From a virus, in the IMG/VR virus record IMGVR_UViG_3300005096_000078, positions 1 to 33,901 of that record: a stretch of 33,901 nt of DNA; one strand, written 5' to 3'. A model generated the notes under the pieces. It was not told the origin of the DNA and searched no databases. It saw nothing but the letters and a program-made list of their open reading frames with translations. How positions within the stretch are numbered: position 1 is the stretch's first letter; each line of letters opens with the position of its first letter. Both the position numbers and the translations under genes were made by a program. Shown here piece after piece: positions 1-33,901 of this stretch.

Positions 1-82
1 TCACCCGCACACGATAGTTGGGGATTCTATACCCGTTTTTGCTTATAGGGCCAGAAGGACCCGTAAATATAGACTGGGTCAT
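1..82 (-). CDS. partial hypothetical protein, cut by the window edge
   Basis: A 27-codon open frame starts with ATG at 82 and runs off the left edge. Its composition (MTQSIFTGPSGPISKNGYR at the start) looks protein-like. No clear Shine-Dalgarno site precedes it, and the frame is also open upstream into the neighbouring gene, so the start is uncertain. The competing frame from the ATG at 89 stops after 20 codons. The family is not recognised. Confidence 0.35.
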   Translation of the reverse strand, partial: MTQSIFTGPSGPISKNGYRIPNYRVRV

Positions 83-99
83 AGACCATTGGTTTGAGG

Positions 100-384
100 C
101 TACTCTAGAGAGGGTAAGGAGAGGGTGGACGATTGATCACGTCTCCCCCATGTATACATTATGATTATCGGGAGGCATTGCTGGAACATCCCTTTAACGG
201 CTTCAGCGCATATTTCTTGTCCGCGTGGGGATAGCTCATCGACGGCTGATTCGGGAAGAACGTATCCTATGTCGGCACAATATGTTCTTGTTGCCCACTT
301 TGCCAGGTCCTTTACGGCCTGGTCGGCAGACTTAATATCTGCTTGGCTGCCTAGAACTTGCGAAAAAATTGATCTTGGATGCAT
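100..384 (-). CDS. hypothetical protein, 94 aa
   Basis: The frame is open from 426, but I choose the internal ATG at 384 (MHPRSIFSQVLG). It has a GAGG ribosome site about 9 nt upstream and starts 1 nt after the stop of the upstream nucleotidyltransferase gene, which suggests coupled translation. The protein is small and has an acidic middle (ADQAVKDLAKWATRTYCADIG). It shows no signal peptide or membrane segment. The family is not recognised. Confidence 0.65.
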   Translation of the reverse strand: MHPRSIFSQVLGSQADIKSADQAVKDLAKWATRTYCADIGYVLPESAVDELSPRGQEICAEAVKGMFQQCLPIIIMYTWGRRDQSSTLSLPSLE

Positions 385-385
385 T

Positions 386-898
386 TTATTGACCTCTATG
401 TTGTGGTGCAATATAGCGTACACCAATTAGATCGAAGAGTTCACGCTCTTCGTGCACTGGAATTCTTAAAAGTCCATCAGTTAGCATGCCTGACTCGCTT
501 TTGAGGCCCTTACGTCTCCATCCACGGCCTAATACTTTATGCGAGAACTGAGCTGGGCCTGTTCTTATTGCGTAAATTAAGCCCCAATTATTAGGGGTAG
601 CGATGAATATGTCCAGTTTTATTCCTTCCGGCAAAAGCCTTTGTGTATACTTGCCGGAAGGATCACCTTTTATTTTCTTTAAACTGTTAACGCATTCTAC
701 GAATAATGGATGGCGTGCTTGTTCGAAATCGAATAAGCCGTCAGGCACTATTATTTTTTTTGGAATTAATACAAGCTCAATATCGCTCACAACTACACAT
801 TCACGGCGGATAGATCCAGCTATTTCAATACGCTCGCAATGCGGCTTAAGTAAGGCCTTGTATCGCGCTGCAATCTTTTTAGCGTTTGATAGTATCAT
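386..898 (-). CDS. DNA polymerase X-like nucleotidyltransferase (palm and thumb only)
   Basis: The 170-residue protein resembles the palm and thumb of family X DNA polymerases such as DNA polymerase beta. Visible motifs are the nucleotide-binding GS (28-29) in AGSIRRE, the metal-binding pair D39-I-E41, and a third acidic residue D96 in IKLDIFIAT. A thumb-like end (VHEERELFDLIGVRYIAPQHR, about 148-168) corresponds to the conserved C-terminus of pol beta. The N-terminal lyase domain is absent; pol beta itself is about 335 residues. The second catalytic acid is Glu where pol beta has Asp. In the family the activity is template-directed gap filling or nucleotide transfer; the activity here is inferred. 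The gene sits in a run of small accessory genes. Confidence 0.85.
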   Translation of the reverse strand: MILSNAKKIAARYKALLKPHCERIEIAGSIRRECVVVSDIELVLIPKKIIVPDGLFDFEQARHPLFVECVNSLKKIKGDPSGKYTQRLLPEGIKLDIFIATPNNWGLIYAIRTGPAQFSHKVLGRGWRRKGLKSESGMLTDGLLRIPVHEERELFDLIGVRYIAPQHRGQ

Positions 899-946
899 CG
901 CAATCTAATGTAGATAATTATTTAAAGTAAGCCTTTTTTTGGTTTA

Positions 947-1231
947 TCACTTATTTATTAGTAGCCCTTTATATAGTAAATCGATCTGTGCATATATTTT
1001 CATAGCCTTGTCATGATCTTTAGTAGCTTTCAACCATTTACCTGAATTTACACCAGAGTATTTTCCCATGGATATGAGAGCTTTTTTGCTTTCCATGTCA
1101 GCACGCCTTGCAAGAACTCCTATTTTGGCGCGAATAATATCTCTTTTTGTGACCTTAAACAAGAACCCATTACTGATTAACTCTATTAATTCAACTTTTG
1201 TTAACCTGTTAAGCTCTGCTAATATGTCCAT
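947..1231 (-). CDS. hypothetical protein, 94 aa
   Basis: This is a basic, helix-rich small protein (MDILAELNRLTKVELIELIS at the N-terminus, then Lys/Arg-rich stretches). The N-terminal repeat of Leu and Ile every three to four residues could form an amphipathic helix or a short DNA- or protein-binding region. No Cys pairs or membrane segment are visible. It lies between the nucleotidyltransferase gene and a zinc-ribbon gene on the same strand. The family is not recognised. Confidence 0.6.
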   Translation of the reverse strand: MDILAELNRLTKVELIELISNGFLFKVTKRDIIRAKIGVLARRADMESKKALISMGKYSGVNSGKWLKATKDHDKAMKIYAQIDLLYKGLLINK

Positions 1232-1272
1232 AATAAATCCTTATATACATATATAGGTACTGCCTAATGTGG

Positions 1273-1692
1273 TCATGATTCAACGACTTCAACCTTACTA
1301 GACTCATATGTGTCGGCAAAGCTGTACACGCCTTGACCTACCCATCCCGTAGTAACCTGATTTTTATCCCATTCGGCAATTAGATTTATGCCAATCTTAA
1401 CAAATGTCCCACCAAAACCATTTCCTGCTTTGTTGGTATATTTAAATTTAACACCTAATGCCAAGTCTTGAAAAGGAACGACTATTTTGCTAATTTGATC
1501 ATCGCTTATGCTATTTTCTTTGTTGCCTGGGTCATAATTAACTGAGACATTAACGGAGAATAAGCGATAGACTAAACATTTATTACAATAAAAGCCATGC
1601 TCATCTCCCATAAGTAGCCCAAAAAGGCTCGCTCTGGCCATCTTGCGTAAAGGATCAGCATGTTCGTTGCAAACAGGACATTTAAATAGCAT
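1273..1692 (-). CDS. zinc-ribbon hypothetical protein, 139 aa
   Basis: Two Cys pairs, C5-x2-C8 and C36-x2-C39, are spaced as in a treble-clef or zinc-ribbon fold, so binding of one zinc ion is likely. The remaining ~95 residues look beta-rich and are not recognised. An AGGAGGGAG ribosome site precedes the ATG at 1692. The end is followed by a short gap (1232-1272) with no terminator. Function is unknown; zinc-ribbon proteins of this size are common among phage accessory genes. Confidence 0.7.
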   Translation of the reverse strand: MLFKCPVCNEHADPLRKMARASLFGLLMGDEHGFYCNKCLVYRLFSVNVSVNYDPGNKENSISDDQISKIVVPFQDLALGVKFKYTNKAGNGFGGTFVKIGINLIAEWDKNQVTTGWVGQGVYSFADTYESSKVEVVES

Positions 1693-1753
1693 AATTACTC
1701 CCTCCTATATTAATTGTTAGATTAGAAACATCGATAATCTATATTTGAGCTTG

Positions 1754-2230
1754 CTAGCCTAACTTCCGACGTGCTTCTCCAGACTTATTGCCAAGTAATA
1801 TTTCTGCTCTCTTTGCAATATGTAATGCAATTGAAATATTGCTTTTAGAGGGATTAGCACATATAGCTTTCAACGCATCAATAGTGGCTCCATGCTTAGG
1901 CAGAGGTGCTGCAGAAACGATGCGTTGCAAAATAATTTCTGGACGATTAAATATTTCAATTAAATCAACATCATCTACACTTTGATCTAATGGTATCCAT
2001 TTAGATTTTTTACCACGATTCCCGGCATCCAATTTTAAGTCAATGAGTTCTTCAACTAACTCCAACGCAGAAATACGCTTCCAATATTTCCTACCGTACA
2101 TGTTTATAAGCTTTGCCCAATTCCCAGATGGCGAGATTTCTAAAACTTTAACCTCTGCAAAATTTCTATCTCCATGTCTAGATTGTTCTGAGATAAGTAT
2201 ACGTTTACCTAATAGTTTCGTGATATTCAT
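1754..2230 (-). CDS. hypothetical protein, 158 aa
   Basis: The frame opens at 2251, but the ATG at 2230 has a strong AAGGAG eight to nine nt upstream and is preferred. The first ~65 residues (MNITKLLGKRILISEQS onward, with GNWAKLINMYGRKYWK) look like a small beta-barrel, perhaps SH3/KOW-like; this is a guess from pattern. The C-terminal half is helical and ends in a basic tail (GNKSGEARRKLG). The gap after it (1693-1753) holds an 8 bp inverted repeat (TAGATTA/TAATCTA), which is not an obvious terminator. Confidence 0.65.
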   Translation of the reverse strand: MNITKLLGKRILISEQSRHGDRNFAEVKVLEISPSGNWAKLINMYGRKYWKRISALELVEELIDLKLDAGNRGKKSKWIPLDQSVDDVDLIEIFNRPEIILQRIVSAAPLPKHGATIDALKAICANPSKSNISIALHIAKRAEILLGNKSGEARRKLG

Positions 2231-2274
2231 TTCGTGCTCCTTATTAACCATTATTATGCATTTTTGGCTGCCTT

Positions 2275-2541
2275 CTATAATCTAACTAATCTTTCTTGCA
2301 ATTTGTTTATTACGTCTAATATCTCTTTTTTCATTGTGCTTTTATCCTCCAAGTACCAGTTGTAACAATGCCATTCACCTTTATTGATGTGCTCAACCAA
2401 TTCTTTAACAGTGAAAAATAATGGATAGGGGTTATCTTTACCACCGACACCTGGGGCTACTAATATTTTACCAGTACTTTCTGCTGCATCTAAAACTTTT
2501 GCTAACCTTTGATGTTCATTTCTTATTTCATTTATTTTCAT
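2275..2541 (-). CDS. hypothetical protein, 88 aa; first gene after the isolated attC-like site
   Basis: A charged, helical protein (KINEIRNEHQRLAKVLDAAE at the N-terminus) with an aromatic centre (EWHCYNWYLEDK). The start at 2541 lies 32 nt after the core box of the attC-like site at 2573-2659, the position expected for the next gene in a cassette array. The ribosome site is weak. The product is not recognised. Confidence 0.6.
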   Translation of the reverse strand: MKINEIRNEHQRLAKVLDAAESTGKILVAPGVGGKDNPYPLFFTVKELVEHINKGEWHCYNWYLEDKSTMKKEILDVINKLQERLVRL

Positions 2542-2572
2542 TTTTGTCGCTCATATTATTAAATTAAAAACA

Positions 2573-2659
2573 GCATAACCAATGCCTAAACCTGGCTAGG
2601 TAATTGCTGGTTTGGCTTGCCCTCATTATCAGCCCGGCAAATTAGGCTTATCGTTAGGT
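2573..2659 (-). repeat. attC-like recombination site F (87 bp), isolated
   Basis: Read on the minus strand, the site begins with ACCTAAC (2659-2653), an exact match to the integron inverse-core box RYYYAAC. It ends with GTTATGC (2579-2573), close to the core box GTTRRRY. Between them, GCCTAA pairs with TTTAGGC after an unpaired spacer, giving an imperfect hairpin with extra unpaired bases. The TAA stop of the upstream gene lies inside the inverse-core box. The outer part is nearly identical to site A (28236-28321), sharing CGATAAGCCTAA and GCCGGGCTGA. Confidence 0.75.
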
Positions 2660-2836
2660 GTTTTTTGCTACCTCCTTCTTCAATGTTTGATATTTATCCA
2701 CCAATCTTTCTATCTCCTGCATCAATTCTCCTGCCTTAATAATTGCGGTCGTTAATTTTTCACTTGCACCACACTCTTCTATTACAATCATTAATTCATG
2801 CGTTTGCATTAATATTGGATGCTTATCTAATCTCAT
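2654..2836 (-). CDS. hypothetical protein, 60 aa; stop codon inside attC-like site F
   Basis: A short helical protein (HELMIVEECGASEKLTTAII is not contiguous in it, but QTHELMIVIEECGASEKLT is), with an amphipathic C-terminus rich in Glu, Lys and Leu (QEIERLVDKYQTLKKEVAKN). A short coiled coil is possible. The TAA stop is formed by the inverse-core box of the attC-like site that follows, as in integron cassette genes. The ribosome site (AAAGGG) is modest. The family is not recognised. Confidence 0.55.
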   Translation of the reverse strand: MRLDKHPILMQTHELMIVIEECGASEKLTTAIIKAGELMQEIERLVDKYQTLKKEVAKNT

Positions 2837-2848
2837 TTTAATACCCTT

Positions 2849-2959
2849 TTATTTGTTTTTAACGCCCGCAAAACTACCTACACTAGTTGTACTGGATGCC
2901 AAACTAAGTACTGTTTTGTTATCGTTTGTTTTTTCTATGTTTTCTACTGGTAAATTCAT
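2849..2959 (-). CDS. possible 36 aa small protein
   Basis: This open frame starts at ATG 2959 and stops just before the next gene's ribosome site. It is rich in Ser, Thr and Asn (MNLPVENIEKTNDNKTVLS at the start). No Shine-Dalgarno site is visible, so it may not be translated. I list it because the 290-base gap between the flanking genes is otherwise unexplained at this end. Confidence 0.3.
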   Translation of the reverse strand: MNLPVENIEKTNDNKTVLSLASSTTSVGSFAGVKNK

Positions 2960-3125
2960 CGCTAGAGATTGGCATTAAAAGGATGCTGGGTCGCCCAGCC
3001 GTCAGCAGGATAGGCGCGGAGGTGACGTCGCCTTGTTTTGCATCTTGCCCGCCAGCTTACCATACTCATCTGGCTGGTCTTGCCCGCGTCGCATCGCTAC
3101 ACCGGACAAGTTCTCCTGCTGCTGA
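2960..3125 (-). other. GC-rich structured gap without a gene
   Basis: This gap is visibly richer in G and C than its flanks. It holds a hairpin with 6 bp arms (GCTGGG/CCCAGC, 2985-2999), followed on the minus strand by ATCCTTTTAA, which could act as a weak terminator. A longer inverted repeat pairs 3001-3010 with 3114-3125 (TCCTGCTGA arms). It lacks TAAC/GTTA boxes, so I do not call it an attC-like site. Confidence 0.4.
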
Positions 3126-3329
3126 TTAACCCACGCGTTGGGTCGATCCTTTGTTCTTTTTGTGCTTCTTTTCTGTGAGTTTTAAAACTCTTAAATCTAC
3201 TTCGCAGCCTGCGCAGATACTTGTTATGTTGTTTGTGCTATTTCCGCAGGTGCAGGTATATTTACCTACGCGATCACGCGGGTAAATGAACGTGTCGGGG
3301 GTGTTGAAGCTACTATTTACCCGGCCCAT
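3126..3329 (-). CDS. small zinc-ribbon protein, 67 aa
   Basis: Cys pattern C26-x-C28 and C39-x2-C42 (YTCTCGN...SICAGCE) suggests one bound zinc. The C-terminal third is very basic (LTEKKHKKNKGSTQR), consistent with nucleic-acid binding, which is an inference. The start overlaps the end of the upstream membrane-protein gene by 17 nt, so translation is probably coupled. The family is not recognised. Confidence 0.65.
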   Translation of the reverse strand: MGRVNSSFNTPDTFIYPRDRVGKYTCTCGNSTNNITSICAGCEVDLRVLKLTEKKHKKNKGSTQRVG

Positions 3330-3474
3330 TTATTTGTTCTGTGAGCTCGTCACAGCGATCGATGAGCTCGTTTAACCTTGAGCTATCGTCGGATTTGCCG
3401 TTGATGGCCAGGATTGACGAGAGGATGAAGCCGAAGATAAATGATACACTTGCTATGAAGTAGTAAATTAGCAT
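3313..3474 (-). CDS. small membrane protein, 53 aa
   Basis: A short reading frame beginning MLIYYFIASVSFIFGFILSS gives one N-terminal transmembrane helix (about residues 3-24), followed by a charged tail (GKSDDSSRLNELIDRCDELT). The start overlaps the stop of the upstream gene as TAATG, which is typical of coupling. Small one-helix proteins like this occur widely in phage accessory regions; no function is assigned. Confidence 0.65.
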   Translation of the reverse strand: MLIYYFIASVSFIFGFILSSILAINGKSDDSSRLNELIDRCDELTEQINGPGK

Positions 3475-3635
3475 TAGTTAAATACACCTCTCTGGTATGC
3501 CAGGTAGAAATGCCCTAACAAATACATTACGAAAAAGATGATAAAGTAGTTTGAGGCTTTTTCTATTTTTTTGTAAGCGCTGCTATCGAAGAAGCTGTTT
3601 TGATCCTTCGTTTTCCAAGTGTTTTTTGTTCTCAT
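3474..3635 (-). CDS. small membrane protein, 53 aa
   Basis: The frame is open from 3842, but the upstream part is the structured RNA and terminator described separately. The ATG at 3635 has a clear GGAGG about 10 nt upstream and begins MRTKNTWKTKDQNSFFDSS. A transmembrane helix follows at about residues 28-45 (NYFIIFFVMYLLGHFYLAY). It is the first gene after the terminator at 3664-3713, so its expression would depend on readthrough or antitermination unless another promoter exists. Function is unknown. Confidence 0.65.
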   Translation of the reverse strand: MRTKNTWKTKDQNSFFDSSAYKKIEKASNYFIIFFVMYLLGHFYLAYQRGVFN

Positions 3636-3663
3636 CGGTTTTGTTCCTCCAGGTGATAAAAAT

Positions 3664-3713
3664 AAAACAGACAAAGAACGATGCCTAGGATGGCTATGCT
3701 CTTTGTCTGTTTT
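3664..3713 (-). terminator. intrinsic terminator after the structured RNA
   Basis: A perfect 13 bp inverted repeat (arms CTTTGTCTGTTTT at 3713-3701 on the plus strand and its complement at 3676-3664) encloses a 24 nt loop. On the minus strand it is followed by TTTTATTTTT. This is a standard rho-independent terminator facing the minus-strand transcript. Confidence 0.85.
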
Positions 3714-3846
3714 TATCCCATGCGTTGCTGCTGGGACTGTCTCAGGCCAGAGCAAGGTCGCACGATGAAGTGGCAGGTTGGCTGCCGCGCCTTGATCTGG
3801 CTTGACTTGGTATGTAGGTGTTTGGGGTGTTAATGTACTCATCGTG
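3664..3846 (-). ncRNA. candidate structured RNA or leader with predicted pseudoknot
   Basis: A promoter lies just upstream and an intrinsic terminator just downstream. No ribosome site precedes the ATG at 3842, which lies almost at the predicted transcript start. Helices seen by eye: H2 pairs 3790-3800 with 3747-3757 (CCAGA/TCTGG and AAGG/CCTT with a 2x2 internal loop). A hairpin GGCAG/CTGCC sits at 3772-3786. H1 pairs the 5' end 3839-3846 (CACGATGA) with 3761-3768 (TCATCGTG), which lies inside the H2 loop and so makes an H-type pseudoknot. A further hairpin uses TCCCA/TGGGA. It could be a trans-acting phage RNA or a regulated leader of the genes from 3635. Confidence 0.6.
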
Positions 3847-3851
3847 TAAAT

Positions 3852-3880
3852 ACTATATCATCAAATTTGTTATTAATCAA
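3852..3880 (-). promoter_or_regulatory. sigma70-type promoter for the structured RNA
   Basis: On the minus strand, TTGATT (3880-3875) and TATAGT (3857-3852) are separated by exactly 17 nt. Each differs from the consensus hexamer at one or two positions. The predicted transcription start is near 3845, at the first base of the RNA helices. It lies in an AT-rich gap between the late terminator and the RNA. Confidence 0.7.
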
Positions 3881-3997
3881 ACCTAGAAAAAGTATGTTGT
3901 TGACTTGTTTTTAGCTATTAAATGCTTTTTAAGTACTAAAATCTGCTATTTGCGTATAAATGCTCTTAAATACGTTGAAATGCTATATATTAGAGTC

Positions 3998-4047
3998 AAA
4001 AAAAAGAATGAAGAGCCGTTAATAGTGCATAGCTCTTCATTCTTTTT
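3998..4047 (-). terminator. strong intrinsic terminator ending the late operon
   Basis: A perfect 16 bp inverted repeat (arms 4001-4016 and 4032-4047, core GAATGAAGAGC) has a 15 nt loop. On the minus strand it is followed by a run of eight T. It lies 24 nt after the last structural-operon gene. The A/T tracts on both sides could let it work in either direction, but no plus-strand gene is present to need that. Confidence 0.92.
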
Positions 4048-4070
4048 GTTTTAGGACTTTAAAGTGGTTA

Positions 4071-4328
4071 CTACTTTGCTATATTTGGGCGTACCAGCCT
4101 TAATTGGGGCTCTGACATCTCGAGGAACCAGCCTTGGCCTACCTGGACTGGGTCCTGCCGGAAGCTTGGCATTGTAGCGAGCATAACAAAGCCATCTTCT
4201 TGTAAGATTGCCTGTATTTTTTCTTGGCATTTTTTTATAGCGTTTTGCTCGTCTTCAGCCTCTTTTTGCTGTGAGGCTTGTATTGTTTTTTTTGCTGCTT
4301 CGATGTTGTCTATCTCTTCTTCTCTCAT
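4071..4328 (-). CDS. hypothetical protein after the tail fibre, 85 aa
   Basis: The first ~45 residues form a Glu/Lys/Gln-rich helix, probably coiled coil (IEAAKKTIQASQQKEAEDEQ). The C-terminus is more globular (QEDGFVMLATMPSFRQDPVQ). AAAGGAG precedes the ATG. Its position after the tail fibre would fit a fibre-assembly chaperone or fibre-associated protein, but I see no match to known tail-fibre assembly families. It is the last gene before the terminator. Confidence 0.75.
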   Translation of the reverse strand: MREEEIDNIEAAKKTIQASQQKEAEDEQNAIKKCQEKIQAILQEDGFVMLATMPSFRQDPVQVGQGWFLEMSEPQLRLVRPNIAK

Positions 4329-4365
4329 ATTCGCTCCTTTATAAATTATATTGGCTACTTAATTA

Positions 4366-6744
4366 TTACCACGCAAGGGCTAGCCTTGCCCATGCCCCAG
4401 ACGCATAGCAAATATAAAGATAGTTAAGATCTCTGCACATCTCGCCGGTATTGCCTGGATCAGTGGCTGTACTAATTGTTCTGGATGCTGAGATCCTGAA
4501 AGTATCTCCGGCTATTTGCAGTTGGCCTGCGATCGCGCTTGAAATATTAAGTGTGCCAGCACCTACTTTAACGTTCCCTCCGCCGGTTACCAGCGATACA
4601 TCTGATGTATCATAAGTATTTAGGCCAAGCCCTGCAGGACTGCTTAACTGCAAGCTGTCAGCTCCACTCGTTATTGATGGTGAACCAGTAATCCGGTCTA
4701 CCATCATTGTTGGGCTTGCTGCACCTGGTGCGTTGATCGATAAAGTATATTGCCCAGCGTCAGGGCCTTCAACGGTCATTCCGCCACCACGGCGCATCCA
4801 GGCACGAGTGGCATATGTACTCCAATCTGCTGTGGTAAATTCTCGTGCAAAGATTAAATTGTCAGATGAGCTGTGGGCATAACTCCATCCAAAGCCGTCA
4901 TTGACTGACTTTAATCCATATCCATTATAGCCTGCTGATGGCGCCCTAACACATACTTGTGACAACGGGTTTACTCCTGCACCATTTATGCCAACCCAAC
5001 CACTATTAGTTACAACAAAATCTTCATTTCCGAGAACATCAATCCCAACTATAAACCGGCCAGTACCTTTGCCGTCGAGATGCATAATGTCTGTTACGTC
5101 ATCAGTACCGACTATGGCAAAGTTTACGAGGGGCAGCGTTGCAGTTGCGCCGGATGTTGCCAGACGTTGGGCTGCTATTGCACTTTTGTTATGTGCAACC
5201 ACGCGGAGTGCATGGCGCGTACTTTCTGGGGCTAAGCTTACACCTGATGGTTGGGTACCGTCTGATGCAACAACCGTTGCTCCGTATGCATCACCGCGAC
5301 CCTCGAAGTAACCTCCGTGGCCGGTAGTTGGCGTTCCGCCGGTTTCGTCCCAATTCATTGTATTTGGGACAATACCATCTGTACAGATACCGCCTACACC
5401 AAATGCCTCCGAAGCGTCTCCGGAGGCTAAATTTTTGCCGAAGACGCCCTTGCTGTATCCAACCCCATTGACCCCTGCGCCGTTAACTGAGCGGCCGTAG
5501 ATGGCTACCTGGTTAATCGCGTCGCCGCGAATTGCTGCACGGCTCCATGAATGCGCCCAAATAGCCACATTATGTTCTGATTGTGCGAATATTCCAGGCA
5601 TGGTTTTGCCGTAGCCGTATATTGCAACGTTGGAATCAGAATATGCCTTGATTCCTGGTTGTGATCTTGACCTTACATTTATTGCGTCTCCTGAATTTGA
5701 ATATAAAATAAAGCTCAGCTGGATATTATCCGTTAAAGTCCAGGCGATACCGTCAGTGCTCTCAGCATACATGCCGGTTACTGCTGCGTTGGAGCTGTCC
5801 CATGCAACCAGGCCTGACAATGGGTTTGCTGATGCAGCTATTGTTGGGTCCCAGACTGCCTCATAAACGAGCCAATAGGTCCCGGACGTTAAAAGGATAT
5901 CTCTTGCTTGGTGAAAATACTCAGCAAAAGTGGTGTATTGAATACCTGCAGGTGTCCCAGTTACCGGGTTTGAGTCTCCCGCCAAGGCTGCTAAGCCGTC
6001 ATTCCACAGCAGCGGATTGTATGTTAATTTAGTTCCAGGTACACCGGCATTATCTGTGTAAATTCCAAAGTTCAGGTCAGCGGCTGCTCCGCCCGCCGAT
6101 AAGCGTTTGAGAAAAATACCTATCGCATCAACAGTAATATCGGTTGGCGTTACAAACTTTGTGGCTTCAAAGACTTGTACTATTGTATGGTCTGTACCTG
6201 TTTTGCCAGATTCATCAACCAGGACATTACCGTTTTTGGCAAAGCCAAATACCCGGTTGTCTGCTCCGGCTGTTATGGCTGCTGCCATTTCAGTTGGTGT
6301 TACTGAATCAGTCGGTGCAAAAGTAAGTGTAATTGCCTGTGCCTGATCAGAGATTAGGGGTAGTTTAACTAAAAACCTTGAGAATACGTTCAAGGTATGT
6401 TCCTGGAGCGGAACCTGTGCTATCCCCAATAATGTTTTAGTTGTTCCATCGTCTCGAATAATACCAATGCCGTTCATGAAAAATTCCGTTGCTTCGTCGG
6501 ATGGAACTTGGCACTCGACAACTAAATTATTATCAACTGGATCGATGTAAGAGCTAAATATTGCATCCCGGAACTGCTCAGACGGGAAAGTAGCGTCTGT
6601 AAGTGTTGCATCTAAAACAAAATCTGTTACGCTTGATAATGTTGTTGAACCTGATAATGCGAAGTGCGTAATCTCGATTGGTGTTGTAGTTTGTAAGGCT
6701 TGCTGTAAAAGTAATAAGCCTTCATCTGTCCATATGCCTGCCAT
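4366..6744 (-). CDS. tail fibre protein (P2 gpH position)
   Basis: At 792 residues this is the receptor-binding fibre candidate, lying directly after baseplate gene I as gpH does in P2. The N-terminal ~150 residues (starting MAGIWTDEGLLLLQQALQ) look like a baseplate-attachment domain. The middle (about 350-480) contains repeating Gly- and Ala-rich strands such as GVNGVGYSKGVFGKNLASGD, typical of trimeric beta-structured fibres. A shorter C-terminal domain follows. GGGGG ribosome site precedes the start. No intramolecular-chaperone peptidase motif is evident. Confidence 0.85.
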   Translation of the reverse strand: MAGIWTDEGLLLLQQALQTTTPIEITHFALSGSTTLSSVTDFVLDATLTDATFPSEQFRDAIFSSYIDPVDNNLVVECQVPSDEATEFFMNGIGIIRDDGTTKTLLGIAQVPLQEHTLNVFSRFLVKLPLISDQAQAITLTFAPTDSVTPTEMAAAITAGADNRVFGFAKNGNVLVDESGKTGTDHTIVQVFEATKFVTPTDITVDAIGIFLKRLSAGGAAADLNFGIYTDNAGVPGTKLTYNPLLWNDGLAALAGDSNPVTGTPAGIQYTTFAEYFHQARDILLTSGTYWLVYEAVWDPTIAASANPLSGLVAWDSSNAAVTGMYAESTDGIAWTLTDNIQLSFILYSNSGDAINVRSRSQPGIKAYSDSNVAIYGYGKTMPGIFAQSEHNVAIWAHSWSRAAIRGDAINQVAIYGRSVNGAGVNGVGYSKGVFGKNLASGDASEAFGVGGICTDGIVPNTMNWDETGGTPTTGHGGYFEGRGDAYGATVVASDGTQPSGVSLAPESTRHALRVVAHNKSAIAAQRLATSGATATLPLVNFAIVGTDDVTDIMHLDGKGTGRFIVGIDVLGNEDFVVTNSGWVGINGAGVNPLSQVCVRAPSAGYNGYGLKSVNDGFGWSYAHSSSDNLIFAREFTTADWSTYATRAWMRRGGGMTVEGPDAGQYTLSINAPGAASPTMMVDRITGSPSITSGADSLQLSSPAGLGLNTYDTSDVSLVTGGGNVKVGAGTLNISSAIAGQLQIAGDTFRISASRTISTATDPGNTGEMCRDLNYLYICYASGAWARLALAW

Positions 6745-6757
6745 TTTTTACCCCCTG

Positions 6758-7345
6758 TTAGACTGCTGCCTCGGTTGCCGATGCAACCACAATTGCTTGT
6801 ATTAATCCAGCGCTTTGTGAGCTGGATTGTGTCGTTAATTCGCGTGCTGTGGATTCTCTGTGCTCGCCAACCACTATTGGTGCAAGTGTTGTGATGAGTG
6901 GACTTGTTGTAACACCTAATGACCTTAAATGCGAGCGGGCTGGTTTTGATGAATTTATTAATCTAATCAATAATGACAGCTTAGTCAAGCCTGTTGTAAA
7001 TTCAGTTGCCAGCTCGAATTCTGCCCAAGTTCCAACCGCTTCATTAATGTAAACATTCGGGAACCCGGCTGCTTCTATTGCTTCCTTTACTGCTTTTACG
7101 GTGCCTTTTTTGTAGTGGACCGATATGCTGGCCGCGACAACAGAGCGCTGTGTTGCTTCGTCCCAGTCTTTGTCCCAATTATCAACTGACAACGCCCATG
7201 CTAGCCAAGGCAAGATACTTGCTGGGCAGGTTTGTGGGTCCCAAAGATCGGAAACAGGTACAGGTACGGCTCCAAGTCGTTTAGTGACTGCTTCTAAGTT
7301 TTTTTCTGTTATCGTTGCGTTAAATGGTAGTAGTGTGTCACTCAT
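6758..7345 (-). CDS. I: tail protein I (baseplate)
   Basis: A P2 gpI-like baseplate component of 195 residues. I start at ATG 7345 (MSDTLLPFNAT), the usual gpI N-terminus; the frame is open a few codons further. The domain near residues 30-110 contains LWDPQTCPASILPWLAWALS and DNWDKDWDEATQR, features conserved in the family. It overlaps the end of J by 8 nt, as in P2-like operons. The C-terminal ~60 residues look like an added variable domain. It should link the baseplate to the tail fibre encoded next. Confidence 0.92.
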   Translation of the reverse strand: MSDTLLPFNATITEKNLEAVTKRLGAVPVPVSDLWDPQTCPASILPWLAWALSVDNWDKDWDEATQRSVVAASISVHYKKGTVKAVKEAIEAAGFPNVYINEAVGTWAEFELATEFTTGLTKLSLLIRLINSSKPARSHLRSLGVTTSPLITTLAPIVVGEHRESTARELTTQSSSQSAGLIQAIVVASATEAAV

Positions 7346-8189
7346 CAGTACCACCGGCGGTTATGGTTGTAGATGTAGGATATGCTGCTTCCTGGGCAGC
7401 AACTACGATATCTGCGGTTGGAGATATTAATGTTACATTTTGCACACCTGGCTGATGCAGGGCTGCGTATAACCCAGACAATGTAATATCGTGACCAAGC
7501 CGATGATGGTCATCCACGAATTCAGTGACAGCATCTTCAGCGGCCTGGCGAACGGTATTCGGGTCTGGCCCTGAGTAAAAAGTAAGTGTTGCATCAATTA
7601 CATATGCGATAATTGATGCAGAGGATATAACCGGATTATCATTTAGCGGTCTAATGTCATCTGGACTAAGTGCTGCATCTACAACATTAAGCAAGTCCTG
7701 TGATGCTGTACCGTCGGTCTCAGTTGAAAGTACGGTTACATTAACTGTACCATCAGCTGGCAGCGGACTTGTTATGTCAACATCTTTCACACGCGCGTCG
7801 GCTGAAAACGTATGGAATTCATATGCACCGGTACTGCCTGCGGTTGTATATCCTTCGGGAGCAAGTAATATCCTGTTGCGCAATGCATCATCAGTTTCGT
7901 TTGCTTGCCTGGCAAGATTAAATAGAGCTGCCAAGGCTTCAAGATCTGCTCCGGTTGCGTACGCAAGCATTACTGCTCTGGCTCCGTCATTTACTCTTTG
8001 ACGGATAAGAACTTCCCGGTATGCAGCTACTTCAAGAATTTTATAAGCTGGGTCAGACTGGACAAGTGCTGTAAACTGTGGATCACGCGCTTGTAAATCT
8101 GCCAGCATCTCGGCAAAAATAACCTCAAAGCTGATAATTTCTACGACATTTGGGGCCGGAAGCTGTGATAGGTTTATAGTTGTACTCAT
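7338..8189 (-). CDS. J: baseplate assembly protein J
   Basis: This 283-residue protein has typical gpJ features: the N-terminal SQLPAPNVVEIISFE, AEMLADLQARDP, and YREVLIRQRVNDGARAVMLA followed by GADLEALAALFNLARQA. These match the baseplate wedge protein family of P2 and Mu (gp47). Its start overlaps the end of W by 4 nt. Length is close to P2 gpJ (~300). Confidence 0.95.
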   Translation of the reverse strand: MSTTINLSQLPAPNVVEIISFEVIFAEMLADLQARDPQFTALVQSDPAYKILEVAAYREVLIRQRVNDGARAVMLAYATGADLEALAALFNLARQANETDDALRNRILLAPEGYTTAGSTGAYEFHTFSADARVKDVDITSPLPADGTVNVTVLSTETDGTASQDLLNVVDAALSPDDIRPLNDNPVISSASIIAYVIDATLTFYSGPDPNTVRQAAEDAVTEFVDDHHRLGHDITLSGLYAALHQPGVQNVTLISPTADIVVAAQEAAYPTSTTITAGGTDE

Positions 8190-8521
8190 ATTGTGATTCC
8201 CTCCAGCTTAATCTGGCTACCGCCTGCTAGAAATTTACCCTCAAGGGTAAGTGTTATTTTGCCTTCGATTATCGATTCAACGCTTGATTTTTGAAGCTCG
8301 AACCTTGGCTCCCACTTGTCAAGTGCTGCTGCGACTGCTGCATATAGCTCTACCAAAAGAGCCTGCGTCATAGGGCGATCTACTAAATCAAATAGGCGAG
8401 AACCGTAATCACGGCGCATAACTCGTGCACCGAGTGGAGTAGTAAGTATATCGCGTATTGATTGTTTAAGGTGCTCGGCTCCGCTTATGTGTTTGCCTGT
8501 ATTTGCGTTTGTGCCTGTCAT
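8186..8521 (-). CDS. W: baseplate assembly protein W (T4 gp25-like)
   Basis: A 111-residue protein with the gp25/gpW signature: HLKQSIRDILTTPLGARVMR, then DYGSRLFDLVDRPM, which forms part of the inner baseplate and starts sheath assembly in related phages. The order D-W-J-I-fibre follows. A GATC-rich 9 bp repeat separates it from gene D upstream. Confidence 0.95.
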   Translation of the reverse strand: MTGTNANTGKHISGAEHLKQSIRDILTTPLGARVMRRDYGSRLFDLVDRPMTQALLVELYAAVAAALDKWEPRFELQKSSVESIIEGKITLTLEGKFLAGGSQIKLEGITI

Positions 8522-8543
8522 TGTTTTTGCCTTTAAAAATCGG

Positions 8544-8577
8544 TCGGATCTGACTGATCAGACTGATCGGACTGATT
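8544..8577 (-). repeat. GATC 9 bp repeat, copy 1
   Basis: Between the D stop and the W ribosome site the plus strand reads as 9 bp units of the form nGACTGATC: TGACTGATC, AGACTGATC, GGACTGATT. Three GATC sites lie 9 bp apart. The orientation matches the other copies, with the GACTGATT end against the upstream gene's stop. Confidence 0.85.
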
Positions 8578-9648
8578 TTATGTTTTTATTTGGGCCTCGA
8601 TACTGGTTGCGTATCCACCATTTTTAGTTACTTTGTGGATTGCCTGTTTAGTTGTCCATTCGCCGTCAACGCCGGACCTAAATCCATTAAGCAGCAACTT
8701 TGTTTCAGCAGCTAAAATTGGATTTCCTGGCATGACCAGCGAAAGGGCTTGTGTTTTACGGGATAAATATTTAAGCTTTGCTACGGCTGCTTTTTCTGCT
8801 GATATTAAATCCTTGTACAGCCTTCTATCGCAGACGCTCGGCTCGCCGGTACCGGCTTCTACTGCAACATCCTGTGCAGCTTCAAGATCTCGGTATCTCG
8901 TGATTACTCGTGCATACCTATTTCGGCCTGCGTTTGTAGCTCGCCAGCTTGTTACTTCTCCTGGAGTTATCCCTACAGTTAACAATTCTTTCCCGCTTAT
9001 ACTTTTAACCTCATTTCTATAAATGAAAGCGAGGTACCCGTTTACGGGTTTGAAAACAGTGTTTTCGATTTCGCGCGAAAGACGTGTTAGAAAATTAAAA
9101 TCTGACTCATAAAACTGAACAAGATAGCCTGGGTTAGAGCTTGCCAGAGTATCACTTACCTTTGCAATGTATCCATGCTCTGCTGCAATGGCTGAAACAA
9201 TTTCGCCGATAGTTTTATTGTCCCAGATACGTTTCTGGCAGGACTTTAACCTACCTGTCATATCGCCTGCCTTAGCACGGATTGTCATCGTTGCTGGTGG
9301 AGATGCAACTTCTACTTCATCAACAATGAACGTCCCCATTTTTTCAATAGCTTTTTTGTAGCCAAGTGACACGTCAAGCGACACGCCAATGCGAGGGGTT
9401 TCGATACCGTCTCCATCGTCTAGCCTAATTTCTAGCGTATCACTTTTTCTGCCCGAAATGGTTGTTATTACCATCGATAAAAGTCTGTCACTTATCGTTT
9501 GAGTAACATCTTTTGAGTCTGCGATTATTTTAAAATCAGGACTCGGATATTTGATGGCCATCCCGCCGACAACACGTGACCATGGCTTGCCTGAGGCGAT
9601 GCTGACATCTGCTCCAGGCCATATTACTGATGAATTGTTTAATCCCAT
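8578..9648 (-). CDS. D: late control / tail protein D (gpD)
   Basis: This 356-residue protein matches P2 gpD, the tail-tip hub that caps the spike complex (T4 gp27-like). Recognisable regions are SDRLLSMVITTISGRKSDT with RLDDGDG near the N-terminus, IRAKAGDMTGRLKSCQKR near residue 125, and FYESDFNFLTRLSREIENT. The start at 9648 overlaps the stop of X by 10 nt. An internal ATG at 9561 is possible but lacks a ribosome site. Confidence 0.93.
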   Translation of the reverse strand: MGLNNSSVIWPGADVSIASGKPWSRVVGGMAIKYPSPDFKIIADSKDVTQTISDRLLSMVITTISGRKSDTLEIRLDDGDGIETPRIGVSLDVSLGYKKAIEKMGTFIVDEVEVASPPATMTIRAKAGDMTGRLKSCQKRIWDNKTIGEIVSAIAAEHGYIAKVSDTLASSNPGYLVQFYESDFNFLTRLSREIENTVFKPVNGYLAFIYRNEVKSISGKELLTVGITPGEVTSWRATNAGRNRYARVITRYRDLEAAQDVAVEAGTGEPSVCDRRLYKDLISAEKAAVAKLKYLSRKTQALSLVMPGNPILAAETKLLLNGFRSGVDGEWTTKQAIHKVTKNGGYATSIEAQIKT

Positions 9649-9854
9649 AATTTTACAATCTCATTTTCTCCGGATTCAGGAAGATCCGGTAATGTTATCA
9701 GCTCGCCAGCCGAATAAACCGGCCCTTTATCGGCTAAGCCTGGGTTTGCATTGAGTACTAATTCGAGCGTACCGGCCGGAGTTGGCTTGCCGTATACTCT
9801 CCAGCAAATCCAGTCCAGCATATCGCCGTCTTTCGTTTTATATTGCTGAGCCAT
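9639..9854 (-). CDS. X: tail protein X (LysM-like)
   Basis: This 71-residue gpX-like protein has a LysM-like fold: YKTKDGDMLDWICWRVYGK, then a segment ending in AGELITLPDLPES. In P2-like phages gpX acts at the tail tip and may contact peptidoglycan. It sits between U and D as in many P2-like prophages. The C-terminal tail overlaps gene D. Confidence 0.93.
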   Translation of the reverse strand: MAQQYKTKDGDMLDWICWRVYGKPTPAGTLELVLNANPGLADKGPVYSAGELITLPDLPESGENEIVKLWD

Positions 9855-9861
9855 TTTTAAA

Positions 9862-10281
9862 TTAATACCTTGAAAGTGATAAGCTAAACATTACCTTGCG
9901 GGGTAAACCGCCTGGCAAGAATATGCTTTGAACTTCCTGAACTGAAATAATGCACCATTTACCCCACGAAACGCCCTTGGCATCCTGCAAAAGGAAGGGC
10001 TCGCCTTTTTCGCCCATTGTTCGCAGCTTTGGAATTTGTTCTACCCCACCTTTGTAGTGTGGGTAGATCTCGCCATTTAAGGTGATGATATCTTTGCCTT
10101 GGCCGGTTGACTGCAATGCAGGGCTATTGCCAATTCTGCTTTGTGCGGGCCACGTGTACTCGGTTTTGCGACGTAATGTTTTGTATGCTGCCGTGTCGAC
10201 CGAAAACTGAAAACCGTCTTCGTCCCCAAGCTGCATCATTGTCGATTGTGATCCACCGCTATTTACAATATTCTCAGGCAT
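9862..10281 (-). CDS. U: tail protein U (gpU)
   Basis: The 139-residue product resembles P2 gpU: MMQLGDEDGFQFSVDTAAYK near the start, a RxxxYTWPAQSRIGNSPALQ segment, and GEIYPHYKGG with QIPKLRTMGEKGEPFLL. This family works at the distal tube end near the tape measure. The start codon overlaps the tape-measure stop as TAATG. Confidence 0.93.
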   Translation of the reverse strand: MPENIVNSGGSQSTMMQLGDEDGFQFSVDTAAYKTLRRKTEYTWPAQSRIGNSPALQSTGQGKDIITLNGEIYPHYKGGVEQIPKLRTMGEKGEPFLLQDAKGVSWGKWCIISVQEVQSIFLPGGLPRKVMFSLSLSRY

Positions 10282-12578
10282 TAATATGTGTACGCATCCG
10301 GAAGGTCATACAATGCTCCGCGCCTGGATATCTCTGCTTGATATTTTATTTTCTCGATGACCTGATCTCCAACTTTTTCGGCGAGCGCCTGCTCGTCCAT
10401 GCCTGGGGCTGCGTTTACGTTTAATGTCATACCGTTCATGTTGTAAGTTCTTGAAGGAGGTGGAGCACTTCGGTCGATGATTCTTACTTTTACGCCATCG
10501 ATCATTCCGCTACTTGACTGTTCTTGTTTAGCTTTATTTTTACCAGCAACAGACAGTGTCGACCCCACCTCTATGCTTGGCTTGCTAAATAGTTTGTTCC
10601 AGCCCTTACCGATAGCCTTAAATAGGCCTATAACGCTACCTACAATCCCATCCACCAGTTTTCTGAATGGCTCCCATTTTTTATATAAAACAACACCTAG
10701 ACCAACTAGGACCGTTACAGCTTTAATAACTCTGCCTATTGGGGTAGCTGAAAAAATAAGGCTTAAGCCCTTCATAGCTGTTCTGGTTAATACTATCCCT
10801 GCTGCCCATAAACGTTGCCCGACGCTCATTAAGCTTAAATTAATTCCTATTTTTCTTAACACATAATTAAAACTAAAATAACTTATTGCCATTTTTGCAA
10901 TCGAAATAGCACCTCCCAATACAAGCGAGAATAAATAGCTTAAAGTACCTGTCAGCACTTTTACTGCTGCGCCGATAAGCATAAAACCGCCACCAATTTG
11001 AGCAAGAATGGGAAACTTATCAATTGCATCTGATAAAAATTTACTGATAGCGGTCAATGGTGAAATTAAAGTATTAACCATTGGCAGCATTGCTGAGCCA
11101 AAAGATTTCCCGATGCCTTTGACATTTTTACCTAATAGTTTTATTGGTCCTGCGCCTTGCTCTAAAAATGGTTTATAATTTAAATCTATAATATTTCTAG
11201 ATGTTTCAACCACGTCTTTTTGTGCTGCTGCTAAGCCTGCCCAATCTTTCCCTTGTGATTTAAGCATTTTGCCTAATACTATAACAGCAGGTAAGCCTTC
11301 CCGGCCAAATACTGCTTGCAATCTATCTGTAGTTTCTTGATCTAAAGAATCAAATCCACCAAGTACGTTTTCAAGGTTTTTTAGAGTAGAAATAAAATCA
11401 ATTCCACCATTTGCGTTTCGTTCAATTGTAAAGCCAAATTCTTCGGAAGCTTTTGAGAGCTGACTAAGAGTTGACCTTAATGTTGTTGCTGCCATGCTAC
11501 CTTTGATATTTCCGGTGTTAAGTGCGCCGAGCAAAGTAATACCCTGCTCAAGCCCTAAGTTATATGTTTGTATTACTGATGCGCCAATCTTCATCGATTC
11601 ACCAAGCTGGCCGAAGTTCCGGAACCCGAATTTAAATTGTGCCTTTGTAAGTAATTCGCTAATTCTTGTAAACTTCTGCTTTGTATCCCCTTCAATTTGC
11701 TGCCCAAGGTTTACATATGCTCCGCCAATGACTTCGGCAACCCTGCCAAAATCACTTGCGCCGGTTACTGTTGCAACTTTGGCGATAAGTCCTGATCCAA
11801 GCCTTGCTGCTTCGGCAGATAAGCCGGTCGAAGACAGTGCGTAATTAATATCGATTAGCTGCACATCCTCACCTAAATTATCCCGGGTAAAATCTAATGC
11901 ATATTGCCTTGCTTTAAGTATATCTGATTCAAAATCATCTGTATTTATAACTGTTCCTAACCTCACAAGGGACTGCGCAAGGTCGATTGACGGCTTTATT
12001 GATGCCCCTATACCTGCTAATACTATAGCGTTTTCAATAATACCTGCTCGCATTCCTGCGCGTTTTTCTTGCCGGGCTATTACCTGTTCTTCGTAAAGTT
12101 CTTTACGACTCGCAATCACATTATTAAGCTTTGTGTACTTTTGCCTAAGCACATCAACTACATTGCCAATTTTAATTTCAGTGTTAAGTACTGTTGATGA
12201 TTTACCGGCAATAGCAACGAGTTCATTCCCAAGCTGTTTAAGTGCATCACGCTGGGCTTCGTAATGTTCCTTTGATTCAAAAGATGCTATATTTAACTCT
12301 GTAAAACTATCTAAAAGCTCTCTAGATGGCTTTTTTGTGCGCTCAACTTGAGTTTTAAGCTTATTAACCGATGATGCTGTTGCAAGGTATATCTTCCTTG
12401 ACTTTTCAACTTCCTTCTCAAGCTCTTTGTAATGTTTCATTTTGCGGCTTTTAGTATCAAGTGATAATAGTGCCGTACCCATCTTAACAATATTAAAAAT
12501 ACTTGTATCAAACGCTTTACTTACGCTTGATGATACTACTCCACCGATAACAATATTTAGAGCTAGATTCTTAGACAT
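10281..12578 (-). CDS. T: tail tape measure protein
   Basis: A 765-residue tape measure of the TP901/P2 gpT type. It has a helical N-terminus with probable coiled coil (about 45-170) and a conserved core (GVASxxSV-like start, VTGASDFGRVAEVIGGAYVN near 265-285). Hydrophobic segments at about 520-580 (GGGFMLIGAAVKVLTGTLSY) are likely membrane-inserting during DNA entry. It follows the E/E' chaperone pair. In tape-measure phages length sets tail length; P2 gpT is 815 residues, so the tail should be a little shorter than that of P2. Confidence 0.93.
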   Translation of the reverse strand: MSKNLALNIVIGGVVSSSVSKAFDTSIFNIVKMGTALLSLDTKSRKMKHYKELEKEVEKSRKIYLATASSVNKLKTQVERTKKPSRELLDSFTELNIASFESKEHYEAQRDALKQLGNELVAIAGKSSTVLNTEIKIGNVVDVLRQKYTKLNNVIASRKELYEEQVIARQEKRAGMRAGIIENAIVLAGIGASIKPSIDLAQSLVRLGTVINTDDFESDILKARQYALDFTRDNLGEDVQLIDINYALSSTGLSAEAARLGSGLIAKVATVTGASDFGRVAEVIGGAYVNLGQQIEGDTKQKFTRISELLTKAQFKFGFRNFGQLGESMKIGASVIQTYNLGLEQGITLLGALNTGNIKGSMAATTLRSTLSQLSKASEEFGFTIERNANGGIDFISTLKNLENVLGGFDSLDQETTDRLQAVFGREGLPAVIVLGKMLKSQGKDWAGLAAAQKDVVETSRNIIDLNYKPFLEQGAGPIKLLGKNVKGIGKSFGSAMLPMVNTLISPLTAISKFLSDAIDKFPILAQIGGGFMLIGAAVKVLTGTLSYLFSLVLGGAISIAKMAISYFSFNYVLRKIGINLSLMSVGQRLWAAGIVLTRTAMKGLSLIFSATPIGRVIKAVTVLVGLGVVLYKKWEPFRKLVDGIVGSVIGLFKAIGKGWNKLFSKPSIEVGSTLSVAGKNKAKQEQSSSGMIDGVKVRIIDRSAPPPSRTYNMNGMTLNVNAAPGMDEQALAEKVGDQVIEKIKYQAEISRRGALYDLPDAYTY

Positions 12579-12593
12579 TATATATTCTCATTT

Positions 12594-12976
12594 TTAACTG
12601 TTTGAATTATGCTGCATTCTTTTGATTGACTCTATCCATTCCATTAAATCGTATTCATCTAAATTAAGGATCTCATTCAAACCCCAGCCAGTATGTCCGG
12701 CCAGAACTATTACCGCATCTCGGCAATCTCTGGCGCTTAAGACAAAAAACTTGCTAAGACATCCTGAGCATGCTTGTAATCGCTTAGATCTACATCATTT
12801 AAAGAATCTGGCGAGATATCGCATAAATTTGCTATTAAATTAACTTCCTTACTTGCTTCGTCAAGCCCTTTTCCTTCAACTGCAAGCCTGTCTTTAACTT
12901 TTGCCCTGCGCATTGTTAATGATTTTATTTCTGCCCCATCGATGTTGATCGGGTATTTAAGTTTAATTTCTTCCAT
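12594..12976 (-). CDS. tail assembly chaperone fusion E+E' (-1 frameshift product)
   Basis: Near the end of E, the slippery sequence T TTT TTG lies at 12749-12743. A -1 shift there bypasses the TAA at 12739-12737 and continues in a frame open to the TAA at 12596-12594, adding 49 codons. The extension contains GHTGWGLNEILNLDEYDLME, typical of the downstream chaperone half (E', or lambda GT). The fusion would be 127 residues. In P2 and many tailed phages a small fraction of ribosomes makes this product. The slip site and the coding extension are both visible. Confidence 0.85.
12737..12976 (-). CDS. E: tail assembly chaperone E
   Basis: A 79-residue protein like P2 gpE: MEEIKLKYPINIDGAEIKSL, then MRRAKVKDRLAVEGKG and IANLCDISPDSLNDVDLSDY. 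It binds the tape measure during tail assembly. It lies between the tube and tape measure genes, as expected, and ends in the slippery sequence used for the E+E' product. AAGGAGC precedes the start. Confidence 0.92.
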   Translation of the reverse strand: MEEIKLKYPINIDGAEIKSLTMRRAKVKDRLAVEGKGLDEASKEVNLIANLCDISPDSLNDVDLSDYKHAQDVLASFLS

Positions 12977-12991
12977 GCTGCTCCTTTTCCC

Positions 12992-13018
12992 GGCATATTT
13001 TTTGCCGCAATTTTTTTT
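12992..13018 (-). repeat. intergenic hairpin repeat, copy 1
   Basis: The plus-strand segment reads GGCATATTTTTTGCCGC followed by AATTTTTT. It can form a short CGGCA/TGCCG hairpin with a T tract on the plus strand. A near-identical copy occurs at 23853-23879. On the minus-strand transcript it lies just upstream of the ribosome site of gene E. Confidence 0.7.
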
Positions 13019-13023
13019 AAATT

Positions 13024-13059
13024 GGTCGGATCGGACTGATTAGACTGATCCGACCGATT
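13024..13059 (-). repeat. GATC 9 bp repeat, copy 2
   Basis: Four 9 bp units lie directly after the tube gene stop: GGTCGGATC, GGACTGATT, AGACTGATC, CGACCGATT on the plus strand. Same phase and orientation as the other copies. Confidence 0.85.
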
Positions 13060-13061
13060 TA

Positions 13062-13565
13062 TTATGTACCTATCGCTGCGCGTATTGGTGCGAGCTGATC
13101 GACTCCGTTGACGATCCTAATCATGTTTGGGATGTCAATATGCATGGCGGTTAACCCGCCAATAACCATTTGGAAATACCTTGCCGAGACTTGTATCTTA
13201 AGCTGTGCTTTTTCGCCAGCTTTCCAGGAGCCCATATCGATTTCCGTCCATGTGCCTGTTAGTACGAGTATTACTGGTGCTATTATTCCGTCTTTGTCCA
13301 TTGCACCACGTAGTGTAATGTTGACAAAGTTGCCTGGGACCATGCCCCACATTGCGAAGAGGGCTGGGTCGTACTCGGCCATGGTGAAATCCAAGGATAA
13401 TTTTTCCATCCCCATATCGAGTTCAACGGGTGCGTCCATTCCACCTGCGCGGTATTCCTCTGTTTTGATGGTCAGTTTAGGTAAGGTTATTTCCTCAACC
13501 TTGCCTGCATAGCCTTTGCCGTCAATAAAAAGACTGAAATTACGTAATATTTGCGGGAGACCCAT
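13062..13565 (-). CDS. FII: major tail tube protein FII
   Basis: The 167-residue product matches P2 FII: MGLPQILRNFSLFIDGKGYA, KVEEITLPKLTIKTEEYRAG, and DAPVELDMGMEKLSLDFTMA. It polymerises as the inner tube inside the sheath. The start lies 1 nt after the sheath stop. Length is close to P2 FII (172). Confidence 0.96.
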   Translation of the reverse strand: MGLPQILRNFSLFIDGKGYAGKVEEITLPKLTIKTEEYRAGGMDAPVELDMGMEKLSLDFTMAEYDPALFAMWGMVPGNFVNITLRGAMDKDGIIAPVILVLTGTWTEIDMGSWKAGEKAQLKIQVSARYFQMVIGGLTAMHIDIPNMIRIVNGVDQLAPIRAAIGT

Positions 13566-13566
13566 T

Positions 13567-14952
13567 TTAGATCACCTCCTCAATGTAGTCGTTTACGAGC
13601 CGACTACGGAATGTTATGTGCTCAGCAGGATAAGGCGGTGTAAAGTCGAAATCGAAATACACCTTACCTGCTGCAATGTTTGTAGGTGTGTTTAGTTCTG
13701 GATCGGCCCACGCGGAACCGCCTAGGATTGCGCCCAGCTCTTTAAGTGTTCTGAGATATGCGTTAACGCCTTCGAGTACGTCCTCAATGTATGTTTTAGT
13801 TATGTTGCGATCGACTGCCCACATATGGGCGCGCAGCAATGACTCATTGATCATGTCAGCCGTACGCCGGACAGAGAGGAACGCCCATTTCGGGTCGTTG
13901 CTACATGTCCGGTTGCCCCATAGTCGATATCCGTCTTTCTGGATAATCGTTGCGATATCATTATCGTTGAGTAAATTTGCACGTGAATTACTATCCCAGA
14001 GTGCGAAATCAACAGGTCTGGTCGTGCCGACTATACCGTACATTTCCCTGTTTGACGGGGACCACCAGAAACCACGTTCGTTATCGCTTTTTGCGATTAT
14101 TCCAGCAACCCTTGCACTGGCTGGCATATCGATATTTGCATCGGTTGCAGTATCGTATACTTTGGCCCATGGGTCGATAAGGTAAAGCCTGCTGCTGCCG
14201 AAATTAGCGCGGTAGGTTACTGCCTCAGCATCTATTGTGTTCGGGCCATCAGCTATGGCTACAGCCTTTAGTCTGTCAAGGATGCCTAAAATATCTGATG
14301 TTACTGCCAGATTATGTGAATATCCAGGAGCTACCAATATTTTTGGAACTACTTTTGCGATTGATTCAGCAGCAAGAAAAGCCTGCTGGCCGGTATAGTT
14401 TCCGGTCCCCGCATCAACCCCACCGATAATATCGGCATCAACAATCGCCGTTGGATCTGGGCGATTATAGGCAATACTGACTACTGCCCCAGACGCTATG
14501 GCGCCGGTTGCAACACGGGTAACTACTCCTGTATCGGTATTGATTGTGTAGTCGGTGCCTACAGCATAGGTTACAAGCAATGCTTGGTCCTGCACAACAA
14601 CCAACGAGTTGTAGGCATCTGGTAGGGTTAAGGTATCTGTAGTGGTATCAAATGTATACTCGGCTGCTGCAACCGCTACTGTATGTGTTGCAGGGTCGAG
14701 TACGTTGATCACTACAACTAGAGCGCCGGTCTGGTCAAATATTGCAGCTAATGCGTCCGGTATTGTGCCGACGCCTGTCCCGAATACATTGACTGCTTCC
14801 GTTAATGATCCGCTTATTATGGTTGGTACATTTACTTCGCCTTTAGGGGCGGTCCCAATTAAGCCAATCACTGAACTTTTTACGGTTTGTATTGGTCGAA
14901 CTCCTCCGTCAAGCTCTATAACCTCTGCTCCGTGTAAAAATTGTTCTGCCAT
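13567..14952 (-). CDS. FI: tail sheath protein FI
   Basis: A 461-residue sheath subunit. Conserved features are the N-terminal FLHGAEVIELDGGVRPIQTV with SSVIGLIGTAPKG, and a C-terminal half with FWWSPSNREMYGIVG, LWGNRTCSNDPKWAFLSVRR and RLVNDYIEEVI. The segment around residues 110-200 is an inserted variable domain (VGTDYTINTDTGVVTRVA). The protein is longer than P2 FI (396), consistent with that insertion. It forms the contractile sheath. Confidence 0.97.
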   Translation of the reverse strand: MAEQFLHGAEVIELDGGVRPIQTVKSSVIGLIGTAPKGEVNVPTIISGSLTEAVNVFGTGVGTIPDALAAIFDQTGALVVVINVLDPATHTVAVAAAEYTFDTTTDTLTLPDAYNSLVVVQDQALLVTYAVGTDYTINTDTGVVTRVATGAIASGAVVSIAYNRPDPTAIVDADIIGGVDAGTGNYTGQQAFLAAESIAKVVPKILVAPGYSHNLAVTSDILGILDRLKAVAIADGPNTIDAEAVTYRANFGSSRLYLIDPWAKVYDTATDANIDMPASARVAGIIAKSDNERGFWWSPSNREMYGIVGTTRPVDFALWDSNSRANLLNDNDIATIIQKDGYRLWGNRTCSNDPKWAFLSVRRTADMINESLLRAHMWAVDRNITKTYIEDVLEGVNAYLRTLKELGAILGGSAWADPELNTPTNIAAGKVYFDFDFTPPYPAEHITFRSRLVNDYIEEVI

Positions 14953-14954
14953 GA

Positions 14955-15164
14955 TTATTTACCTCCGTTATTTGTATCAGTCAGATCGGACGGATCAGAC
15001 GGATTTTTTTTCGTCTTCTTTTTTGCTGGCATTTTTTTCACCTTACCAGCTAAAAGGCTGTAAAAGGCTTGCTTACGGCCCATGTTTGCCGTATCGCCTA
15101 TTCTGTAATCTGTGCCGGTATAACCGACTATTGACTTTAATACCTTGTACGGCTCGGTTGCCAT
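14955..15164 (-). CDS. hypothetical protein, 69 aa, with repeat-coded tail
   Basis: A small protein between gpV and sheath genes. The first ~40 residues (EPYKVLKSIVGYTGTDYRIG) look folded, like a head-tail or baseplate accessory piece. The C-terminus is a Lys-rich run and then NPSDPSDLTDT, which is encoded by a GATC 9 bp repeat (copy 3). The last ~20 residues are therefore probably recent, low-complexity sequence. The start overlaps the stop of the upstream gene. Confidence 0.7.
   Translation of the reverse strand: MATEPYKVLKSIVGYTGTDYRIGDTANMGRKQAFYSLLAGKVKKMPAKKKTKKNPSDPSDLTDTNNGGK
14979..15005 (-). repeat. GATC 9 bp repeat, copy 3 (inside a coding end)
   Basis: The plus strand reads CAGATC, GGACGGATC, AGACGGATT in 9 bp steps. 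Unlike the other copies it is translated, giving the SDPSDLTD tail of the 69-residue protein. Confidence 0.75.
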
Positions 15165-15379
15165 TACGTTATGCCTCCTATGTGCTCACTGTCTGGTGCG
15201 CCAGATGTAGTTGTTACAACTGCATTTGCTACAAATTCATCAATTATTCCTTGACAGAATGCATTGGTGACTGAATCGCTATATGCTATTGCTCCAGCAG
15301 GGTCAGTTCCTTGCACTGGGGTAATTGCTGCTATTGCAGCCTTTATTCTTGATGCCATTGAAGATGCTGTTAATGCCAT
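15164..15379 (-). CDS. hypothetical tail-region protein, 71 aa
   Basis: A small, Ala-, Thr- and Ser-rich protein (MALTASSMASRIKAAIAAIT). The middle AIAYSDSVTNAFCQGIIDEF followed by VANAVVTTTSG suggests an amphipathic helix and a strand. Small proteins of similar type occur near gpV in some P2-like prophages, but I do not recognise the family. It lies between gpV and the 69-residue gene, and the latter's start overlaps its stop. Confidence 0.7.
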   Translation of the reverse strand: MALTASSMASRIKAAIAAITPVQGTDPAGAIAYSDSVTNAFCQGIIDEFVANAVVTTTSGAPDSEHIGGIT

Positions 15380-15397
15380 TTCTTATCCTTTTTAATC

Positions 15398-15425
15398 TGT
15401 CGTATCGGACTGATCTGACTGATTT
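15398..15425 (-). repeat. GATC 9 bp repeat, copy 4
   Basis: Directly after the gpV stop the plus strand reads GTCGTATC, GGACTGATC, TGACTGATT in 9 bp steps, in the same orientation as the others. Confidence 0.8.
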
Positions 15426-15944
15426 TTAAGCGCTCTCTAATACGCTTGACGATATATGCGCGTGTGGTGTTTGTGTGTACGCGCAAATGCTATCTCCCTG
15501 CACGGAGCCTTTAATTTGCCCAAGGCCGATGCCGTCAAGCTCTATGCCTGCTGCTGCTGTTATTTTTACCTTGCCAACGCAGTTGACTGTAAGTTCGCTT
15601 GTGGAACGATCGTACTCGACAATTGTTCCATCTGCAAACTGTACCCTGCGAACTGTTGCTACAGATGCCGGAGCAGGGAAAGCAGCTTGATAAAGTGATC
15701 CAGAAATAAATGCCTGGCCAAGATCTCCGCCTGGCGCGAGCACTATTACTTGCTCTGCTACTTCCGGAGCCCACCAGGAACTATCATTCCCAGCTCGTTG
15801 CACTAAAAATGGCAGCCAGTCAGTGACGATCTCGCCTATCTTGACTTTAGCTTTTGCCAAAGCATAATCAGCTTGGTCAATCGTACCTATATTGATAAGG
15901 TTCGATAATAGCCGGTCAAGTTCATTTATTGCGTAATCATTCAT
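15426..15944 (-). CDS. V: baseplate assembly protein / spike V
   Basis: A 172-residue gpV-like protein. The N-terminal helix (ELDRLLSNLINIGTIDQADY) is followed by an OB-fold segment with KVKIGEIVTDWLPFLVQRAG and WWAPEVAEQVIVLAPGGDLG. A beta-helical spike follows (ELTVNCVGKVKITAAAGIEL). The end, HAHISSSVLESA, retains an H-x-H near the tip; gpV spikes often bind iron through such His residues. It is shorter than P2 gpV (211). It punctures the outer membrane in P2-like phages. Confidence 0.93.
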   Translation of the reverse strand: MNDYAINELDRLLSNLINIGTIDQADYALAKAKVKIGEIVTDWLPFLVQRAGNDSSWWAPEVAEQVIVLAPGGDLGQAFISGSLYQAAFPAPASVATVRRVQFADGTIVEYDRSTSELTVNCVGKVKITAAAGIELDGIGLGQIKGSVQGDSICAYTQTPHAHISSSVLESA

Positions 15945-15959
15945 ATTTTTAAATTTATT

Positions 15960-16493
15960 TTATTGAATAATATTATCGTAATCAGCTTCGTTGCCAGTTC
16001 CATAATCGGGGCCAAAATTAATATATACTTCTGCTGGTTGTGTCCCACCATCGGGAGCCCAGACTGAATCTCCAAGCCTGATTGTGTGAGTCCAGCTTAC
16101 TAGCCACGTTAAATATCCTGCGAGCTCTGGTTTAAAATCGTCTTGAATAATATTCACGATCTTTGCAACGCCAACCTCCGGAACTCCCCATCGCCCGGCA
16201 CGGTAAATTGTGAGAGCAACCTGAGCTGCGAAATTTCTGGCCTGAAATTCGCCGTCATCTGCACCGGATATACGGCCTGAAATCTGGTCATAAATAATCC
16301 GAGCTTCCCAGCGCGTGATTAGGCAAAGTTGATCCTCGCCTGAGTCGTCGTCTTGCGCCATTTCTGGCAGCTCGATAAATACAGCAGGCAGTGTTATTTT
16401 CTTTTCTATGTGTGGATAAGCTCCGCACGTGGGTAGTGATGGTATGCCAGCTTTAATGCCTGCAACTATTGCGTCGTGTATTGCTGTTAACAT
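15960..16493 (-). CDS. tail terminator / completion-like protein
   Basis: The 177-residue product has the layout of phage tail-terminator proteins (lambda gpU, Mu gp37 types): MLTAIHDAIVAGIKAGIPSL, then an IELPEMAQDDDSGEDQ segment, QISGRISGADDGEFQARNFA and a C-terminal LTWLVSWTHTIRLGDSVW. Position between the Z-like and gpV genes supports this role. The exact family is inferred, not certain. Confidence 0.7.
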   Translation of the reverse strand: MLTAIHDAIVAGIKAGIPSLPTCGAYPHIEKKITLPAVFIELPEMAQDDDSGEDQLCLITRWEARIIYDQISGRISGADDGEFQARNFAAQVALTIYRAGRWGVPEVGVAKIVNIIQDDFKPELAGYLTWLVSWTHTIRLGDSVWAPDGGTQPAEVYINFGPDYGTGNEADYDNIIQ

Positions 16494-16510
16494 TTTTCAC
16501 CTTTTATAAT

Positions 16511-16539
16511 CGGTTCGATAAGGCTGATCCGACTGATTT
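16511..16539 (-). repeat. GATC 9 bp repeat, copy 5 (degenerate)
   Basis: The plus strand reads CGGTTCGATA, AGGCTGATC, CGACTGATT in 9-10 bp steps between two tail genes. It is the most degenerate copy. Confidence 0.65.
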
Positions 16540-16546
16540 TTATTTT

Positions 16547-17170
16547 TTACGAAAACCAGCCTAAAGCAAATTTAAGTTGATGCTCAAATCGCTGCTCGAA
16601 TTTGTATGCTGCCAGCTTTTCGTATTTCGGAAGGATTTCTTCCATTTCTTTTTCAATGGGTACTGTCATTAAAATTACCGGAAAGAGCTTTTTGCCCATT
16701 CGTCTCCAGATTTTTGTCTCTGAAGAATATATTTTCGCCATAAATGCACCTGCGAAATATCGGGTCCCAACCTTAACCCCTCCACCACGGCTTCTGTCCC
16801 AAGTAGTATTTTTACCAAAACTGAGCCAATGCGCTGGCATAGGATTAACTCCTACCCAAAGTATTGCGAGGTTCGACCAGGCTGATACTGCATTTCTATT
16901 TCCGCGCCGGAAACGTGGCTTGAGTAATTTACGTTCTATACCGGTCTTTAGTGACAGCTCTTTTCGGAGTTGTGTTTGTAACCAGTTACGAGTTTCTTTA
17001 GCTGCTCTATTTATCGCCATATAAATTTGTTTTGTATTTGCTATGAGATTAATTTTTTTCATCATGTCATCAATATTGTGTGTTATGTACAAATCTGACG
17101 GCGGAACCTTGAATACAACATCAGTGGAAGCATGCGAACGATTTGCTGGATCTGAATAATCGATATTCAT
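16547..17170 (-). CDS. minor tail protein Z-like (tail completion)
   Basis: A basic 207-residue protein similar in pattern to lambda gpZ-type minor tail proteins: a helical segment with AINRAAKETRNWLQTQLRKE, LKPRFRRGNR, AILWVGVNPMPAHWLSFG, then RYFAGAFMAKI and GKKLFPVILMTVPIEKEME. In lambda gpZ acts in tail completion at the head-proximal end. Position after the neck gene fits. The assignment rests on motif order, without a search. Confidence 0.75.
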   Translation of the reverse strand: MNIDYSDPANRSHASTDVVFKVPPSDLYITHNIDDMMKKINLIANTKQIYMAINRAAKETRNWLQTQLRKELSLKTGIERKLLKPRFRRGNRNAVSAWSNLAILWVGVNPMPAHWLSFGKNTTWDRSRGGGVKVGTRYFAGAFMAKIYSSETKIWRRMGKKLFPVILMTVPIEKEMEEILPKYEKLAAYKFEQRFEHQLKFALGWFS

Positions 17171-17174
17171 GTTC

Positions 17175-17501
17175 TTACGCTTGCACTCTCAAGTGAGCTA
17201 CTGTCATTCCGCCACTATCAGTCAATGAGCCGTCTTGCTCAACCCTGATGACTTCGTAAATAACAGAATCAATTTCAATTTCGTCGCCTTCCAGAAGATT
17301 TGCAGATGATGTTTGGAAGCTAAATTTTACTGACTGCATCTCAATCGGCACTCCACCCATGTTCACACCAAGAAATGGACTGTCGAAAAGCCCGCGGAGG
17401 ATGTAGGGAACCCCACTTGTAGCTGGAGGTGTAACGATTACCTCGATTCCGAAATCGTTAAATATCACCACATCAAGATCCAGCTCCATTTGGTCAGCCA
17501 T
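17175..17501 (-). CDS. head-tail joining protein (lambda FII-like)
   Basis: I choose the ATG at 17501 (MADQMELDLDVVIFNDFGIE) because GGGAG lies 7-8 nt upstream; the product is 108 residues. It has the neck-protein pattern FNDFGIEVIV, then a mid-domain and a C-terminal IDSVIYEVIRVEQDGSLTDS. The frame stays open upstream to an ATG at 17630 which follows the fibre stop, giving 43 extra residues (YGHEVDTAKTTYFAKHKAYI). That longer form is possible but lacks a good ribosome site. Confidence 0.75.
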   Translation of the reverse strand: MADQMELDLDVVIFNDFGIEVIVTPPATSGVPYILRGLFDSPFLGVNMGGVPIEMQSVKFSFQTSSANLLEGDEIEIDSVIYEVIRVEQDGSLTDSGGMTVAHLRVQA

Positions 17502-17631
17502 CTTACTTCTCCCGTTTGCTACTAACGCTGCAAGTGCATATGCTGCAAATGTAACGTCAATATAAGCTTTATGTTTAGCAAAATAAGTTGTTTTTGCAGT
17601 ATCAACTTCATGCCCGTAAAAAACGATCATT

Positions 17632-19464
17632 TTACAGGTCCGTTTTAAACATCACGTATGTTGCCCGAGCGCCTGGTGCAGTGAATTTCCATGTGACCCA
17701 ATCACCATTTGTATCAGCTGCCGATGGATCAATTATGTAGGTTCCACCACTAACCTCAGTTACTGGGTTTGTCATTGCTACATAAGGTGCGCTGGCAATA
17801 GCTACTTCTGCAGTTACAGTGAGTCCAGGTAGTGGCGATATATTGTCGGCAGCATCGATCATATTGAATTTGAAACCTGTGAAGGCTGTGTTTTTCTTTA
17901 TCCCACCTGACGGAATTGCTACCAACCCTGCCCCAGCAGTGCCGATGTTGTTTCTTATGGCTTCGGTGCTATCGGTTGCACCGTCGAATGTCCCGACTAT
18001 TGTGTTTTCAGCTTCGTTGATCTCACTTGGAGCGTTGGCTCCGGACACGCCCGAATCAGAGCGGAAGAGGGCTTGGAAAAAGCCTTTAACCGTGTTTAGG
18101 CCGGTTCCTGCAAAGTCACCTATCCGGCCTAAAATTGCCGCGAGCTGTGTTGAGTTAGCGTCGATATCGGCTGTTATCTGTGTTACGGTTGGTGCGGTGC
18201 CTGCTGGGTCCGGAACAGTAGTATTCGGTGCGTAGTTTGGCTGTGAGGCTGCTAAAACTACATTTGAGGTATCAACATCTATACTTAATGCATGCGACTG
18301 GACTTCCTCGCCGAAAGATGCTGCTAGTACATGATCAGCCTTTGGCTCGTCCCATACAGCATCGGCGATGGTTGCGGCTGATGCACCGGTACCGCTTGGA
18401 GCGTTTGCAAGGGCAGCAACCGTGTACACTGACACGCCTGCATCACTCTCGACGAGCTCATTAAGTAGCGCAGTTAAAACGCCTGGCTTGAGGTCAGGGT
18501 CATAATCTACAGCGAGCAGGTGGTCAAGGTGGATGGCCACTAAGGCATCGTTGACTTTTGCCTGCACACTTGCATCCCATGCAGCATTCCAGGGCTGATC
18601 GGTGAGTGATATTCCGGCAGTTCCAGTGTTGACCCTTAGAGCTTCTACGCTATCGGTTGCACCGTCGAATGTTCCAGTGATTGTGTTCTCAGCTTCGTTA
18701 ACCTCACTTGGAGTGTTTGCTCCTGATACGCCGGTGTCAGAGCGGAAGAGGGCTTGGAAAAAGCCTTTGACTGTATTAAGTCCTGTTCCGGCAAAGTCAC
18801 CTACCCGTGCGAGGATAGTGTCCTGGTTTGTTATTGTTGCTGCTGATGCATGTAGATTTGTTACATCAGTAACAATGACTACGGCTCCAGATAATGTTTC
18901 GATTGCTCCTGCAGAAACTATGTCGGATGCGGGGATGTCATTAAAGCCGGTAATCTCAACATCTTTAGCTAATGTACCTCCTGCATTATCTAAGTCCACC
19001 CCGGCCTGGCCAGCTAAATTGATGCCAAGTAGGTTTGCGGGGGTTGCAGAGCGGGTAAGCTGGGCATTGCCGTAGCTTGTATGAGCAACAATATCATAGA
19101 TATCTTTTTCGGTGTTATCTATGAGCTGAATCTCAAGCGGCAAATAAGCCATGTTTGTAGCGCCTTTTAGATCTATTCCAACTTGATCAGCTCCAGTAGC
19201 TAATGCAGCGTCTGGGACACCAAGTTGATATCTACCAGGCATATTAGTTGCATCAAGTTCAATAAACCCTCCACTTACCCACGTACCAAGGGTCATTGTT
19301 GCTAAAGTGATCGCAGTTGCAGAAGCTGCTCCACTCCGATAATAGTAAGCAGTTATATCGCTATACAATACCCCAGCCAACCCAGCGCCTGTTGTTGAGG
19401 ATGAGTCACTGATAAAAATTTCAACCAGCTTTGATGTCGTTCCCTTTTTAATCTCTAGTTTCAT
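17632..19464 (-). CDS. fibre-like structural protein with duplicated module, 610 aa
   Basis: The N-terminal ~115 residues (MKLEIKKGTTSKLVEIFISD, then DITAYYYRSG and MPGRYQLGVP) form an Ig-like or BppU-like beta domain; this is a pattern match only. Two copies of an ~80-residue module follow, each with GDFAGTGLNTVKGFFQALFR and NTITGTFDGATDS-type sequence, encoded by DNA repeats at 17968-18126 and 18649-18809. The C-terminal ~90 residues are another beta domain (PLPGLTVTAEVAIASAPYVA). Lying near the capsid genes rather than after gpI, it could be a head fibre or an extra adhesin. Confidence 0.7.
   Translation of the reverse strand: MKLEIKKGTTSKLVEIFISDSSSTTGAGLAGVLYSDITAYYYRSGAASATAITLATMTLGTWVSGGFIELDATNMPGRYQLGVPDAALATGADQVGIDLKGATNMAYLPLEIQLIDNTEKDIYDIVAHTSYGNAQLTRSATPANLLGINLAGQAGVDLDNAGGTLAKDVEITGFNDIPASDIVSAGAIETLSGAVVIVTDVTNLHASAATITNQDTILARVGDFAGTGLNTVKGFFQALFRSDTGVSGANTPSEVNEAENTITGTFDGATDSVEALRVNTGTAGISLTDQPWNAAWDASVQAKVNDALVAIHLDHLLAVDYDPDLKPGVLTALLNELVESDAGVSVYTVAALANAPSGTGASAATIADAVWDEPKADHVLAASFGEEVQSHALSIDVDTSNVVLAASQPNYAPNTTVPDPAGTAPTVTQITADIDANSTQLAAILGRIGDFAGTGLNTVKGFFQALFRSDSGVSGANAPSEINEAENTIVGTFDGATDSTEAIRNNIGTAGAGLVAIPSGGIKKNTAFTGFKFNMIDAADNISPLPGLTVTAEVAIASAPYVAMTNPVTEVSGGTYIIDPSAADTNGDWVTWKFTAPGARATYVMFKTDL
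17968..18126 (-). repeat. intragenic repeat, copy 2 of the fibre module
   Basis: This segment is highly similar to 18649-18809, sharing long stretches such as GCGGAAGAGGGCTTGGAAAA. It encodes the second copy of the GTGLNTVKGFFQALFRSD module. Confidence 0.85.
18649..18809 (-). repeat. intragenic repeat, copy 1 of the fibre module
   Basis: First copy (in translation order) of the duplicated module of the 610-residue protein. Differences from the second copy are mostly synonymous or conservative, which suggests selection on both. Confidence 0.85.
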
Positions 19465-19467
19465 TTT

Positions 19468-20241
19468 TTAACCTAATGGATTCCATGTCATTTGGCCTTG
19501 TCCTCCAAGGCCGTTTAGATTGTGGTAGCGTGATATTCTTCCGGTCAATGTCGGTGCAACATAAAACCATGCCGGGCTAAATGTTTGCTCGAACATTGCA
19601 TACTCATTTTTATTCAATACAAAAATGTCAGGAACAGTGTCAACCCATAAAAAAACATAATCTAGAGATCCATTCCAAAACTCAGAATTATTACCAAGCC
19701 TACCTATGTCAAAATCGTTAGCAATATCAGCATATGATCCTTCTGGAGTAACTCGTCCTTTTTCAACTCCGTCAATGTAAACTATCAAGTCTGTCCCATC
19801 ATAGACACCAGCAAAAGTATGTTCTTCGTTTATACTGATATCATGAGCAACCGAAACCCTATCATTAGTTGTAAAGCTATTTAAAATAAACTCAATATTT
19901 GTTGACGTAAGTCGTAGAGCTACCTCTGTGGACTGGGACATTACATCCCCAGTCACGCTCAAATCATAAATGGATCCTTTAGCGAATATAGCAATTGGTC
20001 TATTCCCTCCGCATGAGATATCAGATATCTGAATATAATCATCAACACCATCAAACAGCAATCCACCCCCTGCCCATGCGGACGTGTTGTCCATCTTTAC
20101 AAAAGTTCCATGATTTCCGTTCATACTTAGGTCAAAAATACGCCCTCCGGTCCCCTCATTAAATAACCAACACCCAACAAGCCCCTTTGCCAGTGGATGT
20201 GCTAAATTTAATCGTGTCCCTCTGATTGGTTTAATTGGCAT
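19468..20241 (-). CDS. LamG / concanavalin A-like domain protein, 257 aa
   Basis: A LamG-type carbohydrate-binding fold occupies about residues 20-215. Key pieces are GLVGCWLFNEGTGGRIFDLS, MNGNHGT, GGGLLFDGVDDYIQISD, EHTFAGVYDGTDLIVYIDGV and FDIGRLGNNSEFWNGSLDYV. Such domains on phage particles bind sugars at the cell surface. The C-terminal ~40 residues (FSPAWFYVAPTLTGRISRYH) may attach it to the virion. It lies in a block of adhesin-like genes between capsid and neck genes. Confidence 0.85.
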   Translation of the reverse strand: MPIKPIRGTRLNLAHPLAKGLVGCWLFNEGTGGRIFDLSMNGNHGTFVKMDNTSAWAGGGLLFDGVDDYIQISDISCGGNRPIAIFAKGSIYDLSVTGDVMSQSTEVALRLTSTNIEFILNSFTTNDRVSVAHDISINEEHTFAGVYDGTDLIVYIDGVEKGRVTPEGSYADIANDFDIGRLGNNSEFWNGSLDYVFLWVDTVPDIFVLNKNEYAMFEQTFSPAWFYVAPTLTGRISRYHNLNGLGGQGQMTWNPLG

Positions 20242-20250
20242 TACTAAAAC

Positions 20251-20652
20251 CTAAGTAATATCCCATCTGGAGGCTTTATATGAGCATCTCACATCATGAG
20301 AGTCAGTTGATCCTGTTTGTACGAATCCAACTCTAATATGTGGCGGTGGATTTACTATTTCTATCTCCAACTGACTTGGATCAGTTGCGTTATCGATTGG
20401 AATTGAATATGCTGGTATGTTTGTCCAGCTCACCCCAGCATCTGGCGAAGAGTACACCCTGAACTCAACACTGTCTGTAGGCAAGGGATCGAAATCAACC
20501 TCTGGCCACAAAACAAGAAGATCGTATCCATTGGTTTCAAGGTCTACAGTAGAACTGTACTCCTCTGTAACCCCAGATAAGGTTGTAAAGGTCGGTGTTC
20601 CATCCCCTTCAATCCATATTTGCGGTGTCCAGACTCGTTTAGCTATAGCCAT
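20251..20652 (-). CDS. beta-sandwich virion-associated protein, 133 aa
   Basis: A small, beta-rich protein (AKRVWTPQIWIEGDGTPTF, DLLVLWPEVDFDPLPTDSVE, HIRVGFVQTGSTDSHDVRCS). The alternating pattern and Asp/Ser/Thr content suggest an Ig-like or jelly-roll fold. It sits 9 nt upstream of the LamG gene and may be a capsid decoration or adhesin subunit; this is inferred from context. The family is not recognised. Confidence 0.6.
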   Translation of the reverse strand: MAIAKRVWTPQIWIEGDGTPTFTTLSGVTEEYSSTVDLETNGYDLLVLWPEVDFDPLPTDSVEFRVYSSPDAGVSWTNIPAYSIPIDNATDPSQLEIEIVNPPPHIRVGFVQTGSTDSHDVRCSYKASRWDIT

Positions 20653-20677
20653 TTTGTCCCCTTAATTTTATCAAATA

Positions 20678-20766
20678 AATCATGCGCGGAGGATCAGTCA
20701 CCCCGATAACTCCATTACTAAAAATAGCTAATAGCTCGTATTTTCATTCTATTTTTACGCATGATT
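20678..20766 (-). other. structured intergenic element with nested inverted repeats
   Basis: A 9 bp outer inverted repeat (AATCATGCG/CGCATGATT) encloses a second perfect 8 bp repeat (AAAAATAG/CTATTTTT). A GGAG/CTCC pair with ATC/GAT can form another helix, so the transcript could fold as a three-way junction. It fills most of the 112-base gap between two genes. It has no T tract of a classical terminator at its 3' end. Confidence 0.6.
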
Positions 20767-21121
20767 AAACAACATTCCTCTCAAATCCCCAGCCCCAATA
20801 ACGTCTGCGAAGGACGTTTTGAACATGCATAACAGTTAAACTGTACTCGGCATCAAGTCGTGTTCTTTTGGTTGAATTGGGAATACCTCTATTAGTCCTG
20901 AAACTTATTACATGTTCGACTAAAGTCCCAGCAACTAACGCATTAGCTTCTATGGTGGAGATTGAGGCGAGAACACTTGTCTTCACCTTGTCAACATCTT
21001 CAACCAAGCAAGCTGACAAGGTTTTGTTTGCAAGATTACTCTGAGTTGGTACAGATATATGCATTACAACCTTAAGCCTGCGCCCATTGTCTGATGCCTC
21101 TAAAACATGGTAGTCTGACAT
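20765..21121 (-). CDS. hypothetical protein, 118 aa
   Basis: A soluble mixed alpha/beta protein (MSDYHVLEASDNGRRLKVVM, then SISTIEANALVAGTLVEHVI). The C-terminus is basic and aromatic (NVLRRRYWGWGFERNVV). It has no membrane segment. The stop lies at the edge of the structured element at 20678-20766. Its location between holin-like and adhesin genes suggests a virion or lysis accessory role, but nothing more can be said. Confidence 0.65.
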   Translation of the reverse strand: MSDYHVLEASDNGRRLKVVMHISVPTQSNLANKTLSACLVEDVDKVKTSVLASISTIEANALVAGTLVEHVISFRTNRGIPNSTKRTRLDAEYSLTVMHVQNVLRRRYWGWGFERNVV

Positions 21122-21138
21122 GAATTCCCCTTAACTGA

Positions 21139-21477
21139 CTATGGTATTCTTTTTGTTATTCCACTACGTAGGAAAATAAGGCCAAGTCCATTCAGGATGG
21201 CGGGCATTGCCTGTGTGTAATCCATCCTGCCGGTTACTACGCCCAATAATCCAAATAATGCAGTTATCCCGCCAGCTAAATAGGTCTTCTTACCTTGCAG
21301 GATTGACAGTGGAGCTGAGAGCTTCTCGGATATGTCTTTGCGGAAAAATCCGAGGGCGATTGCGTTTACAATCAGCGGGACTCCGATGTTGTAGTCCATC
21401 TTTCCGAGTGCGATCGCAACTATGGCAAATAGCACTGTGAGAATTGCTGTTATATATGTTTTTTTACCTTCAAGCAT
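21139..21477 (-). CDS. holin-like membrane protein with internal duplication, 112 aa
   Basis: The ATG at 21477 has GGAGG seven nt upstream and starts MLEGKKTYITAILTVLFAIV. The protein consists of two similar halves of about 50 residues, each beginning L(E/Q)GKKTY and containing two hydrophobic helices separated by a GKMDY/GRMDY turn. Four transmembrane helices are thus predicted. Adjacent to the lysin gene, it is a good holin candidate, although such small duplicated membrane proteins are not proven holins. Confidence 0.7.
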   Translation of the reverse strand: MLEGKKTYITAILTVLFAIVAIALGKMDYNIGVPLIVNAIALGFFRKDISEKLSAPLSILQGKKTYLAGGITALFGLLGVVTGRMDYTQAMPAILNGLGLIFLRSGITKRIP

Positions 21478-21478
21478 T

Positions 21479-21922
21479 TTATTCCTCCAGAAAAAATTTA
21501 TGTCGGCCGATGTTTCTGACAAAGATCATTTTGTCGGCCCATTTTGGTGTTTCAATGTAATTTGCAAAATAATGTGTAGCTGCTCCTACGTTTGATTTTA
21601 CCCATTTGCCGAGCAGCCCTAGAGCTACCCAGTAACATTCTTTCAGTATATCGTTTTTTTCGAGTTCGTCTTTGAATTTTAGAGCTATAAGTTCAAGCTT
21701 CTCACGATTTGGATCATTCAGATTGAACGCGCTGAATTGCCAAGGCTTTAAAATTGCTGTTTTGACTGTAGCGCCAAACCAGCCACCCCTTGCAACTCTA
21801 TTTAGAATTACTGAGCCTACCCCGAGTTTGCCATCTACAGACTCGCCGCGTGCTTCTCCGTAAATTGCTAAGGCAAGCAGTTCTTTGTCGTCGAGGGATT
21901 CAAAGTTTTTATTGTTCGTCAT
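21479..21922 (-). CDS. SleB/CwlJ-type cell wall hydrolase (endolysin)
   Basis: This 147-residue hydrolase starts at ATG 21922 (MTNNKNFESLDDKELLALAI) with AAGGTG upstream; the frame is open further but lacks a ribosome site. The family signature ALAIYGEARGESVDGKLGVG with SVILNRVARGGWFG places it in the SleB/CwlJ family of cell-wall hydrolases; the Glu in YGEARGE is the likely catalytic acid. QFSAFNLNDPNR and GAATHYFANYIETPKWA also match. It should cleave peptidoglycan at lysis. No signal peptide is present, so a holin is needed for export. Confidence 0.92.
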   Translation of the reverse strand: MTNNKNFESLDDKELLALAIYGEARGESVDGKLGVGSVILNRVARGGWFGATVKTAILKPWQFSAFNLNDPNREKLELIALKFKDELEKNDILKECYWVALGLLGKWVKSNVGAATHYFANYIETPKWADKMIFVRNIGRHKFFLEE

Positions 21923-22145
21923 TGTCACACCTTTTTGATTTAAGCACTGCAACGTCGATTGATATTTTTGCAAGCTTGTTATTTATTTCATTTAAGGCTG
22001 GCTGCAATAAGTCCCAATTTTTTTCGAGCTGCTTAATTGCCTGCTCGGTTTTGACGATCCTGGGCTTAAAGTTCAGTGTCGTAATTAAGGCTCCGAAAAC
22101 GACACCTACAAGTGAGCCCACAACGCCTGGTACCCAAGACTGCAT
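21909..22145 (-). CDS. membrane-anchored coiled-coil protein, 78 aa (lysis-associated?)
   Basis: An N-terminal transmembrane helix (WVPGVVGSLVGVVFGALITT, about residues 4-23) is followed by a coiled coil (VKTEQAIKQLEKNWDLLQPA to KISIDVAVLKSK). This topology fits a phage lysis accessory such as an inner-membrane spanin-like or lysin-regulating protein, but no lipoprotein partner is seen. It overlaps the lysin start by 14 nt. Confidence 0.7.
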   Translation of the reverse strand: MQSWVPGVVGSLVGVVFGALITTLNFKPRIVKTEQAIKQLEKNWDLLQPALNEINNKLAKISIDVAVLKSKRCDNDEQ

Positions 22146-22334
22146 TTATTCAACCTTATCTAACTTTGCTTCATCTACTGCTTTGCCCTTAGGCATTATT
22201 TCAATAGCACCTATTTCGGCGAGCTCGTTGGCTATTGTTTTTTCGCATTCCCAGATTGTCCCGGGCAATTGATACTTGCCGTAGACTTTTGGGTTGGTTA
22301 TTGATCTAACTGTTACCATTGTTCCTTTTGCCAT
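22146..22334 (-). CDS. small head-region protein, 62 aa
   Basis: A 62-residue protein (MAKGTMVTVRSITNPKVYGK) located immediately after the major capsid gene, where lambda carries FI. The sequence is beta-rich at first and charged at the end (KGKAVDEAKLDKVE). GGAGG precedes the start. It could be a packaging or head-maturation accessory protein; this rests only on location. Confidence 0.65.
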   Translation of the reverse strand: MAKGTMVTVRSITNPKVYGKYQLPGTIWECEKTIANELAEIGAIEIMPKGKAVDEAKLDKVE

Positions 22335-22353
22335 TGCTATTCCTCCAGGTCAT

Positions 22354-22395
22354 TGGATCGGACCGATCTGACTGATCAGTCCGATCTGACTGATT
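22354..22395 (-). repeat. GATC 9 bp repeat, copy 6 (longest)
   Basis: Between the capsid gene and the 62-residue gene the plus strand reads GGATC, GGACCGATC, TGACTGATC, AGTCCGATC, TGACTGATT, giving four GATC sites in 9 bp steps. It contains a perfect 12 bp palindrome GACTGATCAGTC and a GATCGG-A-CCGATC inverted repeat. Confidence 0.9.
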
Positions 22396-22403
22396 CTTGA
22401 AAT

Positions 22404-23441
22404 TTATACTACTTTTGCCGAGAAGAAAGCGTCCGATTGGTGTAGTGCCATGAGTGGGGCAGACTGTACCATGACCCATCGTACGGATGGATCTTTTACG
22501 GTCCATGACTTCGGGAATCTCTTTAGGGCAACCATGCCCTCGACATCGAGGTCCTGAATGGCTGCGTAATGCTTTGTGGCTCTGGCGCGTGTTGAACCGA
22601 GCCATATTTTGTCAGCAGGGACCATTGGCTTGACTAGATCGTCAACCGGATCTACATACCACTCACTGTATGTGTAGAGGTCTAGAGATAGCCCAGATTC
22701 TGTGATTGTTCCGAGGTAGGTTGCCCCATCGGCAATCATCTTTGGGTCGATCTGGCCGAGCGTAATACGGCGGGTGTCCAGTGATTTTGTAAACTGAGCG
22801 TTGCTTCGTAGCGCTTTCCAAGCGTCGAGGCCGAGAACTCCCCTCTCAATCACAAGCCCTGAATCCTGTGATACCATTGATGCCCAGTCGATCAGGTCAT
22901 CGAGAGGGGTACCGGCTGCATCAGTCCATAGGTCAGTGCCTACAAGTGTTACCTTGTGGGTAGCGGGCATGTCGAAATCTATCAGGTCGTTTATTCCGTC
23001 ACCGAGGACAGTGATAGTTCCGGAGTCAAGGGCCTGGGCGCACATCCATTCCTCACGGCGAGTTATTAAGTCGTCATGGTTTTTTAGATGTCTGCCAAGT
23101 GCAGCCTGGGCGCGTGCGACGGGGCTGTCTCCTGGTGCATATATGGTGTTCCCTGGTGAGCGCTTTAATAGGTCTTTCGGCTTAAGTGCTGACTTTGGCT
23201 TAACGTACGGAGGCTCATATGTGTGGGTTTTGTATCCCTCGAGGCCCACAACCTGCCCCTCTGCTGTCGGCTTCACGAATGCAGCCATTTTTCTCTTCCC
23301 ACGCACTATGTCGATGTCAACAAATGCTGTATCCGACACATCTTCAGATGTAAAAAACATGTCCCGAAGAAATGTTTTGGGCGGCAGCATCTGCTGTATT
23401 GCAAGCGCCATAGTTCTATAATCATAAATATCGATTGGCAT
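22404..23441 (-). CDS. major capsid protein (lambda gpE type)
   Basis: The 345-residue product matches lambda gpE-family capsid proteins: MPIDIYDYRTMALAIQQMLP, PKTFLRDMFFTSEDVSDTAF, AAFVKPTAEGQVVGLEGYKT, and C-terminal APLMALHQSDAFFSAKVV. Length is almost that of lambda gpE (341). With the gpD-like protein upstream it forms the icosahedral shell; the fold is HK97-like. Confidence 0.96.
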   Translation of the reverse strand: MPIDIYDYRTMALAIQQMLPPKTFLRDMFFTSEDVSDTAFVDIDIVRGKRKMAAFVKPTAEGQVVGLEGYKTHTYEPPYVKPKSALKPKDLLKRSPGNTIYAPGDSPVARAQAALGRHLKNHDDLITRREEWMCAQALDSGTITVLGDGINDLIDFDMPATHKVTLVGTDLWTDAAGTPLDDLIDWASMVSQDSGLVIERGVLGLDAWKALRSNAQFTKSLDTRRITLGQIDPKMIADGATYLGTITESGLSLDLYTYSEWYVDPVDDLVKPMVPADKIWLGSTRARATKHYAAIQDLDVEGMVALKRFPKSWTVKDPSVRWVMVQSAPLMALHQSDAFFSAKVV

Positions 23442-23456
23442 TTTATTTTATCCTCC

Positions 23457-23798
23457 TTATTTTAGGTAAATGCTTTTTGCTCTGAATGCTACAATTACAT
23501 CAGCAGCCGTAGTGGCTCCACCGAATGTCATTGAGCTGGACAGGTATTCGCCTGTCAACCCTGCTATGCCGACTGCATCGGCTGCCGTTGCGTCAACCGC
23601 TTCAAGCAGAACTGCGTCTGGCACTTCCGACCCATCGAGTGCAGCTATGTCCACGAGAGTGTGGTTTCCGCCTGTTATCAACCCGAGCCCAGCTCCGGCA
23701 GCCAGATTCTGCCCTGCATTAATGGTTACCTGCTTTGTTACTATCGGAAAACTTCCGCCAAGCAGGTTTTCTGGAACAAATGTATCTAGTAAAGCCAT
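23457..23798 (-). CDS. head decoration protein (lambda gpD type)
   Basis: A 113-residue gpD-like trimeric decoration protein: PENLLGGSFPIVTKQVTINA, GLGLITGGNHTLVDIAALDG, AVDATAADAVGIAGLTGEYL. It stabilises the expanded capsid and sits between the protease/scaffold and capsid genes exactly as in lambda (C-D-E). Confidence 0.93.
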   Translation of the reverse strand: MALLDTFVPENLLGGSFPIVTKQVTINAGQNLAAGAGLGLITGGNHTLVDIAALDGSEVPDAVLLEAVDATAADAVGIAGLTGEYLSSSMTFGGATTAADVIVAFRAKSIYLK

Positions 23799-23852
23799 GA
23801 TTATTTACCTCCAACTTTTAATTTTTTATTCATACTTTATAATCCTTGTTTT

Positions 23853-23879
23853 ATGGCATATTTTTTGCCGCAATTTTTT
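23853..23879 (-). repeat. intergenic hairpin repeat, copy 2
   Basis: Near-identical to 12992-13018: GGCATATTTTTTGCCGC followed by AATTTTTT on the plus strand. Here it lies between the protease/scaffold gene stop and the decoration gene. Confidence 0.7.
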
Positions 23880-23888
23880 ACTTCATGT

Positions 23889-24248
23889 CTATACCGCTCC
23901 TGCTGCAATGCCTTTAGCTGCGGCTGCCATTTCAGCAGCTTCACCGGCATCATCCCCTGAGCCTGTATCGATATTTGGGATAAGGCTTGCATCGGCATTC
24001 AGGTCTTTGCTGTGCTTATTTCGTGCCTCAGCTTCGACTTGCATTATCTTTAGCGCTGCGGCTTCCGGTGAGGTCGCGCCATCATAGGCCATTTCTGCTA
24101 TGAGTTTTTCGTGACCCGGTATACTTAGTGCCTGTATCCCCTTAATCCTTGTCAGCTCTGCTGCAGAACCCTCTTTTTTGCCTTCAAGCTTAAGAGCTTC
24201 TGCTACTTGCGGATGCTCTCCTTTAATCATTTCGACTGTAATTTTCAT
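23889..24248 (-). CDS. nested scaffold protein from internal start (lambda Nu3-like)
   Basis: Within the protease gene, an in-frame ATG at 24248 (MKITVEMIKGEHPQVAEALK) is preceded by a perfect AGGAGG at 24264-24259 with 10 nt spacing. Translation from it would give a 119-residue C-terminal protein, rich in Ala, Glu and Lys, with the size and location of lambda Nu3, which overlaps gene C in the same way. The internal site is seen directly; its use is inferred. Confidence 0.8.
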   Translation of the reverse strand: MKITVEMIKGEHPQVAEALKLEGKKEGSAAELTRIKGIQALSIPGHEKLIAEMAYDGATSPEAAALKIMQVEAEARNKHSKDLNADASLIPNIDTGSGDDAGEAAEMAAAAKGIAAGAV

Positions 24249-25136
24249 GTCTGCTGATCCTCCTGTAGTTAATTGGTTATCGTTTATGCCTGCCATGGCA
24301 TCTGTTCCGGAAGACAGGCTTGCTTTACTTGATATAATTTCCTCGAGGCTGCCGAGCCTATCGGCCAGACCTGCCTTTACTGCTGCTTGGCCAACGAGCA
24401 TTCCGCCTTGCCCGAAGTCATTTCTTACGGTTTGTGCTGAGACTCCACGGTTCTGTGCAACCGTATCAATAAAGACATCAGCCAAGGCATCAGCCATCTC
24501 GAGGACCTGTGCACGGCCTTTGTCTGTTTCTGGATCTATCCGTTTTTTAGGACTGGCAGTGGATACGATTTCGATCGTGCTGTCATCTTCGCTGCTTTTC
24601 CGAAAACCTATCACTACACCAATACTACCAAGCTGCGCGGTTGAGTCTATCACTATTTCGGATGCTGCGGATGCCAGCCAGTATGCAGCTGATGCACCAA
24701 GCCCGCCTACATATGCAATAACCGGCTTGATTTCGCGCGCTTCAAAAATCATTTGTGCCATTTCGTTCACGCCTGTAACCTGCCCCCCTGGGGAGTCAAT
24801 GTTCAGAACGATTGTGCTTACATCTTTGTTTTCAAGGGCAGCTCTGAAATCCTGCGCGAAAATCTCAATTGATGTTGCACCTGAAATTTCAGTAAATATA
24901 TTTGCATACCTAAAGATTGGTCCCGAAACTTGAATTACTGCAATAGCTCCACTCGAGCCTTCATGTTTAATCATTTCAACATGTTGTGTATTTGTAAGCT
25001 TTTCACTGCGGCTGGCAAGGACAGCTTCGATATCGCCACGGCGCTCTGCGGATGCAATTACTGTCTGGAGCCCACCTTGAGTTATTGCCCATGGCCGGCC
25101 AAATATCTGTCCTAATACGCGTATGTAATTTTTCAT
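23889..25136 (-). CDS. capsid maturation protease, S49 family, with C-terminal scaffold (lambda gpC type)
   Basis: The ATG at 25136 (MKNYIRVLGQIFGRP) follows AAGGGGG and gives 415 residues. The S49 peptidase domain (about 60-265) shows IVLNIDSPGGQVTGVNEMAQ and the nucleophile Ser in GGLGASAAYWLASAA (Ser149). The catalytic Lys is probably in PKKRIDP (about 197-198). From about residue 297 onward the sequence is helical and charged, the expected scaffold. An internal start there is described separately. It cleaves scaffold and portal during head maturation in lambda-like phages. Confidence 0.93.
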   Translation of the reverse strand: MKNYIRVLGQIFGRPWAITQGGLQTVIASAERRGDIEAVLASRSEKLTNTQHVEMIKHEGSSGAIAVIQVSGPIFRYANIFTEISGATSIEIFAQDFRAALENKDVSTIVLNIDSPGGQVTGVNEMAQMIFEAREIKPVIAYVGGLGASAAYWLASAASEIVIDSTAQLGSIGVVIGFRKSSEDDSTIEIVSTASPKKRIDPETDKGRAQVLEMADALADVFIDTVAQNRGVSAQTVRNDFGQGGMLVGQAAVKAGLADRLGSLEEIISSKASLSSGTDAMAGINDNQLTTGGSADMKITVEMIKGEHPQVAEALKLEGKKEGSAAELTRIKGIQALSIPGHEKLIAEMAYDGATSPEAAALKIMQVEAEARNKHSKDLNADASLIPNIDTGSGDDAGEAAEMAAAAKGIAAGAV

Positions 25137-25182
25137 ATTTCCCCCTTCAAAAAAAACAGCCTTATCGGCTCTATGTGCCGAA

Positions 25183-26730
25183 TCAGACGGCTTCATTATT
25201 AATCAGCTCGTTGCGTAATTTTTCCTCTTTTACACGCTTACGGTGTTTTGCTTCAAAATCGCCGCCTGTAAGAGCAGCAGTTTCTTCGGCGCGGGTACTG
25301 AAGCCGTTTTCGACTCGCTTCTGAGCTGCTATGACTTCTTTTATCGGGTCGATCTGGCCTTGCGTCGGCCCAATCCAGTCGGCTCGACAATAAGCTACTC
25401 GCGCTGCTGGGTCTTCAAAAAACCCTGGGGCAGCTATGCGGCCTATTGTGATAGCTTCTACAAGGAATTCTTCATACACTGGTTGGCAAAATCCACGTGC
25501 CAGCCAGGCTCTACGGCCTTGGTAAAATTTCCAACCCTGTAGAAATGCCGCGCGGGATGCAGTGTACGAGGAATCAAAGTGTTTAAGGAGAATTTCGACT
25601 GGTTGTTCCAGTGAAGCGCCGATTTGCTTGACAATTGCAAAAAAGAATGGGTCAAACTGGGAGTTCGGACGGCCCGGCGAGACCGTTTCAGCTTTTTCGC
25701 CGGGCGCGAGTCCGACCATGCTGCCGTGCCCAAGTTCGTATTCCTGGGGTGTTCCGGCTGTTGTCCCAGATGGCTCTGTTTCGCTGCCTGGAGTTGGATT
25801 ACCAAAACCAGATACAGTTTCTGAAGTGATAAATACTGTCAGCATTCCGCCTACTACGGCTGCCATTAATTCAGCCTGTGTGTAGCGGCCAAGCTGTTTT
25901 AAGGACTCAAGGACTGGAGCCAGATACGGGACGCCCCTTCTTTGCCCTGGGCGGTCAGGGCGGAAGAGATGGAGTACGTTTCTTCGGCCAGTGCGCTCTC
26001 CAAATGCAGGGACAGCACGCCAAACCTTAGGGGCAACATCAAGTGCGCCTGGGTGTTTATCAAGCATATGATATTTGACCGGTGCACCATATTTATCAAC
26101 TTCTATCCCTGCTGCAAGTCGAGATCCATCTTGCATGTAATCTGGTGTGCTTACCTGGTGACCTTCTACAAGCTTTATCCGGAGGTCGTATGGTAATGAT
26201 TTTCTGCGGGGAATCATTGGCAGTAAGGCAAACGCATCGCCACTTAACAGGGCAGATAAGAACATGAGCTCCTGCTGTTCATAAAAACAGAGAGTTCTCG
26301 CTGCGTCTGAGTCTTTCGATTCTGCAAAGAGCCTAAACTCGCGCTCTGTTTTGTTTTGCCAAGCAGTAGATTTACTATCGCTCATGCCCAAATATTGAGC
26401 ATCAAGCATTGAGTTTAGCTTGAGGCCGGTGCCAACCACATTTGTGACTCCTGTGCGGATTGCAGAGGTTGCGATTGGGATGTTGCGGAATGCATCATGC
26501 GAGCGCTCTCGCAATGTTGGCAGCTCATTAACTACCAGCTCATCCGCTGAGCCGGAATCAGTAAACCAATTCCGCATGCTTCGCAACGTCTGAGAAGCGC
26601 CGACGTATCCAGTGTCCTGCATTGCAGACACCTTCAGACGTGCATTATAACGAGCAATCCCCATAGCTGGGCTGAAGTGCGTTATTACACGGTCAAGCAG
26701 GGTAGGTTTTATTGAGAGAGCGCTAGACAT
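25183..26730 (-). CDS. portal protein (lambda gpB type)
   Basis: A 515-residue lambda-family portal. The N-terminal SIKPTLLDRVITHFSPAMGI, GYVGASQTLRSMRNW, LRERSHDAFRNIPIATSAIR with TNVVGTGLKLNS, and HLFRPDRPGQRRGVPYLAPV are characteristic. Length is close to lambda gpB (533). The start overlaps the upstream joining gene by 8 nt and the C-terminus overlaps the long form of the protease gene. It forms the dodecameric DNA channel. Confidence 0.96.
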   Translation of the reverse strand: MSSALSIKPTLLDRVITHFSPAMGIARYNARLKVSAMQDTGYVGASQTLRSMRNWFTDSGSADELVVNELPTLRERSHDAFRNIPIATSAIRTGVTNVVGTGLKLNSMLDAQYLGMSDSKSTAWQNKTEREFRLFAESKDSDAARTLCFYEQQELMFLSALLSGDAFALLPMIPRRKSLPYDLRIKLVEGHQVSTPDYMQDGSRLAAGIEVDKYGAPVKYHMLDKHPGALDVAPKVWRAVPAFGERTGRRNVLHLFRPDRPGQRRGVPYLAPVLESLKQLGRYTQAELMAAVVGGMLTVFITSETVSGFGNPTPGSETEPSGTTAGTPQEYELGHGSMVGLAPGEKAETVSPGRPNSQFDPFFFAIVKQIGASLEQPVEILLKHFDSSYTASRAAFLQGWKFYQGRRAWLARGFCQPVYEEFLVEAITIGRIAAPGFFEDPAARVAYCRADWIGPTQGQIDPIKEVIAAQKRVENGFSTRAEETAALTGGDFEAKHRKRVKEEKLRNELINNEAV

Positions 26731-26965
26731 CTATCGGAACAAACCTCCCGACAGTTGGCCCGGAACGTAAACCTTTCTCTAGCTGCTCCACTTCTCGCCG
26801 CCAGTAATTTATTTTATTAGTAATTACAGCAGCATCTGCACGGGTAACCTTACGCGCTGAAGAACCTTCGACGCTGATAGAATAATCCTGGTTGAGCGCA
26901 ACAGCCTTTTCAGCATCCAGCCAAGATGTAAGCATTGCGCGTGCTGTTTCGATAGTCCATGCAGC
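26723..26965 (-). CDS. head-tail joining protein gpW-like / DUF6148-like
   Basis: The ATG at 26965 follows GGAGG and encodes 80 residues (MAAWTIETARAMLTSWLDAE). The pattern, including ISVEGSSARKVTRADAAVIT and a final helix INYWRREVEQLEKGLRSG, resembles lambda gpW-like joining proteins found directly before the portal gene. It is the first gene of the head operon; in lambda the terminase genes would precede it, but none is found here. Confidence 0.85.
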   Translation of the reverse strand, partial: AAWTIETARAMLTSWLDAEKAVALNQDYSISVEGSSARKVTRADAAVITNKINYWRREVEQLEKGLRSGPTVGRFVPIDV

Positions 26966-26999
26966 CATTTTTATAATCCTCCGGGTGTTATAAACAGAA

Positions 27000-27197
27000 T
27001 ATAACCTGGTGGGTTGCAAAAATAGAAGAGGCTTAGTACTTGTGGGGCTAGATTACCTCTAGTGGTAATCTAGTAATTGAGTTGGTTGATAGATTTAAGG
27101 CTGGTGGGTTGGTCGATAGAAGAAGGTGTGAGCTGGCTAGATTTTACTTTTCATTATTTTTTGCTTGTTACTGCAATAAGTGGAAACTTTTGCACTG
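27000..27197 (-). promoter_or_regulatory. gene-free control region upstream of the head operon
   Basis: No gene is supported here. It contains a perfect palindrome with 10 bp arms (CTAGATTACC 27048-27057, GGTAATCTAG 27064-27073). Repeats of the form GGTTGGTYGATAGA lie at 27081-27100 and 27103-27127, and a related copy (GGTGGGTTG, then ATAGAAGAGG) at 27008-27031. These look like binding sites for a phage regulator acting on the late operon. A clear sigma70 promoter was not found. Confidence 0.55.
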
Positions 27198-27509
27198 TTA
27201 AAAATGTATACCTGCTTTATCAATCCTGGATCGCTTTTGCTCGATCTCGTTGATTATGGCAGTGAAGTCTTTCCCATCTGTCATCTCTTCAAGCTGTATC
27301 ATTATTTTCTCATTATTTAAGCATGGTTTTTTGTAGTAATTTTTGTCCATTGCATATTCACGTTTTTTCATTCCTACAAGTTCACGTACTTCACGGATAT
27401 CAAAAGGACGATCGCCCCAGAAATACCAATAAATAAAGCCTGCCCCGCGATAGATTTTCTTGCTCTCTATTTTCCATCCAGTCCATTTACCTTTTATCAG
27501 TTCGCCCAT
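27198..27509 (-). CDS. hypothetical protein, 103 aa; gene after attC-like site D
   Basis: The frame is open from 27605, but that part is the attC-like site. The ATG at 27509 (MGELIKGKWTGWKIESKKIY) has AGGAGG 14 nt upstream and lies 43 nt after the site's core box, as cassette genes do. The sequence contains GAGFIYWYFWGDRPFDIREV and a charged helical C-terminus (EQKRSRIDKAG). The family is not recognised. No attC-like site follows its stop; the control region begins there. Confidence 0.6.
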   Translation of the reverse strand: MGELIKGKWTGWKIESKKIYRGAGFIYWYFWGDRPFDIREVRELVGMKKREYAMDKNYYKKPCLNNEKIMIQLEEMTDGKDFTAIINEIEQKRSRIDKAGIHF

Positions 27510-27551
27510 TATATATATCAATGCCTCCTTTTTTAAAAAAAAATAAACATC

Positions 27552-27642
27552 ATTTAACAAGCGCCTAAACCAGACCGCGAATATGTCTGCATTGCTTCGT
27601 ATCATATCTGTGGTGCGGTCTGGTCAGGCTTGGTCGTTATAT
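27552..27642 (-). repeat. attC-like site D (91 bp)
   Basis: On the minus strand the site runs from ATATAAC (27642-27636) to GTTAAAT (27558-27552), a perfect GTTRRRY core box. TAAC pairs with GTTA, then after an unpaired spacer GCCT pairs with AGGC, one side carries an extra base, and CCAGACCGC pairs perfectly with GCGGTCTGG. This alternation of R boxes, spacer, L boxes and an extrahelical base is the attC fold. The inner loop is related to site B (shared TACGAAG and ATATTCGC). Confidence 0.85.
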
Positions 27643-27858
27643 GTTCCGGGTCTCATACCACTCATTACAGTTACAATCGCCACGTATTTTTTCATAAAAA
27701 GCGTCTGTTACTTCAATTTCTCTTATTACTGGTGGAACTCTGTTTTTTCTGTCCCAGTTAACATGTGCTGTAATGTATTTGTTCTTGCCCTTATACTTGC
27801 CCCTTACCTCTGCATCATTGTATGCTTTACCCAAGCCTGTTGGAATGCAACAGGGCAC
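27637..27858 (-). pseudogene. cassette gene, probably frameshifted at a C7 run
   Basis: The open frame of 73 codons begins at a GTG without a ribosome site (PCCIPTGLGKAYNDAEVRGK). Directly upstream, ATG at 27893 opens MISPP in another frame through a run of seven C. A C8 run (or a -1 shift) would join them into MISPPHTGTLTFVPCC and onward, about 85 residues. The body looks like a real protein (YKGKNKYITAHVNWDRKNRV, EIEVTDAFYEKIRGDCNCNE). The TAA stop lies in the inverse-core box of site D. The family is not recognised. Confidence 0.55.
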
Positions 27859-27934
27859 GAATGTCAGTGTTCCTGTATGGGGGGGCTAATCATGGTCAAA
27901 GCCAACCAGGTGGTAATTGTTTGTGGTTTCTGAA

Positions 27935-28195
27935 TCATTTGCTACTCGGTGGCATGACCATGAACTTGCATGCAGGTTGCTGATTCTCAAGGCATGATGT
28001 GCCACATGTTCGTGAATTCCATGCTTTTTCAGCCAATAGCGGCTTTGCATTACCGTTGTTTGGGCGTATCAATGGCCCATACGATTCGCATTGATTGCAT
28101 ATCACATAAGTTGCACCACAAGCGTGGCTCAATTCGATGTTTTCGCTTCCGCAAAAAGGGCAAGGTGACAGTTTGTGCTGGTTTTTCCATTCCAT
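27935..28195 (-). CDS. Lar-like restriction-alleviation zinc-ribbon protein, 86 aa
   Basis: The protein shows LSPCPFCGSENIELSHA with Cys pairs C12-x2-C15 and C34-x2-C37 and ends its domain with LLAEKAWNSRTC. This CPFCGS...CxxC...AExxWNxR layout is that of the Lar family, first described as proteins relieving type I restriction. Many phage homologues are untested. GGGAG precedes the ATG, which lies 41 nt after the core box of attC-like site A, so it is the first gene of that cassette. Confidence 0.8.
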   Translation of the reverse strand: MEWKNQHKLSPCPFCGSENIELSHACGATYVICNQCESYGPLIRPNNGNAKPLLAEKAWNSRTCGTSCLENQQPACKFMVMPPSSK

Positions 28196-28235
28196 TCTTT
28201 GCTCTCCCTTTATGTGTAATTAAAGTAAGTACAAT

Positions 28236-28321
28236 ATCTAACCCGTACCTAAACTTGACCGGGTAGTCACTGGTTCACCTTGCCTCATTCTCAGCCCGGC
28301 AAGTTAGGCTTATCGTTATGC
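28236..28321 (-). repeat. attC-like site A (86 bp)
   Basis: On the minus strand GCATAAC (28321-28315) begins the site and GTTAGAT (28242-28236), a perfect GTTRRRY, ends it. CCTAA, CTTG and CCGGG pair with CCCGG, CAAG and TTAGG, with one extra T between each pair of blocks on the 3' arm: two extrahelical bases, as attC sites have. The stop TAA of the upstream gene lies inside the inverse-core box. Nearly identical in outline to site F at 2573-2659. Confidence 0.88.
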
Positions 28322-28831
28322 CCACGATGAGTAGTCTACTGGTGAGTATCTGCGTGTTGTGTTAAATTCAATGTCGCCAACTTCGATCCACCTAACACCT
28401 TCACAATTAGGTTCTGGCGCAACAACACATTTAAATTCACCAGCATCAGCTCTGTCTGAGTTTAACGATACAACAACATGGATATCGGACCCGTGTCTCG
28501 TGACATAATCACCTACTCCGTATCTATCATCTTGCTCTCGCCAGTTGCTTGGAGAGATAAGCTTACTATCGAGAGGATGGCTAAGCATAACATCTGTTTT
28601 TTTCATATGAGCGATTGTGAGCAAAACATCAGGATCGTCTATTACATCTTGCGGGACCCCATGTGGCCAGCAGACTAAAACATCGCTGTGCTTCTTGGCC
28701 TTGGCTTTAATATTTGCACCGGTTGCACCTTCATGAAAAACGAATGGATTTTTACCCTGTATTGCCATCTGTGCTGCCATTCCTGTAGCAACTAACGACT
28801 TTCCTGTTCCACCGATTATAAATGTGACCAT
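28316..28831 (-). CDS. P-loop (ParA/MinD-like) protein, 171 aa; cassette gene
   Basis: The N-terminus MVTFIIGGTGKSLVATGMAA resembles the deviant Walker A loop of ParA/MinD-type ATPases (GGxGKS), though the preceding signature Lys is missing. AIQGKNPFVFHEGATGANI continues as the second strand. The rest contains DVLVCWPHGVPQDVIDD and DDRYGVGDYVTRHGSDIHV. At 171 residues it is much shorter than ParA (~250), so it may be a minimal nucleotide-binding protein. GGAGG precedes the ATG, 40 nt after the core box of site B; the stop is in site A. Confidence 0.7.
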   Translation of the reverse strand: MVTFIIGGTGKSLVATGMAAQMAIQGKNPFVFHEGATGANIKAKAKKHSDVLVCWPHGVPQDVIDDPDVLLTIAHMKKTDVMLSHPLDSKLISPSNWREQDDRYGVGDYVTRHGSDIHVVVSLNSDRADAGEFKCVVAPEPNCEGVRWIEVGDIEFNTTRRYSPVDYSSWA

Positions 28832-28870
28832 TTAAATACCCTCCGTCCTTTTAAAATAAAATCAAAAAAC

Positions 28871-28950
28871 TGCTAACAAGCGCCTAAGTTAGATTGCGAA
28901 TATATCTGTATTACTTCGTATGATACTTTGTGGCGCGTGCCTGGTCAGGC
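28871..28950 (-). repeat. attC-like site B (80 bp)
   Basis: On the minus strand GCCTGAC (28950-28944) begins and GTTAGCA (28877-28871) ends the site, preceded by TTAGGCGCTT as in classical attC right ends. GCGCC pairs with GGCGC. The left arm is more degenerate than in A and D. The TGA stop of the upstream gene lies in the inverse-core box. Confidence 0.7.
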
Positions 28951-29253
28951 CTCAAGATCGTCTGGATGGATCCTAAATACAACAGGCACCAACTGCTTGA
29001 GATGTCGGCGAACATTATCCAGCTGTTCCCTTAGCACTGAGTTCCGTGCTTCCAGCTCGCTACTCTCTTCCGATATCCTTAGAGCAGATGCATACGACTC
29101 ATCATCGACATACGAAAGCTCTGCAAATCCGCTCAGCGAATAGCCAATTGGCTGGGCAAACTGAACCCTCTCTTGGTCAGTAAAATCCATCATCGCAAGC
29201 TTATTCATGTCTATTGGTCCAAGTTCTAAGAGCATGGACCAATACGGTTGCAA
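28945..29253 (-). CDS. hypothetical coiled-coil protein, 102 aa; cassette gene, start unclear
   Basis: The frame opens at a TTG at 29253 (after QPYWSMLLELGPIDMNKLAM) and ends in a coiled coil (RISEESSELEARNSVLREQL, DNVRRHLKQLVPVVF). No ribosome site supports this start. A separate 41-codon frame with a strong AGGAGG overlaps it from 29351 and is the more likely N-terminus, so a frameshift may join the two. The stop lies in attC-like site B. The family is not recognised. Confidence 0.55.
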   Translation of the reverse strand: MQPYWSMLLELGPIDMNKLAMMDFTDQERVQFAQPIGYSLSGFAELSYVDDESYASALRISEESSELEARNSVLREQLDNVRRHLKQLVPVVFRIHPDDLEA

Positions 29254-29351
29254 ACGAATCGGCCTTGATGTATTGGCTGCAAAGGCATAACCATCCGCTC
29301 AACTTGGTCGCCTAAACCTATAGGGCGTTTCTCGTCTTGTGGCTTGTCCAT
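29226..29351 (-). CDS. 41 aa reading frame, probable 5' part of the cassette gene
   Basis: ATG at 29351 is preceded by AGGAGG with about 9 nt spacing and lies 48 nt after the core box of site E, exactly where a cassette start should be. It encodes MDKPQDEKRPIGLGDQVERM and stops at 29226, overlapping the 102-residue frame by 28 nt. It is either a small independent protein translated before the 102-residue one or the N-terminal part of a single frameshifted gene. Confidence 0.55.
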   Translation of the reverse strand: MDKPQDEKRPIGLGDQVERMVMPLQPIHQGRFVCNRIGPCS

Positions 29352-29398
29352 TTTTTTATTACCTCCTATTTCGTGTCACAATGCTTTACGTTTAAAAA

Positions 29399-29485
29399 AC
29401 CTAACCAGCTACTGAAGCCGACCCTGTAGACGGCTAATGGTCTTTGCCACGCCTGTAGCAGGGCGGAAGAGCACAATCGTTAGTT
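29399..29485 (-). repeat. attC-like site E (87 bp)
   Basis: On the minus strand AACTAAC (29485-29479) and GTTAGGT (29405-29399), a perfect core box, pair through CTAAC/GTTAG. Inside, GCT pairs with AGC and CCG-CCCTG pairs with CAGGG-T-CGG, with one extrahelical T. The inner sequence is unrelated to the other sites, as is usual between attC sites. Confidence 0.75.
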
Positions 29486-29486
29486 G

Positions 29487-29606
29487 TCATTCCTCGAATA
29501 TTTCGATGTCTTTTCCTGTAGCTTTTATTGCATGCTCGTGATTTATTAACCACTCAACAAACGTGTAATATTCTGGCCTCGGCGTTGTCCCTAAAAAGGT
29601 TCTGGT
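29487..29606 (-). pseudogene. startless 39-codon gene remnant before attC-like site E
   Basis: Immediately after the TAA of the 29607-29879 gene, and in the same frame, 39 protein-like codons follow (TRTFLGTTPRPEYYTFVEWL, INHEHAIKATGKDIEIFEE) to a TGA just before site E. No ATG, GTG or TTG is present. It is either the 3' remnant of a truncated cassette gene or a stop-codon readthrough extension. Confidence 0.5.
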
Positions 29607-29879
29607 TTATTTTGCTATATCTGAGATTGTGGGATAGTTTGGGCTATGATCCCTATTACTGACTCCGATTAAGCATTTGTCAGCAACAACAAATGCACGG
29701 CCTTCAAGCTCACAAATAGGTAAAATATACTTACAGCTATCACTATTAGTCGCATGCCAGGAATACAGGATATGGTGTTCTGTGATTGCACATACTATTA
29801 TTGGTTTATGTGCATAGCTCAAATCTGACCTAAATACCTTGGTAGCTATTATCCAGTCGCCTACTTTAAATTGTTTCAT
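29607..29879 (-). CDS. hypothetical protein, 90 aa
   Basis: I start at ATG 29879 (MKQFKVGDWIIATKVFRSDL) because AAGGGG lies 5-6 nt upstream; the longer frame from 29954 overlaps the previous gene. The N-terminus FKVGDWI resembles small beta-barrel (SH3-like) domains common in phage accessory proteins. The rest includes ICELEGRAFVVADKCLIGVS. The family is not recognised. Confidence 0.65.
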   Translation of the reverse strand: MKQFKVGDWIIATKVFRSDLSYAHKPIIVCAITEHHILYSWHATNSDSCKYILPICELEGRAFVVADKCLIGVSNRDHSPNYPTISDIAK

Positions 29880-29896
29880 ACATTCCCCTTCGGCTA

Positions 29897-30271
29897 CTAG
29901 CGCTCTAGCAGCTCCATCAAAGTATCCACCCTTTCCCTTAGCTCTGATTTCCAAATATTTGGGAGCCGTTTTTCGTGCACTGAATATCTGCGCATGGCAT
30001 CAATTATCTGTATTAGCCTGGTATATGCCTTATTTGTCTCAAAATCAAGTTTCGGGATAAGTCCAAGGGGTGGTTTTTCTTTATCTTTAGGTGTATCAGC
30101 TTGCTCGACAATATCAAGTAAGGTTAATGCGTCCCTGAATGCTTCAGCTTTGAGCTTGTGACATGCACGGGATGTAAGATCAAAGGCACTATCAGCAGCA
30201 GCAATAAGCATATTTAAGCGTGCTCTGTAGTCTGATATTTTAATGTCGGATTCTTCGATGTCTGCTTTCAT
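29897..30271 (-). CDS. helical hypothetical protein, 124 aa
   Basis: Almost entirely alpha-helical by composition (ESDIKISDYRARLNMLIAAA, KAEAFRDALTLLDIVEQAD), with a basic C-terminal helix (WKSELRERVDTLMELLER). AAGGAG is 8 nt from the ATG. No catalytic motif or membrane segment is visible. The family is not recognised. Confidence 0.65.
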   Translation of the reverse strand: MKADIEESDIKISDYRARLNMLIAAADSAFDLTSRACHKLKAEAFRDALTLLDIVEQADTPKDKEKPPLGLIPKLDFETNKAYTRLIQIIDAMRRYSVHEKRLPNIWKSELRERVDTLMELLER

Positions 30272-30338
30272 GGTATGCTCCTTAAATTATTTTTTATTTG
30301 CTGCTACAATAGGTATTAAGTTCCTATTTATTTCACTA

Positions 30339-30725
30339 CTACCTGTACACATATTCAGAAATAACCGGTAAGCGGACTCTTTCTTCTTGCCCCGGGTATC
30401 GTCCAATCCTCAGATCCACCATTCCAAATACTATTGCGTGCCTAATTTTACCTATCTTATATTTAATACCTATCACTTTTCCCCAATCGCTAGGCACTGA
30501 TCGAGCATAATATGTCGACTGATTCAGCAATGGTAATAAACATTTTTGCAGCATTTCAACCGTAAAAGTCATCGTCCCATCATGTCCACATTGTTCTATG
30601 CGGCAGTATTGTCCATCTGACACTTTCATGTCTGCACAATATTCAATATGGCCCGTGTCTGCTTCTGGCCAATATCGGTTTATTAACTGTATCGGGTCAT
30701 GGTATTCCTTTGAAAAAGTACTCAC
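30339..30725 (-). CDS. hypothetical protein, 128 aa (GTG start)
   Basis: GTG at 30725 follows AGGAG at 6-7 nt. The sequence is mixed alpha/beta (STFSKEYHDPIQLINRYWPE, MKVSDGQYCRIEQCGHDGTM, VIGIKYKIGKIRHAIVFGMV). Two Cys in CRIEQCGH do not make a full zinc site. The family is not recognised. Confidence 0.6.
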   Translation of the reverse strand: MSTFSKEYHDPIQLINRYWPEADTGHIEYCADMKVSDGQYCRIEQCGHDGTMTFTVEMLQKCLLPLLNQSTYYARSVPSDWGKVIGIKYKIGKIRHAIVFGMVDLRIGRYPGQEERVRLPVISEYVYR

Positions 30726-30734
30726 AACAATCTC

Positions 30735-31016
30735 CTACTTGACGCTCTCAAAAGTGATACTTAGTAAATCTTTTAGATCATCTGTCGTTTTCCTAATTGC
30801 ATACAGATAAAGACCATCTTCAGGATCACAAAAGATTGAAACCGGGGATCCATTAGACTTTACTGTCCATTCATAAAATTCCAAGATTCTGTCAGTTGCT
30901 TCAAATTGTACTAGACCTTTCTCTTTGAGCAATTCCGAAAAATCTTCCCTTTCGTCATCTGTTAATTTCCCGAGTAGCTCGTTCCAAATTATTCCTAGCT
31001 CATTATTTTTAGGCAT
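30735..31016 (-). CDS. acidic hypothetical protein, 93 aa
   Basis: A small acidic protein (NELGIIWNELLGKLTDDERE, DFSELLKEKGLVQFEATD). AAGGAG lies inside the end of the upstream 32-codon frame, 7 nt from the ATG, so translation may be coupled. Acidic proteins of this size can be DNA mimics or antitoxin-like, but there is no specific evidence. The family is not recognised. Confidence 0.6.
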   Translation of the reverse strand: MPKNNELGIIWNELLGKLTDDEREDFSELLKEKGLVQFEATDRILEFYEWTVKSNGSPVSIFCDPEDGLYLYAIRKTTDDLKDLLSITFESVK

Positions 31017-31017
31017 T

Positions 31018-31116
31018 TCATTGCTCCTTAGTAATAGTCTCTGAAATAGTAAACGTAATTGTTCTTGGCACTACTTCGTCGAAATTCGACATGAAAGTCA
31101 TCTCTTTAAGCTCCAT
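31018..31116 (-). CDS. small protein or leader peptide, 32 aa
   Basis: ATG at 31116 follows GGGGG at about 8 nt and encodes MELKEMTFMSNFDEVVPRTI and 12 more residues. Its stop TGA is 1 nt before the next gene's ATG, and its last codons contain that gene's AAGGAG. This arrangement suits a coupling leader peptide. Too short for ordinary gene finders. Confidence 0.5.
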   Translation of the reverse strand: MELKEMTFMSNFDEVVPRTITFTISETITKEQ

Positions 31117-31146
31117 TATAAATACCCCCATAAACTTAACATATAG

Positions 31147-31329
31147 TTATGCCCATAATAAAAAAGCAGCCCATAATAAAAATGGCACCATAATTAGAAT
31201 ATGGGCAGCATCTGAACCTGTAGATTTAGGTTTACTTGCTCTCGGATATTCATCAGCAGCAAGAACAATAATCCTTACAATGAAACTAAATGCTGCTAAG
31301 CAGAAATTCACTAAGATATAGGTTCTCAT
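31147..31329 (-). CDS. small membrane protein, 60 aa
   Basis: Two hydrophobic segments, about residues 3-26 (TYILVNFCLAAFSFIVRIIV) and 43-60 (AHILIMVPFLLWAAFLLWA), flank a polar loop (ADEYPRASKPKSTGSD). It is a two-helix inner-membrane protein of unknown role. AGGAGG lies just upstream of the start. Confidence 0.65.
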   Translation of the reverse strand: MRTYILVNFCLAAFSFIVRIIVLAADEYPRASKPKSTGSDAAHILIMVPFLLWAAFLLWA

Positions 31330-31365
31330 TTTTCCCTCCTAGTCCAATCAAAACACACCTCGACC

Positions 31366-31791
31366 CTACACATTCTTTAATCCTCTCTCGATAGCAGCGC
31401 TCAGCTGATGCAAAGAAGATACTGGGAATCTTATGTCCCCACAAAAAAGTACTTTGTGGAACCTTGGAAGTGCAAGGTTTTTAGCTTCAACTTTTCTTGT
31501 AGCCTTTTCATTTGCTGCTCGGATATCGAATGGGATAGTTGGATGTTGATTGTAAAAATCATGAGGGAAATACCAACACCGTCCATCACCTCCGTAGTAT
31601 CCGTTTTCTGTATACTGTTCCTGCCAGTCGCATTTTTTAAGTATCTGAATAATTTCTTGCCTTTTCTTTTCGGCGAAAGGTTCTTCAGCGAAATGAGACG
31701 TTAATTGTATTTCAACACAATCACCTTCATTGGGATACGATCCACCACAAACTGACAACTTACCGGTTGGGTTAATTTCCATTTTCTTCAT
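31366..31791 (-). CDS. hypothetical protein, 141 aa
   Basis: The ATG at 31791 (MKKMEINPTGKLSVCGG) has AAGGAG nine nt upstream, so the longer frame from 31830 is rejected. The protein includes EEPFAEKKRQEIIQILKKCD and YGGDGRCWYFPHDFYNQHPT. It has no membrane segment or recognised motif. Confidence 0.6.
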   Translation of the reverse strand: MKKMEINPTGKLSVCGGSYPNEGDCVEIQLTSHFAEEPFAEKKRQEIIQILKKCDWQEQYTENGYYGGDGRCWYFPHDFYNQHPTIPFDIRAANEKATRKVEAKNLALPRFHKVLFCGDIRFPVSSLHQLSAAIERGLKNV

Positions 31792-31816
31792 TTTATTCTC
31801 CTTTAGTTTATTTACC

Positions 31817-32203
31817 TTACATACACCCATTTATAAGCCCTTTTGTCTCCTGAGCTTCTGGCGAGCTTGGATTTTCAGCGAAAAACCCAACAATCTTCGG
31901 AATATTCTCACTACCCGAATAATGGCACGTGCCATCAAGCCCGGCCCAGTAGACTCCAGTTGCAAAAACAGAGGACACCGAAATGCCACCGAAGAGGTTG
32001 TGACCACAAACAGAGGCGGACGAATCTTTACTCCAAACTTTTGGTGTATTTTTATGCCCACAGAATGGGCATTTAAGGAACATCAGCTTTAAGGTTTTGG
32101 TGATGTTGCACGGGTCAAACATTTTAACACCAAGCCTGTTTAGCTCAATAGCGTCAATGCTCAGGCCTTTTACTGCACCCCAATCTCTTATATAATCTGA
32201 CAT
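31817..32203 (-). CDS. zinc-binding hypothetical protein, 128 aa
   Basis: The centre contains KCPFCGHKNTPKVW (C45-x2-C48) and a further C66 with H68, consistent with a zinc ribbon. The N-terminal ~40 residues (DYIRDWGAVKGLSIDAIELN) resemble a short helical region. A role in DNA or protein binding is possible. The family is not recognised. Confidence 0.6.
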   Translation of the reverse strand: MSDYIRDWGAVKGLSIDAIELNRLGVKMFDPCNITKTLKLMFLKCPFCGHKNTPKVWSKDSSASVCGHNLFGGISVSSVFATGVYWAGLDGTCHYSGSENIPKIVGFFAENPSSPEAQETKGLINGCM

Positions 32204-32221
32204 TTAACCCTCCAAATATAA

Positions 32222-32392
32222 CTATAGATCTTTATTATGTTTTTTCTTATGCCTAGCTACGGCGCTGGCCTTTGCCATCTCAGTAGCCTGTTGCTTTGTT
32301 AGTGTTCGCTTGGACTTCTTACCACCTTTGCTTGCAAGGTGGTGTGCAACTAGTTGGTCACTAATATCTTTGCCACAATGTGGACACTTCAT
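32222..32392 (-). CDS. basic zinc-finger-like protein, 56 aa
   Basis: MKCPHCGKDISDQLVAHHLA starts with a C3-x2-C6 pair and has H17-H18, giving a possible short zinc finger. The rest is strongly basic (GGKKSKRTLTKQQATEMAKA, RHKKKHNKD), similar to the tails of small phage DNA-binding proteins. It is too short for most gene finders, but the composition is clearly protein-like. Confidence 0.6.
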   Translation of the reverse strand: MKCPHCGKDISDQLVAHHLASKGGKKSKRTLTKQQATEMAKASAVARHKKKHNKDL

Positions 32393-32424
32393 TCTTATTT
32401 ACCCCTCCCTTACCTCTTTTGGTT

Positions 32425-32862
32425 TTACATTATTACACATCCTCTCGCTTTAGTTTTATTCCTAAATTGATAGTACCAGCCCTGTTTCCCTGTAACTCCA
32501 GACCACTCACTGCTAAAGAAAAATCCTTTCCTTTCAACCCACTCTAGCCACTTAAACTCACCTTCAATTTTACGTGGGATGGCCAGCCAATATTTATGCC
32601 ACACATTTCTTCCTGATTTTGCCATGCCAGGCATTTCGAGGGTGGTGTAATATAAAGAGGTGCCTATTATTTTAACTATCCCAACCCATCCGTAAATTTC
32701 TTTGTTACTTAATGCTTTAATAGCTTCTTCAATGTTTGTAGCATTAAAAATAGTGCCTGCATCGCGCATTTGCACGACAGATAAATCATTAGCTGGTAGT
32801 CTTACTATTGTCATGTTCTCTAGTTCTTCCATTTTAAGGCCTTGACTCGTTTTACTCATCAC
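32425..32862 (-). CDS. hypothetical protein, 145 aa
   Basis: The start (GTG 32862 or ATG 32859, MSKTSQGLKMEELENMTIVR) overlaps the end of the upstream gene. The protein is mixed alpha/beta with several Trp (GWVGIVKIIGTSLYYTTLEM, WHKYWLAIPRKIEGEFKWLE). Its first ~15 codons belong to the repeat duplicated at 33682-33763. The family is not recognised. Confidence 0.6.
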   Translation of the reverse strand: MMSKTSQGLKMEELENMTIVRLPANDLSVVQMRDAGTIFNATNIEEAIKALSNKEIYGWVGIVKIIGTSLYYTTLEMPGMAKSGRNVWHKYWLAIPRKIEGEFKWLEWVERKGFFFSSEWSGVTGKQGWYYQFRNKTKARGCVIM

Positions 32863-32905
32863 GGAAGGCCTTTACGCAATCAATTGCCTCCATTAACAGC
32901 TTTTG
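32821..32905 (-). repeat. ~80 bp direct repeat, copy 1 (intact genes)
   Basis: This segment covers the end of the 86-residue gene (IDCVKAFRDE) and the start of the 145-residue gene (MSKTSQGLKMEEL). A copy with a few changes lies at 33682-33763 in the same orientation. Confidence 0.85.
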
Positions 32906-33112
32906 CCGTTGTTCCCTCGTTAAGGGACGAATGAAGTCAATCACATCATTAATGTGGTCTGGGACCTCAACTCCATCGAACCATTCCATGCATGATGTTA
33001 TAACTGCTACAGATAAAGACTTGGTCTCCAGGTAACAATCGTAATGATTCCCAATTTCAAGCCCCTTATTGAGCTTGTTGATGTCTTCAGTTGTCATTTC
33101 TGCGAAGTTCAT
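32852..33112 (-). CDS. hypothetical protein, 86 aa
   Basis: An acidic, helical protein (MNFAEMTTEDINKLNKGLEI, EWFDGVEVPDHINDVIDFIR). AAGGAG is six nt from the ATG and lies after the stop of the upstream gene. Its last codons (AIDCVKAFRDE) are part of the direct repeat whose other copy is at 33682-33763. The family is not recognised. Confidence 0.6.
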   Translation of the reverse strand: MNFAEMTTEDINKLNKGLEIGNHYDCYLETKSLSVAVITSCMEWFDGVEVPDHINDVIDFIRPLTREQRQKLLMEAIDCVKAFRDE

Positions 33113-33121
33113 AATTGCTCC

Positions 33122-33538
33122 TTATTTACCTTGCTGCAATATGGACACTTCATTTGCGAGCCTCCGGCATTTTTTTGCTCGGAACATAAAGCAGTCGTGC
33201 CTTTTCTTTTGTTCTGCATTATCTAGCAAGCCGTCAGCATCGTATACAAGTGCATCAACTGCAGACGCTTCAAGCTTTTCAGCTTCAGCTATTAACTCAC
33301 CACTTTTTTCAGTGGCTGCTTCTGCTGGGTAATCAGACATCCACTCAACGAGCGCTGCTTCGGCTGTGTGTAGTAGGTTGTAATATTCGCCCGGATAATT
33401 CTTATGGGCGTTCGCTTTTGCAAACATTGCTGCTACTTTGGCTCTCGTAACTATTGCAGGGCTACAACGGGCTGCTTCACTTTTTATTTTATAGTCAGAC
33501 ATAGCCCGCTCTACAGCTAACCTGCTCTCACCAGGCAT
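33122..33538 (-). pseudogene. hypothetical protein with a lost 5' end (138 aa from the first ATG)
   Basis: The frame from ATG 33538 gives 138 residues (PGESRLAVERAMSDYKIKSE, EALVEWMSDY-like segments, a basic C-terminus). Coding-like sequence continues upstream for ~50 codons (TTEYITDNNQVRRLRRSQAE, GYNPAGWFALLVNGKIIQAV) until the copy-2 repeat, with no ATG, GTG or TTG start. The original 5' end was probably replaced by the repeat. A CTG start or internal initiation remains possible. Confidence 0.6.
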
Positions 33539-33681
33539 GACTGCCTGGATGATTTTGCCGTTAACGAGCAGTGCAAACCATCCAGCAGGGTTGTAGCCTG
33601 CCTTCTTAATTGCAGATATTATATCTTCTGCTTGACTGCGTCGCAGTCGACGGACTTGATTGTTATCCGTAATATATTCAG

Positions 33682-33763
33682 TAGTTCTTCCATTTTAAGG
33701 CCTTGCTTGTTTTACTCATCACGGAAGGCCTTTACGCAATCAATTGCCACATTACCAGCTTTT
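33682..33763 (-). repeat. ~80 bp direct repeat, copy 2 (decayed)
   Basis: Copy of 32821-32905. A one-base deletion after AAAACAAG changes the reading frame of the MSKTS gene start, which now stops after 13 codons (MSKTSKALKWKNY). One end lies against the truncated gene 33122-33538, the other overlaps the stop of the partial gene at 33763. Confidence 0.85.
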
Positions 33764-33901
33764 CATGAAAATTGCTCTCTTAGTTCTGAGAGCGGATAGA
33801 CTTCATCCTCCTGCCAAAGACAGGGGATATGTGTGTTTCTCTTCATCCCGAACTCTATCGACACAGGCATTAACTGCCCGCGGAAGATGGCGAACGCTTC
33901 C
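33763..33901 (-). CDS. partial hypothetical protein, C-terminal 45 residues
   Basis: An open frame enters from the right edge and stops at TGA 33765-33763. The sequence (AIFRGQLMPVSIEFGMKRNT, WQEDEVYPLSELREQFS) is clearly protein-like. The true start lies outside the window. The family is not recognised. Confidence 0.6.
   Translation of the reverse strand, partial: EAFAIFRGQLMPVSIEFGMKRNTHIPCLWQEDEVYPLSELREQFS

Follow-up and report, generated by a model that had tools for sequence, protein, structure and literature searches.

The 6S RNA of phage lambda is 194 nt in length and belongs to the pR′-6S-tR′ arrangement, in which a strong promoter is followed by a non-coding RNA of ~190 nt, a strong intrinsic terminator and then genes. 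The mechanism of Q antitermination at pR′ has been described (PMC6606751), and 6S is also listed among the Hfq-dependent phage sRNAs (PMC12197685). Phage HK022 has the put element, ~70 nt of RNA with two adjacent long stem-loops directly downstream of a phage promoter (PMC9378689), which suppresses termination without the need for a phage protein. Other systems of related appearance are the fluoride, ZMP and preQ1 riboswitches, with a pseudoknot-capable 5′ domain and then a terminator before a gene, and the phage small RNAs PreS, OOP and VpdS, which are short, terminated, intergenic transcripts. Here we describe a unit with likeness to each of these in an uncultured tailed phage, known from IMG/VR virus record IMGVR_UViG_3300005096_000078. 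The whole record, 33,901 bases, is the window of this analysis.

Portal, head protease, decoration, major head, tail sheath and tape measure genes were found on the minus strand only, as were P2-type tail and baseplate genes and a tail fibre, and every recognised gene of the window lies on this strand. No terminase or integrase was identified among the window proteins scanned, so the window is probably a fragment. A terminase gene was likewise not found upstream of the portal gene (26723–33901), its usual place being occupied by small genes, one of which (27935–28195) codes for a Lar-like restriction alleviation protein. The nearest relatives of the phage are distant, the major head protein having its nearest IMG/VR relative at 51% and matching prophages of one bacterial order at 59%, 56% and 52%, and the baseplate protein having its best relative at 57%. 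A gene at 386–898 weakly matches the thumb of DNA polymerase beta (PolX-like), with only four IMG/VR relatives found (48–53%).

Between the late genes there are six intergenic elements of 30–40 nt (8538–8577, 13020–13059, 14975–15005, 15394–15424, 16508–16538 and 22356–22395) with a 9-bp period, reading GATCNGACN on the plus strand and ATCAGTCNG on the minus strand. With up to three mismatches, GATCGGACNGATC occurs 58 times against 14.9 expected. Exact 22-nt arrays of such repeats were found in six of 251 genomes of the nearest-prophage class, nine times in one of these (G055), and a reversed control pattern gave zero matches in the six array-bearing genomes. The phage thus seems to carry an intergenic repeat of host type, which would be a pointer to its host.

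The late (tail) operon ends at 4071 and is followed on the minus strand by a terminator (T1), an AT-rich gap, a promoter, an RNA body, a second terminator (T2), a GGAGG ribosome site and small genes. The promoter-like site, an 8-nt complementarity within the RNA body, the terminator, the ribosome site and this gene order can be read directly from the letters of the window. T1 (3998–4050, minus strand, −21.2 kcal/mol) is a bidirectional intrinsic terminator closing the late operon, with 19-nt arms, a 15-nt loop and T-tracts on both sides of its inverted repeat. The gap with the promoter has a GC content of 27%, compared with 55% for the RNA body, whose flanks are at 27% and 35–40%. Every element of the promoter-RNA-terminator unit named in the preliminary description was found, all on the minus strand, and at the sequence level the predicted unit is clear and insulated.

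A motif scan places a sigma70-type promoter at 3852–3880 (minus strand), with TTGATT at 3880–3875, a 17-nt spacer and TATAGT at 3857–3852, together with the TG of an extended −10 at 3860–3859; the predicted transcription start is 3847–3845. The spacer is as had been described, whereas "near-consensus" was too strong a term for a site scoring 9/12. Sites of this score number 10 in 4.2 kb, where 7.9 would be expected, and, although this one has the joint top score among minus-strand sites of the window, the promoter by itself is not beyond chance. The motif TTTGAT occurs twice in it, 16 bp apart. There is also a −10-like CACGAT at +2 (if the start is 3847), which matches TATAAT at 3/6 positions, keeping A2 and T6, and could easily be chance.

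The predicted terminator T2 (3655–3713, minus strand) is far beyond chance. Its arms (3713–3700 and 3677–3664) form a perfect stem of 14 bp with a 22-nt loop, followed by the U-tract TTTTATTTTTATC. The hairpin with its extension has an energy of −28.6 kcal/mol, its pairs have probabilities of at least 0.98 in the ensemble of the whole leader, and as a self-matching inverted repeat it is also terminator-like on the plus strand. The stem lies 182 nt after the promoter, in agreement with the proposed layout of a ~180-nt transcript ending at a terminator, the stem of which had been given as 13 bp.

The best alternative pairings of the T2 arms with the leader reach just −8.8 and −10.8 kcal/mol. A transcription-attenuating riboswitch was rejected, as there is no competing antiterminator fold and T2 forms with a probability near 1. 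The fluoride, ZMP and preQ1 riboswitches differ further in that here there is no Rfam match and no metabolic gene. Since the alternative pairings are so much weaker than T2, control of this terminator, if it occurs, would more likely come from a factor acting on the polymerase than from an RNA switch. Of the riboswitch-like or antitermination leader that had been suggested, the former is not supported, for want of an antiterminator, and the latter is compatible with the locus, with no site of a known type recognised in it. The other choice put forward, a non-coding RNA gene or a terminated leader, suits the predicted anatomy of the unit in either form.

The RNA body is predicted to fold into a main hairpin of 64 nt (3742–3805, minus strand), in which P2 (GTC, GCCAGA and CAAGG with their partners) is capped by P3 (3786–3782/3776–3772). 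A second hairpin directly before T2 (3717–3735, minus strand) is weak, so that of two additional hairpins described earlier only one is real. The extreme 5′-terminal segment CACGATGA (3846–3839, minus strand) is exactly complementary over 8 nt to TCATCGTG (3768–3761, minus strand), which belongs to an internal loop within the main hairpin. As had been proposed, this pairing (P1) predicts an H-type pseudoknot; the duplex would contribute −9.2 to −11.5 kcal/mol. By inspection, the pseudoknot seems sterically feasible, with a loop 1 of more than 30 nt and a short 3-nt connector at the P2-proximal end of P1; a single P1 base competes with a 3-bp CGC/GCG extension of P2. Because a 5′ P1 would thread into P2 beside P3, an HDV-like ribozyme was considered as a candidate, and was rejected as there is no P4 and no Rfam match; tRNA and tmRNA identities were also excluded.

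In shuffled sequences a 5′-anchored helix of at least eight Watson-Crick pairs is found with p=0.013. Against dinucleotide shuffles the fold has p=0.002 for its minimum free energy (MFE) and p=0.012 for the loop pairing, the two together being reached in none of 3000. Among real window stretches with a GC content of at least 0.48, 0.3% pair as strongly and 3% reach an equal energy sum. The z-score of the whole 182-nt RNA is −8.1, mostly due to the terminator; with the terminator removed it is −2.6, and five of 200 shuffles fold equally well. When adjusted for GC, the MFE of the RNA body is average among real stretches of the phage. The shuffles are therefore beaten, yet 3% of real GC-rich stretches match, which makes the modelled 5′-end pseudoknot suggestive and not established. 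The RNA 5′ end (3843–3833, CGATGAGTACA) and the start of the first gene after T2 (3636–3626, CGATGAGAACA) share CGATGAG-ACA, and the loop sequence TCATCG could thus pair with either of them.

That gene codes for a 53-aa protein with one hydrophobic segment (3474–3635, minus strand), for which no relatives were found. Its ATG at 3635 is 28 nt downstream of the T2 stem and, in accordance with the good ribosome site described previously, is preceded by the Shine-Dalgarno sequence GGAGG at 3650–3646 (minus strand). The second gene (3313–3474, minus strand) also encodes 53 amino acids, with an N-terminal membrane segment and a charged tail, and more small genes follow. No promoter scoring at least 9/12 was identified between T2 and ATG 3635, a loose scan giving one 8/12 site. 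With T2 so close to the ATG and no such promoter between them, the gene would most simply be reached by read-through of T2, from either the leader promoter or the late operon. As T1 cuts off the late operon just upstream, the leader promoter would be the natural source.

Our best explanation, put forward tentatively and with somewhat less than even confidence, is that the unit serves the small-gene operon as its promoter-proximal leader, with termination by default and read-through by processive antitermination, as in lambda pR′-6S-tR′. What we infer beyond the elements above is that the unit is transcribed, that termination is its default, that a factor takes part and that the pseudoknot may have some role. 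RNA polymerase would start at ~3846 and make a folded RNA of ~180 nt, and by default would stop at T2, leaving the downstream membrane-protein and small genes off or low. Polymerase made resistant to terminators, the probable agent being an antitermination factor of the phage that loads at the promoter or leader, would pass T2, and the operon from 3635 would then be expressed. The short terminated RNA would accumulate as a by-product and may also act in trans. The promoter, short terminated RNA and following genes that mark a lambda-type late leader are all seen at the sequence level in this stretch of DNA, in the lambda order and with a similar predicted RNA length. However, where lambda has a QBE and a Q gene, no QBE repeat, convincing −10-like pause element or nearby Q gene was recognised here, nor were elements of the Q, N, nut or put type. 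An antitermination protein gene was likewise not found among the scanned proteins of the window, itself probably a fragment. Against the leader reading, the unit sits at the end and not at the start of the late operon, following the structural genes, whereas the lambda late leader precedes them. In a syntenic prophage (G128), peptidase-like and holin-like genes (named by eye from their translations) come after the tail fibre. With lysis-type genes at the corresponding place, late and gated expression would suit, and it is plausible that the two small membrane proteins after T2 are lysis-related and gated.

A search for relatives of the RNA gave no family match. Rfam 15, proposed earlier as a check, gave no match above the gathering threshold in the whole window, and a permissive scan of 3600–3900 gave chance-level matches only, the best (E 0.055) being to a Plasmodium snoRNA with a score of 28 of 60 bits. 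Blastn of the RNA against phages, plasmids and E. coli genomes found only short chance pieces, and IMG/VR searches with the 122-aa product of a frame inside the unit and with an 85-aa neighbour found no relatives. Using the capsid, baseplate and PolX-like neighbours as baits, over 200 related phage loci were obtained; blastn did not find the RNA in these, nor did a covariance model built from the one sequence in the loci to which it was applied. For the bacterial class with the nearest prophage capsid, the genomes had only chance pieces of 20–40 nt and no covariance-model match. The sequence, pattern and covariance-model searches, which took in 258 genomes, gave no relative of the RNA, in collections that may omit records very near the window. 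A DNA pattern of the helix core had 20 matches, coding-like and with no further similarity, the terminator pattern had no match, and the P1-pair pattern matched 18 loci without covariance-model support. The predicted RNA is thus a single sequence with no relatives detected in these searches, and is not shown to be a member of any family. In 3.15 Mb of related loci, nothing comparable to terminator-promoter-terminator within ~390 bp, both stems being at least 16 bp, was found, so it is not an arrangement that this group of phages has in common. As it is absent from all other phages examined, conservation lends the leader reading no support.

A doubtful though serious alternative is that the unit is a stand-alone phage sRNA gene, insulated by T1 and T2, whose product acts in trans on an mRNA, Hfq or a host protein, with the downstream operon served by something else. 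The long-stem terminators on both sides agree with this, as do the GC-rich body between AT-richer flanks, its folding better than shuffles and an inner frame with no ribosome site. However, an sRNA gene would have no need of T2 only 28 nt before a well-served start codon, and conserved relatives and a target were not found, the CACGATGA/TCATCGTG pair occurring only once elsewhere in the window. PreS, OOP and VpdS likewise differ in that no sequence relation to them was found.

It is unlikely that the locus is just an ordinary promoter and an operon-boundary terminator, one of them incidental, with a functionless RNA body and a pseudoknot arising from chance complementarity. The chance-level promoter score, the 3% of real GC-rich stretches that reach the energy sum, the average GC-adjusted folding of the body and the lack of conservation in the collections searched would all fit such a boundary. 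Set against it are the ~390-bp layout of two terminators and a promoter, unseen in 3.15 Mb of related loci, and a complementarity placed exactly at the RNA 5′ end, with none of 3000 shuffles matching jointly.

Inside the unit a frame of 122 codons (3474–3842, minus strand; from the ORF list, with codon scoring) continues through T2 without a stop, in the reading frame of the first 53-aa ORF. It starts 3–5 nt from the predicted RNA 5′ end, its ATG being within the P1 5′ strand. That this is a leaderless coding sequence, where translation gated by P1 controls termination or yields a fusion protein, is improbable. Over 69 codons the frame has no stop, which is also the case in 7% of shuffles, and 95–99% of shuffles fall below its codon score, which is near the score of the 53-aa ORF itself. 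Nevertheless, this score is below that of every late-gene piece of equal length, no protein relatives were found (IMG/VR included), and a terminator is the better explanation for the perfect 14-bp stem within the frame. There is also no ribosome site, as stated in the preliminary description, the best upstream match being 3/6. Least probable of all is that the pseudoknot acts as an antitermination RNA of a new kind, either by itself or by binding a factor, and decides the passage of T2, possibly through closing or opening access to the 5′ AUG. Such an RNA, folded and just 3′ of a phage promoter as put is, may act on polymerase in a put-like way, but it would be unrelated to put in structure, having a 64-nt hairpin and a weak one in place of two long stem-loops.

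If the unit is a terminated leader, the phage would have a termination-gated operon of non-structural genes, an example from outside the lambdoid phages. Should the pseudoknot act on polymerase, put would be joined by a second antitermination design based on RNA alone.
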